This document shows, one piece after another, positions 1-64,000 of a DNA stretch of 64,000 nt (positions are counted from its first letter, which is position 1; each line of letters opens with the position of its first letter). Location of the stretch: assembly GCA_013289765.1 (NCBI GenBank), contig JABCZI010000001.1, positions 1 through 64,000 of the forward strand. The letters run 5' to 3'. The stretch is from Acidobacteriota bacterium (GTDB taxonomy: Bacteria; Acidobacteriota; Terriglobia; Terriglobales; Acidobacteriaceae). Below the pieces are notes generated by a model that worked only from the letters and a program-made list of their open reading frames with translations, searched no databases and was not told where the DNA came from. Both the position numbers and the translations under genes were made by a program.

Positions 1-251
1 GGATTGCGGCGCTCGATACGATCGAGTCGCTGAAGCCGGTGGCCGCTATTGCCGGACACAAGAGGCCCGGCGCACCCGATACGCCAGATAACATCGAGGC
101 GACGCGAAAATATATCCGCGATTTCGACAGGATTGCTTCTCATACCAAGACCGCGGTTGAGCTGTACAAACAGATGCTTACGCTTTATCCCGAGCGAATC
201 AATCCCGCAGTCTTATGGAATTCTTCAATTGCCATTAAGCCGGTAGGTTAA
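1..251 (+). CDS. C-terminal fragment of an MBL-fold metallo-hydrolase (5' end outside window)
   Basis: Frame 3 is open from the window edge: ...ALDTIESLKPVAAIAGHKRPGAPDTPDNIEATRKYIRDFDR..., typical of MBL-fold hydrolase C-termini. Confidence 0.6.
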   Translation, partial: IAALDTIESLKPVAAIAGHKRPGAPDTPDNIEATRKYIRDFDRIASHTKTAVELYKQMLTLYPERINPAVLWNSSIAIKPVG

Positions 252-385
252 ATTTACAGCATCTTAACAAATCGCCTGGATCTATTAGCATACCTTATTA
301 TATAAGTGACGATAATTGTCGCTGAATTAGTATAACTTTTACTTCTACTTCGGGTGCGCTGTACCATGTTCGTTCGGAGGAGACC

Positions 386-1555
386 ATGACGGCAAAGCGC
401 GTCCACATCAAAATTTTCGATACGACTCTTCGCGACGGAGAGCAGTCTCCCGGTTGCACTATGAATCAGCAGGAAAAGCTGCGCTTGGCTGATCAGCTTG
501 ACCGTCTTGGCGTGGACGTGATTGAAGCGGGTTTTCCCATTGCTTCAGATGGAGACTTCGAGTCGGTGAAGGCGATTGCGATTGCGGTGCGCAGGCCGAT
601 CATTGCCGCACTGGCACGAGCCTGCCAGCCCGATATTGAGCGCGCTTGGGAAGCTTTGAAACACGCGGCGCAGCCACGCATTCATATTGTTCTGGCAACA
701 TCCGATATTCACTTGAAATACAAGCTGCGTATCACGCGCGATCAGTGTGTAGAGCAGGCCCGCAAATCGGTTCGCTTTGCCAAGTCTCTCTGCGATGATG
801 TTGAGTTCTCCTCGGAGGATGCGACTCGCACGGATCCAGACTTTCTGTGTCACGTGCTGGATGCGGTCGTCGAAGTGGGAGCCACCACACTGAACATTGC
901 CGACACCGTCGGCTACACCGTCCCGGCCGAGTTCGGAGACCTGATCACGACCATCCGTCAACAAGTGAAGGGAATCGAGAATGTGACTGTCTCCGCACAC
1001 TGCCACAATGATTTGGGTCTAGCAGTAGCGAATGCGCTGGCGGCGGTGGCAGCGGGAGCGCGGCAGGTGGAGTGCACCATAAACGGGATTGGGGAGCGGG
1101 CGGGAAACGCCTCGCTGGAAGAGATCGTGATGGCCATGCGGGTTCGGCCCGACCGATACGCCTACGAAACCGGAATCGTCGGCGAGCAGATTTTCTCCGC
1201 CAGCCAGATGCTGAGTGAGATCACCGGTGTGCCGGTGCAACCGAATAAGGCGATTATCGGTCGCAATGCATTTGCCCACGAAGCTGGCATTCATCAGGAC
1301 GGCGTTCTAAAGAATCCCCTGACCTACGAAATCATGACGCCCCAGTCGGTGGGAGTGCCCGATTCGAAGCTGGTGCTGGGCAAGCACTCGGGCCGACACG
1401 CTCTCAGCATCCGCTGCGAACAATTGGGCTACCAGTTCGATCGCAGCGGACTCGATGACATCTACCGCCGTTTTCTTCGGCTGGCCGACAACATTAAGCA
1501 TGTGGAGGATCATCACTTGTTTGAGTTGATCGCCAGGCAGTCTGGGAGACTTTAG
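386..1555 (+). CDS. leuA: 2-isopropylmalate synthase-type catalytic domain, short form (389 aa)
   Basis: [55 protein letters not shown] and [31 protein letters not shown] motifs; GGAGGAG SD upstream. Confidence 0.88.
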
Positions 1556-1901
1556 AGGCTGGGTCCAAGGGCGAAACCCTACTATTGGGAAGCCCAACCG
1601 GCTGGTTCATACTTTCCCTTCACAAGCTTCTATTTCCGAGGCGTGTCTCGTCTGTCTACAACAGGTAGCATAGGGAGGATTTAGGTTTGAGGGAATTTTT
1701 CAGCCTATACTCGGCGGCGGTCTTTTCGTGTTCCGACGAATTTCAAAGTAGCCGCTTCCAACGGCCCGCCCGAAGAAGGGTCGAAATGCGCTTCGAGGAA
1801 GTTGGCCGATTAGTAACGAGAAGTCGGCTTGAGGGAAGCGATTCGCTCTTACTCCTGGATGACTGGGTGCTCGCAAACTGACCCACTACTGCGGAATTCT
1901 C

Positions 1902-2642
1902 TTAGCGGTGGGTGCACAGCCCCGGGGCGGCGAGGTGCGGCACTGCATTGAAGGTAAATAACCGTAGCTGCTGTTTTCGCAAACGCAGGATTGTGTAGGA
2001 TGCGTTATACACTGCCCCGGCGAGCCGCATGATCCGCTCATCGTAAATCTCCAGTGACAGGCCAGTCCAAATCGCAAGCGGCGTGGCCGACGTAACTACG
2101 AGAATGTTCTCTTGCCGCGCTTCATTCTCTTGCCGCGCGGGCATCTTCAACCGGCAGGACGCAACGCGCTCACGAAACTGGTCCCAGGTTTCGCCGCCAT
2201 AGGGATAACGACCGGCAAGCCATGCCTCCACCACTTTTGTGTCGCAAGGCATCCATCTGCGATGAATTCGTGCCCCGTGCGCGCCTTGGCTGACGCGAAC
2301 CTGCTCGCGCATTTCGTCGTATTCGTGCAGAAATTCCGGATCTTCCGCAGCAAGGAGCGGAGCGATCTCGCGATACACACGCCCGAGATCGAATTCATCC
2401 CACCCAGAATCGACGCGAACTGTGGGGAAGCCAACGCCCGCGTCGGCGTAGGCCGCACGGATCTGCTCGGCAGTTTGCTGCTGGCGCGTAAGAGCTCCTG
2501 CATAGGCGGAGGCAAATCGGATTCCCTGGGAAATGAAGTGCTCGCCCAACATCCGTGCCTGGCGGCTTCCCAACTCGGAAAGCGAATCATAAGCGTCGCG
2601 CGTGCCCGCCTGCCCGTGGCGCACCAGATAGACGGTGCTCAA
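1902..2642 (-). CDS. Histidine phosphatase family protein
   Basis: N-terminal VYLVRHGQAGTRD (RHG motif); 4-bp overlap with upstream kinase gene. Confidence 0.85.
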   Translation of the reverse strand: MSTVYLVRHGQAGTRDAYDSLSELGSRQARMLGEHFISQGIRFASAYAGALTRQQQTAEQIRAAYADAGVGFPTVRVDSGWDEFDLGRVYREIAPLLAAEDPEFLHEYDEMREQVRVSQGAHGARIHRRWMPCDTKVVEAWLAGRYPYGGETWDQFRERVASCRLKMPARQENEARQENILVVTSATPLAIWTGLSLEIYDERIMRLAGAVYNASYTILRLRKQQLRLFTFNAVPHLAAPGLCTHR

Positions 2643-3832
2643 GTGGATTTCCCCATCTTAGGATATTCAATGAGCGAATCCGCCAATTCCACCAATCCCT
2701 TCACGCGGTCTCCGAAGTTCTGAAATCGTGCGTCTTGCGTCTGGCCACGGCGGAAGCGGTAGTAAATCTGCTGCAGAATCACTGCCAGCTTGAAGATGCC
2801 AAGCACTTCGTAGTAACCGATCTGCGAAAGGTCGCGTCCGCTTCCCTCGGCATATCGCTGAAGGAACTGATCTCGCGTGTACCAACCGGGCTGCGATGTG
2901 AGCGAGGGCACTCCGCGAGCGCGCAGTTGCGGCGCCTCAACCCAAGCCCAGTAACACAACGTCAAGCCAAGATCGGCCAGAGGATCGCCAACCGTCGCCA
3001 TCTCCCAATCGAGCACCGCCTCAATCTCAATGCGCTCGGCAGAGTGTGCGCTGAGCATAACGTCTTCGCTGAGCATGAACATGACGTTATCCAGCTTGTA
3101 ATCGTTATGCACCAGGGTCGGCGCGGGAGAAGATGGCTGGTGATCGATGAGCCATCGAATCACGCGATCCATTTTCGGCATGTCATCCGTGGTGGCCCGT
3201 TTCCAACGATCTGCCCAACCCTGCACCTGGCGTTCAAGAAATCCTTCCGGCTTACCGAGGGCAATCAAACCCGTCCGGGAAATATCGATGGCGTGCAGGC
3301 GTATCAGGCAATCGACAAATCCCTTGCTGGCTCGCTCGGCATAATTCGGCAGCTTCGCCAGCTGTGGCGGAATTTCATCCCGCAATATAAGCCCGTACCG
3401 CCGCTCCATCAGGAAGAACACAGATCCCAGCACGGCTGGATCCTCGCATAAGTGAAAGACGTTTGGAGCTTCTCGAAAATGCGGATGCACCAGCTGAAGC
3501 ACTCGAAACTCACGCCCCATGTCGTGCGCTTTCGGGGCGACCGGCCCCAGAGGGCCGCGCCTCAGGACATACTCGATCCCATCAATCTGCAACAGATAGG
3601 TAAGGTTCGAGTGCCCGCTCGGAAACTGTTGGAGAGTGATACCTCGTTCAGCGCCCGCGATTCGTCCGCGCAGCCAATCGGCTAGAGAAGATAGATTCAG
3701 TTCTTCGCCTGGGCGAACGGGGCCAGTATCGAGATGCAATCGAGATAAGCCTTTCCGACGGAAACTCCTACGACACTTCAACTCAACCAGACTGTGCGGC
3801 ATTCCAAACGCGCACCCGCTCGAGACTGGCAA
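2639..3832 (-). CDS. APH-like phosphotransferase family protein (ACAD10/11- and LvaA-type kinase fold); start uncertain
   Basis: LVHNDYKLDNVMF...VLDWEMATVGDPLADLG catalytic motifs of acyl-CoA-dehydrogenase-associated phosphotransferases. Confidence 0.85.
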   Translation of the reverse strand: MPVSSGCAFGMPHSLVELKCRRSFRRKGLSRLHLDTGPVRPGEELNLSSLADWLRGRIAGAERGITLQQFPSGHSNLTYLLQIDGIEYVLRRGPLGPVAPKAHDMGREFRVLQLVHPHFREAPNVFHLCEDPAVLGSVFFLMERRYGLILRDEIPPQLAKLPNYAERASKGFVDCLIRLHAIDISRTGLIALGKPEGFLERQVQGWADRWKRATTDDMPKMDRVIRWLIDHQPSSPAPTLVHNDYKLDNVMFMLSEDVMLSAHSAERIEIEAVLDWEMATVGDPLADLGLTLCYWAWVEAPQLRARGVPSLTSQPGWYTRDQFLQRYAEGSGRDLSQIGYYEVLGIFKLAVILQQIYYRFRRGQTQDARFQNFGDRVKGLVELADSLIEYPKMGKST

Positions 3833-5174
3833 CGAACGGTTTCAAAGCTCCATAAAGGACTATCGCAGCGAGCGCACATGCGGCAGATGTCACGATCACC
3901 AGCGAGTATCGCACGGCTTCGTCGCTTCGAAATGCGTATTGGGTTAATGCTCCCACAGCGGTGGGTCCGATTCCGAGCCCGATGAGGTTGATGGAAAACA
4001 AATACACAGCCGAAGCCTGTCCGCGCATGGTGGCCGGCATCATCTGCTGAATCGCGGCGGGGGCGATGCCGAATGGAGCGGCCGCCAGTGCGCATCCCGG
4101 AATCAGCCAAACCGTGGCCCAAGTCGCAGAGGGTGCCAGGTACAAAAGACAATTGACGGGCAGCCAGACTAATCCGATCAGCATACCTACGAACAAGGTC
4201 GCGTTGCCTCGGCCGCGTTTGCGCAAGTAATCAGCGAACCGTCCAGCACTGACGATTCCAATGCAGCCAAAGACCGCGACGCAGGAACCGTAAATTACGC
4301 CGACGGATCCGATGGTCCAGTGAAAGTGTCGCCGATAGAATTCCGGCACCCAAGCGGCGCTGGCGTATGAAGAAAGCGCGAGTAGCCCAAAACCAATATT
4401 GTGGAGCACGAACGTTCGCCGGTTTTCGAAGATGTATGAGAATACCTGCTTCATCGGAACTGTCGATCGTCGGCTACTTCCTCGACTGGCTCCGCGGTGT
4501 ACGGCAGGTTCCTTCACCGTGAAGAGTAGCGGTGCTACTGCAATGCCGGGAAGGCCAACCAGGAGAAAGATGACCTGCCAGGGATGCACGGCACCGAGCA
4601 GAGGAATCGTCCACATGGCCTTAGTCGATGCGTAGGCAACCACCAGTCCGCCCAGCAAATAAGCCATGCCAGAGCCAACGTAGATGCCCATCGAGTAGAC
4701 GCTAAGGGCCGTGGCCAGCCGCTCGCGAGGAAAATAATCGGTGATCAGCGAATAGGCAGCCGGGGAAAGCGCTGCTTCTCCCACGCCGACGCCCATGCGC
4801 AGCAAAAGCATTATTTCGAACGTTTGCGCCAGTCCGCAACTGGCTGTGAACCCGCTCCACAGTACCAGGCCGGCCGCGATAATCAACCTGCGGCTGTAAA
4901 TGTCGGCCAGCCTGCCGAGAGGGATTCCGAAGAATGTATAAAACAGTGCGAAGCTGAATCCGATCAGCAAACTCATCTTAGCGTCGCCGATGTGTAAGTC
5001 GCGACGAAGCGGGCCGACCAACAGACTGAAGATCTGGCGGTCGATGAACGAGAATGCGTACAGAAGTGTCAGGACTCCGACGACGTACCACGCGTACCGC
5101 AATGAATGCGCAGTTGAGTCAGCGGTGGTCTGAGCAGCGGCGGTTGTGGCTTCGGTTGACTTGGTGGCGGGCAT
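3783..5174 (-). CDS. MFS transporter (spinster-like)
   Basis: 12-TM-like hydrophobic protein, FIDRQIFSLLVGPLRRDL...GRLADIYSRR. Confidence 0.85.
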   Translation of the reverse strand: MPATKSTEATTAAAQTTADSTAHSLRYAWYVVGVLTLLYAFSFIDRQIFSLLVGPLRRDLHIGDAKMSLLIGFSFALFYTFFGIPLGRLADIYSRRLIIAAGLVLWSGFTASCGLAQTFEIMLLLRMGVGVGEAALSPAAYSLITDYFPRERLATALSVYSMGIYVGSGMAYLLGGLVVAYASTKAMWTIPLLGAVHPWQVIFLLVGLPGIAVAPLLFTVKEPAVHRGASRGSSRRSTVPMKQVFSYIFENRRTFVLHNIGFGLLALSSYASAAWVPEFYRRHFHWTIGSVGVIYGSCVAVFGCIGIVSAGRFADYLRKRGRGNATLFVGMLIGLVWLPVNCLLYLAPSATWATVWLIPGCALAAAPFGIAPAAIQQMMPATMRGQASAVYLFSINLIGLGIGPTAVGALTQYAFRSDEAVRYSLVIVTSAACALAAIVLYGALKPFVASLERVRVWNAAQSG

Positions 5175-5310
5175 CTTCTTGTAATCTCGTTTGCTTCAGA
5201 TGATCGACGGGATCAGCGATTCCGGCTGTCCGCGCGGTTAGAGCAATAATCCTGGCGACGGACGCGCGAAACCTCCGGTAAGGCACCGCGCGCCCGCCTA
5301 TTGCTCGCTG

Positions 5311-6969
5311 CTAAAAAAGGTCCCAAAACGTTGAGCACTGGTGACTACTGGCAAAGTTGGACTCGACTACCGGCACCGGTGGTATCAAAGATTGGAACTC
5401 GTCGGTTGACGCACTGTAGGGAGACCAGAGCGGTTCACCGGGGGAATTGGGGTCTCCTGTCTTGGCGAACTGCGTCCAGTAGCTGACCATCGCACGGGAG
5501 AGCCGCCTTTGTTGGCTTGAAAGTGTTGTCGGAAGTCCGAAAACGTCGATGCCCGGGAACAGGTATTGAAGCTCAGAGCTATGATAGGCACCCAACGGAA
5601 AGGTTAACAATCCGCCAAACGCAGATTGCGCGGGAGGCGCGTTCTCATCGTTGAACTCATAGGTATAGGTCGGCACGAATTTCTCCAGTGATTGATCCGC
5701 AACCCGCGCCGCACAGCTAAAGACTCCGTCGGTACCTGAGGCCCCCAATGCCTGACCGCCGGTCGGGTAACTGGCAAATGGGTACAGAGTAAGGACGAGC
5801 GGCGCCAGCGCCGGTCCCCACAAAGTAGCAACAGCAGTATCATACTGCCCGGAAGTCAGTATTGGATTTCCTAAGAGGTCGTAGTCCAGAGCTACGAACA
5901 ATCTATATTCATCGTGATTGGTGCCCGAGATCACTGGCACCTGATTGAATTCGCCGCTGGCAAATGCTGCGCCCATCGTTTGTGTGAGCAGCGTTCCATC
6001 CACGAACGGATACAAAGGGAAAGGCTCTGCTGCGACCATGGTCGAGGCGGGCACGGCACGCAGACAGGAAGCTGTCTGGCTCGTGCATCCGACACTATCC
6101 GCAATGGCAGCGCCGGACGGCACGGCTGTGGTTCCCGTCGTTTCGCCCACCGCCAGCGGAACGATGTCCGCAAAGTAGTCCTGGAATTCCACATAGGATC
6201 CGCTTTCCGATATCGCTCCACGGAACATGCCGGCTGCAAGGGGAGATGCGAGCTGGGCATAGACGCTTTGTCCGCCTGCCGACTCGCCGAATATTGTTAC
6301 TTTATCCGGATCGCCCCCAAAACTCGCGATGTTCCTGCGAACCCACGCGAGTGCGAATTGCTGATCCATCAACCCATAGTTGCCGTTGAGATGCCCTTCG
6401 GCATCTATCGCGGACTGGGCAAAGAATCCCAAGAAACCCAGGCGGTAATTAATGGTGACGACAATCACGTCTTTTTTTACGAGTAGTTCGGGGTTGTAGG
6501 GGGTGCTGCTCCCGTTGATGAGTCCTCCTCCATGAATCCAAAACATTACAGGCAGGCGGCGCCGATCGCGATCACTCCATCCATCATCCGATTTCACGTG
6601 TGGGGTGAAGACATTCAGGAAAAGGCAATTCTCGCTGCCCGCTCCAGCTTGCGTGCACGCACTTCCGAATTGAGTCGCTTGGAGGACAAATCCGGGGAAG
6701 AATCCGTAGGGCTTCGGCGGCGTCCAACGCAGCGCTCCCACCGGAGGAGCCGCGTAGGGGATACCGAGAAATTCGTTCCCCCGATCTGTCGTTGAGCCAA
6801 TCACGAGTCCACTTTCGGTGAAAGCAATCGGGCGGTGGGACGAGTTGTCGGCAGATGCGGTCGCTACCGAGATCAACGTGAAGACACTGATAGCCGCCGC
6901 TCCAAATAGCAATCTGAAAATAAACCCACAGTGATCGAGACGCTGGTTCGCGTTTTCGTTGTTTTTCAT
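5311..6969 (-). CDS. Carboxylesterase/lipase family protein (type B), secreted
   Basis: Signal peptide, EFLGIPYAAPPVGALRW, SENCLFLNVFTP, GESAGGQS nucleophile elbow; ORF extends to 7056. Confidence 0.88.
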   Translation of the reverse strand: MKNNENANQRLDHCGFIFRLLFGAAAISVFTLISVATASADNSSHRPIAFTESGLVIGSTTDRGNEFLGIPYAAPPVGALRWTPPKPYGFFPGFVLQATQFGSACTQAGAGSENCLFLNVFTPHVKSDDGWSDRDRRRLPVMFWIHGGGLINGSSTPYNPELLVKKDVIVVTINYRLGFLGFFAQSAIDAEGHLNGNYGLMDQQFALAWVRRNIASFGGDPDKVTIFGESAGGQSVYAQLASPLAAGMFRGAISESGSYVEFQDYFADIVPLAVGETTGTTAVPSGAAIADSVGCTSQTASCLRAVPASTMVAAEPFPLYPFVDGTLLTQTMGAAFASGEFNQVPVISGTNHDEYRLFVALDYDLLGNPILTSGQYDTAVATLWGPALAPLVLTLYPFASYPTGGQALGASGTDGVFSCAARVADQSLEKFVPTYTYEFNDENAPPAQSAFGGLLTFPLGAYHSSELQYLFPGIDVFGLPTTLSSQQRRLSRAMVSYWTQFAKTGDPNSPGEPLWSPYSASTDEFQSLIPPVPVVESNFASSHQCSTFWDLF

Positions 6970-7004
6970 CTCTGATTCCTCCATCAGAAGTAGAACTCGG
7001 TAAA

Positions 7005-8192
7005 TTATTGAACCGCTTCGAACAGGCCGGCAGCACCTTGCCCGCCGCCCATGCACATGGTCACGATGCCGTAGCGCGCTTTCCGACGCGCCATTTCGTT
7101 GGCAAGCGTTCCGACCATGCGCGAACCGGTCATGCCAAACGGATGACCGATGGAGATGGACCCGCCGTTAACATTCAACTTTTCCGGATCTATTCCCAGG
7201 CGGTCGCGGCAGTAGACCACCTGCACTGCAAAGGCCTCGTTCAGTTCCCAGAGGCCGATATCATCCATCTTCAGGCCGTTGCGCTTGAGCAGCTTGGGAA
7301 CCGCGAAGACGGGGCCGATGCCCATTTCGTCCGGATCACAACCCGCAACTTGAAATCCGCGAAACACCAACTTGTAGGGCACACCCAGCTGATCAGCGCG
7401 CTGGCGGGACATCAACAGAGTGGCTGAAGCGCCGTCGGAAAGTTGCGAGGAGTTGCCGGCCGTCACGGTGCCTTCTCCGCTGTGCGGATCAAAGTGAGGC
7501 TTCAGCGCGAGCAGGCCTTCCAGCGTGGTGTCGGGCCGATTGCACTCGTCGTGGTCGCAGCAGACCTCCCGCGTCCCAACCTTTTCTCCAGTTTTCTTAT
7601 CGAGGAGCGCCATCGTGACCTTCATGTGCGCGATCTCGCCCTCGAAAAAACCATCTCGCTGAGCGCGAGCGGTGCGCTGCTGGCTCAGCAGTGCGTACTC
7701 GTCCTGCACCTCCCGGCTCACCTTGTAACGCTTGGCGACGATTTCCGCGGTGTCGCCCATGCCCATGTACAAGCCGGGCAATCGCTTCTGCAGTTCCGGG
7801 TGAGGATTGCCGGCAGCCGGCGTCATGCTGATACTCTCGACGCCGCCGCTAATCGCCGCCTCCACGCCCTCGCTGATGATCTGGTGCGAGGCCACAGCAA
7901 TCGCCTGCAATCCCGAAGAGCAAAACCGGTTTATCGTCGTGCCCGCGACCGAAGTGGGAAGCCCGGCCAGCATGGCGGAAGTGCGGGCGATGTTGTGACC
8001 CTGCGGACCGTGTGGTTGCGCACATCCCAACACAACGTCGTCTATTTCGGCCGCGTCAAGCTGCGGCACCTTGCGCAGGACGTCCTTGATGCAATGTGCT
8101 GCCAGATCTTCGGGGCGGGTCATGTTGAACGAACCGCGGAACGATTTCGCCAGCCCCGTCCGTGAGCTGGCAACCACTACCGCTTCTCGCAT
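7005..8192 (-). CDS. Thiolase family protein (acetyl-CoA C-acyltransferase)
   Basis: [60 protein letters not shown] extends to 8318 but MREA is the natural start. Confidence 0.92.
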
Positions 8193-8230
8193 ATCTTCTC
8201 CCGCTAAGCTCGCAGTCGTGCTCTTAATTC

Positions 8231-10357
8231 TTACGCCACCACGGCCTGTTCCCGGTTCAGTTCGGCGAAGGTCTTGCCTTCCTGGGCCAGACGCTTCAGC
8301 AGAGGGGCAGGTTCCCAAAGTTCGCCGTGTTGTTGATGAAATTCTGAGATGCGGCGGTAGACCTTATCCAGTCCCACGGTATCCGCATACCACATCGGAC
8401 CGCCGCGATAGGCCGGGAATCCGTAGCCGTTTAGGTAAATGATGTCGATGTCGACGGCGCGCAGAGCGAAGCCTTCGTCCAGAATGCGTGCGCCCTCATT
8501 CACCAGGGCATAGATGCAACGGTCTACGATCTCTTCGGATGAAAGCTTGCGTTGGGCGATGCCGGCTTCGGCGGCCCACTCCCGCACCAGGTCGTTGACT
8601 TCAGGATCGGGAATCGCGCGCCGATTCTCGTCGTACTTGTACCAGCCTGCTCCGGTTTTCTGACCGTAGCGCCCAAGTTCGCAGAGGCGGTCTTCCGCGA
8701 ACGGCTGACGCACTCCAGGCTTTTCAAGGTGCCGGTACTCCTTACGGATACGCCAGCCGACGTCAAGGCCTGCCAGATCGCCAGTAGCCATGGGCCCCAT
8801 TGCCATGCCGAAGTCGAACAGCGCCTTGTCCACGGATTCGATAGTCGCGCCTTCCTCCACCAGGAACTGCGCTTCACGGCGATAGGGGCCGAACATGCGG
8901 TTTCCCACAAAGCCCCGGCAGTTACCGACGAGCACCCCGACTTTCCCTAGTTTCTTAGAGAGTTGCATGCAGGCCGCGATCACTTCTTTGCCGCTCGCCT
9001 GGCCGCGCACGATCTCGAGCAGACGCATAATATTCGCCGGGCTGAAAAAATGCGTGCCAATGACGGCACCGGGTCGCGAAGTGGCTGAGGCTATCTCGTC
9101 TATGTCGAGCGTTGATGTGTTGCTTGCCAGGATCGCGCCCGGCCGGCACACGCGATCCAACTGGCCGAAGATTTCTTTCTTGAGCGCCATGCCCTCGAAC
9201 ACGGCCTCTACGACCATATCGACCTTGCCGAAATCGTCGAAGCTGAGCGTCGGCTTGATAAGTTTCAGGCGTTCATTCACGGATTGCTCCGTAAGCCGGC
9301 CGCGTTTAACCGAACTCTGGTAGTTCTTGTGGATATTGGCCAACCCACGATCAAGAGCCGGTTGGTCAGCTTCTTTGAGTAACACCGAAATGCCGGCATT
9401 CGCAAATACCATGGCGATTCCTCCGCCCATGGTTCCGGCACCGACTACCGCCACGGAATTTACCGGAAGAGTCGGAGTTTCTTTTGGTACGTCCGGAATC
9501 TTGGCGACTTCGCGCTCGCCGAAAAAAGCGTGGATGAGCGCTTTCGATTGATCCGAGAAAAGACACTTATCGAATAGCTGTCGTTCCACCTGACATCCTT
9601 CTTCAAAAGAGAGCCTGGTGGCGGCTTCCACCGCATCGATAGCCGCAAGCGGCGCCATCATGCCACGCTGTTTGGTGTGAGCCTTTTCGCGCGCGGCAGC
9701 GAAGACGGGTGAATTCTGCGAAGGAGTGCCGAGCTTGTCGTTGCGCTCGCGAGTTTTGAGTGCCGGTTTTCCGACGATTTCGCGGGAGAAAGCTATGGCG
9801 CCGGGCAACAGATCGCCTTCGATCAGATGATCGACGAGACCGAGTCTCAGCGCCTCCTGAGCGGTAATCGGATTGCCTTCTGCGCACATTTCGACGGCCT
9901 TGGCGACGCCCACCAGCCGAGGCAGTCGCTGAGTGCCACCTGCGCCGGGAATAATGCCCAGCTTCACTTCAGGCTGACCGAGTTGAGCATTCGGAGCCGC
10001 CACACGAAAGTGGCCGGCCATCGCCAGTTCCAGCCCGCCGCCAAAGGCGGAGCCATGTATGGCCACCACCACTGGTTTTCGCACATCTTCTATCTGAAGC
10101 AGGAGCGGAAGCAGGCCCGCGCCGCGCTGGGACTTGCCGGACGTGATCTTGCCGAATTCCTTTATGTCCGCGCCGGCGATGAACGTACGCCCGCCGCCGA
10201 TCAGCACTACGGCCTTTGTGCCATCGTCCTTGCCCGCCTGCTCAATGGCCTGGGCAATCCCTTGTGCGACTGCGGGGCTTAAGGCATTCACCGGAGGATT
10301 ATTGATGGTGATGATTGCGACATTTTTATCTTTGGAAAGTTGAACTAGATCGGTCAT
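8231..10357 (-). CDS. 3-hydroxyacyl-CoA dehydrogenase / enoyl-CoA hydratase fusion (FadJ/FadB-like)
   Basis: N-terminal crotonase GGGRTFIAGADIKEF plus central VAVVGAGTMGGGIAMVFANAG Rossmann motif. Confidence 0.93.
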   Translation of the reverse strand: MTDLVQLSKDKNVAIITINNPPVNALSPAVAQGIAQAIEQAGKDDGTKAVVLIGGGRTFIAGADIKEFGKITSGKSQRGAGLLPLLLQIEDVRKPVVVAIHGSAFGGGLELAMAGHFRVAAPNAQLGQPEVKLGIIPGAGGTQRLPRLVGVAKAVEMCAEGNPITAQEALRLGLVDHLIEGDLLPGAIAFSREIVGKPALKTRERNDKLGTPSQNSPVFAAAREKAHTKQRGMMAPLAAIDAVEAATRLSFEEGCQVERQLFDKCLFSDQSKALIHAFFGEREVAKIPDVPKETPTLPVNSVAVVGAGTMGGGIAMVFANAGISVLLKEADQPALDRGLANIHKNYQSSVKRGRLTEQSVNERLKLIKPTLSFDDFGKVDMVVEAVFEGMALKKEIFGQLDRVCRPGAILASNTSTLDIDEIASATSRPGAVIGTHFFSPANIMRLLEIVRGQASGKEVIAACMQLSKKLGKVGVLVGNCRGFVGNRMFGPYRREAQFLVEEGATIESVDKALFDFGMAMGPMATGDLAGLDVGWRIRKEYRHLEKPGVRQPFAEDRLCELGRYGQKTGAGWYKYDENRRAIPDPEVNDLVREWAAEAGIAQRKLSSEEIVDRCIYALVNEGARILDEGFALRAVDIDIIYLNGYGFPAYRGGPMWYADTVGLDKVYRRISEFHQQHGELWEPAPLLKRLAQEGKTFAELNREQAVVA

Positions 10358-10385
10358 GGCACTGAACTTTCTCCAGCATCTTCAG

Positions 10386-11993
10386 TCACTTGCGCGCAGT
10401 AAATTCGTGCGCATTGCGTTCCTGTTCGCTCCAATACTTTTTGCGCAATCCTTTTTTCAGAATCTTCCCGGTAGCAGTCTTGGGCAAGCTCTCGAGGAAC
10501 TCGATCGACCGCGGGCACTTGAAGTGCGCAATGCGAGAGCGGCAGAATTCGAGCAGTTCCGCTTCCGTTGGGTTTGATCCGGGTTTCGCTACAACCAGTG
10601 CCTTGGGCACTTCGCCCCATTTTTCGTCTGGGACTGGAATCACGGCAGCCTCGTAAACCGCGGGATGCGCCAGCAGCGCCTTCTCCACTTCGAGCGACGA
10701 AATGTTCTCACCGCCGCTGACAATAATGTCCTTCTTGCGATCAGCGATGAGGATGCGTCCATCTTCGCTGATGGTCGCCATGTCTCCGGTATGAAACCAG
10801 CCACCGCGCATCGCTTCCGCTGTGGCCTCCGGCTGTTGCCAGTAGCCCTGCATCACACCGTCGGAACGAGCGACAATCTCCCCCATGGTTTTTCCGTCGC
10901 GGGCAACATCGTTGTCCTCGAAGTCCACGACCCGAAGTTCCACGCCCGGAATCGCGTACCCGGTCATCGCCCGCGCCGCGTAAAGCTCTCCACCATCGAA
11001 TTGCTCGCCCGGCTTTAGTTTGGCGGTGGAGAGAACCGGCGCAGTTTCCGTTAGGCCGTATCCGGCAAAACACGGGCAGCCAAACTTTTCCTCGGTCTCG
11101 CGCACCAAGGTTGGAGAAGAAGCCGCTCCTCCGATCGAAATCCACTCCAGGCTGCTCAAGTCGTATTTTTGCCGGTCTGGCGAATTCACCAACGCCGTTG
11201 CCATGATCGGCACAAGGCTCAGCGAGTCGACGCGCTCGCGCTCGATCAACTGGAAGACTTCCGCGCAGGTAAAGCGCTGCAACATGACATGTTTCCCGCC
11301 CACGAAGGTGACTGAATGGGCAGTACCCCAACCGTTGGCATGGAATAGGGGAATGGTATGCAGATTTACGCTATCTGGCTTCGTTATGAACGTCACAATA
11401 ACCGAGAGAGCGTGGAGATAAATATTTCGGTGGGTCAGCATCACTCCCTTGGGGTCGGCGCTGGTGCCGCTGGTATAGAACAGTTCAGCCAGGGAGTTTT
11501 CGTCGAAGTCCATCACATCCGCCCGGTAAGGCGTCGCCGCCGCCAGAATGTCTTCATAATTTCTTGGCGAGAGCCAGGCTGCCTGCGGTGCAGCGTCAAG
11601 CATGAAGAAAGTCTGCACTGTTGAAACGCTTTGCCGAAAAGAATCCACGACCTCAGCGAACTCTTTTTCCAGGAAGAGCACTTTCACACCGGCGTCATTC
11701 AGAATGTAGGCCAGTTCCCCAGGAGAGAGACGGAAGTTCAACGGGAGCAACACCGCGCCGGCTTCCAGAACGCCGTAATACGCTTCGAGAAGCCGATGGC
11801 AATTCAGGCTGAGGAATGCAACCCGGTCGCCTGCTTTCACCCCCGCTTCGCGCAGAGCACCGGCGAGACGGCTGGCACGTTCCGCGAACTGCGCGTATGT
11901 GAACCGCTGGTCTCCACAGACGATCGCTGTCTTGCCCGGGTATTGCTGCTCGGCGTAACGCAAGAATCGTACGGGGGTAAGCGGAATATTCAT
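10386..11993 (-). CDS. Acyl-CoA ligase (AMP-binding, long-chain fatty-acid-CoA ligase type)
   Basis: FYTSGTSADPKGVMLTHRN, GYGLTETAPV, ADRKKDIIVSGGENISSLEVE, KTATGKILKK motifs. Confidence 0.93.
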   Translation of the reverse strand: MNIPLTPVRFLRYAEQQYPGKTAIVCGDQRFTYAQFAERASRLAGALREAGVKAGDRVAFLSLNCHRLLEAYYGVLEAGAVLLPLNFRLSPGELAYILNDAGVKVLFLEKEFAEVVDSFRQSVSTVQTFFMLDAAPQAAWLSPRNYEDILAAATPYRADVMDFDENSLAELFYTSGTSADPKGVMLTHRNIYLHALSVIVTFITKPDSVNLHTIPLFHANGWGTAHSVTFVGGKHVMLQRFTCAEVFQLIERERVDSLSLVPIMATALVNSPDRQKYDLSSLEWISIGGAASSPTLVRETEEKFGCPCFAGYGLTETAPVLSTAKLKPGEQFDGGELYAARAMTGYAIPGVELRVVDFEDNDVARDGKTMGEIVARSDGVMQGYWQQPEATAEAMRGGWFHTGDMATISEDGRILIADRKKDIIVSGGENISSLEVEKALLAHPAVYEAAVIPVPDEKWGEVPKALVVAKPGSNPTEAELLEFCRSRIAHFKCPRSIEFLESLPKTATGKILKKGLRKKYWSEQERNAHEFTARK

Positions 11994-12003
11994 GGCTTAT
12001 GCG

Positions 12004-12813
12004 TCACCAGGCTGACTGACCTCCATCCACCACCAGCACATGACCGGTGACGAAGCTGGAAGCATCTGAAGCGAGAAACACCGCTGCGCCCTTCAAGTCA
12101 TGTTCATTGCCAAAACGCCGCAACGGAATATGGGAGAGGAACAGATCCTTATGATGCTCCAGGACCCGGCTCGACATGTGTGTAGGAAACCAGCCAGGAG
12201 CGATTGCGTTCACCTGAATGTTATGAGCCGCCCATTTGCAAGCCAAGTCTTTGGTAAAACTGATGACGCCGCCCTTGCTGGCGTGGTAACCAATGGCCGG
12301 AAGTTCCTCCGGAGCCCCACCCAGCCCAGCCACAGACGCAATATTGATGATCTTCCCCCGGCCTTGCCGAATCATGATTTTTCCCACCGCCTGGGCGCAC
12401 AGAAAGGTTCCGGTCAGGTTCGTCTCGATGACCTTGTTCCAATCCTCGAGCCGCATCTCCTCGACGGGAGCGCCCCAGGAGATGCCCGCGTTGTTGATCA
12501 GCACATCGATCCGTCCGAACCGCGAAACAGTCGCGTCTACCATCTCCTGAATGCTGTCCGGATTTTTGACGTCGCAACCCAAGGCGATGGCTTTGACGCC
12601 GAGTTGTGCCAACTCCTCTGCGGCCTCCTGGCAGCGCTCCTTCTTGCGGGCGCAAAGCACGACGTGCGCGCCCATTTCCGCCAAGCCCTCGGCCATTTGG
12701 CGGCCTAGTCCGATGGAGCCTCCGGTAACGATCGCCACACGTCCGCTAAGATCGAAAAGCTGCCTCACATTCACCGTGGAATCCCGCGTAGTGCTGGCGG
12801 CCTCCTTTAACAT
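12004..12813 (-). CDS. SDR family oxidoreductase
   Basis: GRVAIVTGGSIGLGRQMAEGLAE, NNAGISWG, YHASKGG motifs. Confidence 0.92.
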   Translation of the reverse strand: MLKEAASTTRDSTVNVRQLFDLSGRVAIVTGGSIGLGRQMAEGLAEMGAHVVLCARKKERCQEAAEELAQLGVKAIALGCDVKNPDSIQEMVDATVSRFGRIDVLINNAGISWGAPVEEMRLEDWNKVIETNLTGTFLCAQAVGKIMIRQGRGKIINIASVAGLGGAPEELPAIGYHASKGGVISFTKDLACKWAAHNIQVNAIAPGWFPTHMSSRVLEHHKDLFLSHIPLRRFGNEHDLKGAAVFLASDASSFVTGHVLVVDGGQSAW

Positions 12814-13646
12814 GAAACCTTCTCCTTCTCCGCCCCGGCATCGCTTCCCGCACTTCCGGCCTGCTCGTTAAGAAATTGCAGAATAGCGTGGTGTGAAACT
12901 TCCGTCTGGTCAGTTAAGAAGAGATGGCTGGCATGAGGAATCATCACGAGCTTCGCTCCTGGAATACGCTCCGCGATTAATTTGCCGTTGCCCGGCGGCA
13001 CCAGTCGGTCTCGCTCGCCGTGGATCACGAGTGTGGGGGCGGCGATTCCGGAGAGGCGGCTATACGCCTCCCAAGCAAGTATTCCCTGTAGTTGCGCCGT
13101 GTAGGCTTCTCTCCGCGGAAACCAGGGCCGGCGAATCGCAAGGTCTTCATCAATCCTTTCCCGCGGAGTCGCCGCATCGTAGATAAACGGCACTGCCGCT
13201 TCCGCAGATTGTTCCGGGCTCGTTTTGTCACGCGCCATCAGCATCTGAGTGGCTTCCGGCTCGGCACGTACGGCCGTCGGTCCGCCCGCTGCGGTACAGC
13301 CCAGCATCAACGACCGCGTTCGCTTCGAATACTGCAGCGCGAACTCTTGCGCAATCATGCCACCCATCGACACGCCGAACACATGCGCGGTCTCGATTCC
13401 GGCCGCGTCGAGAACCGCCGCTGCGTCGGATACCATCAGCGCGATCGGATACGGACCCGGTGGCACATCGCTCCTTCCTACGCCACGGTTATCCAGGGCG
13501 ATAGTTCGATAGTGTGCCGCCAAAACAGGTCGAATGCGATACCACATATGAGATGTGTACCCAAGACCCATGATCAGCAAGACGGGGGCGCCATGGCCTT
13601 GTTCGTCCCAATAGATTCTTGCTCCCTGATTTTCAACAAGCGCCAT
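12807..13646 (-). CDS. Alpha/beta fold hydrolase
   Basis: LDNRGVGRSD...VFGVSMGGMIAQEFAL nucleophile motif; C-terminal catalytic His region. Confidence 0.88.
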   Translation of the reverse strand: MALVENQGARIYWDEQGHGAPVLLIMGLGYTSHMWYRIRPVLAAHYRTIALDNRGVGRSDVPPGPYPIALMVSDAAAVLDAAGIETAHVFGVSMGGMIAQEFALQYSKRTRSLMLGCTAAGGPTAVRAEPEATQMLMARDKTSPEQSAEAAVPFIYDAATPRERIDEDLAIRRPWFPRREAYTAQLQGILAWEAYSRLSGIAAPTLVIHGERDRLVPPGNGKLIAERIPGAKLVMIPHASHLFLTDQTEVSHHAILQFLNEQAGSAGSDAGAEKEKVSC

Positions 13647-13654
13647 CGAGTTCC

Positions 13655-16600
13655 TCAGAAGCTGACGCGAATGCCGAGTTGGATCTGCCGTTTGGGGAAG
13701 GCCGAGGTGTAAGACAGCGGAGTGCTCGGCGTGTCGGTCCCCCCACTTGCCAAGGCAGTACCGGGGCGAATTCCGTGCACGTTAAACGTGGTGAAGCCGG
13801 GCGTAAGACCAAACAGCGGGCTGACTTCGTTGTTCACGCTGGCGAAATTCGTCCGGTTGGCGAGGTTGAATCCCTCCGCCGTGATCTGCACATTCGCCCT
13901 CTCGCCCACTTTGTGCTGCCAGGTCAAGCGGGCGTCGAAGTCGTAATAATTAGGGCCAAGACCGGTGTCGCGCGGCGCCCCGATGGGCCTTTCATTTGTG
14001 GTGTGATTGTCGCCGTTAACTTCTCCACCAGCAAGCAAGTTGAAAGGATGCCCACTGTGGTAGGAGAAAATTGGAGCCAGTTGAAAACCCGACAAGATGC
14101 TCTGTTTCCACGGGCTGTCGAACACACCCGCGATCACCACTTTGTGCCGCTCATCAAATTCAGAGAGACTGCGGTCTATGTTGATATTGGTTGGATCCTG
14201 CGGTCCGTAGTCGCTGTTGAAATCCGTCGATGTATCAAAGGCCTTGCTGTAGGTGTAATTCCCGAACAACGTGAAGTGATCGCTGAAGCGCTTCTTTACT
14301 TCGACGATGCCACCCTCGTACACAGCGTATGCCTCAGAACTATATTGGTTGTTCTGTACCACCAGTGGATTCACAAAGCATGCGGGGTTTGTATCACAGG
14401 GATACTTCCCTCCTGGGAACTCAGTGCCTCCCAATGGATCGGCCCCCCCGGCCGTCGTATTCCAGTTCCGATAGGAAACGCTTTGGCCATTGGCCAGGGT
14501 TACCGTGCTAAACGGTGCTGGCCCCAGATTGGTATCGATCGCAACCGGCAGTCTCTGGGTATGAGAATAGATACCGCTGACGGAGATGGAGAATCCCGGC
14601 GTGATCTCACGCTCAATCCCGAACGAAGCCTGTTGCGCGATCGGCGGCCGATAGCCCGGTTGATTCACGAAAACCACTTGCAGCGGGCCGACGGGACCGC
14701 TGTTCGTGACATCGATGCCAAACGGAGCCACCGCAGCGGGAGTGATACATGCGGCATTTCCAGGAGCGGGGGTGGTGCACTGAATCAATCCTTGCGCAAA
14801 CAACCCGGCGAAAACAGTCGGCGCCCCTGCCAACCCTAAAGCTGGAACTCCCCCGATCGGATCTACATAAATAGAAATTTCCCGGTTGCACGGGCTGGAG
14901 CCGCTACCGGGGATAATCGGATGACCGAACTGCGAGAACCCGCAGACCCCTGTCAAGTTTGCCACCTGCCCGGCTGACGTGCTGTTTTCGACCGCGGATT
15001 TGTTCTGGTTCACCACCCCCAGACTCAAGTCGACGTCAGGAATCTGAGCATCCACCGGCCCGTAGAAGATTCCGTACCCACCGCGGATCACCGTCTTGTG
15101 GTCTTTCAAAGGATCCCACGCGAAAGAAATCCGCGGCGCAAAATCCTTCTTATAGGTGGTCAAAGGAGCGAATTGAGAATCCAGTTCGTAGCGCAGGCCG
15201 TAGTTAAGCGTGAAACTTGGCGTAACCGTCCACGAGTCCTGCGCGTACACCGAAGTCAGCGGTCGGGTGTAATAAGGGTAGGTTGGATTGCCATAGCCCT
15301 GCTGGAAGACCTCGGGAAGTCCGAAAGACGCGGATTGCAAAGAAGTCAAACTAGGAAGCAGCGGGGTCAGCAGGAAGCCAGGAAGCGATCCAAAGACAAA
15401 GCGTCCGGGGAAAAACGTGTGCGACTCGCTGTGATTCCCGCGAAGTATTTCCGAACCGCCGAACCTTAACGTGTGATGGCCGCGGATCACGGTAAAATTG
15501 TCTGCGAACTCGTATCGGCGCAGGATCGTTTTGTTGGGAAGAAAAATGTTAGTTCCAAGATTATTGATAAAACCAGGAATCTGCAGTCCCACTTCCCCTG
15601 GTGCGTTGGGGATCACCCTAAAGCTGTTGTAATCCCATTGCACGCGGGCTTCATTCTCTGTGCTCGGACTGAATTGGTGATACCAGGCGCCCTGGAAATT
15701 ATTGTCATAGTTATGAATCGAACTGCCCGCCGAAAAAGCGGTCAGCGATTGCACGTCGGGAGATTCCTCCAAGTCATGTCCATACCTGTAGGTGAGAGAA
15801 AGCTGATTGCTCGCGTTGATGCGGTGGTCCAGTCGGCCCGACGCCAGGTATTGGTGCGAGTCATAAGGAAAAACCCCTCCATCGCTCTCGAACTGATTCA
15901 CAAGATAGGCGTCCACAGGGTTGATAGCCGGGTTCACGGTTAGAGCCCCGGTTAGGATTTGCGCACATACCGCCCCGGGCAAATTCGTCGTTGGATTCGG
16001 GGCCGGCAAGCCCAGTTGGGCGGCAACAGCTGCGCCCACCGGACCGCTGAGGCACGGCACCACGGTCGCTCCAGCCTGTGCCAGGCCCGCAATCACTGTG
16101 TTCTGAGAAGTCGAGGGGCGAAAAACAGCTGTATTCGTCAGGATAGGAACTGCGTTCTGCGCATTCTGCCGCAACCCCTCAAAAGCCACGAACAGGAATG
16201 TCTTATCTTGCTTAATGGGGAAGCCCACTGCACCGCCAAATTGTTGGCGGCTCAAAGTGTCCTTGATCGGCCTGCCTGCGGAATCTGGGCTGGCGGGATT
16301 GAACGTCGCACCCACCGGCAATGCCTGGCTGAACGAAAACGGATTCTGGGCATCCATGGCGTCATTGCGGAAAAACCCGAAGACCGTGCCATGCACGTTG
16401 TTCGCAGCAGACTTGGTCACAATGTTGATGGAAGCGCCTGTGGCTGATCCCAGGTCAGCCGAATAGTTGCTTCGGTTAATCTGAAACTCCTGCACCGCGT
16501 CCTGACTCACCGTCAGACGCACGCCACCAGCGTCGTCTCCGGTCTCACCACCATCCACGGTAATGCTGTTTCCTCTGCCATTGCTTCCGTAAAAGGAAAG

Positions 16601-17182
16601 GCCGCTCTGCGGCGTCTGTTTGACCCGATAATCCTGGTCCCCAGCCAGCCGCGAGGAATCGGAGACGCCAGGCATAAGCAAGGTGAAGGTAAGGTAATCG
16701 CGGCGGTCAATGGGCAGGTCGGCGATGTACTCCTGGTTGACTCTGTCCGCCTGACTTCCTCTTTCCGTTTCCACCACTGGCGGTTCGCTCGTCACCTCAA
16801 TTACTGTCGCCACCTGCGACGGTTTCATGCGGAAGTCCGAAATCACCGTCTGCCCGATGGCAACTGGAACGCTTCTGCGGAGATCGGTGGCGAACCCCGC
16901 CAGAGCCGCGCTCACTTCATAGGTCGACGGGGAGAGTCCGGCTACCCGGTACTGACCCGCGCCATCGGTAACGACCGTACGCTTCGCCCCAGTCTGCCTG
17001 TCAACCACACTGACGGTCACCTTGGGCAAAACTGCCCCCGCGGAGTCGGTTACAGTTCCAGTAATATCTCCCGACGAGCCGACGCCCTGCGCCTGGGCCA
17101 GACTGGTTGCCAGCAGCAAGCACACAAAAGCACATGCCAGTGACTTCATAGGATTCTCCTTACGGAAGTATCTGCACATCAC
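13655..17182 (-). CDS. TonB-dependent receptor with N-terminal carboxypeptidase-regulatory-like domain (Oar-like)
   Basis: 1175 aa; signal peptide, GDITGTVTDSAGAVLPKVTVSVVDRQTGAKRTVVTDGAGQYRVAGL, plug domain, C-terminal aromatic residue (RVSF). Confidence 0.9.
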   Translation of the reverse strand: MMCRYFRKENPMKSLACAFVCLLLATSLAQAQGVGSSGDITGTVTDSAGAVLPKVTVSVVDRQTGAKRTVVTDGAGQYRVAGLSPSTYEVSAALAGFATDLRRSVPVAIGQTVISDFRMKPSQVATVIEVTSEPPVVETERGSQADRVNQEYIADLPIDRRDYLTFTLLMPGVSDSSRLAGDQDYRVKQTPQSGLSFYGSNGRGNSITVDGGETGDDAGGVRLTVSQDAVQEFQINRSNYSADLGSATGASINIVTKSAANNVHGTVFGFFRNDAMDAQNPFSFSQALPVGATFNPASPDSAGRPIKDTLSRQQFGGAVGFPIKQDKTFLFVAFEGLRQNAQNAVPILTNTAVFRPSTSQNTVIAGLAQAGATVVPCLSGPVGAAVAAQLGLPAPNPTTNLPGAVCAQILTGALTVNPAINPVDAYLVNQFESDGGVFPYDSHQYLASGRLDHRINASNQLSLTYRYGHDLEESPDVQSLTAFSAGSSIHNYDNNFQGAWYHQFSPSTENEARVQWDYNSFRVIPNAPGEVGLQIPGFINNLGTNIFLPNKTILRRYEFADNFTVIRGHHTLRFGGSEILRGNHSESHTFFPGRFVFGSLPGFLLTPLLPSLTSLQSASFGLPEVFQQGYGNPTYPYYTRPLTSVYAQDSWTVTPSFTLNYGLRYELDSQFAPLTTYKKDFAPRISFAWDPLKDHKTVIRGGYGIFYGPVDAQIPDVDLSLGVVNQNKSAVENSTSAGQVANLTGVCGFSQFGHPIIPGSGSSPCNREISIYVDPIGGVPALGLAGAPTVFAGLFAQGLIQCTTPAPGNAACITPAAVAPFGIDVTNSGPVGPLQVVFVNQPGYRPPIAQQASFGIEREITPGFSISVSGIYSHTQRLPVAIDTNLGPAPFSTVTLANGQSVSYRNWNTTAGGADPLGGTEFPGGKYPCDTNPACFVNPLVVQNNQYSSEAYAVYEGGIVEVKKRFSDHFTLFGNYTYSKAFDTSTDFNSDYGPQDPTNINIDRSLSEFDERHKVVIAGVFDSPWKQSILSGFQLAPIFSYHSGHPFNLLAGGEVNGDNHTTNERPIGAPRDTGLGPNYYDFDARLTWQHKVGERANVQITAEGFNLANRTNFASVNNEVSPLFGLTPGFTTFNVHGIRPGTALASGGTDTPSTPLSYTSAFPKRQIQLGIRVSF

Positions 17183-17335
17183 CGCATTGGTCCTGCGTAT
17201 TCCCCAACGCTGAGCAACTCCCTAAAGCCCGCCCGGTGCCGCGACAACCCTAAAGCCGTCAATGCTGATCCAGCTGCCCATTTCGTCCACGATCAGGAAT
17301 TCAAATCGTGTCCAACGAAACCGCAGATTGTGAGA

Positions 17336-17366
17336 GTTAGTATCACATAAGAGTCACTAACGTCAA
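17336..17366 (-). promoter_or_regulatory. Putative promoter/operator upstream of the TonB receptor operon (copy A)
   Basis: Minus strand TTGACGTTAGTGACTCTTATGTGATACTAAC; 23/26 match to 19466-19500 over the first 26 nt; contains GTTAGT...ACTAAC inverted repeat. Confidence 0.6.
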
Positions 17367-17511
17367 GAAGTGAAACGTCGATATTCCCGAGGCGGTTTGG
17401 CGCACGTGTTATCGCGCCCCCGATTCAATGGCGGCAAGGCGATGGCCGTTCGGAAAGGACGACGATGCGCAGGACGAAACTCCGACCTCGTCGCATTTGC
17501 GCGGCCGGCCC

Positions 17512-18528
17512 TTAGGGAGTCAGGACGATTCGGCCGGAGACTGCGCCTTTGCGCAACAGATCCAGCGCCTCGTTGGCTTCAGCAAGCGGCCGCTTAACCA
17601 CGTGGCAGCGTATCTTCCCGGCGGCAGCCATGGCGAGTACTTCCCGCAAGTCTTGCCGAGTACCGACGGTTGACGCATGGATCCGGACTTCTCGTGCTGC
17701 CATGAGAATCGGCGGGAAACAGATGTTTTCAGCGGGCAAGCCCACTACAAGAAGCGTGCCAGTCGGCCGCACGCTCGAAAAAGCCGTGTCGTAAGCGGAT
17801 TTCGCCGCGGAGGTAACCAATGAAACGTGAACTCCGCCTTTGCGGCGCAACTGTTTCGCCGCATCAGTATTGGCAGCATTGAGCGTGTCGGAAGCGCCAG
17901 AGGATCTGGCGAGTTCAAGCTTCTCCGGCGAAATGTCGATCGCGGTCACCTCCGCGCTAAAGGCCCGTCCGAACTGCACTGCAAGGTGTCCCAGGCCACC
18001 TATGCCGAAAACAGCCAGGCGCTGGCCGGGCACAATCCCGGCGCCTTTCAGGGCGCGATAAACTGTGAGTCCAGCACAAAAAAGCGGGGCGGCTTCGAGC
18101 GCCGAAAGACCATCTGGAATTTTCAGCGCGTGAGTTGCCGGCGCCTTCACGTATTCGGCGTAGCCACCGTCAACGGTGACACCTGTGATCTTCTGCCGGC
18201 TGCACAAGTTTTCGTTTCCTTCGCGGCAAAATTCGCACTCACCACAGCTCCAGTGAATCCAGGGCAGGCCGACGCGATCGCCGATTTGCAAATCGTGCAC
18301 TGCCGGACCTTTCTCCACTACGTGACCGGCAATTTCGTGGCCGAGAATCAGCGGTCTCTTCACGATTCCCGCCAGTTGTGTCCAATCTCCATCCGCCACG
18401 TGCAAGTCGGAATGGCATGCGCCACAGGCTTCCACCTGGATCAATACTTCATCTGCTTCGGGATGAGGGCGTTCCACTTCCTCGATCGAGAGCGGCTTCT
18501 TGAAATCGTGCAGGATTGCGGCTTTCAT
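17512..18528 (-). CDS. Zinc-dependent alcohol dehydrogenase (AdhP-like)
   Basis: GACHSDLHVADGDW, GHEIAGHVVEKG, CGECEFCREGNENLC, FGIGGLGHLAVQ. Confidence 0.92.
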   Translation of the reverse strand: MKAAILHDFKKPLSIEEVERPHPEADEVLIQVEACGACHSDLHVADGDWTQLAGIVKRPLILGHEIAGHVVEKGPAVHDLQIGDRVGLPWIHWSCGECEFCREGNENLCSRQKITGVTVDGGYAEYVKAPATHALKIPDGLSALEAAPLFCAGLTVYRALKGAGIVPGQRLAVFGIGGLGHLAVQFGRAFSAEVTAIDISPEKLELARSSGASDTLNAANTDAAKQLRRKGGVHVSLVTSAAKSAYDTAFSSVRPTGTLLVVGLPAENICFPPILMAAREVRIHASTVGTRQDLREVLAMAAAGKIRCHVVKRPLAEANEALDLLRKGAVSGRIVLTP

Positions 18529-18577
18529 TTACTTTAGCCTTGCAAGAACGGGGAGAACAGACTGGTTCAGGAACCAA

Positions 18578-19306
18578 TCACGGCTTAACGCCGCGCAAGA
18601 AAAATTCCACGGCGCTGTCCACGCGTTCGGTCAGTTTGTGGGGACCTGTCAGGTCGACGGTCCACTGCCGGACCACGGTGTGGTAGAGGGCCTCCATGAA
18701 TTCCGCGAGATGTACCACGGGGAACAAGCTCGTGATTTCGCCGCGTACCTGACCCTGCGCCAGGATTTCCCGCAGCCGGCTCACCGCCACTCCCTCGACT
18801 CCGCGCACCTCCGGAGATCGCACCGGATCCATCGCGCCCGACAGCACCACAGCTTTCCATAGCGGCCGGTCGGCTTCCACTTCGAGTGCCATGTCGTGAT
18901 ACAGGCGATGCAAGCGTTCCGTGGTATCAGCCTTGGTGGAAAGTTCGGACTTGAGGCGCTCCGCCACGCACTCGAAGCCGAGCTTACCCACGTCCCGTAG
19001 AACAGCGTCCTTGCTCGGGAAATAGCGGAAGAAAGTCGGCTGGCTGATTTCGAGAATTTTGACGATATCATCAACGCGAGTTTTCTCGTAACCCTGTTTG
19101 CGGAACAATCGGATAGCTGTGTCGATAATTTGCTGACGAAGTCGCGCCTTCTTGCGCTCCCGAAGCCCTGGGACCTCGTGGTTCTGCACTGGGTGGTTCT
19201 GCGCTGGGTGGAGTTGCGCCCGGCGGTTCTGCGCTGGCGCATTTCGCTTCACCGAGCTTCTTTGATTCCGGCTTCTTCGCCGTGCGGCGACTTCAACACG
19301 AACCAT
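18578..19306 (-). CDS. TetR/AcrR family transcriptional regulator
   Basis: RLRQQIIDTAIRLFRKQGYEKTRVDDIVKILEISQPTFFRYFPSKDAVL HTH; low-complexity N-terminal extension. Confidence 0.9.
   Translation of the reverse strand: MVRVEVAARRRSRNQRSSVKRNAPAQNRRAQLHPAQNHPVQNHEVPGLRERKKARLRQQIIDTAIRLFRKQGYEKTRVDDIVKILEISQPTFFRYFPSKDAVLRDVGKLGFECVAERLKSELSTKADTTERLHRLYHDMALEVEADRPLWKAVVLSGAMDPVRSPEVRGVEGVAVSRLREILAQGQVRGEITSLFPVVHLAEFMEALYHTVVRQWTVDLTGPHKLTERVDSAVEFFLRGVKP
19178..19237. repeat. 4 x 15-bp tandem repeat inside the TetR 5' coding region
   Basis: GTGGTTCTGCACTGG / GTGGTTCTGCGCTGG / GTGGAGTTGCGCCCG / GCGGTTCTGCGCTGG. Confidence 0.85.
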
Positions 19307-19465
19307 ACTCGTATATTCTCCTGATCAGGGTTGCAGGACACGCTACAGGTTGAGCGCTCAATATACCCGGATCGATTTTAACAATTGAGATTCGATCGAC
19401 TGTTCTCCCCAATCGCGATCCACTAGCGAGTTCGACGCTGCGGTGTTCAATATTTGTGTTGCATG

Positions 19466-19500
19466 TTGACGTTAGTTACTCATATCTGATATAGACTAAC
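19466..19500 (+). promoter_or_regulatory. Putative promoter/operator upstream of the acyl-CoA dehydrogenase (copy B)
   Basis: TTGACGTTAGTTACTCATATCTGATATAGACTAAC; TTGACG -35-like, GATATA/TATAGA -10-like, GTTAGT...ACTAAC inverted repeat. Confidence 0.6.
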
Positions 19501-19644
19501 ACAATTTGAGAACGTGATTTTCTCGATCAGGATCTACACGTGATTCGGCTGTTTGCCAGCTGTGACTTTCGCAACATCGGAATATCAGCATTGCGGTCAC
19601 AGATTCGCGCGTGTGGCGCCGCAATCGTTCGACCCGGGGAAAAG

Positions 19645-21432
19645 ATGATGACAACTGCCGCGGCAACTCCTCTTCAAGTTAAGGGCGGCGCGTTCCTCAT
19701 TGAGGATCGCTTGCCCAACGAAATTTTCACGGCCGAAGATCTCAACGAAGAACACCTTGCCATAGCCCGTACTGTCGACCAATTCTGGACGAGTGAGGTG
19801 GAACCTCATCTCGACGCGATCCGCCAACAGACTCCGGGGGTCGCACTAAGCGTGCTTCGCAAAGCGGCCGAACTGGGACTCGCCGCGATACCGATCCCCG
19901 AGAAATTCGGCGGCATGGAAATGGACCTGCCGTCTGTGATGATCGCGGGTGAGCATCTGGCCCGCGACGCTTCTTACGGGTCCTGGCACTCCTCGCATAC
20001 CGGGATCGGTACGCTGCCCGTTCTTTTCTTTGGTAACGAAGAACAGCAGCGGAGATATCTCCCCAAGCTGGCGAAGGTTGAGCTGTTGGCCGCTTACGCG
20101 CTAACCGAACCGCTGGCGGGCTCCGATGCTCTCGCCGTGCGTACCCGGGCGGATCTCAGCGCAGACGGCAAATACTACGTCCTCAACGGACAGAAGATGT
20201 GGATCACCAACGGAGGCGCGGCCGACCTCTTTACTGTATTCGCTAAAGTTGGCGGTGAGAAGTTCACGGCGTTCCTGGTGGAGCGCAGCTTTCCCGGCGT
20301 GACCAGCGGCGCCGAAGAACACAAGATGGGCATCAAGGGCAGCTCGACCACGGCGGTGTTTTTTGACAACGTCCGGGTTCCGGTCGAAAACCTGCTTGGC
20401 GAAATTGGGCGCGGGCACATAATCGCGTTCAACATTCTGAACATCGGCCGCTTGAAACTCGGCCCTGGCGCCGTGGGTGGAGCAAAAAACGTGCTTGCCA
20501 TCTGCTTGAAATACGCCAAAGAACGCAAAGCGTTCGGATCGGCGATCGCCGAGTTCGGCGCCATCCAGCATAAGCTGGCGGAGATGGCGATTCGCACCTT
20601 CGCTGTGGAATCCATGGTGTGGCGTGTGGTGGGACTCATCGAGAGCCAATTGGCGCAGTCCGCTCATGATCATGATAAGGACAAGCACGCGGATTCACAG
20701 ACCGAGCTCAAAGCCGTTGAAGAGTACGCCACGGAGTGCTCGATGATTAAGGTGTATGCCTCCGAGATGCTGGATTACGTTGTCGATGAAGGCGTCCAAA
20801 TCCACGGCGGCTATGGCTACCATCAGGATTATGCGGTGGAACGGGCTTACCGTGATTCGCGAATCAACCGGATCTTCGAAGGCACCAACGAAATCAACCG
20901 GCTCCTCATAACGGGAATGCTGCTGAAACGCGCCGCCCGTGGGCAATTGGCGCTTATCCCGGCGGTTCAAGCGGTGCTAAACGAAACCGTGAAGGAGGCA
21001 ACCGGCGCTGCGGGTGCTGATGAAGAAGCTCGGCTTGTGCAAGGCGCGAAGAAAATTGCGCTGTCCACGATCGGGATTGCCTATCACAAATACGGGGTCG
21101 AGTTGGAAAAACAGCAGGAGATCGTGATGAACATTTCCGACATCGTCATGGAAGTTTTCGCGATGGAGTCGAGCCTGCTTCGAAGTCGCAAGCTTGCAGC
21201 CTCGGGCCAAGGGACCAATGCCGCTAACATGTGCGCCGTGTTTTTGCGCGAGGCCATGGATCGAGTAGAAGTCTCGGCGCGAAATGTCGTCGGCGCCTGC
21301 TCGTCTGGCCCCGCCCTGCGAGAGAATATGGCAACTCTACGCGGCTTTGCCAACTACGATCCGTTAGATGGAGTTGCACTGCGGCGCAATATTGCCGGCC
21401 GACTTCTGGCCGCTGGGCGCTACACCGTCTGA
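19645..21432 (+). CDS. Acyl-CoA dehydrogenase family protein (VLCAD-like, extended C-terminus)
   Basis: AYALTEPLAGSDA, GQKMWITNGG, RAYRDSRINRIFEGTNEINR; ORF opens at 19540 (GTG), ATG at 19645 preferred. Confidence 0.92.
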   Translation: MMTTAAATPLQVKGGAFLIEDRLPNEIFTAEDLNEEHLAIARTVDQFWTSEVEPHLDAIRQQTPGVALSVLRKAAELGLAAIPIPEKFGGMEMDLPSVMIAGEHLARDASYGSWHSSHTGIGTLPVLFFGNEEQQRRYLPKLAKVELLAAYALTEPLAGSDALAVRTRADLSADGKYYVLNGQKMWITNGGAADLFTVFAKVGGEKFTAFLVERSFPGVTSGAEEHKMGIKGSSTTAVFFDNVRVPVENLLGEIGRGHIIAFNILNIGRLKLGPGAVGGAKNVLAICLKYAKERKAFGSAIAEFGAIQHKLAEMAIRTFAVESMVWRVVGLIESQLAQSAHDHDKDKHADSQTELKAVEEYATECSMIKVYASEMLDYVVDEGVQIHGGYGYHQDYAVERAYRDSRINRIFEGTNEINRLLITGMLLKRAARGQLALIPAVQAVLNETVKEATGAAGADEEARLVQGAKKIALSTIGIAYHKYGVELEKQQEIVMNISDIVMEVFAMESSLLRSRKLAASGQGTNAANMCAVFLREAMDRVEVSARNVVGACSSGPALRENMATLRGFANYDPLDGVALRRNIAGRLLAAGRYTV

Positions 21433-21451
21433 CAGTGAGGCACCCTCCGCT

Positions 21452-22483
21452 ATGGCTGCTGCTAACCCGGTAAACCGCCAATGGCGGCTCAGATCGCGTC
21501 CCACGGGGCTGATTAACGCTGACAACTTCGAGCTTGTGTCCCAACCCATGCCGGTGCCGGGTGAGGCACAGCTTCTGATTCGCAGCGTATATCTCTCGCT
21601 CGATCCAGCCATGCGGGGTTGGCTGATTGACCGTCCGTCCTATGTTCCGCCGGTGCAGATTGGCGAAATCATGCGCGGGTTGGCGATCGGAATAGTGGAG
21701 AAATCAAATCATCCAAAATTTGCCGCCGGTGACCGAGTCCAAGGAATGTTCGGCTGGCAAGAATATCTGCTTTCCAACGGTGACGCTGTGACGAAGTTGC
21801 CGGAGAGCGGACTTCCATTTTCGGCTTACCTTGGACTGTTTGGACTGGCTGGGTTAACCGCCTACGCTGGACTTTTGGAAGTGGGACAACCCAAGGGCGG
21901 CGAAACTCTCCTGATCTCCGGCGCCGCAGGTTCGGTCGGATCACTCGTCGGCCAGATCGGCAAGATTAAGGGACTTCGTGTAGTCGGCATCGCCGGAACC
22001 GACGAGAAGTGCAACTGGCTGCGAGAGGAACTCGCTTTCGATGCCGCCGTGAACTACAAAGACGAGAACTACAAGAAACAGCTGAAGGCTGCGTGTGGGA
22101 ACGGAGTGGATATTTATTTCGAGAACGTCGGTGGAGAAATCCTGGAAAGCGCGCTCTACCTGATGAACACCTTTGGTCGCGTGGTGCTTTGCGGCCTGAT
22201 CTCGCAGTACAACGCCATGGCGCCCGTTCCGGGACCCTCCAACTTTGCGCTGGCGATCAGCAAGCGCCTCAAGATCCAGGGTTTCCTCGCGACTGATTAC
22301 TCTTCGAAAGTAAAAGAAATGGTGAGTAACTTCACGCAGTGGCACAACTCAGGTCAGCTAAAGTATCGGGTAGATGTCGTCCGCGGTATCGAGTCTGCGC
22401 CAGCGGCGATCAACAAATTATTCGACGGTTCCAATCATGGCAAACTAATGGTTCAACTCTCAGACCCTCCCACCGCTCCTTAA
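21452..22483 (+). CDS. NADP-dependent oxidoreductase, MDR family (PTGR/CurA-like)
   Basis: NRQWRLRSRPTGLI, SLDPAMRGWL, SGAAGSVGSLVGQIGKIKGLRVVGIAG, YFENVGGEILE. Confidence 0.9.
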   Translation: MAAANPVNRQWRLRSRPTGLINADNFELVSQPMPVPGEAQLLIRSVYLSLDPAMRGWLIDRPSYVPPVQIGEIMRGLAIGIVEKSNHPKFAAGDRVQGMFGWQEYLLSNGDAVTKLPESGLPFSAYLGLFGLAGLTAYAGLLEVGQPKGGETLLISGAAGSVGSLVGQIGKIKGLRVVGIAGTDEKCNWLREELAFDAAVNYKDENYKKQLKAACGNGVDIYFENVGGEILESALYLMNTFGRVVLCGLISQYNAMAPVPGPSNFALAISKRLKIQGFLATDYSSKVKEMVSNFTQWHNSGQLKYRVDVVRGIESAPAAINKLFDGSNHGKLMVQLSDPPTAP

Positions 22484-22765
22484 TCGAGCCTCAGGCGCGG
22501 ATTTTCAGCATAAGATCATCAAATTTGCTTCTAAGGCAAAACCTTGGCGAGTTGCTCGATTACATCTCAGAACTAACCACTTTCTTAGACGCCGCAGGGG
22601 GTGTACGATCCTCCTGTCTTTACTAGAAGCGACTGAGTATGCGGCTTTATCGTTAACGGAAGGTATCAGGCGGCGTGGGAACCGATGAACGACTTTCTCG
22701 GTGCCGCGTCGCAGGTTGCAAGGGATGTGCCCAACCGAGTCTTCCGTGAGCTACGAGGAGGAGCC

Positions 22766-23224
22766 ATGCTCTCGGGCTGTAAATTGCTGTCCTGCGTAGC
22801 AAAGTCATTGAGGTACTTTTCACCGATCCCCCTGTTTCTGCTCCTATCTGTGAACCCAGGGCTTTCGCAAAAAGCGCAACCGGTAAACTCCAGCCTGCCC
22901 AACTATGACCTTCACACGGAAACGAAAATCAAAGGAGTGATCGACGAGGTCAATCTTTTTTCTGTTGGAACCCGGAAAGATTTCACAGAACTGATCATCA
23001 AGAACGGCGATGACAAGGCCCACATCTATCTGTGCCCCAAACCATTTCAGGAAGAGATGGGTATGAGCTTCACCAAAGGTGACCAAATTGCTGTTACGGG
23101 GTCGAAGGTAAAACAGGAGGAGTTGGACGTGATCCTCGCACGAGAGCTGGTGAAGGGCACCGATACGCTCTTGTTCCGCGATGACAAAGGCAAGCCGGTG
23201 TGGGATCCGCGAACCGGCAAGTGA
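22766..23224 (+). CDS. Hypothetical secreted protein (possible OB-like fold)
   Basis: Signal peptide MLSGCKLLSCVAKSLRYFSPIPLFLLLSVNPGLS; GGAGGAG SD before the ATG. Confidence 0.6.
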   Translation: MLSGCKLLSCVAKSLRYFSPIPLFLLLSVNPGLSQKAQPVNSSLPNYDLHTETKIKGVIDEVNLFSVGTRKDFTELIIKNGDDKAHIYLCPKPFQEEMGMSFTKGDQIAVTGSKVKQEELDVILARELVKGTDTLLFRDDKGKPVWDPRTGK

Positions 23225-23276
23225 GCCGAAGGGCGGCTGTCGCTACGCGAGTCGTCGCTACCTGACTTGTGGTGCG

Positions 23277-24773
23277 CTATTGATCAGATTTCTGTCCCGC
23301 CTGAAACGTCGTCCAGGGCCCCGCTTTCATATCGCGCAGAAGCGGCTTTTGCCAGGAGAATTCGGGATGATGATCCAGAAAATCCGCAGCCAGAAAATCC
23401 GCACCGCAAGGGTGCCCGGCGCGGGCGACCATGCTCATATTCGCGGCGAGTTTGATGTCGGTAGCTTTTCCCTGGACCGCGCCACCGGGATTGTATGCGG
23501 CCCAACCCCATTCCTTCACGCCGTGTGCTGACGTATCCACGTGGCCGCACAGCGACCGCTCATTGGGCTGCGTCTTGTCCACACTCGAAGCGGCCTTCTC
23601 GTAGCTGTCTACGTGATCCGATAAAAAAGCTTCGGCCATGGTTACGTCAATTTTCCCCTTCGCCTGCTTCATCAGCGCTTCCCAGCGCGCGTGGCGCGCG
23701 TTCGCCGAAGACGACGCATCGTTTGGATCGAAACCGCTGGTCTCTTCTTTAATCAGCTTTGGATCGCGCGCAAAATTTGAACTGACGAAGTATCCATCTT
23801 TCGTCCGCCACAGCGGAGTATTCTTCAGGCCAAGTTCGAGATAGGCAATCTCGCCGGTCTTCCGGTCTCCGATGAGCCAGTCGTTGGCGTATCCGCCGTT
23901 GTTGCCTTCTTTGATAATGCGCACGTAGTCGTCGATGCTCTGGGCGTATTGCAACGCCTTGCGCGAGCGCATGAACTCCGGCTTGCCGTTCGGATCCCAG
24001 CCTTCGAATTGCGTGATCGTGGTTTCCGCGATCATGATTCCGGCAGCGTTCACGCCGAAATCGTCGTCGCTGGTGATCACTCCAGGAAAGCCGTCCATCA
24101 GAATGCGCTGCCCGTTTTGCGGCACGATGTCGAAGATAATCACCCAGCGCTCGCCCGCGAGATAGCTGGTCCAATTGTTGTGCGCGATGACGATCTGGTG
24201 ATCTTTGGTATAAGCGCCGGTAGCGATAAACGCGCTGCAATTGCCGGGAGCCGCAAGCTTCGGCGCCCTGGCCTGCTTCTCGCGCTGGTTCAGCCACGGC
24301 ACGTAGTAGTCGGGAACTTCTTCGAAAGCGTTCAGAGCGACAATGTCGTACACATCCAGATCGACGCCGTGCGCTTTCACGCCGTCGGCGATGCCTTGCA
24401 GCTCCTGCTGATATTCGGCGTCGATGTGCGGCCAAAGCATCTCGCGCGCGGTCTTGCGGAAAAACTCCCAATCGCGCTGCGTCTGGTGGGTATCGAATAG
24501 CTTGATCGCTTCGAGAGCATCCGCAATTTCCGTAGCTAGCAAATAGCCGTGCTGGAAGCCGATCTCGGCAGGCGTGCCTTCCACGTGAACATACGTCCAA
24601 CCACCTTGCTGAAAGCGGTAGCCCTTTTCCAGCCGAGGATCGGACGAAGCAACCGCTGCCGTTGCCGACGAAGCTAAAGCTTGTTGAGAAACCGTGCCTG
24701 CAACCGCAAGAACCGCAATGACAAAATATCGCAACGACAATAACGAAAATGACGAGGAAGACCTGTTAGACAT
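23277..24773 (-). CDS. C45-type autoproteolytic acyltransferase / phospholipase B-like protein
   Basis: Signal peptide; HGYLLATEIADAL; GNCSAFIATGAYTKDHQIVIAHNNW (Cys nucleophile context). Confidence 0.75.
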   Translation of the reverse strand: MSNRSSSSFSLLSLRYFVIAVLAVAGTVSQQALASSATAAVASSDPRLEKGYRFQQGGWTYVHVEGTPAEIGFQHGYLLATEIADALEAIKLFDTHQTQRDWEFFRKTAREMLWPHIDAEYQQELQGIADGVKAHGVDLDVYDIVALNAFEEVPDYYVPWLNQREKQARAPKLAAPGNCSAFIATGAYTKDHQIVIAHNNWTSYLAGERWVIIFDIVPQNGQRILMDGFPGVITSDDDFGVNAAGIMIAETTITQFEGWDPNGKPEFMRSRKALQYAQSIDDYVRIIKEGNNGGYANDWLIGDRKTGEIAYLELGLKNTPLWRTKDGYFVSSNFARDPKLIKEETSGFDPNDASSSANARHARWEALMKQAKGKIDVTMAEAFLSDHVDSYEKAASSVDKTQPNERSLCGHVDTSAHGVKEWGWAAYNPGGAVQGKATDIKLAANMSMVARAGHPCGADFLAADFLDHHPEFSWQKPLLRDMKAGPWTTFQAGQKSDQ

Positions 24774-24876
24774 GTACGTGTCCTCTGGTTTTTAGTGAAC
24801 GCAATTGTAACCGAACACGCAGACAAAAAAAGGCGAGGTGCATTGGCACCCCGCCGAATCAATCACAAACTATTAC

Positions 24877-26001
24877 TTAACGGCCTGCCCCGCCGCGGAA
24901 TCCTCCACCACCGTGGAATCCACCACCACCGCTGCTGTGGAATTCGCCGCCCGCATGTGCTGCGCTGGCGTAACTGGCTCCCGCCGTCATGGACGGTCCA
25001 GAGTGGAATGCTCCCCGCTCCGCCCCAGTTCCCGTATAAACGCCATGCGCGTACGATCCACTAGCAGCGTAGTGCTGCCCCGGTCCCCAGGCGCGTACGT
25101 TCGCCGCATTAAACGTGTGATAAAAATGCCCACCGTAAAACGGGGCGCGATAAACAAATCCCGGAGAATAAAATCCCCATCCGAATGGACTGTAGAAAAT
25201 TCCGCCGCCGGGCATGAACGTGAAGGCCGAGAAATAAGGATCCCAGTACCAGCCTCCCCATCCTGGACCCCAACCCCATCCCGCTCCCCAGTAGCCTGCG
25301 CCGTATCCGCCATACCAGCCACTCGCTGCAACAATTCGCGCGCCGTCCACGTTGGCCTCCGCCACGTAATCAGATCGCAGACTGCTCCAGCGATACAGAT
25401 CGTCGCCGTTCATGGCTTTCTTATCGAACTTCGCCGATTTTTCGGGCGCGTTCGCCGCCAGACTCAAGTCGTGTCCACCTTTTAATTTGATCTGCTGGTT
25501 ACCGTCCTGCACGATGGCTTCGCCATCAAAGACGCGAATTTGATTCTGTTGCAAATCAAAGTCGTAGAGTCCGGGCTTAGTGATTCTGACCGTGGCATTG
25601 CCTTCGACAACGCGCAGATTATTCTCCGGATAGATCTGGTCCACTTCCACCATCGCGTGGCCTTGTGTCAACTTCACTTCCGTATCGGTAAGAGTGGCTG
25701 CCACCATCGCAAGTGAAGAATTGTCGCCCTCGCGAAGGAACACTCCCGGGGTCAACAGAATCTCGGCCTTCCCAGTTTCCGTGCGCAATGATTGGCCGAC
25801 TTGAACGTTAGTTTTGCCAACTGAGTTCTGGTCGAGCGCCTGATCCGCTACATAAACTTGCCCCTCAACATAATTCAAAGTTCCCGGCACAGCTGAATTT
25901 GGGCTCGCGTTACTCCCCCATGCGGGCACAGACAGAACCGCTGCCAGGAACAAGCCGAATAAGACCAAGCCAACTACGCTATGTGCCTGTAACAGCTTCA
26001 T
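24877..26001 (-). CDS. FecR-domain protein with Gly/Tyr-rich C-terminus
   Basis: Signal peptide; VGQSLRTETGKAEILLTPGVFLREGDNSSL; Gly/Trp/Tyr/His-rich tail. Confidence 0.7.
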   Translation of the reverse strand: MKLLQAHSVVGLVLFGLFLAAVLSVPAWGSNASPNSAVPGTLNYVEGQVYVADQALDQNSVGKTNVQVGQSLRTETGKAEILLTPGVFLREGDNSSLAMVAATLTDTEVKLTQGHAMVEVDQIYPENNLRVVEGNATVRITKPGLYDFDLQQNQIRVFDGEAIVQDGNQQIKLKGGHDLSLAANAPEKSAKFDKKAMNGDDLYRWSSLRSDYVAEANVDGARIVAASGWYGGYGAGYWGAGWGWGPGWGGWYWDPYFSAFTFMPGGGIFYSPFGWGFYSPGFVYRAPFYGGHFYHTFNAANVRAWGPGQHYAASGSYAHGVYTGTGAERGAFHSGPSMTAGASYASAAHAGGEFHSSGGGGFHGGGGFRGGAGR

Positions 26002-26167
26002 AAAGAAAACCTCCTACGAACTTCTACATCTATTCGCTAAGTGCTTAGATGATTCCGGAGTGGCGAACGATGCCCGTAGGGCGCGCAGAGATGAGTCAAC
26101 ACCTTTACGAATCTTGACGTAGAGATCAAGCGGGATGCACCGCGCAAGAGATGAAGTAACAGTTCGT

Positions 26168-26485
26168 TCAGATATTTGTGCGGGGCTCGGTGTGACGCTG
26201 CAGGTACCAGCAGGGCACGAATCCCGCGTGCGGGAATAGAGCGTGGACGCAGGTTTGTGGCTCGGGCGGATTAAACATGAAAACCGTCTTCCCGTTTTTC
26301 TGCTGCACCGCGTCGTAGCTCGAAACTGTCATCTGGCCGAATGCTGCATTTGTGCCGAGGCGAAAGCGAAAGACAGCATAGTCGGCGGCATAGGCGACGA
26401 GCGTAATCCCAGCCGCTCCGCAAAATCCGACAACAATCATCCGCCTCAGAAAACGGCCAATTCGGGCTTTCAGCGCGGAACTCAC
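26168..26485 (-). CDS. Hypothetical single-TM protein
   Basis: 105-aa ORF with N-terminal TM segment; little overlap with other good ORFs. Confidence 0.45.
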   Translation of the reverse strand: MSSALKARIGRFLRRMIVVGFCGAAGITLVAYAADYAVFRFRLGTNAAFGQMTVSSYDAVQQKNGKTVFMFNPPEPQTCVHALFPHAGFVPCWYLQRHTEPRTNI

Positions 26486-26690
26486 GGAGTGTAATTATAG
26501 CGTTCCTACTGAAACTCCAAACGGCGGGGCATCCACATCAATTATTCTAATAATCGCCGAAGTTCCACTCTCTCCGTTGACAACTCCCGGCTTCGACAGG
26601 CAAACTACCGAATCGTCGTTTGCAGGCTTTCGACGAGCCCCTACGGGCATTCCAGAGGACAGGTGCGGGTCTAACATTAATTTAGCTGCT

Positions 26691-27134
26691 ATGGAGCAAA
26701 CCGTCTCCTATACGCTCGATTCCACTTTGGACACTGTCGACCATGCGGAGGAGAAGGCCACCCGCATTGCGACGGAATTGGGTTTTGCGGAAGACGAGGT
26801 GATGCAGATATCCATGGCCGTGCGCGAAGGCGCGGTGAACGCTGTGCTTCACGGCAACGCGTACGCCCCCGATAAGAAAGTAGTTCTGGCTTTCGAGCGC
26901 ACCCCCGAGGATTTAGTCATCACCATCCGCGACCAGGGCAAAGGCATTGATTTGGGCAACATTCCCAACCCGCTGGCGCCGGAAAACCTGCTTAAGACTT
27001 CGGGACGCGGTATTTTTCTTATGCGTTCCTTCATGGACGTGGTGGAAATCCGCCCGTCTCAGACAGGGACAGAAGTGAAATTGATCAAGCACGTCCACGG
27101 TTCATCCGCGGGCGGCAAGGAGCGTACTCAGTGA
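26691..27134 (+). CDS. ATP-binding protein, RsbW-like anti-sigma kinase (HATPase_c_2)
   Basis: VREGAVNAVLHGN, DQGKGID, GRGIFLMRSFMD motifs. Confidence 0.88.
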   Translation: MEQTVSYTLDSTLDTVDHAEEKATRIATELGFAEDEVMQISMAVREGAVNAVLHGNAYAPDKKVVLAFERTPEDLVITIRDQGKGIDLGNIPNPLAPENLLKTSGRGIFLMRSFMDVVEIRPSQTGTEVKLIKHVHGSSAGGKERTQ

Positions 27135-27475
27135 GCATGAAACTTAGCACTCGGCAGGTGGACGGAGTCACCATTGTGGACTGCAGCGGCCGCATCACTC
27201 TCGGCGAAGGCAGTGTCACTCTTCGCGACACGGTTCGCGACCTGCTCGCCAAAGGCAACAAGAAGATCGTCTTGAACCTCGGCGACGTCAACTATATCGA
27301 CAGCTCCGGCATTGGAGAGCTGGTCAGCGCTTTTACCACTACCAAGAATCAGGGTGGCGAACTTAAATTGCTGCATCTGACAAAGAAAGTGCACGACCTG
27401 CTTCAGATCACCAAGCTCTACACCGTCTTCGACGTGAAAGACGACGAAGCCGCCGCGGTCAAAGCCTTCAAATAA
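27131..27475 (+). CDS. STAS-domain anti-sigma factor antagonist
   Basis: KIVLNLGDVNYIDSSGIGELVSAF; 4-bp overlap with the upstream kinase. Confidence 0.92.
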   Translation: MSMKLSTRQVDGVTIVDCSGRITLGEGSVTLRDTVRDLLAKGNKKIVLNLGDVNYIDSSGIGELVSAFTTTKNQGGELKLLHLTKKVHDLLQITKLYTVFDVKDDEAAAVKAFK

Positions 27476-27492
27476 ACCTGTTGCTTTGAAAG

Positions 27493-27513
27493 GGCGCGGC
27501 TTCAAGCCGCGCC
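27493..27513. repeat. Perfect GC-rich hairpin (8-bp stem), possible terminator or dispersed repeat
   Basis: GGCGCGGC-TTCAA-GCCGCGCC between convergent genes. Confidence 0.6.
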
Positions 27514-27602
27514 GTCACACCCCCCTGACAACAGCGGATGTCATTCCGAACCGGGCACCAAGCCCGGTGAGGAACCTGCTGTCCCCGGCAAAGCTCTTTC
27601 TT

Positions 27603-28070
27603 CTAGATCGCTTCCTTCTCGCTGGCCTCCGCGGGCCGCAGCCCACCCGCTGGTATGGAGCTGTACCAATCAATCTTTCGCGTGAAATACATTACGGCCG
27701 CTATAGCAATAAAGCTCGCGACCGCGCCCACCAGAAGGGCATTGTCCTCGAGCCGCAGCAACAGGTAGATAAAGAAGTAGAGCAAGCTGAATACAAACAG
27801 CGCGCGAAGTCCCTGCACCCGGCTGGCAAAAATCCAGCCTGCATTGGCCGAGAGCAGCGCCACCGTAGCCCCTCCACCCACCAGAAAGCCCCAGTCAAAA
27901 CCAATCCGTTCCGCCAACGATAGCAACAACAGATAAAAAATCATGTGCGCGATGCCCACCAGCACATACTGCGCTGGATGCACGCGCTTGCCGGCAGTAA
28001 CTTCAAAAACAAAGTACGAGAGAAACAACAAGCCGATAAAGAGAAGCACGTATTTCAGCGAACGACTCAC
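27603..28070 (-). CDS. C-terminal half of split CreD-like inner membrane protein
   Basis: LKYVLLFIGLLFLSYFVFEVTAGKRVHPAQYVLVGIAHMIFYLLLLSLAERIGFDWGF is the CreD C-terminal TM region; GTG start overlaps upstream TGA. Confidence 0.82.
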   Translation of the reverse strand: MSRSLKYVLLFIGLLFLSYFVFEVTAGKRVHPAQYVLVGIAHMIFYLLLLSLAERIGFDWGFLVGGGATVALLSANAGWIFASRVQGLRALFVFSLLYFFIYLLLRLEDNALLVGAVASFIAIAAVMYFTRKIDWYSSIPAGGLRPAEASEKEAI

Positions 28071-28978
28071 GGATTGATAAGGGTCCGCGACTTCAACAAA
28101 GAGATTCCCATCGCCGTGTGCTCAAGCGCGCTGACGGCAGTACTCGTGCCCTCGGCAGGTATGCCGCGGGCAATGAAAGGAACCGACCACTCTCCGGTAA
28201 ATCCCTGCCCAGAGACGGTACGCTTCGCAGGCAAAAACCCGCCATCGAAGCCCGGACTAGGCCAGTCCCCCTCGGCCATGAAGTGCGTGCTCTTGCCATA
28301 GGCTAAGACCGCAAGGCGCTGTGCTCCCGAAAACCGCAGGTTCGCGGCGACATTGAAGGTCGCATTTGGCTTGGCCAGTTCGGGAACTTTTACGCCAAAA
28401 TAGGTCAGTCGCAGACTCGCATTCTCATCTCCAACGTTTTCTGCCGGGACGAATGTGCTTGTCTTGCCATTTGCCGTTAGCGTACCGTCCACCAAAGCTC
28501 CCCGGGCGTCGCTAACGCCAATCACGATTCCCGCTTGCGTCCAGTCCAGTTCAGCCCCCGCTGGCAGCGCGGAAGGCGAGTTGGTGAGATCGAATGCCGC
28601 ATCGAATTTCAGTTCAGCCTCATAGACAGGCACCTTAAACAGAGAACGATTCCGCTCTTGCGTATGGACCTTTACCGCAGCCTCGGCTTTCGTCGGAAAC
28701 ACAACGTATAGCCCGTGTGTAGGCAAAGCGCCTTTGTAGAGCGGCGGAACGCTGTAAGGAATCGATAGCGAGGGTCCGAGGAAAGTCTGCTGTCCGCCTG
28801 CCCGGCCGCTGATCTCCTGGATTACATCTGCGGCGCGCTTGGTCCGATCTTCCACAATACTGTTTACGAAGAGCGCCGGAATCGTCATCAGCAAAGCCAG
28901 TACGCAGACCAGGAGCAGTTTGAGCCCCATCGAACGGGACCGGTTGCGAATCTGGACGCTCAGCGGAACCTGGTTCAT
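28067..28978 (-). CDS. N-terminal half of split CreD-like inner membrane protein
   Basis: RSMGLKLLLVCVLALLMTIPALFVNSIVEDRTKRAADVIQEISGRAGGQQTFLGPSLSIPY is the CreD N-terminus; TGA stop before the C-terminal TM helices. Confidence 0.82.
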   Translation of the reverse strand: MNQVPLSVQIRNRSRSMGLKLLLVCVLALLMTIPALFVNSIVEDRTKRAADVIQEISGRAGGQQTFLGPSLSIPYSVPPLYKGALPTHGLYVVFPTKAEAAVKVHTQERNRSLFKVPVYEAELKFDAAFDLTNSPSALPAGAELDWTQAGIVIGVSDARGALVDGTLTANGKTSTFVPAENVGDENASLRLTYFGVKVPELAKPNATFNVAANLRFSGAQRLAVLAYGKSTHFMAEGDWPSPGFDGGFLPAKRTVSGQGFTGEWSVPFIARGIPAEGTSTAVSALEHTAMGISLLKSRTLINP

Positions 28979-29187
28979 GGCCGCCTCCCTAAACTTTCAA
29001 GCAGTAACCTAACAGAAAGTACTTTGTATTGCAAAGTTCATCCATTGGCTACTTTTGCAAGCCGCGACATCACCCTCAATGCTGCAATATTCACAGGCAA
29101 TCCTGTGACATCCAACCTTGCATAGACACCAGATTCATTCCATCATTGCCGAGCAGGAAGTAATCGAGATAACTTAAGTTTCTGTTT

Positions 29188-29727
29188 GTGGTCGGTACCT
29201 CAACACTCATGGTCATGCTGCCTAAGATCGCAGTGCTTACCTTCCTACTATCCTCTAGCGCACTCGCCGCTTCTGATTGTCTTCCCATTGGCGACGCCAA
29301 ACGACACGTCGGGGAAAATAAATGCGTCACAGGAAAAGTATTTCGGGTGAAGGCTGGAGCCAAAGGCGTGCACTTTGTCGACTTCTGCGAAGATCAAGCC
29401 TCCTGCCCCTTCACAGTCGTGGTCTTCCCTTCCGACCTTAAAGATGTGGGCGACGTTCGCCGCCTGGCAGGACACGTCATCGAAATTCACGGACCAGTGA
29501 AGCTCTACGATGGCCGCGCTGAAATCATTCTCAACCGCGTCAGCCAGCTAACCGGCGGATCAACTCTGATCCCACCCTTGCCCAAGAACTACGACGTGGA
29601 AAAACAAGGCCACTACAGCGCGGGACGAATGCGTCCTACGAAAAAGCCTGCCAAGGTTAAGGCTGCGCCCTCAACCTCGGCGACCTACGGCAACGAGGCG
29701 GACGTCAGTGAAGAACCGCCGCAGTGA
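29188..29727 (+). CDS. Hypothetical secreted protein (possible OB-fold)
   Basis: Signal peptide, HVGENKCVTGKVFRVKAGAKGVHFVDFCED. Confidence 0.6.
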   Translation: MVGTSTLMVMLPKIAVLTFLLSSSALAASDCLPIGDAKRHVGENKCVTGKVFRVKAGAKGVHFVDFCEDQASCPFTVVVFPSDLKDVGDVRRLAGHVIEIHGPVKLYDGRAEIILNRVSQLTGGSTLIPPLPKNYDVEKQGHYSAGRMRPTKKPAKVKAAPSTSATYGNEADVSEEPPQ

Positions 29728-29755
29728 ACTTTGGCATGAACCGCTTGACCTACTG

Positions 29756-30982
29756 TCACCGGCACGTCACTGTGAAACGCTGGACCGTATTCCCCGCCCA
29801 ACCCTGCGCCGAGCCATACGTGAAAAAAACGTAGAACTCTTCCCCCAGCACGTTCGGGTCGTCGCCCGTGCCGATGGGCACCGCATAATCAAAGCTCGTC
29901 TGGTTATTCTCATCTTGCCTCAACAGAACCGGAAGCGTCCAAGACAAACCATCCGCCGATTCCGCATAGGCGATGTGCTGCGTATCGTCAGTGATCATCA
30001 CGTAACGATCCAACGCGCTGTCATAGGCCACGTTCGCCGAACCCGCATAGCCCGCGTTCGGATTCAGATCGGTCGATAATCCTCCAATCCCAGGCTGGCC
30101 CCACGCGCCTTCGTAATACTTCTCAAACCTCGCCGCATGAGGACGTTCGCCAAACGCGTCTTCCAGCACGGAGGCAAGCGGCGCCCGCGCCACCGAAACG
30201 ATCGTAGCCGTAGTCGGTTGAGTCGTACCGTTCGCGATCCAATCCGGAAAGTACACATAGAAATACTGCCCATCAGGAGAGTCAACCAGCCGTGGCGACC
30301 CTAGATCAAAACCCGCCAGGTCCGTTTCGTAAGGCTGGTTCAGCCGAATGATTTCGCCCAAGTCTGTCCAGTAAAAGCCGTCGTCCTTCGACACTGCCAA
30401 CCCCAGCAATGAGTAGAAACTCGTGTCGGTGTTGATTTCGGCGTGATACACGTCAAGCAAGCTTCCTGCTCCTAGCTTGCCCTCCGGAACGCGGTAAATC
30501 CTCCCGCCTCCCAGGTAGGTATAGCTGCCGTAGTTCGGATTCACACCCGCATCCCGATTGGGATGGATGATCACATCAATGGGAGGAGCCGTGCCTACAG
30601 GATTGTCCAGCGTTCCGAATGTCCGCGTGACCGACCCGTACTTGTTGTTACCGTTGTGATGCGCACCATCGCTCGCGAAAAACGTGTACCCCACATCCGT
30701 CTTGAATACGCCAAATTCCGAGTCCGGCCAAGCGAAACCAAACTGACGATCGGTGATCGGCGGTATCGCCTTCTGGCCCGCAGCCTTCCGCTGGGCCGCC
30801 GTCACCACCGTTTTCAGATCGCTTACCGCCGGCTGGCAGGCCTGCGTTATGCTTTGCGCCGCAGCCCCGATAGGCCACGCTCCCGCAGTGCACAAGAGCA
30901 TGAGGCCCCACGCAATAGGTTCGCTCAAAACCTTTGCTACAGTTGTCTGACCGAACAGTTCACAGATTCGCATCGCCAACAC
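29756..30982 (-). CDS. Secreted protein of beta-propeller type (possible DUF4185/glycosidase-like)
   Basis: 408 aa; repeated sialidase/propeller-like strands (VSKDDGFYWTDLGEI, GSPRLVDSPDGQYFYVYFPDW); fold call is weak. Confidence 0.5.
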   Translation of the reverse strand: MLAMRICELFGQTTVAKVLSEPIAWGLMLLCTAGAWPIGAAAQSITQACQPAVSDLKTVVTAAQRKAAGQKAIPPITDRQFGFAWPDSEFGVFKTDVGYTFFASDGAHHNGNNKYGSVTRTFGTLDNPVGTAPPIDVIIHPNRDAGVNPNYGSYTYLGGGRIYRVPEGKLGAGSLLDVYHAEINTDTSFYSLLGLAVSKDDGFYWTDLGEIIRLNQPYETDLAGFDLGSPRLVDSPDGQYFYVYFPDWIANGTTQPTTATIVSVARAPLASVLEDAFGERPHAARFEKYYEGAWGQPGIGGLSTDLNPNAGYAGSANVAYDSALDRYVMITDDTQHIAYAESADGLSWTLPVLLRQDENNQTSFDYAVPIGTGDDPNVLGEEFYVFFTYGSAQGWAGNTVQRFTVTCR

Positions 30983-31086
30983 CCCTCGGTCCCGGAAATC
31001 TCACTTTCTGCAAACCCCACCCCAGTCGGAAAGTTTGGCATAGCTGAGATTCTCTTTCAGCCGGCACGATTGGAACTGTTCCGTGC

Positions 31087-32304
31087 TCACACCATCCCCT
31101 TCCGCAACTCCTCCAGCGGATACCTCGTCCCTCGCCATATAATTCCGTCGTTCCACAGTGCGTGAAACATGGAGAGCAGCAACGTATAAATGAACAGCCC
31201 CGTACTCACCGGATGCAGTAGGAAATAATAAGCGGGAACTCCTGAGCGCCACGACATTCCTACGTAGATGGAGAACATCGATCCCAGCGCGATGGCATAG
31301 GGCAACCGCTCCCAGCCGTGCGCGAGCCATATGCCAAGGAACGGCATAAGATTGAGGAAGGCAAGGCCGAAGGCCGAGATCACCGTGCGCCACCACTGAA
31401 ACGACAATACTGCGAAGAAATTTTTCGTCAGATTCTTGACCACGCCGCCGGCGCCGCGCGCCCAGCGAATCGAAATCAGGTCGCCGCCGAAAACGTTGCG
31501 TTGCGCGAAACCCGCGTTCTTCACCACCTTGCCCAGCTTCATGTCGTCCAACACTTCCATGCGCAAGGCTTCGTAGGTTCCTATAGCGTTATAGACGCTG
31601 CGCCGAATTAAATTGAACGCGCCGACACCCATGTGGTCCTTCGACTTCGGATCCGCCACTTTCCATGGCCTGTGACCAAAGACGAACATGGTTTGAAAAA
31701 ACGCGATCATCATGTACTCACCCGGGCGCTTCATGATCATTTGCGGGAACAACACTAAGTGATCAGCACGCTCGGCCTCGGCGTAGGCCACAGCCCGCCG
31801 CAGCGAGTCGGGTTTGAATAAAACATCCGCGTCGGTAAACAGCAGCCAGTCGCCGGTCGCCTGGTTCGTGGCGGTCCACATGGCATGAGTCTTGCCCAAC
31901 CATCCGGGAGGCAATTCCTGGTGATGAATTACTATCAACGATGGGTGCCCCATTCCTCGCGCTCTTTGCGAGAAATGGGGGGGGGAATTTTTGGCCACGC
32001 GCTCCATGATCTCTCCCGTACCATCAGTCGAGCGATCGTTTACCGCGATCACTTCGTAATTGTCGTAGTCGAGTTCAAGCAGGCGGGTGAGTGATTGCTC
32101 GATATCCCGCTCTTCATTCCGCGCCGGCACGATAATTGAAACCCGCGGATTGCCGGAAACTTCTTCTGTAGGCGCGACGAGTCTGCGGTCCCACTCAGGA
32201 TTAGAAATGTTGGCGACGCCCGGCATGCCGATCGCGGCATCCACTATGCGGGAAAACCACGCCAGGGCAAGAATCGTGCCCGCAATCCAGTGAAAGTAAT
32301 GCAT
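31087..32304 (-). CDS. Glycosyltransferase family 2 (HpnB/CrtQ-like)
   Basis: RVSIIVPARNEERDIEQSLTRLLELDYDNYEVIAVNDRSTDGT, ELPPGWLGKTHAMW, FTDADVLF, C-terminal TM segments. Confidence 0.88.
   Translation of the reverse strand: MHYFHWIAGTILALAWFSRIVDAAIGMPGVANISNPEWDRRLVAPTEEVSGNPRVSIIVPARNEERDIEQSLTRLLELDYDNYEVIAVNDRSTDGTGEIMERVAKNSPPHFSQRARGMGHPSLIVIHHQELPPGWLGKTHAMWTATNQATGDWLLFTDADVLFKPDSLRRAVAYAEAERADHLVLFPQMIMKRPGEYMMIAFFQTMFVFGHRPWKVADPKSKDHMGVGAFNLIRRSVYNAIGTYEALRMEVLDDMKLGKVVKNAGFAQRNVFGGDLISIRWARGAGGVVKNLTKNFFAVLSFQWWRTVISAFGLAFLNLMPFLGIWLAHGWERLPYAIALGSMFSIYVGMSWRSGVPAYYFLLHPVSTGLFIYTLLLSMFHALWNDGIIWRGTRYPLEELRKGMV
31943..31985. repeat. REP-like hairpin inserted within GT2 coding sequence, followed by a G9 tract
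   Basis: CCCCATTCCTCGC (31948-31960), 7-nt loop, GCGAGAAATGGGG (31968-31980): 12/13 stem; G9 at 31977-31985. Confidence 0.7.
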
Positions 32305-32309
32305 CCTGC

Positions 32310-33548
32310 TTAAGTCTTCCCTGCCCCAACAGCTTCCCTGTCGACGCTGACCGCTGGCGCGAATCTCATCCCATAAAACAGTATGGCAGATGAAACCGCC
32401 ATACCGATCACAGGCAGAATGAACGCGGCTTGCAGGGACCGCTTGTCCGCGACCCATCCCATCATGGTTGGCGAAGGCACATCCCCCAGAATATGAATGA
32501 TAAAAATATTCACCGCCAGCGCAGTCGCCCGGATGTGAGCGTCAACCGAGTTGATCACCGCAGCATTCAACGGAGCCGTATTCAGCAAAAGAAAAAATGA
32601 CGCCACTGCGATAGCTGGGATCATGGCCCGGCCGCTGACGAAGAGCGCCACAATCATCGCCGGAATACCCAGCGCCATGCTGGCCGCCGAAACCAGATAG
32701 TAGGCACTCTTCATGCGGCGCAATAGATAGTCCCCAAGCCAACCGCCGGCCAATGCGGAAACAATTCCGTCTCCAACAATGATCAGGCCAAACGTCAGGT
32801 TGGCGGCTTCCAGCGTGTAGTGGCGCTCGCTGTAAAGGAACTGCGGCATCCAGACTTGGATGCCGCCGAGAGAAAATGTCATTGCAGCCATGCCCAGCGT
32901 GGCCGTCAGAAACGCAGGGTTGCGCCACAAGCCAAGAATTGTTGTTCGCTCCGGCGTGCCTTTCAACGAATCAAATTGGCCCCGCTCCGGCTCCTTTAGG
33001 AACAGGACACTAATCGCCAGCAAAAATCCCGGAGCCGCTGCAATGTAGAACGGAAAACGCCAGCCGTGATGCGGAGCCAGGTAGCCCCCTAGCAGATATC
33101 CCGCGGCCGATCCAACCGGAATTGCAAGATAGAACACGCCGAGGATCCTCCCGCGTTTCTCTTCCGCAAAAAGATCAGCGACAAACGTCGGCGCGATGGT
33201 GACGAATGTGGCCTCGCCGATGCCGACCAGCGTGTGCCGGATCAGCAATTCGGTGTAGTTGTGGGTAAACGCCGTTAGCAGCGTGAGCGCGCTCCAGAAG
33301 ATTGCTCCCAACACGATGATAAGCTTGCGCGAATAACGATCCGCCAGCGGGCCAACGAACGGCGCGGCCAGCATGTAGAAGCCGAGGAAAGCGCTGGTGA
33401 GATAGCCGATCTGCGTCTTCGAGAGATGGAACTCGTCCTGCACCAGCGGCTGCACCGCGAATAGCACATTGCGGTCCGCGTAATTCAGCAGATTCAGCGC
33501 CGTAAGCACGATTAATGCCGTGCGCGGCTGGAGTTTATCGGAGGTCAC
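32310..33548 (-). CDS. MFS transporter (spinster-like)
   Basis: LNYADRNVLFAVQPLVQDEFHLSKTQIGYL...GPLADRYSRK; GTG start at 33548 preferred over 33641. Confidence 0.87.
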   Translation of the reverse strand: MTSDKLQPRTALIVLTALNLLNYADRNVLFAVQPLVQDEFHLSKTQIGYLTSAFLGFYMLAAPFVGPLADRYSRKLIIVLGAIFWSALTLLTAFTHNYTELLIRHTLVGIGEATFVTIAPTFVADLFAEEKRGRILGVFYLAIPVGSAAGYLLGGYLAPHHGWRFPFYIAAAPGFLLAISVLFLKEPERGQFDSLKGTPERTTILGLWRNPAFLTATLGMAAMTFSLGGIQVWMPQFLYSERHYTLEAANLTFGLIIVGDGIVSALAGGWLGDYLLRRMKSAYYLVSAASMALGIPAMIVALFVSGRAMIPAIAVASFFLLLNTAPLNAAVINSVDAHIRATALAVNIFIIHILGDVPSPTMMGWVADKRSLQAAFILPVIGMAVSSAILFYGMRFAPAVSVDREAVGAGKT

Positions 33549-33612
33549 GGTCTCGCGAATATAGCATGGCGGCAATTGCCGGATGGAGTGGCATGTTGGG
33601 TAATTGATATCC

Positions 33613-33641
33613 GCGACAATTGTCGCTATAATAGACGACAA
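33613..33641 (+). promoter_or_regulatory. Promoter/operator of the Xre-RES operon
   Basis: Perfect 14-bp palindrome GCGACAATTGTCGC (33613-33626) abutting TATAAT (33627-33632) and another CGACAA half-site (33636-33641). Confidence 0.65.
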
Positions 33642-34079
33642 ATGGTAAACGACCTGCGCGCCGTGGTGAAGGAACTTGGCGGACGAAGCGTGCTGGGGCG
33701 AAAGCTCGCCAGTCAGCGCGATCTGTGCCAGGCCATTCGTGACGGGTTCCCGCCCGCCGTCGTCGAAGAGTTAATGCGAGCCTCCGGCTTGACCCTAAAA
33801 GAGCTTGCCGACTCGCTCGATCTTTCGCCGCGCAGCCTGCAACGGCGGCGCCGCAGCGGGCGGCTGGCGCGATTTGAATCCGATCGTCTTTACCGCATGG
33901 CCCGCATTGTCGCCCTGGCACGACAGAGTCTTGGCGACCGCAAAAGTGCGGCGCGCTGGCTGAAGCGGTCGAATCGCGCGCTGGGCGGTGCCACTCCCAT
34001 CAGCGCCATGGATACTGAATTGGGCGCTCGCCAAGTCGAGAACGTTTTAGGACGGATCGCCTTCGGCGGAATCAGTTGA
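33642..34079 (+). CDS. Xre/MbcA/ParS-type antitoxin (DUF2384)
   Basis: LKELADSLDLSPRSLQRRRRSGRLARFESDRLYRMARIVALA; followed by a RES toxin. Confidence 0.9.
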   Translation: MVNDLRAVVKELGGRSVLGRKLASQRDLCQAIRDGFPPAVVEELMRASGLTLKELADSLDLSPRSLQRRRRSGRLARFESDRLYRMARIVALARQSLGDRKSAARWLKRSNRALGGATPISAMDTELGARQVENVLGRIAFGGIS

Positions 34080-34582
34080 GCCAGCTTCATTCGAAGCAGG
34101 TCTATCGCGTGCTGCGCAAAGCCTTCGCGCGCGCTCCTTTCGATGGTGAAGGCGCCTACCTTTACGGCGGCCGCTGGTCGAGCGTTGGCACTCGCCTGTC
34201 TTACACTTCCGAACATCAATCTCTGGCGATGCTGGAATATTTCGTTCATCTTGAAGCTGACGATGCGCCGCCCGATCTCGTTCTCGCGACCGCGGAAATA
34301 CCGGACGATCTTCCGAAGCACCGTATCGCAGCCGATAAACTTCCAACCCACTGGCGGCGATCGCCCGCTCCAGAGGCACTTGCCAGCATTGGAGACGAAT
34401 TCGTTCAGAACGGTGAGCACTGCGTTCTGATCGTGCCATCAGCTCTGGCCCCCCACGAAAGCAACTGGCTCCTGAATCCGCAGCATGCCGGCTTTCGCAG
34501 GATCGTTATCTCTAAACTCGAGCCGCTGAGTTACGATCCAAGAATGTTTGACGTTGCGCGCAGAAGAGTGCGCAAGCGCTAA
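34076..34582 (+). CDS. RES-domain toxin (NAD+-targeting family)
   Basis: VYRVLRKAFARAPFDGEGAYLYGGRWSSVGTRLSYTSEHQSLAMLEYFVH; 4-bp overlap with antitoxin. Confidence 0.92.
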   Translation: MSQLHSKQVYRVLRKAFARAPFDGEGAYLYGGRWSSVGTRLSYTSEHQSLAMLEYFVHLEADDAPPDLVLATAEIPDDLPKHRIAADKLPTHWRRSPAPEALASIGDEFVQNGEHCVLIVPSALAPHESNWLLNPQHAGFRRIVISKLEPLSYDPRMFDVARRRVRKR

Positions 34583-34588
34583 ACCCGC

Positions 34589-35017
34589 TCACTTCTTTCC
34601 CCGAGCCCTCGGCCATCTCGCAAGCACGGTCGTCGAAATGCCTCCCCGCGGACGAAAATCCCCCTTCACCTCGGCCCATACCGGCTTGGCCCAGCGCACC
34701 ACATCCTCAAGCACGCGGTTTACAACGTTCTCTTGAAAGATCCCAAGGTTGCGGTAAACGTGCAGATATTCTTTATATGATTTCAGTTCAAGGCAGGCTT
34801 TGTCGGGTTGGTAACGAAGAGTGATCACGCCAAAATCGGGCAGGCCGGTCTTCGGGCAGACCGAGGTGAACTCCGGATCGTCGATCACAATTTCGTATCC
34901 CGGAAACTGGTTTGGCCAGGTTTCGATCTCGGGAAAGCTGGCGTCCAACCCGGCAGCGGCGTGTTCTGGCGTGTAGCGGGAAGGTTTTGGCATAACGTTT
35001 ATTGTAGCGTCTTCCAT
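34589..35017 (-). CDS. queF: NADPH-dependent 7-cyano-7-deazaguanine reductase (preQ1 synthase)
   Basis: PEFTSVCPKTGLPDFGVITLRYQPDKACLELKSYKEYLHVYRN signature. Confidence 0.95.
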   Translation of the reverse strand: MEDATINVMPKPSRYTPEHAAAGLDASFPEIETWPNQFPGYEIVIDDPEFTSVCPKTGLPDFGVITLRYQPDKACLELKSYKEYLHVYRNLGIFQENVVNRVLEDVVRWAKPVWAEVKGDFRPRGGISTTVLARWPRARGKK

Positions 35018-35032
35018 GATATTTTCTTGGCT

Positions 35033-35623
35033 ATGAAAAAGCCGGTCCTGCTCGTAATCGACATGTTGCGCGACTTTTTTGACCATTCAGAACCGGGCCG
35101 AAAAGAAAGGTTGGTTGAAGCCATCAACGAACTGGTGGCCATCATGCGAAGTGTCGCCCAGCCCGTGATCTGGGTGCGACAGGAGTTCGAGCCGGATCTG
35201 CGGGATGCCTTTCCGGAGATGAGATCGAAAGGAATCCGCATCACAATCAAAGGAACCCAGGGTTGCGAGATTCTTCAGGAACTTTCCCTGGCTCCATCCG
35301 ACCTGGTCATCGTGAAAAAGCGCTATAGCGCGTTTTATGGAACGGCCCTGGATGAAACTCTCGCGCGGATTCAGGCTGACACGATCATCGTGGCTGGAAT
35401 CAATACTCACGCTTGCGTTCGCACGACTGCAATCGACGCCTATCAACGCGACTGGCCCGTGGTTTTGGCCGCAGATTGCATTGACTCTTATGACCAGGAG
35501 CATCATGAAATCTCAGTCAAGTATATGTCGAAGAAAATCGCGGCACTGATGACCAATGCGGAGATTCGCTCGGCATTGGGGTCGCTCAGCCAAAACGAGA
35601 CCGTTCGGGCCAGATTGCGCTAA
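35033..35623 (+). CDS. Isochorismatase-family cysteine hydrolase
   Basis: PVLLVIDMLRDFF, VIVKKRYSAFYGT, IIVAGINTHACVRTTAIDAYQRDW. Confidence 0.92.
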   Translation: MKKPVLLVIDMLRDFFDHSEPGRKERLVEAINELVAIMRSVAQPVIWVRQEFEPDLRDAFPEMRSKGIRITIKGTQGCEILQELSLAPSDLVIVKKRYSAFYGTALDETLARIQADTIIVAGINTHACVRTTAIDAYQRDWPVVLAADCIDSYDQEHHEISVKYMSKKIAALMTNAEIRSALGSLSQNETVRARLR

Positions 35624-35788
35624 AATTCCTCGGCGGCTGTCCTCGCAATCTCGATTTACCGGCATCCGCCGGGGTCCGGCAGCATCTAACCACGCAACGG
35701 CTCGGGAAGACACAGATACTGTTCATAGCGGCCAGAGTGGTAAATTGATACTTGCAATTGTCCCTGCTGCGCCCTGAAAGATAACTGG

Positions 35789-37039
35789 TTGGCAACAAAC
35801 CACAATTCGAATGGACACGCGCCCGCGCGCAAGCGCCGCACATGGCTGGTGGCTGGAGTCGCTGCCGCTCTCGCGTTGATCCCTGTATTTACTCGCCAGA
35901 CGCCGATCCGCATCCGCACCACCACAGTCGAGCGAGGCCCTATCCGCAGCCTGATTTCCACGAACGGAAAAGTCGAGCCCAGCCGCAATTTCGAGGCGCA
36001 CTCCCCGCTCCCGACAACGGTGAAGCGCCTGCTGGTAAAAGAAGGAGATCACGTTCGCCGGGGACAACTTCTGTTGCAGCTGGATGACGCTGATCTTCGC
36101 AGCCAGGCGGCTCGAGCCCAGGCTCAGATCAAGGCGGCACAGGCCGATCAGGCCGATCTAACTACCGGCGGTACGCGCGAAGAAATGCTCACGCTCGATT
36201 CCCAACTCATCAAAGCCCACGGCGCGCGCGACGCAGCCCAGCGTAATTTGGATTCTCTTCGCCGCTTAAGCCAGCAAGGCGCAGCCTCCGCGGGCGAAGT
36301 GAAACAGGCGGAGGAAGATTTGCAGCGTACCCAGGCCGATGTCACGCTGCTTGAGCAAAAAAAGAAAGATCGTTATTCGCAACCGGAGGCGGCAAAGGTT
36401 CAGGCCCAGGGCGCGGAGGCTCAAGCCGCCTACGACGCGGCTGAAGAAGCTCTGCAAAAATCCAGCGTACGCGCGCCTTTCGATGGAATCGTCTACGCTC
36501 TCCCCGTCAAACAAGGCGCCTATGTGCAGACGGGAGATCTGCTGCTGCAGGAAGGCGATCTTTCCCAAATGCTGGTGCGCACCTTCGTTGACGAACCTGA
36601 AATCGGCCGCCTCGCCGCCGGACAAAAAATCGAAGTCACGTGGGACGCTTTACCCGATCGAGTCTGGAAAGGCGCCGTCAGCACCATTCCTTCCACGGTC
36701 AAGCTGCGCGGCTCGCGCAATGTTGGCGAGGTTACTTGCACGGTCGACAATCACGATTTGCGGCTATTACCGAACATCAACGTCGGCGTCACGGTCATCA
36801 CCGCCGAACACAGCGGCGTGCTGACGGTACAGCGCGAAGCCGTCCGCATCGACGACACCAAGCCTTATGTCTATCAAGTGGTAGATGGCGTGCTCAAACG
36901 CCGCGATGTCCAAGTCTCGCTGCAGAATCTGACTCGCGTTGAGATCACCGCCGGACTTCCTGAAAATTCCGTCATCGCATTGTCCTCGGTCGATACCAAA
37001 CCGCTCGTCGAGGGCGCCCACGTTAAAGTGGTGCCCTAA
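35789..37039 (+). CDS. RND/HlyD-type periplasmic adaptor subunit
   Basis: LLVKEGDHVRRGQLLLQLDDADLRSQAARAQAQIKAAQ, VRAPFDGIVYALPVKQGAYVQTGDLLLQ. Confidence 0.9.
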   Translation: MATNHNSNGHAPARKRRTWLVAGVAAALALIPVFTRQTPIRIRTTTVERGPIRSLISTNGKVEPSRNFEAHSPLPTTVKRLLVKEGDHVRRGQLLLQLDDADLRSQAARAQAQIKAAQADQADLTTGGTREEMLTLDSQLIKAHGARDAAQRNLDSLRRLSQQGAASAGEVKQAEEDLQRTQADVTLLEQKKKDRYSQPEAAKVQAQGAEAQAAYDAAEEALQKSSVRAPFDGIVYALPVKQGAYVQTGDLLLQEGDLSQMLVRTFVDEPEIGRLAAGQKIEVTWDALPDRVWKGAVSTIPSTVKLRGSRNVGEVTCTVDNHDLRLLPNINVGVTVITAEHSGVLTVQREAVRIDDTKPYVYQVVDGVLKRRDVQVSLQNLTRVEITAGLPENSVIALSSVDTKPLVEGAHVKVVP

Positions 37040-37042
37040 CGA

Positions 37043-38068
37043 ATGGGATCGACCGATGACACCGGTTGTCATTCCAAGGGAGCGCTGTTGGCGCAGCGGG
37101 GTCCCAGAATATTCTCGTATTTGGCACGCATCTTTCTTGGAACTCTCGTTTCGATACCAATCCTGTCTTCCGCGCTCACCGACTCACCCCAAGACCTTCT
37201 TGCGGCTGGCCGCGTCGATCAGGCTTTCGAAACACTGCAGCGCCAAATCCGCAGCGAGCCCACCGCCGAGGCTTACAACCTGCTCTGCCGTGCTCACTTC
37301 GAACTGGGAGCGTGGGACGCCGGAATTCCCTCCTGCGAAAAAGCCATCGCTCTCGATCCTCATAACGGGCTCTATCATTTGTGGCTGGGACGCATTTACG
37401 GGGAGAAGGCGGACCACGCAGGTTTTATGAGCGCGGCCGGCTTGGCAAAAAAAGTTCGGACCGAATTTGAACGTGCCGTCGCACTCTCGCCCGACAGCTG
37501 GGAAGCCCGCACCGATCTTGCCGAGTTTTATCTGGAAGCCCCCGGAGTTGTCGGAGGCGGCAAAGATAAAGCCCGCGACGAAGCCAACCGCCTGGCTCCG
37601 TTAGATGCAGGCATGGCGCATTGGGTGAAGGGCCGCATCGCGGAGAAGAATAAAGATACAGATGCCGCCGAGCAGGAATTTCAAGTCGCCATTCAGGTCA
37701 CTCACGGTGGCGCCCGCTCATGGCTCAATCTGGCCGGGTTCTACCATCACATGAATCGCTTGCCGGAAATGGACCAGGCTTTACGCAAGCTCGAATCGAG
37801 TCCGCTCGATCATCCCGGAGCGCTGGTCGATGGCGCCGGCATCCTCCTGCGCAGCGGCCGTGACTACCCCATGGCCGTGCGGCTACTGCACCGCTATTTC
37901 TCCTCGCCGGTCGAAGAAGCCCCTGCGTTCAAGGCCCATGTCATGCTCGGGGAAGTGTTTGAGAAACAAGGCGACCATAGCGCCGCCGCTGAAGAATATC
38001 GCACCGCCGTCGCCATGGCGCACACCTACCGTCCCGCCCAAGAGGGATTGAAGCGCGTCACTCGCTAG
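37043..38068 (+). CDS. TPR-repeat protein, secreted; start may lie downstream
   Basis: Multiple TPR-like helices; ORF start overlaps a TGTCATTCC-type repeat. Confidence 0.75.
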   Translation: MGSTDDTGCHSKGALLAQRGPRIFSYLARIFLGTLVSIPILSSALTDSPQDLLAAGRVDQAFETLQRQIRSEPTAEAYNLLCRAHFELGAWDAGIPSCEKAIALDPHNGLYHLWLGRIYGEKADHAGFMSAAGLAKKVRTEFERAVALSPDSWEARTDLAEFYLEAPGVVGGGKDKARDEANRLAPLDAGMAHWVKGRIAEKNKDTDAAEQEFQVAIQVTHGGARSWLNLAGFYHHMNRLPEMDQALRKLESSPLDHPGALVDGAGILLRSGRDYPMAVRLLHRYFSSPVEEAPAFKAHVMLGEVFEKQGDHSAAAEEYRTAVAMAHTYRPAQEGLKRVTR

Positions 38069-38118
38069 TTGCAAGTTACTCCTTGGAAATGATTTCGAGA
38101 TGATGCTCGAAGGGAGAT

Positions 38119-38997
38119 CTATCGAGCGATTGATTTAATTTTGCCGACGCGATCCAGCAGATTGGAAGCATTCAGTCGACGGCATTGTTCCTCAAAGTTC
38201 TCGCGCGGCCCCCTCCAGTGAAGGTTCTCGACCGTATCAAAGACGGGCACATCCAGCCGCAGAGTTGCCAGAGTGCGAAACAGCAACGCATCGTTCCACC
38301 CGTTGAATAGCGATTCCGAAAGCACGCGCGCCTTCCGGATGGAGGGATGCCACTCTCTCCAATCCTTCGGAATATCTTCAAGGTGCGGATACTGCGAAAA
38401 AGCCATAGCTGCAGCCTTCACGCCCCAGCCCGGCACGCCCGGAAAACCATCCGCGCTATCGCCCACCACCGCCAGGTAATCCGGAATCGACTGCGGATTG
38501 ACTCCAAACTTCGCCACAACGCCCGCTTCATCGCGCACGATGTCGCGCCTGCGATCAAGCTGAACGATTCGTGTTCCCACCACGCACTGGGCAAGATCTT
38601 TGTCCGGCGTACAGATGATCACTTGACCCACGTGCTCATCCTTCGCAGCTTTAACGGCGGCGGAAGCCAGTGCATCGTCCGCCTCGTAGTAGACCATGGG
38701 CCACACCATCACGCCCATCGCCTGCAACGCATCTTCGAGAACGGGAAACTGCGCCAGCAACTCCTCGGACACGCCTTCGCTGGTCTTGTACCCCGGATAC
38801 AGGTCGTTGCGGAACGACTCGACTACATGGTCGGTGGCAACGCCGATGTACTTCGCGCCGCTCTCGATCATCGACAGGACAGACGCCAACACACCTCGCA
38901 CCGCGCCCACATCTTGGCCGTTCACATCGGCTGCCGCGGGCACGGCAAAAAAGTGCCGGAACAATTCGTAGGTCCCGTCAATCAGGTAAACGTCCAT
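38119..38997 (-). CDS. 5'-3' exonuclease (PolA N-terminal / FEN-like), stand-alone
   Basis: YEADDALASAAVKAAKDE, TPDKDLAQCV, VGDSADGFPGVPGWGVKAA. Confidence 0.92.
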   Translation of the reverse strand: MDVYLIDGTYELFRHFFAVPAAADVNGQDVGAVRGVLASVLSMIESGAKYIGVATDHVVESFRNDLYPGYKTSEGVSEELLAQFPVLEDALQAMGVMVWPMVYYEADDALASAAVKAAKDEHVGQVIICTPDKDLAQCVVGTRIVQLDRRRDIVRDEAGVVAKFGVNPQSIPDYLAVVGDSADGFPGVPGWGVKAAAMAFSQYPHLEDIPKDWREWHPSIRKARVLSESLFNGWNDALLFRTLATLRLDVPVFDTVENLHWRGPRENFEEQCRRLNASNLLDRVGKIKSIAR

Positions 38998-39113
38998 CCG
39001 GCTCCATTAAATTTCTGCCAGCGATGTTATAGGATCGAGCGGGCGAACATCACGGAAAAATAACTTCGGAAAATAAGTTGGGGACTAGGGCAAATAAATT
39101 GGGGGAATAAGCA

Positions 39114-39494
39114 ATGACCTCCGTGAGAATGGACAAATGGCTGTGGGCCGCGCGGTTTTTCAAAACCCGCTCCCTGGCTGCACGGGCCTGCGATCTGAGC
39201 CGCGTTCAATCCAACGGGCAGCCTGCCAAGCCGGCCCGCGAGGTCCGCGTTGGCGACAAGTTGCGCGTCAGCAACGACGGCGGCGATTTTGAAATCGAAG
39301 TGCTGCTTCTCAGCGAAGTGCGAGGCCCCGCGTCGGTCGCCCAAACTCTTTACCGCGAGTCCGACGCCAGCCGCGAGCTCCGCCAAAAAGTAGCAGCGGA
39401 GCGCAAGGCCATGAAGCAGTTTGAAGAATTACCCGCTGGCCGCCCCTCCAAACGCGATCGCCGAAGGATCATCCAGTTCCGCGGCAGAGCGTGA
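39114..39494 (+). CDS. RNA-binding S4 domain protein (Hsp15-like)
   Basis: VRMDKWLWAARFFKTRSLAARACDLSRVQSNGQPAKPAREVRVGDKLRVS. Confidence 0.92.
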   Translation: MTSVRMDKWLWAARFFKTRSLAARACDLSRVQSNGQPAKPAREVRVGDKLRVSNDGGDFEIEVLLLSEVRGPASVAQTLYRESDASRELRQKVAAERKAMKQFEELPAGRPSKRDRRRIIQFRGRA

Positions 39495-39544
39495 GCGAAT
39501 CCACAGCAGTCAGTGTTTTGTTGAGAACGCAAACGAAATTGCTT

Positions 39545-40024
39545 TTATGGATATCGCTTCACAGGGGCGGCACCGTTTTCGTCGGTCTCACGGATGGCTT
39601 CGACCTTGGCCAGTTCCGGTTTTTTCTTGTCGGCGGGCTTAACCCCGTGAACGCTGACTGCCTGCTCGAGTTGGGTCATGAGCGTTTGCAGGTTTTCTTC
39701 GCCGGTATCGAGGATCTTGCGCAACTCCGCGCTGGCTTTCATGGCTTGCTCGTAGGCCTCCCGAGCTTTGGTAAGAAGCGGGAGCTGCTCGATGAACGCC
39801 GTCGCGCTGCGGGTGAACTCGTTCAGCGACTCTGTATAGCCGGTCATGTTTGGAGCTGATGATGGCTGCTTATCCCCCTCGGCAACCTTTTGAGATCCAG
39901 CGGCGAGACTCCATTTTTCGAAGCGGCCGACGATGGAAGATCCCATAGGAGCGTCGCCGGACTCCGGCGTCAGCTTGGCGAGCTCAGGCTGCGTGTCCGC
40001 ATTATCGTCCTGCTTTTTCCACAT
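39545..40024 (-). CDS. Hypothetical protein
   Basis: 159-aa coiled-coil-like ORF. Confidence 0.6.
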   Translation of the reverse strand: MWKKQDDNADTQPELAKLTPESGDAPMGSSIVGRFEKWSLAAGSQKVAEGDKQPSSAPNMTGYTESLNEFTRSATAFIEQLPLLTKAREAYEQAMKASAELRKILDTGEENLQTLMTQLEQAVSVHGVKPADKKKPELAKVEAIRETDENGAAPVKRYP

Positions 40025-40184
40025 TCCGTACTCCTTTGCATTTAGACCATAGCGGAGCGGCGCAGATTGAAATTATAAATGGCGGGGCTGGAAGATCAAC
40101 TTCAGCGGCCCAATGTATTTGGGAAGATGCTGCCGCAGCATGAAGAACTGGAGAATCGGTTTGCAGCCTAACTTATTGAAAAAA

Positions 40185-40259
40185 TGGAGCGGGAGACCGG
40201 GATCGAACCGGCGACATCCAGCTTGGGAAGCTGGCGTTCTACCGCTGAACTACTCCCGC
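40185..40259 (-). tRNA. tRNA-Gly (anticodon CCC), CCA encoded
   Basis: Minus strand GCGGGAGTAGTTCAGCGGTAGAACGCCAGCTTCCCAAGCTGGATGTCGCCGGTTCGATCCCGGTCTCCCGCTCCA; canonical 7/5 cloverleaf. Confidence 0.96.
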
Positions 40260-40453
40260 TCACGGGCGAATGCCCCATCACACGGGGACCGCGCGCCCTG
40301 CACGCATTTCGCATCCCCATCAAAGTCTAGCATCGCACGCCGGGGGAAACAATCGTGCTCGCGCCTGGCTCTTCCAATCTCAGCGATTCCAATTTCGAAT
40401 CTCGAATCTCTCGACGACGTTTTCGACGCAACCTGCCGCAGTTCGTCCATCCC

Positions 40454-41485
40454 TCACTTTCCCGCAGTGACGGTTGCCTTCGCTTCGATCATGGAAGCCA
40501 CCTCGGCCACCCGCCGGTACGATTGCAGTCTATCGGCGTGGTCATAGGTATCAGTGACAATGATCACCTCGTCGGCCCCAGTTTCACCCACCAGCTTCTC
40601 CAACCCCGCCTTTACGGTTGCATTCGATCCCACAATTGCCGCGCCCAGCCTACTTTCCACGGCAGCACGCTCCGCATAGTTCTGCCAGAGAGCCTCCATG
40701 GAATCCACTGGTGGCAATAATTCTACGGGCTGATTTCTTATCAGCCGCAGAAAGCGCTGCTGCGGCGTGGTGAACAACCGCCGCGCTGCCGCGTCCGTCT
40801 CCGCCGCAATCACTTGCACCGCGACGATTAAGTATGGCTTCCGCAGAACTTCGCTTGGCCGGAACCGATCGCGATACAACTCCGCCGCCGCGTATAGATA
40901 CTCAGGCGCAAAATGCGCTGCGAAGGCAAACGGCAACCCCAGCATTCCCGCCAGTTCCGCACTGAAGCCGCTCGACCCTAACAACGTAATCGGTACATTG
41001 CTCCCTTGTCCGGGAATCGCTTTCACCGCCTGCCCAGGTTTTTCGGGTCCCAGGTAGGTTCGCAGTTCGTCGAGCAGCGCCGGAAAATCTTCCCCACTCT
41101 GGCTTGAATCCCTCCGTAGCGCCCGCATGGTTTGAAAATCGCCACCCGGAGCCCGTCCCAACCCCAGATCAATTCGGCCCGGATACAACGCATCCAATGT
41201 TCCAAACTGCTCCGCCACCACCAGCGGTGCATGGTTCGGCAGCATTACTCCACCGCTGCCTACGCGAATCGTCTTCGTCGCCGCCGCTACATGCCCAATC
41301 AACACCGGCGTAGCCGAGCACGCCAGTCCAGAAATGGAATGATGTTCCGCCAGCCAGTAGCGCTTGTAACCCAACTGCTCCGCGTGTTGCGCCAGATCAA
41401 CTGACCGGGCGATTGCGCTGCCTGCGGACTCCCCTGTTCTCATGCCCACAAGATCAAGAACTGAAACCGCTAATCCGTTACTCAT
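40454..41485 (-). CDS. LLM-class flavin-dependent oxidoreductase (luciferase-like)
   Basis: [70 protein letters not shown]. Confidence 0.93.
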
Positions 41486-41607
41486 TCTGAATTGGATGAC
41501 ACGGAAGCGAAACCGATGCGACTTACCGTTTCGGCAGAATTCGACTCACGAACAGGTGGCAACAACAGCCGGACCAGTATTTCATTTAGACTGCCTGCAG
41601 ATCACAA

Positions 41608-42417
41608 ATGTCTTCCTCATCCAGTTCTTCATCCAGCAGAAAGCACGCGGGCCCCGGCGTCAGCAACGATCAGCCACCCGTTCCCGAGCCCACATTTTCG
41701 GAGCGCGCCCGCACTCTCATTCACCTGGGCCGCATCGGCAGCCTTTCCACTCTCTCGCGCAAGCAGCCCGGCTTCCCTTTCGGATCAGTCATGCCTTACG
41801 GGCTCGATGCCGCCGGACGTCCTATATTCCTTATCAGCACCATGGCCATGCACACCCAGAATCTGCAAGCCGATCCGCGCGCCAGTCTGCTCGTCACCCA
41901 GCCTGATGCCAGCGGTGACCCGCTGGGCGCGGCGCGAGTCACAGTAATCGGCAACGCTGCGATCATTCCGCCAGCGGAAGTAGCCGAGGCGCGCACGCTC
42001 TATCTGGAGCGCTATGCCAATGCGAAATATTGGGTGGACTTCGAGGACTTTTCTTTTTACCGCATGCAAGTGCTGGATGTGTACTACGTTGGAGGCTTCG
42101 GAGTGATGGGCTGGGTGCAGGTGTCAGATTACGATCGGGCTCGGCCTGACCCGCTCGCCGATGCCGCAGCCGGGATTATCGAACACATGAATGCCGATCA
42201 TAAGGAGGCGCTGGTCCTGCTGGCCCGTTCATTCGCCGGCATCGAAGCGCAAGAAGCGGCCATGACTTCGGTGGACCGCCTCGGCTTTCACCTTCGCCTC
42301 ACGACGCCGGATGGCATGAAAGGCGCCCGCATTGCTTTTCTGCGGGAATCAATCACTCCGGCGGAAACCAGGAAAGTTCTGGTAGAGATGGTGCAGCAGG
42401 CGCGTCAAGGCGGCTAG
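41608..42417 (+). CDS. HugZ-like / pyridoxamine-phosphate-oxidase fold protein with DUF2470
   Basis: GRIGSLSTLSRKQPGFPFGSVMPYGLDAAGRPIFLISTMAMHTQNLQADPRASLLV...IIEHMNADHKEALVLLAR. Confidence 0.88.
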   Translation: MSSSSSSSSSRKHAGPGVSNDQPPVPEPTFSERARTLIHLGRIGSLSTLSRKQPGFPFGSVMPYGLDAAGRPIFLISTMAMHTQNLQADPRASLLVTQPDASGDPLGAARVTVIGNAAIIPPAEVAEARTLYLERYANAKYWVDFEDFSFYRMQVLDVYYVGGFGVMGWVQVSDYDRARPDPLADAAAGIIEHMNADHKEALVLLARSFAGIEAQEAAMTSVDRLGFHLRLTTPDGMKGARIAFLRESITPAETRKVLVEMVQQARQGG

Positions 42418-42535
42418 AAACTCCCCAGCCCTTTGTCATTCCCTGCGCCCCATTGTCATTCCGAGCGAAGCGAGGAACCCTTGGTTTCAGCTGACACAAA
42501 CGCCTGGCTGATCCCGATCTGCCGCTAAAAGGAAA

Positions 42536-42563
42536 TGCCCGAAACTCTTTCGAGTTTCGGGCA
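42536..42563 (-). terminator. Intrinsic terminator downstream of the cold-shock gene
   Basis: TGCCCGAAACTC-TTTC-GAGTTTCGGGCA perfect 12-bp stem; T-rich on the minus strand after the stem. Confidence 0.8.
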
Positions 42564-42587
42564 CTGTTGTTGCTCAGAAAGCGGTCG

Positions 42588-42791
42588 TTAGACGGCCTGA
42601 ACGTTCTCTGCTTGCCAGCCCTTGGGGCCCTTGGTCACGTCGAACTGCACGGTTTGGCCTTCCTGCAGGCTGCGGAAGCCCCCCGCCTGGATCGCGGAGA
42701 AATGCACGAAAACGTCTTCGCCATTCTGACGGCTGATAAAGCCATAGCCCTTGGCGTCATTAAACCACTTCACTGTTCCTTGTTCTGCCAT
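42588..42791 (-). CDS. Cold-shock protein (CspA family)
   Basis: [35 protein letters not shown]. Confidence 0.97.
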
Positions 42792-43003
42792 TGTTGGTAG
42801 TCCTATTCTTGTTTCTTTGGATTGTGCTGAGAAGATTCGCTGCTAGTGAGGGGGTGACGCTGGTTGGCGATACCGACCTTCAATTGCTTGTGAGTCAAAC
42901 TTAGCTGGACTTAATTGTACACCAGAAGTCAAGTTAAAGTGAACATTTTTTAACCCACATAATCCCAAACCTCGCCGGGGCGCCCATCCTGTGCCTGGGC
43001 GGT

Positions 43004-43171
43004 TTACTCCGAGTACCCATCCTGATCGTCCTCATCTTCGTCTTCGTCGTGTTCTTTTTCGTCCTCTTCTTCTTCCTCTTCTTCTTCTGGCTCACTTCGA
43101 ACTTGGAGTTGACCTGCGGCCCAATGCTCTTGCCGGCTGGAAACCACACATTCTAAAAATCTTCTGCTCAT
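43004..43171 (-). CDS. Candidate 55-aa poly-acidic small protein (not in the ORF track)
   Basis: Hand translation MSRRFLECVVSSRQEHWAAGQLQVRSEPEEEEEEEEDEKEHDEDEDEDDQDGYSE, ATG 43171, TAA 43004-43006. Confidence 0.5.
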   Translation of the reverse strand: MSRRFLECVVSSRQEHWAAGQLQVRSEPEEEEEEEEDEKEHDEDEDEDDQDGYSE

Positions 43172-43339
43172 GGCTAAATGTTACACCCACCGCGGTCGCT
43201 CCTGAGGCTCTGACAGTTCCGCATTAGGAATGACTCACGAATTTCACGCTGCCATTAAAGCCTTTTCGCTGGACATCCGTGGGCGTCGTGATTAGCTTGA
43301 TCTACCTCTCGATCATTCAGCAGCGCCCGGAGATATTTT

Positions 43340-43906
43340 GTGGCGACCTTCTACACGGATGTTATTTCAAAGGATGCGCGCTTCGGTTCGCTGACTCGTG
43401 TTGCCGACCCTTCCCTGCTCGAACCCGGCACCCGGCAACTGGTGGAACGCATAATCACTGCATCGCAGCAGATGGGAATTGAAGTCCTGATCTACGAGAC
43501 CTATCGCAGTCAGGACCGTCAGCAGCAACTGTTCAATAGCGGCGCATCCAAACTTCGAACTGTCGGCGTCCATCACTACGGACTGGCCTGCGACATTGTT
43601 CGCTCAGTCGGCGGCGAGCCTTGCTGGAAAGGCGATTTCACATTCCTTGGACAACTCGCGCAGAGCTCCGGACTCATATGGGGCGGCGACTGGGGCGCCC
43701 CGCAAATCAAACACAGCTTCATCGATAGCGTGCACGTGCAGCGATGTACCGTCGCCCGCCAGGGCGATCTTTTCGCCGGAGTCTGGTATCCCGACCAAAC
43801 CTACAATCCCTATAACGATGTGCAGCATCTTTTTGCCGACACCAGGAAGCCCGCCAAGGCCGTCGCGAAAACCGGAAGACCACCAACCAGAAGTCAACGA
43901 GCTTAA
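43340..43906 (+). CDS. M15-family peptidase (L-Ala-D-Glu / D-Ala-D-Ala endopeptidase type)
   Basis: IYETYRSQDRQQQLFNSG...GVHHYGLACDIVR...GGDWGAPQIKHSFIDSVHVQ. Confidence 0.85.
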   Translation: MATFYTDVISKDARFGSLTRVADPSLLEPGTRQLVERIITASQQMGIEVLIYETYRSQDRQQQLFNSGASKLRTVGVHHYGLACDIVRSVGGEPCWKGDFTFLGQLAQSSGLIWGGDWGAPQIKHSFIDSVHVQRCTVARQGDLFAGVWYPDQTYNPYNDVQHLFADTRKPAKAVAKTGRPPTRSQRA

Positions 43907-44040
43907 GCAAACATCCTGGCCCCGCCTACCATTCACGTCGGTCGCCTTCCGCTTATCGGCTCACGATTCTGCGCAGGATTTCAACCCATGCATTAGTATG
44001 TTGCGTTGCCGTTCCCGCACCTAAAAGGATCTGATCGACC

Positions 44041-45717
44041 ATGCCTCGAAATGACAATGACGATGACGCGACTCTTGCCGCCAACCGCCGTTCGTTCCTG
44101 AAGACTGCCGTATGTGGCAGTGTCGCCGCGACGCTTACCCCACTCTATCCGGCGCTGGGAGCAGCGCGAGAAATAGTCCCGGCGGCTGCAGCGCCCGAGG
44201 GCAAATCGTTTGAGCTCGAGGAAATCACCATCGCAGAGTTGCAGGATGGAATGAAGTCCGGAAAGTTCACAGCCCGCTCATTGGTCGAGAAGTATTCGGA
44301 GCGCATCGATGAGATCGACAAACACGGGCCATCCATCAACGCCATCATCGAACGGAATCCGGATGCGCTCTCCATTGCTGAAGCGCTCGATCAGGAACGC
44401 AAGGCCAAAGGCCCGCGCGGTCCCATGCACGGCATTCCTGTGCTGATCAAAGACAACATCGATACTGCGGATAAAATGATGACCACCGCCGGATCGCTGG
44501 CTCTCGTCGGGTCGAAGCCGCTCGAGGATTCTTTTGTGGCGCAGAAACTTCGCAGCGCCGGAGCCGTCATCCTGGGCAAAACCAATCTCAGCGAGTGGGC
44601 GAATATTCGCTCCAGCCACTCCACCAGCGGATGGAGCGGGCGCGGCGGCCTCACCAGAAATCCTTACGCGCTTGATCGCAATCCTTGCGGCTCGAGTTCC
44701 GGCACCGGCTCTGGAATTTCCGCCAACCTCGCTGCCGTGGGCATCGGCACGGAGACCGACGGCTCCATCGTCTGCCCGTCGTCTTCAAACGGCCTTGCCG
44801 GAATCAAACCCACTGTCGGCCTGATCAGCCGGAATGGAATCATTCCAATTTCTCACACGCAGGACAGCGCGGGGCCCATGTGCCGCACCGTACTCGACGC
44901 GGCTACTTTGCTTGGCGTGCTCACCGGCATCGATCCCGGAGATTCGGCGACCGCCGCCAGCGCAGGCAAGTCTCATACCGGCTACACCCAGTTCTGCGAT
45001 CCCAATGGCCTGAAGGGCGCTCGCATCGGGGTCGCGAGAAAATACTTCGGATTCAGCGACCCCGTCGACGCGCTCATGGAGCAAGCCCTCGACGCGATGA
45101 AGAAACAGGGCGCTGTATTGGTTGATCCGGCCGACATCGAAACTCTGGGTAAGTTCGATGAAAGCGAGCTATTGATCTTTATGTACGAGTTGAAGGCCGA
45201 TCTGAATGCCTATCTCGCACGCCTCGGCCCCAATGCCCCGGTCCGTACTTTGAAAGACATTATCGATTTCAACGAGCGCAATAAGCAGAAAGAGATGCCT
45301 TACTTTGGCCAGGACTTATTCGTCAAAGCCGAAGCTAAGGGTCCGCTTACTGAAAAATCCTATCTCGACACGATAGAAAAGAACCATCAATTGGCTCGCA
45401 CCGAGGGCATAGACGCTACTATGGACAAGTACCATCTCGACGCAATCGTTGCCCCCACCGGCGGTCCCGCATGGCTGACCGACCTGATCAATGGGGACCA
45501 CTTTGCCGGCGGAAGCTCCAATGCCGCCGCGGTCGCGGGCTATCCCAACATCAACGTAACTGCGGGATCTATTTCGGGGCTGCCCGTCGGAATCTCTTTT
45601 TTCGGGCGCGCCTGGAGCGAACCTACTCTTATCCGCCTGGCTTTCGCTTTCGAGCAAGCCACGAAAGCTCGCCAGGCTCCACGTTTCTTATCTACTATCG
45701 GCGATGGTAAGAACTGA
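44041..45717 (+). CDS. Amidase family protein with Tat-like signal
   Basis: NRRSFLKTAVCGSVAATL; GIPVLIKDNIDT, NPCGSSSGTGSGISANLAAVGIGTETDGSIVCPSS. Confidence 0.93.
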   Translation: MPRNDNDDDATLAANRRSFLKTAVCGSVAATLTPLYPALGAAREIVPAAAAPEGKSFELEEITIAELQDGMKSGKFTARSLVEKYSERIDEIDKHGPSINAIIERNPDALSIAEALDQERKAKGPRGPMHGIPVLIKDNIDTADKMMTTAGSLALVGSKPLEDSFVAQKLRSAGAVILGKTNLSEWANIRSSHSTSGWSGRGGLTRNPYALDRNPCGSSSGTGSGISANLAAVGIGTETDGSIVCPSSSNGLAGIKPTVGLISRNGIIPISHTQDSAGPMCRTVLDAATLLGVLTGIDPGDSATAASAGKSHTGYTQFCDPNGLKGARIGVARKYFGFSDPVDALMEQALDAMKKQGAVLVDPADIETLGKFDESELLIFMYELKADLNAYLARLGPNAPVRTLKDIIDFNERNKQKEMPYFGQDLFVKAEAKGPLTEKSYLDTIEKNHQLARTEGIDATMDKYHLDAIVAPTGGPAWLTDLINGDHFAGGSSNAAAVAGYPNINVTAGSISGLPVGISFFGRAWSEPTLIRLAFAFEQATKARQAPRFLSTIGDGKN

Positions 45718-45887
45718 CATAGCAACCGGGTAAGCACTAACTCCCTTGTCTCCCTAATTCGCCTTCCTGATTCGCGACGAGAGTCCAAGATCAGCTTCGG
45801 GCGATGCCATTCCCCAATAGGTAAACGCCGAAATACACTCACCTAAGTCCATTCGTGTTAGCCTTACCTGCAAGGGGGTATTAATCA

Positions 45888-46112
45888 ATGATGAACAAAG
45901 TAGTCATTTCCCTGCGGAAGGAGTACTCCCGCCTTGAAAAAGAGATGGGACAAGTAGGGAAGGCGCTGGACGCTCTCGGTCATGCCGGCGGCAAAAAGCT
46001 CAGAAGCACTGGCCGTACGTTGAGCAAAGATGCCCGCAGGCGAATCGCAGAAGCGCAAAAGCTACGCTGGGCTAAAGTCCGAAAGGCTGCAGCCAAGCTA
46101 GTCAAGTCGTAA
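45888..46112 (+). CDS. Small basic protein (74 aa)
   Basis: C-terminal RRRIAEAQKLRWAKVRKAAAKLVKS; followed by a terminator-like hairpin. Confidence 0.6.
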   Translation: MMNKVVISLRKEYSRLEKEMGQVGKALDALGHAGGKKLRSTGRTLSKDARRRIAEAQKLRWAKVRKAAAKLVKS

Positions 46113-46143
46113 GTACAGAAATGCTTTCGCAAGCACCGCAGCC

Positions 46144-46185
46144 GGCCTCGTTCGTAGACTTCTCCTACAAATTGCGAACGAGGCC
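46144..46185 (+). terminator. Hairpin downstream of the 74-aa gene
   Basis: GGCCTCGTTCG ... CGAACGAGGCC perfect 11-bp stem; no clear U-tract. Confidence 0.5.
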
Positions 46186-46268
46186 CCAGCTTCGGAATCC
46201 TATCCAAAGCAAATCGTTGTCAGCTTCGGGGCATATCCAGATCTTCTCTTAGCTGACCTAAGCTCGCC

Positions 46269-47159
46269 CTAGCGCGCCGCCGGCTTCCACTTATTCAGAA
46301 ATTCAAGCAACGCCTGCGGAGTAAGCGCGCGGGCATCCTCGAACTCCCCATTTTTCTGACTAATGACCAGCGTGCCGTCACCCTCAGCCACCGCCAGGGC
46401 GGGAACGCCTTTGTCCAGCGGCACATCGAATTGCTTCACAAGGTCGGAATTCTTTTTCCCATCTGGACCAATATCCACATGCACCAATTCATATCCCGCC
46501 GCCAGCACCGGCGCTAAATCAGGACGCTGAAACGCCAGGTCCAGCACGTAGCAGTCATAACACCAGTTGGCGCCGAAAACCAGCAGCACACGTTTGTGCT
46601 GCGCAGCGGCTTTCTGCTCGGCTTCTCTAATCTCGACGTGCGCATCGGCATCATCGGGATAAATATTCTTCTTCATATCCGACGGCTGCTTCAGGTGAGG
46701 GGCGTCCGTCCTTTCTACGCCGACGATCTTCCACTGCTCTCCCTGCTTCTGCCAACCTTGCGCATCGGTCACGCTCATGCTCTGACCATTGGGCTGACCT
46801 GTCACCTCAGCTTTGAAGATAATTCCCACGCGGTTCGATCCCTCTTTGAGCCGCACGATTTCCAGTTTCATATCGCGCGCTTTTAACCCCAGCCAGAAAC
46901 TGCAATCCGAATCGGCATCGCTCTTAGCGCCATCCGCTTGCACCTGTGCCGCTGGATCGGTGCTGTAGAAGGCTTTTAAACTCGCTGTGTCGCCCGCAAG
47001 AATCGCGCGCCGCCACTGGTCGAGCGGAGCAAACCCTGTCCGCGAATCGGCCGCTGAATTCTGCGCAAAGGAGCGCTCTGCTCCGGCCATCACGATCGCC
47101 ATTGCAGCCACGATAACAACGCAGATGAAGCGTCTCATCAGTGTCTTTGTCTTTTCCAT
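46269..47159 (-). CDS. Thioredoxin-fold family protein, secreted
   Basis: KRVLLVFGANWCYDCYVLDLAF. Confidence 0.85.
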   Translation of the reverse strand: MEKTKTLMRRFICVVIVAAMAIVMAGAERSFAQNSAADSRTGFAPLDQWRRAILAGDTASLKAFYSTDPAAQVQADGAKSDADSDCSFWLGLKARDMKLEIVRLKEGSNRVGIIFKAEVTGQPNGQSMSVTDAQGWQKQGEQWKIVGVERTDAPHLKQPSDMKKNIYPDDADAHVEIREAEQKAAAQHKRVLLVFGANWCYDCYVLDLAFQRPDLAPVLAAGYELVHVDIGPDGKKNSDLVKQFDVPLDKGVPALAVAEGDGTLVISQKNGEFEDARALTPQALLEFLNKWKPAAR

Positions 47160-47417
47160 TGCACCACCTCTTCCAAATTTTCGCGGAGATCCTTCTCCAG
47201 TCGCGACCGCCCCGTAGATTCTATCCGATGAACATCCCTATGCATTTCGAAGCTGCGGCCATATCCGGATTTTGCTAAGATGGCGGTGTGCCGGGTCCAC
47301 TTCCGGTTTCTTCACTCCCATGCGCATCCTCAAGCGCGGCTTCACTTGACGGCGTTCCCTTAAGACGCCCGTGTGTCGTTTCCAACCTCATTGAAGAATT
47401 GAAAGGAGGCCGCCTCT

Positions 47418-48407
47418 ATGCTGCGCAATATTTGCATCTTGTCGTCCCTGTTTCTGACTTTCACTCTGTCCACCTTCGCACAGGATTCCCGCCACTTCAC
47501 ATTTCACTATGGCTTTACCGTAAGGAATCTTCCTGCTGGAAAGAGAGTCCGGATCTGGATCCCCGCAGCTCAATCCGACTCGTTTCAAGAAGTGAAAGTA
47601 ATCTCTGCCCATGGCGATCTGCCCCTTACAAAAGCCGCCGAGTCAAAATACGGCAATCAGATCTACTACGCCGAGACTAATTCCGCGCAACCCGAAATGC
47701 ACTTCGATGTGCAGTATGACGTCGTACGCCATGAGCGGCTGGGGTTGGGGCAAAGCGCTCCGCACACAATTGCCGTGGCCCTCTCCTCTACGGAGAGGCA
47801 TCAGGACTTGCAGCCCGATTCCCTCGTCCCTATCACTGGCCTGCCCGCTGATCTAGCCGTCAAAGTTACTCAAGGCAAAACTCAGCCGCTCGATAAAGCC
47901 CGCGCCATCTACGATTACGTTTTCACCACCATGCGCTACGACAAAACCGGAATCGGCTGGGGACACGGCGACGTCCTCTACGCCTGCGATGCGAAGAAGG
48001 GTAACTGCACCGACTTTCATTCCTTGTTCATTGCGATGGCTCGCTCCCAGGGCCTACCGGCACGCTTCGAGATCGGATTCCCTTTGCCGCCCGACAAGCA
48101 CTCCGGCGAAATTGCCGGCTACCATTGCTGGTCCGATTTCTACGTCGATGGCAAAGGATGGATTCCGGTGGATATTTCCGAGGCCTGGAAGCATCCGGAG
48201 AAACGCGACTACTTTTTCGGCGCTCACGACGTGAACCGGATGCAATTCAGCTTGGGCCGCGACCTGAGCCTGAACCCGACGCAGGGTGGCAAGCCGCTAA
48301 ACTACTTCGTCTATCCCTATGTGGAGGTTGATGGCCGGGAATTTCCAAATGTCGCGCTGGCGTTCTCATTTGCCGATGCGGACTCGCCCGTCGCAACGCG
48401 ACAGTAG
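47418..48407 (+). CDS. Transglutaminase-like domain protein, secreted
   Basis: GNCTDFHSLFIAMARSQGLPARFEIGFPLPPD...GYHCWSDFYVDGKGWIPVDISEAWKHPEKRDYFFG. Confidence 0.9.
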   Translation: MLRNICILSSLFLTFTLSTFAQDSRHFTFHYGFTVRNLPAGKRVRIWIPAAQSDSFQEVKVISAHGDLPLTKAAESKYGNQIYYAETNSAQPEMHFDVQYDVVRHERLGLGQSAPHTIAVALSSTERHQDLQPDSLVPITGLPADLAVKVTQGKTQPLDKARAIYDYVFTTMRYDKTGIGWGHGDVLYACDAKKGNCTDFHSLFIAMARSQGLPARFEIGFPLPPDKHSGEIAGYHCWSDFYVDGKGWIPVDISEAWKHPEKRDYFFGAHDVNRMQFSLGRDLSLNPTQGGKPLNYFVYPYVEVDGREFPNVALAFSFADADSPVATRQ

Positions 48408-48423
48408 GAACTTATCTAGCCGC

Positions 48424-49551
48424 CTAGATCATGGCTACAAACCCGGGGCCGCCGGGCGGGGATATATCTGGCGGTGGCGCGGGTGGCCGATGCGTGGGGC
48501 CATCCGCCGGCTTGGGGACATCCTGCTCATCCTCCCCGGGCCGGCGCATCGTTGGCGCGTTCGCCGGACGCACATCCTCCGGCTCCTTTTTCGCCTCCCG
48601 TTCGGGCTGCTGTAAGACGACTTCTTTTTCTGTGCGCACGATCTTCTCGCCGCCCACTCTCATCGTCTCAACCCTTACCACTTCATCTCCCACCAGCCGC
48701 ACGAAATCCACATCCGCGGGAGGCTCGCCATAAATCCATTCTTCGTATTCCGTCTCGCCGTCGCGCTCCCGCACTTTCTTCGGCGGCTTGCCCTTGGCGT
48801 GAATCACCATTTCCTGATTCATTCCCACCAGCACATGATGCGCCTGAATCGCCTCCTTCACCTTGGGAGGCACCGTATCCAGATAGGCCTGCTCTTTATT
48901 TCTGGCATTAAAATCGAGCACCGGATACAACAACGCTCGCAGTTGCTGTGCGCTCATCTCCGGAACATACTTGCCGAAGTGAACGTCCACGAACGAACCG
49001 TGCGGGTTGGCTTGCGGATCGTTTTGCGGCGCCTGCATCGTTCCGCCCGCACCCGCGACCTGAATGTGCTGGTACCACTTCTGGCGATGCACCGGCCCGC
49101 CATTGATTTCGAAATGAATGTGATCGTCTTTGATGCGCACAAATGAAATGTGCGCCGGATCGCCGGGCTTTATCGATGGCCCCCACAGCGCGAGGACCTG
49201 CTGCAATTCCTCGCCGTTGGGTGTAACCACCCCTTCTTTTAGATGAAGGCCCTTCGCGCCCATGGGAAAGGCTGTTCGCGCATACACCAATTGGGTTTCG
49301 AAGTCGCGGATGATTTCCAATCGGGTCTGCCTCGAGATCCGCGGAGCATCGCGGGCAATCGGCGGAGCTATCGGCGCAGGCGGCTGACCGCTCGCCGCTT
49401 TATTGTCTGCCGCCGCTTTGTCTGCAGAAGACGCGGAGGACCTTTGCGCCTGAACAGACTCTACCGCCTGGGCGGATGCGAGCAAGGGGGTGATCAACAG
49501 AGGCAAAACCAGAAGGGTGGTAGTCCGAAAACGCAGCATGTGAAACCCCAA
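48424..49551 (-). CDS. Hypothetical secreted protein
   Basis: Signal peptide, 375 aa, downstream of anti-sigma gene. Confidence 0.65.
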   Translation of the reverse strand: MGFHMLRFRTTTLLVLPLLITPLLASAQAVESVQAQRSSASSADKAAADNKAASGQPPAPIAPPIARDAPRISRQTRLEIIRDFETQLVYARTAFPMGAKGLHLKEGVVTPNGEELQQVLALWGPSIKPGDPAHISFVRIKDDHIHFEINGGPVHRQKWYQHIQVAGAGGTMQAPQNDPQANPHGSFVDVHFGKYVPEMSAQQLRALLYPVLDFNARNKEQAYLDTVPPKVKEAIQAHHVLVGMNQEMVIHAKGKPPKKVRERDGETEYEEWIYGEPPADVDFVRLVGDEVVRVETMRVGGEKIVRTEKEVVLQQPEREAKKEPEDVRPANAPTMRRPGEDEQDVPKPADGPTHRPPAPPPDISPPGGPGFVAMI

Positions 49552-49618
49552 AGGACCAAAGCTATTATAAGCGATGAGGCTGGGGAATGCAGGGTTGCGG
49601 CCAATCGTCAGTTCTTGA

Positions 49619-49876
49619 TTAAACGGTCTCGGGTCCCCGCTTCTTGTACTGCTGGCACTTGGTCATGATGGCGGAACGCAGCCGCGTGCGAAGATCATCG
49701 GGCAGTTCATAGAGCTGAGAGTCGCGATAAATCTCGATGGTCTTCTTCGTGGTGTCACAAACCACGTAGCAGTTATGGCACCAGGAAAGATGGTTTTCCA
49801 ACTCGGCCTTTGTAGGTTCGTCGAGGACCCCGTCCAAATAATTTGTCAGCTCGTGCAAGAACTCAGAGCATTTCAC
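49619..49876 (-). CDS. Zinc-finger (zf-HC2) anti-sigma factor
   Basis: ELENHLSWCHNCYVVCDTTKKTIEIYR; 4-bp overlap with the sigma gene. Confidence 0.85.
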   Translation of the reverse strand: MKCSEFLHELTNYLDGVLDEPTKAELENHLSWCHNCYVVCDTTKKTIEIYRDSQLYELPDDLRTRLRSAIMTKCQQYKKRGPETV

Positions 49877-50535
49877 TGGTTGCCATCTCCACTCTCGCGT
49901 TTCTGGAAGAACCTTCCCAGGCGCTCACGAAGCTGCAGGCGGGCCCGCAACAATCGCGATTTCACCGCCGGCACGCTCAACTCCAGCGCTGCGGCGGTCT
50001 CCTCGGTCGAAAGTCCTTCTACGTCCCTTAGCACAAACACGGTTCGAAAGCCTGGGGGAAGGCCTTGAATCGTCTTACTCAAAATCTCCCGTAACTCCGC
50101 TTGCGTGTACTGCTGCTCGGGATTCGGGCTCCAATCCGCTATCTCGCGCGGAAGGGAATCATCTTCGGTCTTAATGTCTTCATCGAGTGAGACCGTACGC
50201 TCCGGCTTCTTGCGGCGCAACTTCATCAACGCTTCGTTGACGGCGATGCGCACCAGCCAGGTGTAAAACTTGGACTGCTCCTGAAACTTCGCCAGGTTGC
50301 TGTACGCCTTCAGGAACGCTTCCTGCACCACATCTTCCGCATCCTCGCGGTTTTGTGTGATGTGTTGCGCAATCCGAAAGACGTTGCGGTCATAACGGCG
50401 AACCAACTCTTCAAAGGCTGAGTCGTCGCCCTTCTTGGCCGCCTGTACCAGGGTCAGTTCATCAGTAACAGGCCCCTCTAGTTTGTTTTGGATGGCTCCC
50501 ATTCTCTCTACGATGCAGTATTTTGCGGGTAACAA
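49873..50535 (-). CDS. ECF RNA polymerase sigma factor (RpoE-like)
   Basis: DAEDVVQEAFLKAYSNLAKFQEQSKFYTWLVRIAVNEALMKLRRKK; sigma-4 GFRTVFVLRDVEGLSTEETAAALELSVPAVKSRLLRAR. Confidence 0.94.
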   Translation of the reverse strand: MLPAKYCIVERMGAIQNKLEGPVTDELTLVQAAKKGDDSAFEELVRRYDRNVFRIAQHITQNREDAEDVVQEAFLKAYSNLAKFQEQSKFYTWLVRIAVNEALMKLRRKKPERTVSLDEDIKTEDDSLPREIADWSPNPEQQYTQAELREILSKTIQGLPPGFRTVFVLRDVEGLSTEETAAALELSVPAVKSRLLRARLQLRERLGRFFQKRESGDGNQ

Positions 50536-50776
50536 ACCGCTGCTCTGAAAGGCAAGCTATTATTCTACTTGGTAACCGTAGTGTTTGCCCAACCCCTTTC
50601 GCGTTTCCGATTGCCTCCGCTTTGCGATACATTCAAGAGAGGCACTCGGTGCGCGGTTGAACACGTCCCGAGGTAATTCCACCCAGTCCCACAAGTGCCG
50701 TATAATCAGCAGTTAAGATCAGCGCCGAGGTCGGCGTCGCGGGATCGAGTGGTTCAAGGGGATACGGTCTCTAAGC

Positions 50777-51919
50777 ATGGCGGATCAGAACCAGAGGCAG
50801 AATCAAAGGCAGGATGAGGTGCGGCACCTGGTGGAACAGGCCGTTGCGCAAGCCTTTCAGTCGCAGATCCCCCCATTGCAAATCCAAATTGTGCAGCAAG
50901 TACTGCACGCGTTGCCGACTCCGGCAAACGTTGCCGCTGCGGGGGGCGGCGGAGATTCCAGCGCTCTGGTTCACGCCGTATCGAATATCCACGCTGGTAC
51001 AACCCAGAAGGAAATTCTGCGCGCGCTGCTCGATTCCGGTAGCGGCTACTGTTCCCGCATCGCCCTGTTCGTCGTGAAGGCGGGAGCCGCTTCGGGATGG
51101 CAAGCCCGCGGCTTCGGCGATGACGATGCCGTTAAAGATTTTTCTCTCGACCTGAACGCCGGTCCAGTGGCGCACACTTATCAGAATCGCGTCGCCACCC
51201 CCGGCAACGTCGCGGAGATGGGCAGGCGCTTCGTCGAACAATTCAGCAGCCCATCGAATGAACAGGTGCTGGTGTTGCCGCTGACCCTCAAAGAAAAAGT
51301 GGCCGCGCTGGTTTATGCCGATGGCGGCGATGGCGGCAAACTGGAATCCTCTTCCTTGGAATTGCTGGTGATCGCAACCAGCGCTTGGCTGGAAGTGGTC
51401 TCGCTCCGCAAACAGGCTGCAGCCCGGGACGACAGCACCATGGCGACCCGGGTCGAGCCTCCGCCGCCCTCGCCCGTGCAAACCGTTTCTTCCTTCTCTG
51501 ATCCATTCGCCTCGCATGCGCCGAAGCATGTCCCCGCTGCTCCTGCCGTCCCGGAGCCAGCAGCGGCGGAAGTAGTGGAAGTCGCCTCGGCACATACCAG
51601 CGCCGCAGCCCCCGCTGCAGCAGCGGATCCTTGGGCTGGCATGTCGCCTGAAGACGCCGACGTCCATCGCAAGGCCCAAAGATTTGCCCGCCTGCTCGTG
51701 GATGAAATCAAGCTCTACAATCAGGCCAAGGTTGCGGAAGGCCGCCGCCATAAAGATTTGTACGACCGCTTGAAAGAGGATATCGACAAGAGCCGTGGCA
51801 CTTTTCAAAAACGCTACGGCAGCACCGCAGCCGCGAGCGGCGACTATTTCCACAACGAACTATTGCGCAGTCTCGCGGAAGATGATGTCGCCATTATGGG
51901 TTCGAATTTCCGCCGCTAG
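50777..51919 (+). CDS. Hypothetical protein with possible GAF-like region
   Basis: 380-aa ORF with Ala/Pro-rich linker. Confidence 0.65.
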   Translation: MADQNQRQNQRQDEVRHLVEQAVAQAFQSQIPPLQIQIVQQVLHALPTPANVAAAGGGGDSSALVHAVSNIHAGTTQKEILRALLDSGSGYCSRIALFVVKAGAASGWQARGFGDDDAVKDFSLDLNAGPVAHTYQNRVATPGNVAEMGRRFVEQFSSPSNEQVLVLPLTLKEKVAALVYADGGDGGKLESSSLELLVIATSAWLEVVSLRKQAAARDDSTMATRVEPPPPSPVQTVSSFSDPFASHAPKHVPAAPAVPEPAAAEVVEVASAHTSAAAPAAAADPWAGMSPEDADVHRKAQRFARLLVDEIKLYNQAKVAEGRRHKDLYDRLKEDIDKSRGTFQKRYGSTAAASGDYFHNELLRSLAEDDVAIMGSNFRR

Positions 51920-51946
51920 GTATGGCGGCAATTTTTTGGCATTAGC

Positions 51947-54367
51947 GTGTCTCGGGGCGAAACAAAAGTAGTGCGGTCAAGTTCGCAGTGGTGTCGAGTT
52001 TTGACAGCCGCAGTGTTCTGCGGATTGTTTGGCGTTCTGCTTCCGCGAGCAGAGGCTCTGCTGCCGCCTGCGCACAGTTCTTTTCAAGACCTTCCGGCGC
52101 CAAACCCGGCTCAACCGCCGCCGCAGGCTCCCGCTACCGGTAGCAAGACGCCGGCCGCAAAAAACCCTCCCACCTCAAAAGCTCCTGCGAAAAAGCCCGC
52201 CACCGGCACTTCCAAGCGTCACTACGTTAACACCCGCAAGCCGCGCACGATCTCCCCGCGAGTCCGGCGGATGCGGCAGGCGTTCGTAGCGTCCGCCAGT
52301 CTGCGCCCCATGGCGCAACAGCTTTTGCAGGATCGCTCTCTCCCCGCTTATGCCGGAGTGCAAGCCTTCGCCCGCGCCCACGCCAAAGAGGATGCCGGAG
52401 CGCTCGCCTGGCTCGTGATCGGATATGCGCACGTCCTCGACAGAGATTACGCGAAAGCCATCGATCCCCTGAATCGCGCCAAGGTTCATGCCGGAGACTT
52501 AGGCGATTACGTCGACTACTACCTGGGCAGTTCCTATCTGCAAACCGGCCGCACAGCCGAAGCTTTGGCAAGCCTCGCGGATTTTTCGAAAACGCATCCT
52601 GATTCCCTGCTGGTGCGAGATGCCGCGATTAGCTACGCGGACGCGCTTCTGCTCGAAGGCCAGCCCGCGGAAGCGGTGACTCTGCTGGAGCAAACTCGCA
52701 CCCCGGAGCGCTCCGATTTGGAATTTGCTTTAGGGCGCGCCTACGCTGCCTCCGGCCAGACCGCGAAAGCTGCTGAGATTTTCGGAAATATTTACTACAC
52801 CATGCCAACCAGTACCGAGGCCGATGCCGCGAATGCAGAGTTGAAGAAGCTTCCAGCTCAGCCCCTGCCCACGGTGCTCCAACTCAAAACCCGCGCTGAC
52901 GCATTGATGGCCAAGCGGCGTTATGCGGACGCCGTCGAGGAATATCGCAGCCTGGTGAACGAGAGCAGTCCCGCGCAGAAGCCCACGATGGAACTCGCCC
53001 TGGCCGACGCGCTTCATCGCAGCGGCAAAAATCGCGACGCGAAACAAGTCCTCACTTCACTCGGCCCCGTGAGCGGCGAGGAAAACGCGCAGCGCTTGTA
53101 CCTGATTGGCCAGGTCGCATTTGCCGCCAGCGACAACGATACCTTCTACCGCTCGGTCGATGAGTTGCGGCAAGCCGCTCCTGCAAGTCCCTGGCTCGAG
53201 CGGGCGCTGCTCTCCGCCGCCAATCTGCATCTGGTTCATCACGAATACGATCAGGCGCTCGACGCCTTCCGCGAATCGCAGCTGCGTTTTCCAACCGGCG
53301 CGCGCGCCTCTTACGTGCACTGGAAAGCTGCGTGGCTCACCTTGCGGCAAGGCCGCAACGAAGACGCCAAGAAAGCTTTCGAGGAACAGCTCTCTCTGTA
53401 TCCCTCCGGCGCGGAAACTCCCGCGGCGCTCTATTGGCGCGCCCGTTTGGCTGAGGAAGACAATCAGCCGGCCATGGCCAGCGCCTTTTACCGAAAACTT
53501 TCCGATCGCTACCGCAATTTTTATTATGCCGAGCTCGCCCGCCAGCGGATGAAACGCCTGCCTCCCGTCACCGTCGAGCAGATGGCGCAGTATCCTTTGC
53601 TGGACCGCGTGCCGCCTCTTCAGAGTGATGTCAAGATCACGGACTCAGAACCGCCTGCGGATGAATTGCACGTGCAGAAGGGCGAGTTGCTAGGCAATGG
53701 GGGACTCGTCGATTTTGCTGTCCGCGAACTGCAAGCGGCGGCCGCAGCCGATCCCGGAAGCTGGGGCCCGGCGGAAACCGCACGACTGTATGTCGAGACT
53801 GGACACTACAACCAGGCCATCGAGTTCATGAAACACTCCACGCCCAACTATTTCGCGCTGGATATTCCCGATCTGCCGCGCAAATATTGGGAAGCGCTCT
53901 TTCCCAAAGCTTACTGGAGCGACCTGAAGCGCTCGTCCGCTGCCAACGGACTCGATCCCTATCTTGTCGCATCTCTGATTCGCCAGGAGTCGGAATTCAA
54001 TCCCGGGGCAGTGTCGCGAGCGAACGCAGTCGGCCTGATGCAACTGCTGCCAAAAACCGGCAAGGTCGTCGCCCGGCAAGCGAAAATGAAGCACTACAAC
54101 GCCAGCCAGTTGTACACGCCCGCCGTCAACATGCAATTGGGCACACGCTATTTTCGCGGCATGGTCGACAAGTTCGGCGGCTCGTTCGAATATGCCCTCG
54201 CCGCCTACAACGCCGGCTCGGATCGCGTTGAGGAGTGGCTCGGCCAGGGAAAATATCGCGATCCTCAAGAGTTCGTCGAATCGATTCCCTTCACCGAAAC
54301 GCGCGAGTACGTCCAAGCAATCTTGCGCAATGCCAGCGTGTACAAGCAACTTTACGGAACGCCGTAG
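51947..54367 (+). CDS. TPR-containing lytic transglycosylase (Slt70-like)
   Basis: LIRQESEFNPGAVSRANAVGLMQLLPKTGK...ALAAYNAGSDRVEEWL SLT motifs. Confidence 0.93.
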   Translation: MSRGETKVVRSSSQWCRVLTAAVFCGLFGVLLPRAEALLPPAHSSFQDLPAPNPAQPPPQAPATGSKTPAAKNPPTSKAPAKKPATGTSKRHYVNTRKPRTISPRVRRMRQAFVASASLRPMAQQLLQDRSLPAYAGVQAFARAHAKEDAGALAWLVIGYAHVLDRDYAKAIDPLNRAKVHAGDLGDYVDYYLGSSYLQTGRTAEALASLADFSKTHPDSLLVRDAAISYADALLLEGQPAEAVTLLEQTRTPERSDLEFALGRAYAASGQTAKAAEIFGNIYYTMPTSTEADAANAELKKLPAQPLPTVLQLKTRADALMAKRRYADAVEEYRSLVNESSPAQKPTMELALADALHRSGKNRDAKQVLTSLGPVSGEENAQRLYLIGQVAFAASDNDTFYRSVDELRQAAPASPWLERALLSAANLHLVHHEYDQALDAFRESQLRFPTGARASYVHWKAAWLTLRQGRNEDAKKAFEEQLSLYPSGAETPAALYWRARLAEEDNQPAMASAFYRKLSDRYRNFYYAELARQRMKRLPPVTVEQMAQYPLLDRVPPLQSDVKITDSEPPADELHVQKGELLGNGGLVDFAVRELQAAAAADPGSWGPAETARLYVETGHYNQAIEFMKHSTPNYFALDIPDLPRKYWEALFPKAYWSDLKRSSAANGLDPYLVASLIRQESEFNPGAVSRANAVGLMQLLPKTGKVVARQAKMKHYNASQLYTPAVNMQLGTRYFRGMVDKFGGSFEYALAAYNAGSDRVEEWLGQGKYRDPQEFVESIPFTETREYVQAILRNASVYKQLYGTP

Positions 54368-54394
54368 CCCGGCGCTCCGTTTGCGATTGCTGCT

Positions 54395-54658
54395 TTACTT
54401 GATTGACGCGTTGTCGGCCGCTTCTCTGACCAACAGCCGTTTCGCCTGAACGTCCCCACCAGCAGCCTCTTTCGTGGTCTGAGCGGAAGTTTCCACCGCT
54501 TCCTGCGCAATCTGTTTGGCGGCGCTGAGGGTCACTGTGTCCGTGGGTGACGGCGGTTTCGCCTGGGCAGGCTGTTGCGGTTGAGCTGCCTGCTGCGAGG
54601 TTGCTTTCGGCTGGATTGCGGCCTGGGTCTGGGTCGAACTGCTCACGGGATGAATCAT
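54395..54658 (-). CDS. Small hypothetical protein
   Basis: 87-aa Gln/Ala/Pro-rich protein with PTDTVTLSAAKQIA. Confidence 0.5.
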   Translation of the reverse strand: MIHPVSSSTQTQAAIQPKATSQQAAQPQQPAQAKPPSPTDTVTLSAAKQIAQEAVETSAQTTKEAAGGDVQAKRLLVREAADNASIK

Positions 54659-54728
54659 TTTGAAGCCTCCAGCTATTTCATCGGCGCAAACGACGCCGAC
54701 TTTAGTCGAATCGCGGAGACCAGCCTGC

Positions 54729-55247
54729 CTAGGAACTGGGCCCTTCGCCGTGGGTCTTCGTAAACAGGATTTCGATTACTAGTAACCCCGCGCCAACCAC
54801 GATGGCGCTGTCCGCCAGATTGAACACCGGCCACTGATACCGCTTTACATAGAACAACAAGAAGTCCACCACCCGTCCCCGCGCCACACGATCCCACAAA
54901 TTCCCCAGCGCTCCTCCCATGATCAGCGACAAGCCAATGCCCGTGACCATGTGAGCATGATTATTTTTCCAAAGCAGGATTGACACCACGGCCAGAGCAA
55001 TCACGGAAAATCCAATCAGCAAGACCGTCTTCCAGGGCGCGGGCGAATCGGCAAACAAGCTGAAGGCCGCGCCGGTATTCTCCGTGTGCGTGAGGCGAAA
55101 AAAGCCGGGGATAATCTGAATATGAGAATAAAGCGAGATGCGCTGCGCCACCACGTGCTTGGTCCAGCGGTCAAGCACAACCACGATTAGAGCGATCAGC
55201 AGGTACATCATGCGCGCGGAGTTTTTTGTCATCCCGTGTTTGGTCAT
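54729..55247 (-). CDS. lspA: Lipoprotein signal peptidase (SPase II)
   Basis: LDRWTKHVV, TENTGAAFSLF, GGALGNLWDRVARGRVVDFLLF, FNLADSAI. Confidence 0.95.
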   Translation of the reverse strand: MTKHGMTKNSARMMYLLIALIVVVLDRWTKHVVAQRISLYSHIQIIPGFFRLTHTENTGAAFSLFADSPAPWKTVLLIGFSVIALAVVSILLWKNNHAHMVTGIGLSLIMGGALGNLWDRVARGRVVDFLLFYVKRYQWPVFNLADSAIVVGAGLLVIEILFTKTHGEGPSS

Positions 55248-55445
55248 CCCGTATATAGGCCTGCAAACATCTTAAACTGGCGGCGGCGCACCGCGCCCGG
55301 CGAAGCCCGGCTCATCAAGAAAAGACGCCGCTGACTCGTTCGGGCATGCGGCCAATTATTTTCCAGTTAAATTCACTTTCATCTATACCGCACACCTGCG
55401 CTCCATGTATTCTGATGCGGCCTTGAGCCAAACTCCGCATTGGAA

Positions 55446-55483
55446 AACATGTTCGAAGGCATGTTGGAAAACATGTTGCGAAA
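55446..55483 (+). promoter_or_regulatory. Triplicate 12-nt repeat upstream of the Nramp gene
   Basis: CATGTTCGAAGG / CATGTTGGAAAA / CATGTTGCGAAA beginning at 55448, 55460, 55472. Confidence 0.5.
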
Positions 55484-55541
55484 AGTTGGAGCGTTGTCTG
55501 GTTTCGAGTTATCCCCAGTCTTATGCCGGTGATGCGCGCGC

Positions 55542-56795
55542 ATGAAGCTTCTGAAACGATGGAAAGGCCGGACCCTGCTGTTTCTCGCAGTCGTGGGGCC
55601 GGGGATCATCACCGCCAACGTCGACAACGACGCCGGCGGCATCCTCACCTATTCCCAGGCCGGCGCGCAATACGGCTTTCTTCTGCTCTGGACCATGATC
55701 CCCATCACTCTGGCTCTGATCGTGGTGCAGGAAATGAGCGCCCGCATGGGCGCAGTCACCGGTAAAGGCCTCAGCGATCTCATCCGCGAAGAGTTCGGCC
55801 TGCGCATCACGTTCCTGATGATGCTGGGAATTCTGATTGTCAACTTCGGCAACGTAGTGACCGAATTCATTGGCATCGCCACCAGCCTGGAATTATTCGG
55901 CCTTTCCCGTTACATCACCGTTCCAGTATGTGCCGTGATCGTCTGGCTGATTGTGGTGAAAGGGCAATACAAGAGCGTCGAAAAAATCTTCCTGGCGGCT
56001 TCTTTCTTTTACATCACCTACATTCTTGCGGGTGTGCGCGCCCATCCCATGTGGAAGGACGCGGCCATCGCCACGGTGAGGCCGCCGTTGCTGCAGGCCT
56101 TTCATGATCAAGCCTATTTATTCATGGTGATTGGCGTGGTCGGAACTACGATTGCGCCCTGGATGCAGTTCTACCTTCAATCCTCCATTGTGGAGAAGGG
56201 TGTTACCGCGCGGGGGCTACGCGGTTCGCGCTGGGACGTGATTACGGGCTGTGTTTTTACCGACGTGGTGGCGTGGTTCATCATCGTGACCTGCGCCGCG
56301 ACCCTCTTCCTTCACGGTTTTCGCAACATCGCGTATGCCGCCGATGCCGCCCAGGCGCTGAAGCCGCTTGCCGGGCAGTACGCTTATATCCTGTTCGCCG
56401 TAGGACTGTTCAACGCCTCGCTGTTCGCAGCTTCCATTCTTCCCCTTTCCACCGCTTACACGGTCTGCGAAGGATTGGGTTTTGAATCCGGTGTCGACAA
56501 AAAGTTCAGCGAGGCGCCATTTTTCTATTGGCTCTACACTCTGCTGATTGTCGCAGGCGGCGCCGTGCTTCTGATCCCCCGCCTGCCTTTGGTCAAAATC
56601 GCTGTGCTGTCGCAGGTGGTAAACGGCATTGTGCTGCCCTTCGTCCTGATCTTCATGCTGCTTTTGATCAACAAGAAAGATCTCATGGGCGAATACGTGA
56701 ACTCCCGCCTGTTCAATGTCATGGCCTGGCTGACGACGATCGTAATGATCGGATTATCCCTCGCATGGTTCTGGACGCTCAGGGCCGGCGCCTAG
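55542..56795 (+). CDS. Nramp-family divalent metal transporter
   Basis: GPGIITANVDNDAGGILTYSQAGAQYGF; 11-12 TM-like segments. Confidence 0.93.
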   Translation: MKLLKRWKGRTLLFLAVVGPGIITANVDNDAGGILTYSQAGAQYGFLLLWTMIPITLALIVVQEMSARMGAVTGKGLSDLIREEFGLRITFLMMLGILIVNFGNVVTEFIGIATSLELFGLSRYITVPVCAVIVWLIVVKGQYKSVEKIFLAASFFYITYILAGVRAHPMWKDAAIATVRPPLLQAFHDQAYLFMVIGVVGTTIAPWMQFYLQSSIVEKGVTARGLRGSRWDVITGCVFTDVVAWFIIVTCAATLFLHGFRNIAYAADAAQALKPLAGQYAYILFAVGLFNASLFAASILPLSTAYTVCEGLGFESGVDKKFSEAPFFYWLYTLLIVAGGAVLLIPRLPLVKIAVLSQVVNGIVLPFVLIFMLLLINKKDLMGEYVNSRLFNVMAWLTTIVMIGLSLAWFWTLRAGA

Positions 56796-57150
56796 ACAAG
56801 GTTTCGTATCGGCAAGCTTCGTATCAGGATATGGCTTCAGCCATACTGATTCTGACGCCGACTGAGACAAGGGCTTCAGCCCCTGCCGCCTTTTTCCACA
56901 GAAGAATTTCCTTCGTGTGACATCTAACCTTTCCTTCACAGCCCGCACCGTCCTAATCTGGAACTGTAGGTGCCGGATGTAACGCCGCGCGATTCTAGAT
57001 CAACGCCCGGCCCCCGCGACCTCCCCATGCGAGTGAGGGACAGAGGGACATCTGATCAGGGCTTCAGATAGGCTACCCTGGATAGCCCAGGGCTGACGCC
57101 CGTTGTTGGTGGTGATCACCGCCATTAAATTTTCGGAGTCGAGGCACAGC

Positions 57151-57192
57151 AAGTGCATAGAAGAAGTGCATAGAAGAGGAAGTGCGTAGAGG
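57151..57192. repeat. Three imperfect 13-nt direct repeats
   Basis: AAGTGCATAGAAG (57151), AAGTGCATAGAAG (57164), AAGTGCGTAGAGG (57180). Confidence 0.7.
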
Positions 57193-57311
57193 ATAGAGAG
57201 AAATAAGAAATAATAGGTTCCGGCGGCAAATTTGGAAGCGCGGCGATCCGGCCGCGAACAGCATCCTTGCGCCCTTTGCATCCGCGCGTTCTCAGGCGGC
57301 CGAGCAGTGTC

Positions 57312-57704
57312 TCAAAGTAATTTCCCAGCCACTAAATCCCTCACCAGAGATGCATCCGCCTCGAGAAAATCGTAAGACGCCAAATCCTTCGGAGCCACCC
57401 ACTGGAGATCGCGAAAGATTCGATTCTCCATTTCGCCTTCGTATTCCCGGACGACAAAAAACCGTAACTCGACCATGCCTCCGTTGGGATAGGTGTGCTG
57501 CAGACGCGCAATCTCATTCCCGATCCTGGCGTGGATTCCCAGTTCTTCTTCCAGTTCGCGGCGCAGCGCGTCGCGCGGCTGCTCGCCCTCTTCAATTTTT
57601 CCGCCGGGAAATTCCCATTTAAGCGGCATTGTCTGATGCCGCGTGCGCTGGCACACCAGGACCTTCGCATCCTTTTCGATGACCGCCGCGACCACCCGTT
57701 TCAT
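57312..57704 (-). CDS. NUDIX (deoxy)nucleoside triphosphate pyrophosphohydrolase, MutT-like
   Basis: EFPGGKIEEGEQPRDALRRELEEELGI Nudix box. Confidence 0.95.
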   Translation of the reverse strand: MKRVVAAVIEKDAKVLVCQRTRHQTMPLKWEFPGGKIEEGEQPRDALRRELEEELGIHARIGNEIARLQHTYPNGGMVELRFFVVREYEGEMENRIFRDLQWVAPKDLASYDFLEADASLVRDLVAGKLL

Positions 57705-58747
57705 GATTTGGAAACCGCGGCAGTCTGTAGCGCGCTGGCAACGGGATCCACGCACCCGGTAAAAGTGAACGCGAAGGCCGCCACGCCAGGGGAGCAGACG
57801 AGTTCCAGTTCGTGTTCGCCGAAGTCGCGATTGTCTACGAGAAAATACATGCGGGCAGCATCCACCACAACGTAGCTTTCGCTTCCCTCGCCTGAAGTGG
57901 CAGATGTGCGGAAGCGGGTGTCCTTGGTTCCTTGGCTGCGCTGCAATGGCTTGCCATCCTGCAGAATTCGCACTTCCGCCGGCAGCCCGCGCGGCGAAGC
58001 CATCACCAGATTCACCGCGGACGCTTCGTACTTCAACTTTAAAGAGTGCGGACCTGCTTCGGCAGCTTCAAAGTATTCCACCGTCGAAGCCCACCGTCCC
58101 GCGGCATAAAAGAAAGTCTCTTCCACTTTTCCGTCGAATTCATAATCGGCAACCTGGTCCTCCTTGAATCCGCCTTCGTTGCCAATACGTCCGCGAACGT
58201 GTCCGAGATAAAGTTCGCCTGACGGCCGATAGCACACCGCACCCGGATGATCTTCTTCGCGCAGCGGCTCCATGATTTTGCCCAGCTTGAGCTGCGGATC
58301 GATCTCGTGAATCAGTTCCTGAATCACTTGTTCGCACTCGCCGTAACCACCTTCCCCAAAGTGGCCAAAGCGCAAGTAGCCATCCTTATCGAGCAGGTAT
58401 TTGGTGGGCCAGTAGCGGTTGGCGAACGCTTTCCATATCTCGCGATTGCTGTCGACCACCACCGGATAGGTCAGCCCAAACTCGCGAATGCCGCGATCTA
58501 CGTTCGATTCATACTGCGCGAAGGTAAACTCCGGCGTGTGCACGCCGATCACAGTCAGTCCCTTGTCCCGATAGCGCTCATGCCAGGCTTGCACATACGG
58601 CAGAGTCCGAATGCAGTTGACGCAGGTGTAATCCCAGAAATCCACGAGCACGACGCGCCCGCGCAGTTGCCGAAAACTAAGCGGAGCGGAATTCAGCCAC
58701 ACTCGTCCAATTTCAGGCGCTCGTACCGTGCCCTTTTCAACTCTCAA
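57701..58747 (-). CDS. Redoxin/thioredoxin-like protein (TlpA/DipZ C-terminal type)
   Basis: LVDFWDYTCVNCIRTLPYVQAWHERYRDKGLTVIGVHTPEF. Confidence 0.9.
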   Translation of the reverse strand: MRVEKGTVRAPEIGRVWLNSAPLSFRQLRGRVVLVDFWDYTCVNCIRTLPYVQAWHERYRDKGLTVIGVHTPEFTFAQYESNVDRGIREFGLTYPVVVDSNREIWKAFANRYWPTKYLLDKDGYLRFGHFGEGGYGECEQVIQELIHEIDPQLKLGKIMEPLREEDHPGAVCYRPSGELYLGHVRGRIGNEGGFKEDQVADYEFDGKVEETFFYAAGRWASTVEYFEAAEAGPHSLKLKYEASAVNLVMASPRGLPAEVRILQDGKPLQRSQGTKDTRFRTSATSGEGSESYVVVDAARMYFLVDNRDFGEHELELVCSPGVAAFAFTFTGCVDPVASALQTAAVSKS

Positions 58748-59250
58748 GACCTCTCCAATTTATTCCCTACCAGTTCGGCACAGTACTGAACCAGTTGCTG
58801 GTCCTCGATTCCGAAGGCAGCCGGAAAATGGCTATCGATGTCGAGCTCGCCCGCAACCTTCCCGTGAACAAAAATGGGCACGACAATTTCGGATTTTGTT
58901 TCCAGAGAACAGGAGAGGTAGCGAGGATCTTTGCTGACATCATCGACCACGATAGTTTTTCCGCTGGAGGCGGCCGCCCCGCAAATGCCCTGGTTCAGCG
59001 GAATGCGCGTATGTGGAGTCATCGCGCCCACAAACGATTCAAGCACCAGCATCGGCGGCTTTGCGCCGGGCTCCAGCATATAAAACCCGACCCAGTTGTA
59101 TTTCAGCATGCGCTCGTGCAACTGCCGGCAGACGCCTTCCATCAGGTCCTTCGCCGCAGGCGACCTTTCAGCAAGCGCACTGATCTCGTTGCGAACCTCT
59201 TCCATTCGGCTGCTGACGGGCATGAGGAATCTTAACTCAGAGTGGGACAT
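58744..59250 (-). CDS. GAF-domain protein
   Basis: NWVGFYML...GICGAAASSGKTIVVDDVSKDPRYLSCSLETKSEIVVPIF. Confidence 0.9.
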   Translation of the reverse strand: MSHSELRFLMPVSSRMEEVRNEISALAERSPAAKDLMEGVCRQLHERMLKYNWVGFYMLEPGAKPPMLVLESFVGAMTPHTRIPLNQGICGAAASSGKTIVVDDVSKDPRYLSCSLETKSEIVVPIFVHGKVAGELDIDSHFPAAFGIEDQQLVQYCAELVGNKLERS

Positions 59251-60079
59251 TCATGGCGACGGAAGACGGTACCCCGGTAATCCGCCGGATTCCTTCCGTG
59301 CGATCAAATATTTCGGGATGAATCGCAAACGCCAGTGCATGAAGCCCTTGTAGAAGGGTGGGGGCCGGCGTGTTCAGGAACTCATCCCGCACACAGTAAA
59401 TGCGAAACGTGCAAGCGGCGCCCGTCCCCTGCCATTTACGGTCGGCAACGATCTTCTCGAGTGGGACGCGGTCCCCTGCTCCGCACCAGGCAGCAATCAC
59501 AATCTCAGGATTCATTCGACCTACTTCTTCAGCGGAAACCTGTTGACCCGGAATACCGACAAATTCGCCGCCGGCAGCTTCAACCAGTTCAGCCACCCAG
59601 GCTTGCGATGCGATCAGCGGCTTGCCCCACTCCTCGCAGAAAACTCTTGGCCGCGCTAATCCGGCAGTACGGGCGCGGACTTCATCGAACTTCTGTTCCA
59701 TGTGGGCAATCAACTCCTCGCCCCGTGCGCTGGCACCGACGGCTCCAGCGATAACGGCGATGTCCGCGTAAATGTCCGCCAGAGTCTTCGGAGCAAGTCC
59801 TAAGAAGCTTGTCCCGGATTTAAGAATTTCAATGACCGCCTTCTCCTGATAAGGCACCGACGCGATGACCAGATCGGGCTGCGTGGCAATGATTTGTTCC
59901 GCGTTCGCAGTCCAGGAGTCGGCAAGAATAGTACGCGGACGCAATGCGATTTCAGGAACAACGTCCGCGCAATACTTCGTGCAGGCCACCACGCGGTCGA
60001 GTTCACCGATGGCGGCAAGAATCACCGTGGCGCTGGGTTGCAGGCAGGCGATGCGGCGCGGGGTGTGTGACGATGGCAT
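59237..60079 (-). CDS. BtuF-like periplasmic/cobalamin-binding substrate-binding protein
   Basis: RIACLQPSATVILAAIGELDRVVACTKYC...GKPLIASQAWVAELVEAAGG. Confidence 0.85.
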   Translation of the reverse strand: MPSSHTPRRIACLQPSATVILAAIGELDRVVACTKYCADVVPEIALRPRTILADSWTANAEQIIATQPDLVIASVPYQEKAVIEILKSGTSFLGLAPKTLADIYADIAVIAGAVGASARGEELIAHMEQKFDEVRARTAGLARPRVFCEEWGKPLIASQAWVAELVEAAGGEFVGIPGQQVSAEEVGRMNPEIVIAAWCGAGDRVPLEKIVADRKWQGTGAACTFRIYCVRDEFLNTPAPTLLQGLHALAFAIHPEIFDRTEGIRRITGVPSSVAMNVPL

Positions 60080-60082
60080 GGT

Positions 60083-60484
60083 TTACGCCTGAATTCTGAT
60101 TTGACTTACCGCCGCCGACAACGCATCAAGCGCCAGGTGAGCGGCATGGGTTGAGCCCTGCGGGAGCCCGCCCACCGCCCTGACAATATCCTCGCGCTGC
60201 ACGCTTCGAGCTTCGTTTAGCGTCTTCCCGGTAATCAGTTCTGTCAACGCCGAGCCGCAGGCAATCGAGGCAACGCATCCCTTGGCCTTGAATTGTGCCT
60301 GGGCAATGCGGCCCGCGCTGATTTTCAACGTGAGCCGTAATATATCGCCGCAGGCGGGATTTTCAATTTCCACGGTCGCGTCTGCATCGGCAAGATCGCC
60401 AGCATTGCGCGGATTCTGAAAGTGATCGAGTAACTGCGCGGAATACATTTGCAGTTTCAATTGTAAATGCCCGGCGCACCGCAA
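60083..60484 (-). CDS. Iron-sulfur cluster assembly scaffold (IscU/NifU N-terminal)
   Basis: YSAQLLDHFQNPRNAGDLADADATVEIENPACGDILRL...KGCVASIACGSALTELITGK. Confidence 0.93.
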   Translation of the reverse strand: MRCAGHLQLKLQMYSAQLLDHFQNPRNAGDLADADATVEIENPACGDILRLTLKISAGRIAQAQFKAKGCVASIACGSALTELITGKTLNEARSVQREDIVRAVGGLPQGSTHAAHLALDALSAAVSQIRIQA

Positions 60485-60487
60485 AAC

Positions 60488-61219
60488 TCAACCACGCGCA
60501 CGGGTGGCTTCAGGGAAATAAATCGTCCAACCCCGCTCCCGCGCGGTAATCTCGAGGTCGGGATTCGGATTGACCGCAAAACTATGTTTCGCCATCGCCA
60601 GCATTTCCGTATCCCAGCGCGAGTTGCCGAAGGCAGCGTCAATTTCTTTCCCAACAACATCGCGCAGGGCCAGCGGCTTGCCCGATCCTGAAGGCACGCG
60701 CACCAGGCGATCGGTGGCCAGACCGTTATCGACTTCCACTTTCGCCGCCAGAACCCGGCTCTCCGGGATGCCGAAATGCTTCATCGCGGCGCGGATCACC
60801 CACTCGTTCGTCGACGAAACGGCCCAGATCTCGCAACCGTTTTCGTGCAGCCGGCGAACCAGTTCGCGCATCTCCGGAAAAACCTGTCCGTCATAAAACT
60901 GGTCGAAGAAGCGGAACGCTGCATCCATTAACTTCAATTCCGAAACGCCGCGGTGCATCGTCACCATTTCGCCGCACATCGTGGTCTCATCGACTTCACC
61001 GCGCCGGTAGGCGGCATAACGGTCGCGCAGGGGACGATCCAACGCTTCAGAGACGATCCCGCCCTGCCTCAATTCCCAATCGAAAAATCGCTCCCCGGCG
61101 TCGCCCGACCACAAGGTGCCATCGCAGTCAAACGCCGCTACCCGCGGAGCAAGTCGAACAACCGATTCAAGAAATTCATTGGTGGCGGGAAGAAATGTTT
61201 GTACCTGCAAAGCGTCCAT
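60488..61219 (-). CDS. HAD-family hydrolase (phosphoserine phosphatase-like)
   Basis: VAAFDCDGTLWSGDAGERFFDWE...WAVSSTNEWVIRAAMKHFGIPESRVLAAKVEV. Confidence 0.9.
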   Translation of the reverse strand: MDALQVQTFLPATNEFLESVVRLAPRVAAFDCDGTLWSGDAGERFFDWELRQGGIVSEALDRPLRDRYAAYRRGEVDETTMCGEMVTMHRGVSELKLMDAAFRFFDQFYDGQVFPEMRELVRRLHENGCEIWAVSSTNEWVIRAAMKHFGIPESRVLAAKVEVDNGLATDRLVRVPSGSGKPLALRDVVGKEIDAAFGNSRWDTEMLAMAKHSFAVNPNPDLEITARERGWTIYFPEATRARG

Positions 61220-61363
61220 CTATCGACGATAACTTGCTTCGGGCCTTGCGCGCAACGCACGCAGAGGATTGTTAATTACTGATTGCCGATTTATTGATTG
61301 ATGATTCGGAGAGACGCACAGTCGATCGAACCCGTTTTCTAATCAGCATTCATCAATCAACAA

Positions 61364-62008
61364 TCAGAAATTCTGCGAGGAGCGCGTCACGAGCCCAGCA
61401 TAATCTTCCGGGGTATTGATATTCACTGCCACCAATGGATCATCGACCGCAACGTATTGAATATGTTTCTGATGCCCATGTTCGATGTCGCGGGCCGTGG
61501 ACGTAGCCGGAACGCGCAGAAAGGCCTCAATCATTTCGCGGCCTATCAGGTATGGGTGACCATGCTTGCCGGAGAATTCTGGAATCACCGCCCAGATATT
61601 CTGCTCAGCGGTTGCGAACGCTTCGCGCAGAGCGTGAATGGTCACGCTGCTCACTGGGGGACGATCGACCAGCGTGACCATCGCCGCATCACGCCCGTGA
61701 TTCAGCACTTCACGCAGGCCCACCTGCAGCGAACTGAATTGTCCCCGGCTCGGGTCCGGATTCACCACCAGCGAAGCTCCGTCAGCATAAATAATGGGTG
61801 CCAGCGCTGCTTCATTCTTTCCCACGACAATCACGACGAACTCCGTGGCTCGCGTGAGTGAATGAATAGCTGCCGACAAGAATGTTTCGCTGGAAGGCAT
61901 TTGTCCGGCTGCTGTCGGAGGCCATGGCAATAAAGCTTTATCTCTCCCCATGCGCGAGGATTCGCCGGCAGCAAGGATCAAGCCAGCGAAACTGGGAGCG
62001 CGGCTCAT
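61364..62008 (-). CDS. Nucleotidyltransferase family protein (MocA/MobA-like)
   Basis: GLILAAGESSRMGRDKALLPW, VTLVDRPPVS, HGHPYLI. Confidence 0.88.
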   Translation of the reverse strand: MSRAPSFAGLILAAGESSRMGRDKALLPWPPTAAGQMPSSETFLSAAIHSLTRATEFVVIVVGKNEAALAPIIYADGASLVVNPDPSRGQFSSLQVGLREVLNHGRDAAMVTLVDRPPVSSVTIHALREAFATAEQNIWAVIPEFSGKHGHPYLIGREMIEAFLRVPATSTARDIEHGHQKHIQYVAVDDPLVAVNINTPEDYAGLVTRSSQNF

Positions 62009-62067
62009 GCTGCGAAGATAACAGGATCAAGGAGCAATTGTTGAATTTTGATTGCTGATTACTAATA

Positions 62068-62097
62068 GCTAATTGCTGACCCGCTAATTGCTAATTG
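62068..62097. repeat. Three short direct copies of GCTAATTGC or close variants
   Basis: GCTAATTGCT at 62068 and 62083, plus overlapping CTAATTGC at 62091. Confidence 0.6.
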
Positions 62098-62101
62098 CCA
62101 T

Positions 62102-62980
62102 TCACTCATCTTCATCAAGCGCCGCGTCCGGAACATCGACCGCCTCAGCCGGCGAGGCTTGACTGCGGAACCAACTCATGTGGGGTAAGCCTTCATCCGC
62201 GTGGCGGCGAATCGCAATCAACTCGGCGGTGATCGCGACCGCAATCTCTTCGGGTGTGACCGCCCCGATATCGAGGCCGATCGGCGCATGCACCCGATCG
62301 AATAGATGAGCCGGCACGCCCTCTTCCTGCAGTGTCTTCGAGATTTCGATCACTTTGCGTTTGGAGCCGATCATGCCAACGTAGCGCGCGCGAGTCTGCA
62401 CCGCCCAGCGCAGAATACGCATATCGTCGCGATGGCCGCGAGTAACTATCACAATGTAAGAAGCCTCGTTGGGTTCGAGCTTCGCGAGTGCTTCATCGAA
62501 ATCGAGAACATGCACTTCGCGAGCGGCGGGAAAGCGTTCTTTGGTCGCATAGGAGGCGCGGTCATCCGTGACAATCAATTCAAAACCAGCATGGGAAGCA
62601 ACTTTGCAAAGGTTGATGGAAACGTGACCTGCGCCGAATACATAAAGTAATGCTGGAGGTAATACCGGCTCAACAAAAACTTCCAGTGTGCCGCCGCAAA
62701 CCAGCCCAGTGTCGTACTTCGGATCCTGATTCAAGTCGAACTTCAAGGTCCGCGGCTTCTCCGATTCCATCACCTCGCGAGCCGCCTGCCACACGTCAGC
62801 CTCGACGCATCCCCCGCCGATCGTGCCGACGATCGAGCCGTCGTCGCGTACCAGCATCTTCGCCGTCTTAAAGGAAGGGATGGAGCCGCGCACGTTCACG
62901 ATGGTGGCTACGGCACCGCGGCGTCCCTGGCGGCGAAGCTCGACAATTTGCTCGTAGATATCCATGCGGGTTGCGAACAA
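62102..62980 (-). CDS. XdhC/CoxI-family molybdenum hydroxylase maturation protein
   Basis: GGGCVEADVWQAAREVM, VFGAGHVSINLCKVASHAGFELIVTDDRASYATKERFP, IGLDIGAVTPEEIAVAI. Confidence 0.92.
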   Translation of the reverse strand: MFATRMDIYEQIVELRRQGRRGAVATIVNVRGSIPSFKTAKMLVRDDGSIVGTIGGGCVEADVWQAAREVMESEKPRTLKFDLNQDPKYDTGLVCGGTLEVFVEPVLPPALLYVFGAGHVSINLCKVASHAGFELIVTDDRASYATKERFPAAREVHVLDFDEALAKLEPNEASYIVIVTRGHRDDMRILRWAVQTRARYVGMIGSKRKVIEISKTLQEEGVPAHLFDRVHAPIGLDIGAVTPEEIAVAITAELIAIRRHADEGLPHMSWFRSQASPAEAVDVPDAALDEDE

Positions 62981-63030
62981 CTTGCAGCTTTGATTATCAG
63001 GCGGTTAACAGGAGGGAGTCAAACGTTCGA

Positions 63031-63065
63031 CAAGCAAAAGCCCCGGGGTCATCACTCCCGAGGCT
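63031..63065 (-). terminator. Intrinsic terminator of the tRNA-like transcript
   Basis: Minus strand AGCCTCGGG-AGTGATGAC-CCCGGGGCT then TTTGCTTG; 9-bp stem with one G-U. Confidence 0.75.
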
Positions 63066-63092
63066 ATGCACTAAACCAGTTGAGTACAACAC

Positions 63093-63160
63093 GGTCCGTC
63101 AAACCAGTTTTATGGTTACGCGATTCGATGCTGATGTCAATATTTATTTAATGAGTGGCC
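63093..63160 (-). ncRNA. 3' trailer complementary to the anticodon and variable arms of the tRNA-like gene
   Basis: GCCACTCATT (63159-63150) and TGGTTTGACGGACC (63106-63093) are exact complements of 63209-63200 and 63222-63209. Confidence 0.65.
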
Positions 63161-63163
63161 GTA

Positions 63164-63251
63164 CAGAAGGCGGCAGAGTCGAACTGCAATGGCTGATGAG
63201 CCACTCATTGGTTTGACGGACCAAGTCCAGTACCCACTGGCAACGCCTTCT
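63164..63251 (-). tRNA. Non-canonical tRNA-like gene, 8/4 acceptor/T-stem, long variable arm, anticodon GUC, G73, no encoded CCA
   Basis: AGAAGGCG-TTG-CCAG-TGGGTA-CTGG-AC-TTGGT-CCGTCAA-ACCAA-TGAG-TGGCT-CATC-AGCCA-TT-GCAG-TTCGACT-CTGC-CGCCTTCT-G; all five stems Watson-Crick. Confidence 0.82.
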
Positions 63252-63336
63252 AAAGCCTAGCCCGCCAACAGAATCCTACTCTGGAAATTGACCATAGCGA
63301 ACGATCTGGCGCAAGAAATCTGATTCAACATTCCGA

Positions 63337-63371
63337 ATTGGGAATTCCCAATCTTCATAAGTATGCTTATG
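63337..63371. promoter_or_regulatory. Two adjacent palindromes upstream of the terminal alcohol dehydrogenase
   Basis: ATTGGGAATTCCCAAT (63337-63352, perfect 16 bp) and CATAAG-TATG-CTTATG (63356-63371). Confidence 0.5.
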
Positions 63372-63400
63372 ACAGCGCCCGAGTTTAGAGGAGAACGCGT

Positions 63401-64000
63401 ATGAAAGCAGTCCGCATACATCAATTCGGTGGGCCCGAAGTTTTGACCTACGAAGATGTCCCAGACCCTCAACCGCGCAAGGACCAGGTGCTGGTCCGCG
63501 TGCGCGCGTGTTCGCTCAATCATCTTGATGTCTGGGTGCGCAAAGGACTGCCCGGAGTGAAGCTGCCGCACATTCTCGGCAGCGATGCTGCCGGCGAAGT
63601 GGTCGAGGCCGGCGAGTACGTGAGCGGATTCAAGACAGGACAGCGGGTATTGCTGGCTCCCATGCACTTCTGCGGACGCTGTGAAAAATGTGTTGCCGGC
63701 CTGCAGAATCAATGCCGGGAATTTACCGTGCTGGGAAACGCGGTCGATGGCGGCAACTGCGAATTGATCGCTGCGCCCGCAGCAAATGTGATTCCGATTC
63801 CCGACTCGCTCGATTTCAACCAGGCTGCAAGCGTGCCGCTGGTGTTTGTGACGGCGTGGCACATGCTGGTCGGCCGAGCCGGCATTCGTCCGGGACAAAC
63901 GGTGCTGGTGCTGGGGGCCAGTTCCGGCGTAGGCATCGCGGCGATTCAGATTGCCAGGCTTTTCCACTGCCGCGTGATTACGACGGCAGGCGACGAAGCA
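63401..64000 (+). CDS. Zinc-binding alcohol dehydrogenase / quinone oxidoreductase (3' truncated by window edge; absent from ORF track)
   Basis: Hand translation MKAVRIHQFGGPEVLTYEDVPDPQPRKDQVLVRVRACSLNHLDVWVRKGLPGVKLPHILGSDAAGEVVEAG...FCGRCEKCVAGLQNQC. Confidence 0.93.
   Translation, partial: MKAVRIHQFGGPEVLTYEDVPDPQPRKDQVLVRVRACSLNHLDVWVRKGLPGVKLPHILGSDAAGEVVEAGEYVSGFKTGQRVLLAPMHFCGRCEKCVAGLQNQCREFTVLGNAVDGGNCELIAAPAANVIPIPDSLDFNQAASVPLVFVTAWHMLVGRAGIRPGQTVLVLGASSGVGIAAIQIARLFHCRVITTAGDEA

Follow-up and report, generated by a model that had tools for sequence, protein, structure and literature searches.

An Acidobacteriota allo-tRNA and its covarying antisense partner: a candidate RNA-RNA toxin-antitoxin-like module

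Downstream of an 8/4 allo-tRNA gene in an Acidobacteriota bacterium (family Acidobacteriaceae), we identified a predicted antisense RNA gene whose sequence changes in concert with the anticodon arm of the tRNA. Comparison of related loci strongly supports coevolved base pairing between the tRNA and the antisense. The pair lies in a window of 64,000 nucleotides (assembly GCA_013289765.1, contig JABCZI010000001.1, positions 1 to 64,000), and the same two-gene layout was found in about 85 related elements of Acidobacteriota. This locus is probably an RNA-RNA toxin-antitoxin-like module, in which the antisense would silence a mis-decoding serine tRNA. The initial annotation of the window had recognized the tRNA; it missed the covarying antisense gene downstream, a partial antisense in the 5' leader, a trailer complementary to the variable arm, and copies of the module carried by phages.

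Results

The window tRNA belongs to the 8/4 allo-tRNA class

The 8/4 tRNA that the initial annotation had drawn on the minus strand was borne out base for base, and ARAGORN reported a tRNA-Asp(gtc) at exactly the same coordinates (63164-63251). Its stems consist of an 8-bp acceptor (AGAAGGCG/CGCCTTCT), a D-stem CCAG/CTGG, an anticodon stem TTGGT/ACCAA, a variable arm TGGCT/AGCCA and a 4-bp T-stem GCAG/CTGC. The anticodon loop is CCGTCAA (C33, anticodon GUC, A37); G73 is present and CCA is not encoded. When the tRNA was folded alone, the 8/4 cloverleaf was both the minimum free energy structure and the centroid (z = -2.9). The sole Rfam match was tRNA-Sec, at 44.5 bits; a tRNA-Sec identity was rejected on the basis of this score, which is below the gathering score of 47, and of the GUC rather than UCA anticodon.

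The cloverleaf is maintained across relatives. Over 17 homologues, 96.8% of the cells are paired and 12 pairs present double changes, with a covariation score of 0.355 versus at most 0.133 for slid versions. It had been reasoned beforehand that homologues breaking the 8-bp acceptor would speak against such a molecule, and that compensatory substitutions should be sought in relatives. Such substitutions are present: five of the eight acceptor pairs change in a compensatory manner, so the acceptor is conserved as a structure rather than broken.

Acidobacteria, Clostridia and Proteobacteria are the groups in which 8/4 and 9/3 allo-tRNAs have been described (Mukai et al. 2017, as reviewed in PMC7609411). 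With its 8-bp acceptor, 4-bp T-stem, long variable arm, G73 and non-Ser anticodon, the window tRNA is a member of the known 8/4 class, and its proposed placement among these Acidobacteria tRNAs with Ser-like features was correct. GUC is among the most common 8/4 anticodons and GCG is also frequent; the Ser identity of these tRNAs comes from elements other than the anticodon, and an 8/4 allo-tRNA of Silvibacterium efficiently inserts Ser at CUC codons in E. coli (PMC7609411).

The tRNA is flanked by a predicted antisense gene

An inverted-repeat search revealed that the anticodon arm (63209-63222) possesses an exact 14-nt complement 102 nt downstream. By simple arithmetic, a match of this length between a 30-nt arm and 150 nt of downstream sequence is expected by chance about 2 times in 100,000. 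The same search found an exact 10-nt complement of positions 63200-63209 in the 3' trailer, which is conserved in relatives as GGTCACTCGAC. The parts are arranged alike in nearly all the GUACUGG-type elements, from an upstream palindrome through a -10 box, the leader, the tRNA, the trailer and a promoter to the guide and the terminator (Table 1).

Table 1. Features of the module in the window (all on the minus strand)
Feature	Position	Strand	Basis
Imperfect palindrome TTCCCAATTCGGAA, possible operator	63331..63344	(-)	Upstream alignment and window match; putative function
-10-like TAGGAT, putative tRNA promoter	63273..63278	(-)	Upstream alignment
5' leader, partial complement of the tRNA's own anticodon arm	63252..63269	(-)	Duplex energies
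8/4 allo-tRNA, anticodon GUC, G73, long variable arm	63164..63251	(-)	Stems, ARAGORN, Rfam, homologue covariation, fold
Antisense target GGTCCGTCAAACCA (5' strand of the anticodon stem, entire loop and some of the 3' strand)	63209..63222	(-)	Inverted repeat, 14/14
3' trailer GCCACTCATT, exact complement of the anticodon-stem/variable-arm junction	63150..63159	(-)	Inverted repeat, alignments
-35 TTGACA, antisense-RNA promoter	63135..63140	(-)	Alignments
-10 position AACCAT, antisense-RNA promoter, 17-nt spacer; weak in the window copy	63112..63117	(-)	Alignments
Guide TGGTTTGACGGACC, exact antisense to the anticodon arm	63093..63106	(-)	Inverted repeat and pairing computations
Predicted antisense small RNA, ~75 nt	63032..63106	(-)	Conserved promoter-guide-terminator layout and structure; putative transcript
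Strong GC hairpin, intrinsic-terminator-like, GCCTCGGG..CCCCGGGGC then TTTTGCTT	63032..63064	(-)	Structure; conserved in relatives

Two forms of the module were recognized. In type A elements, the TTGAC of the antisense -35 box is nearly invariant, and a conserved palindrome lies some 85 nt before the tRNA. Type B elements present an extended -10 box, and pairing of their guide takes in the 5' half of the D-arm as well. A TTCCC..GGGA element is found in type B as well, such that a palindromic element of the TTCCC..GGGAA type lies upstream of the tRNA promoter in both forms (63331-63344 and homologous positions). The -10-like box of the tRNA reads TAGAAT or TACAAT in the upstream alignment of relatives. 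In the window copy, pairing of the guide can extend into the D-arm through about position 63077. The antisense -10 box is TATCAT in most relatives versus AACCAT in the window; because this box is weak, a scan for consensus promoters and terminators failed to pick up this promoter in the window copy, where its assignment rests on the alignment of relatives. The xdhC gene of the window presents its own promoter-like site after the module terminator.

The leader is also partly matched to its own tRNA. The leader-arm duplex averages -19.7 kcal/mol for own pairs versus -14.6 kcal/mol for others (permutation sd 0.55), an effect that appeared with free-offset duplexes and was weak in a fixed-offset comparison; a control region had no such effect (-8.1 own versus -8.4 others). 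Through their complementarity, leader and trailer may slow the precursor in its folding or processing.

The tRNA and its antisense covary

We built a joint alignment of 34 members in which the D-stem 3' strand, the anticodon stem and the anticodon loop face the 5' part of the antisense. The resulting 20-pair helix is paired in 95.8% of cells, versus 29.8-42.7% when one partner is slid. Double changes were found in 14 of the 20 intermolecular pairs (107 doubly changed cells), and the intermolecular covariation score was 0.512, which none of 500 shuffles reached, against at most 0.111 for slid versions. Much of this signal is carried by columns 34-41 of the anticodon loop, which have no partner within the cloverleaf. 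G-U pairs exceed A-C mismatches by 65 to 17, as would be expected if the pairing is between RNAs rather than in DNA. When the downstream regions were aligned independently of the tRNA, 94.1% of cells at the variable guide positions paired with the cognate tRNA, versus 74.5% after shuffling (sd 1.5, maximum 80.6 over 2000 shuffles).

Pairing is specific and anticodons switch at single sites

Cognate partners are predicted to bind far better than non-cognate ones. After accounting for the unfolding of both RNAs, the median net binding was -18.8 kcal/mol for cognate pairs versus -2.8 kcal/mol for non-cognate pairs; the members are related, however, and cognate ranks are not independent events because the preference is partly shared among close relatives. 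Among paralogues of one genome, pairing averaged -40.3 with the own partner versus -25.4 with the others. The exception is one tRNA (L046, genome G013) that fails to distinguish its own antisense from that of L080.

The best answer to relatedness is provided by anticodon switches at the same site. At the site of the window module, between the quinone oxidoreductase gene and xdhC, the anticodon is GUC in four orthologues and GCC in one (L087), for which guide pairing is -38.9 with its own guide versus -19.7 to -23.5 with the guides of the orthologues at this site. Similarly, the site downstream of rpoD presents GCC, GCG or GUC, each with a matching guide. The need to read a given codon therefore does not fix the anticodon, and we rejected a codon-specific role for the module. 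On the same grounds, the proposal that the window tRNA functions as a Ser-charging tRNA reading Asp codons was abandoned, since no particular codon appears to be served. Tandem modules with differing arms and matching guides were also observed within one intergenic region (L114:519-918 and L071:6080-6700).

The anticodons of the family are mainly GUC, GCG, GCC, UUC and AUC, with GAG, GAC and GAU among the others. No Ser or stop anticodon was found in 76 elements, a few irregular loops of which were mis-parsed. Y33 and A37 are retained in the loops that were parsed better. U or C predominates at position 33 and AA or AC at positions 37-38, and the loops therefore seem suited to decoding. Since position 33 mixes U and C across the family, the C33 that had been singled out in the window tRNA is not a peculiarity of this copy. 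The discriminator base is G73 in 57 of 77 members and U73 in 17. Several of the U73 members (L106, L071, L050, L052 and others) have a purine immediately preceding the acceptor, where a ninth pair could form.

Losses are asymmetric and other tRNAs lack an antisense

Three elements without an antisense have a damaged tRNA: L041 presents an acceptor mismatch, L073 a broken D-arm and L075 a truncation. Three others (L014, L109 and L140) also lack the antisense and are located at gaps or contig ends. No intact tRNA without an antisense was found among the elements examined, which include few informative cases. Conversely, at the site orthologous to the window's in a congener (L024, 1450-1600), the tRNA has been lost and the promoter, guide and terminator remain, and in L018 the T-arm is damaged next to an intact antisense. 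Although the numbers are small, with three clear antisense-less elements, this asymmetric loss would be the pattern expected if the free tRNA were harmful.

No comparable antisense was detected at UCA tRNA-Sec, normal tRNA-Ser or UAU-type allo-tRNA genes, for which exact complements did not exceed 9 nt and were mostly of 5-8 nt. UAU-type 8/4 allo-tRNAs were observed in related genera (L061, L141-L146, L150 and L158), all without an antisense; they appear to constitute a separate class.

Modules are patchily distributed on chromosomes

A covariance model (R1) gave matches in 27 of 45 congeners, with up to four copies each. A pattern scan of GTDB genomes yielded 40 loci, all in Acidobacteriota MAGs, many of them named Candidatus Sulfotelmatobacter or Acidobacteriaceae. 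Together with the DNA search of congeners, these searches amounted to 64 distinct tRNA matches, and family- and class-level searches with models R1 and R2 extended the set to more genera and families. Because phylum-wide searches score few candidates per genome, statements of absence extend to class-level relatives only. No match on a plasmid was found. The host genome carries a second, divergent module with the same antisense layout (G000:C1:85364-85604; L065, L118), whose 94-nt tRNA has a GAG anticodon and which has orthologues in five other congeners. Chromosomal copies adjoin rpoD, groEL, gyrA, hemA, an NtrC-like regulator, lhr and other genes (neighbors were named from their sequences) and are inherited in place. 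The genes downstream of the module, and their strands, vary between loci. The host also possesses selA (L177) and selB (G000:C2:161819-163750); neither model searches nor the vicinity of these two genes revealed a UCA tRNA-Sec gene, which does not prove its absence from the genome.

Some copies are carried by one phage family

One phage family carries the module in 14 copies, nine of them on distinct viral contigs and five in MAG prophages; this count adds a model search over 79 capsid-bearing IMG/VR loci to earlier matches. The first exact patterns searched in IMG/VR gave no match, and a pattern for the f7 subfamily matched four contigs, which have capsid, tail and other structural genes in common with the f7 loci of MAGs. 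One of the latter is a prophage of roughly 30 kb that encodes a terminase and a transglycosylase and is flanked by NAD synthase and MOSC genes. Each phage-borne copy has an antisense run of 13-26 nt, and the anticodons include GCG, GAC, CUC, GAG, CAG and GUC.

Phage morons are independent units with their own promoter and terminator that sit between structural genes, on the opposite strand and at variable positions. The phage-borne modules match this description in promoter and terminator, strand and position: they are located at several intergenic positions of one structural cassette, on the strand opposite the structural genes wherever capsid or neighboring structural genes are visible. By their arrangement they are thus moron-like; they differ in being RNA-only and in occurring also at non-phage chromosomal sites. 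The 79 capsid loci of this phage family in IMG/VR (L204-L282) include some integrated in Acidobacteriota MAGs. We found no relatives of the family in the INPHARED set and no match of the module in named phage genomes.

Discussion

Our favored role for the module combines toxin-antitoxin logic with phage-related selection. Based on established knowledge of antisense regulation and tRNA stability, we propose that SerRS charges the tRNA, which, if free, would insert Ser at common non-Ser codons: Asp codons for the window tRNA, and Arg, Gly, Glu, Leu, Ile or Val codons in relatives. The antisense RNA, produced from a sigma70-like promoter, would pair with the tRNA, melt its D and anticodon arms and stop decoding. 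Its supply could fall through loss of the module, phage shut-off of transcription or induction of the separate tRNA promoter; the longer-lived tRNA would then be released, and mistranslation would slow or kill the cell. The pair would be kept on chromosomes in the manner of RNA-RNA toxin-antitoxin systems, and prophages would carry it as a moron. Several observations count against this toxin-antitoxin reading: the antisense -10 box of the window is weak, 17 of 77 family members present U73 in place of the Ser-type G73, and chromosomal copies lie beside housekeeping genes rather than in mobile or defense contexts. Missense suppressors are, moreover, often tolerated.

In type I toxin-antitoxin systems such as hok/sok and tisB/istR, a small antisense RNA with its own promoter neutralizes a more stable RNA. 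The module has a predicted antisense with its own promoter as well, but the target is a tRNA rather than an mRNA and contains no ORF; assignment to type I, which implies a small-protein toxin, was rejected. Archaeal C/D box guide RNAs pair with the anticodon loops of tRNAs. Here too a small RNA faces an anticodon loop, but the module is bacterial, no C/D-type layout was noticed and the pairing spans about 20 nt including stems. Another parallel is type VIII, in which an RNA toxin is matched with an RNA antitoxin (SdsR/RyeA, CreT/CreA; PMC10767807, PMC12737573): in both cases the two partners are RNAs, genetically linked, with a base-pairing antitoxin. The module differs in that its putative toxin is a complete tRNA, its antitoxin pairs with the anticodon arm and its specificity diversifies by covariation. 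Its sequences present RNA partners encoded together, partner specificity by computed pairing and, from few cases, no intact toxin without antitoxin. The pair thus seems to work like type VIII, an assignment that would require toxicity and neutralization. As for allo-tRNAs, the module tRNA resembles the described class in its 8/4 arms, long variable arm, Ser-type elements, non-Ser anticodons and presence in soil Acidobacteria, whereas the review of this class mentions no antisense RNA, no leader or trailer complementarity and no phage module (PMC7609411). An association with toxin-antitoxin systems or transposons was hypothesized for the UAU-type allo-tRNA alone (PMC7609411), which lacks an antisense in our data. 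In the open-access literature searched, where the class is known through this review, we found no description of antisense RNAs paired with allo-tRNAs or of any tRNA gene that has an antisense partner of its own.

Among other explanations, the module could be an anti-phage or inter-phage device, i.e., a moron or host module that poisons translation when an infecting phage shuts off transcription in the host, or one that keeps out related phages whose module differs. The 14 phage-borne copies, located at several positions of one structural cassette on the opposite strand with their own promoter and terminator, are consistent with this possibility, as is the rapid change of specificity. Most chromosomal copies lie outside prophages, however, and no defense neighbor was evident, so we regard it as plausible but somewhat doubtful; it is compatible with the toxin-antitoxin reading, of which it would be the ecological role. 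It is also conceivable, although rather unlikely, that the antisense adjusts the amount of a mistranslating tRNA that is beneficial and would be freed in stress to diversify the proteome, without any toxin logic. Indeed, the tRNA promoter is unlike the antisense promoter and has a conserved upstream palindrome, the loops look decoding-competent, and the allo-tRNA class is translation-competent in E. coli (PMC7609411). Such a regulated missense suppressor is difficult to reconcile with an anticodon that is unconserved even at one orthologous site, with the patchy presence of the module (27 of 45 congeners) and with its carriage by phages.

The remaining alternatives appear much less probable. 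That the antisense is the effector, regulating other targets with the tRNA as its sponge, would fit the persistence of the antisense in L024 after loss of the tRNA; we nevertheless find it very unlikely, as a sponge would not need the full cloverleaf, T-loop and acceptor that compensatory changes preserve, and the guides change with the tRNA and not with any fixed target. A DNA-level inverted repeat, such as a recombination or mobile-element feature without RNA function, is highly improbable given the 65 G-U pairs versus 17 A-C mismatches, the conservation of promoter and terminator at fixed spacing and the stability of orthologous positions. In its favor, the downstream segment reads as the tRNA in reverse complement with a promoter in between, so an origin by inverted duplication is possible. 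Finally, we see hardly any room for a tRNA-Sec variant or a T-box-like attenuator of the downstream gene. The near-threshold Rfam score and the selA and selB genes of the host are in line with the former, but the UCA anticodon is absent, the anticodon is unconserved and true selC genes have no antisense. A T-box riboswitch, that is, a tRNA-sensing leader of a conserved downstream gene, was rejected: downstream genes and strands differ between loci, and xdhC in the window has a promoter-like site of its own.

Taken together, it is about evenly balanced whether these elements form a new class of toxin-antitoxin or anti-phage modules made up of RNA alone, with a charged mis-decoding tRNA as toxin and an antisense to its anticodon arm as antitoxin, whose paired changes would diversify specificity, leaving modules mostly insulated from their paralogues as they move between chromosomes and prophages. 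If this is true, the tRNA is the poison and its anticodon arm the address of the antidote, a form of genetic conflict undescribed in the literature searched, and the family provides a natural set of more than 80 matched RNA pairs that could be used for building switchable tRNAs. Module tRNAs are easily overlooked because annotation pipelines may file them as tRNA-Asp, -Arg, -Gly or -Leu. Allo-tRNAs have posed the puzzle of bacteria keeping tRNAs that are expected to misread the code; a coevolving antisense partner would explain their retention, predict when they act and make their function testable.
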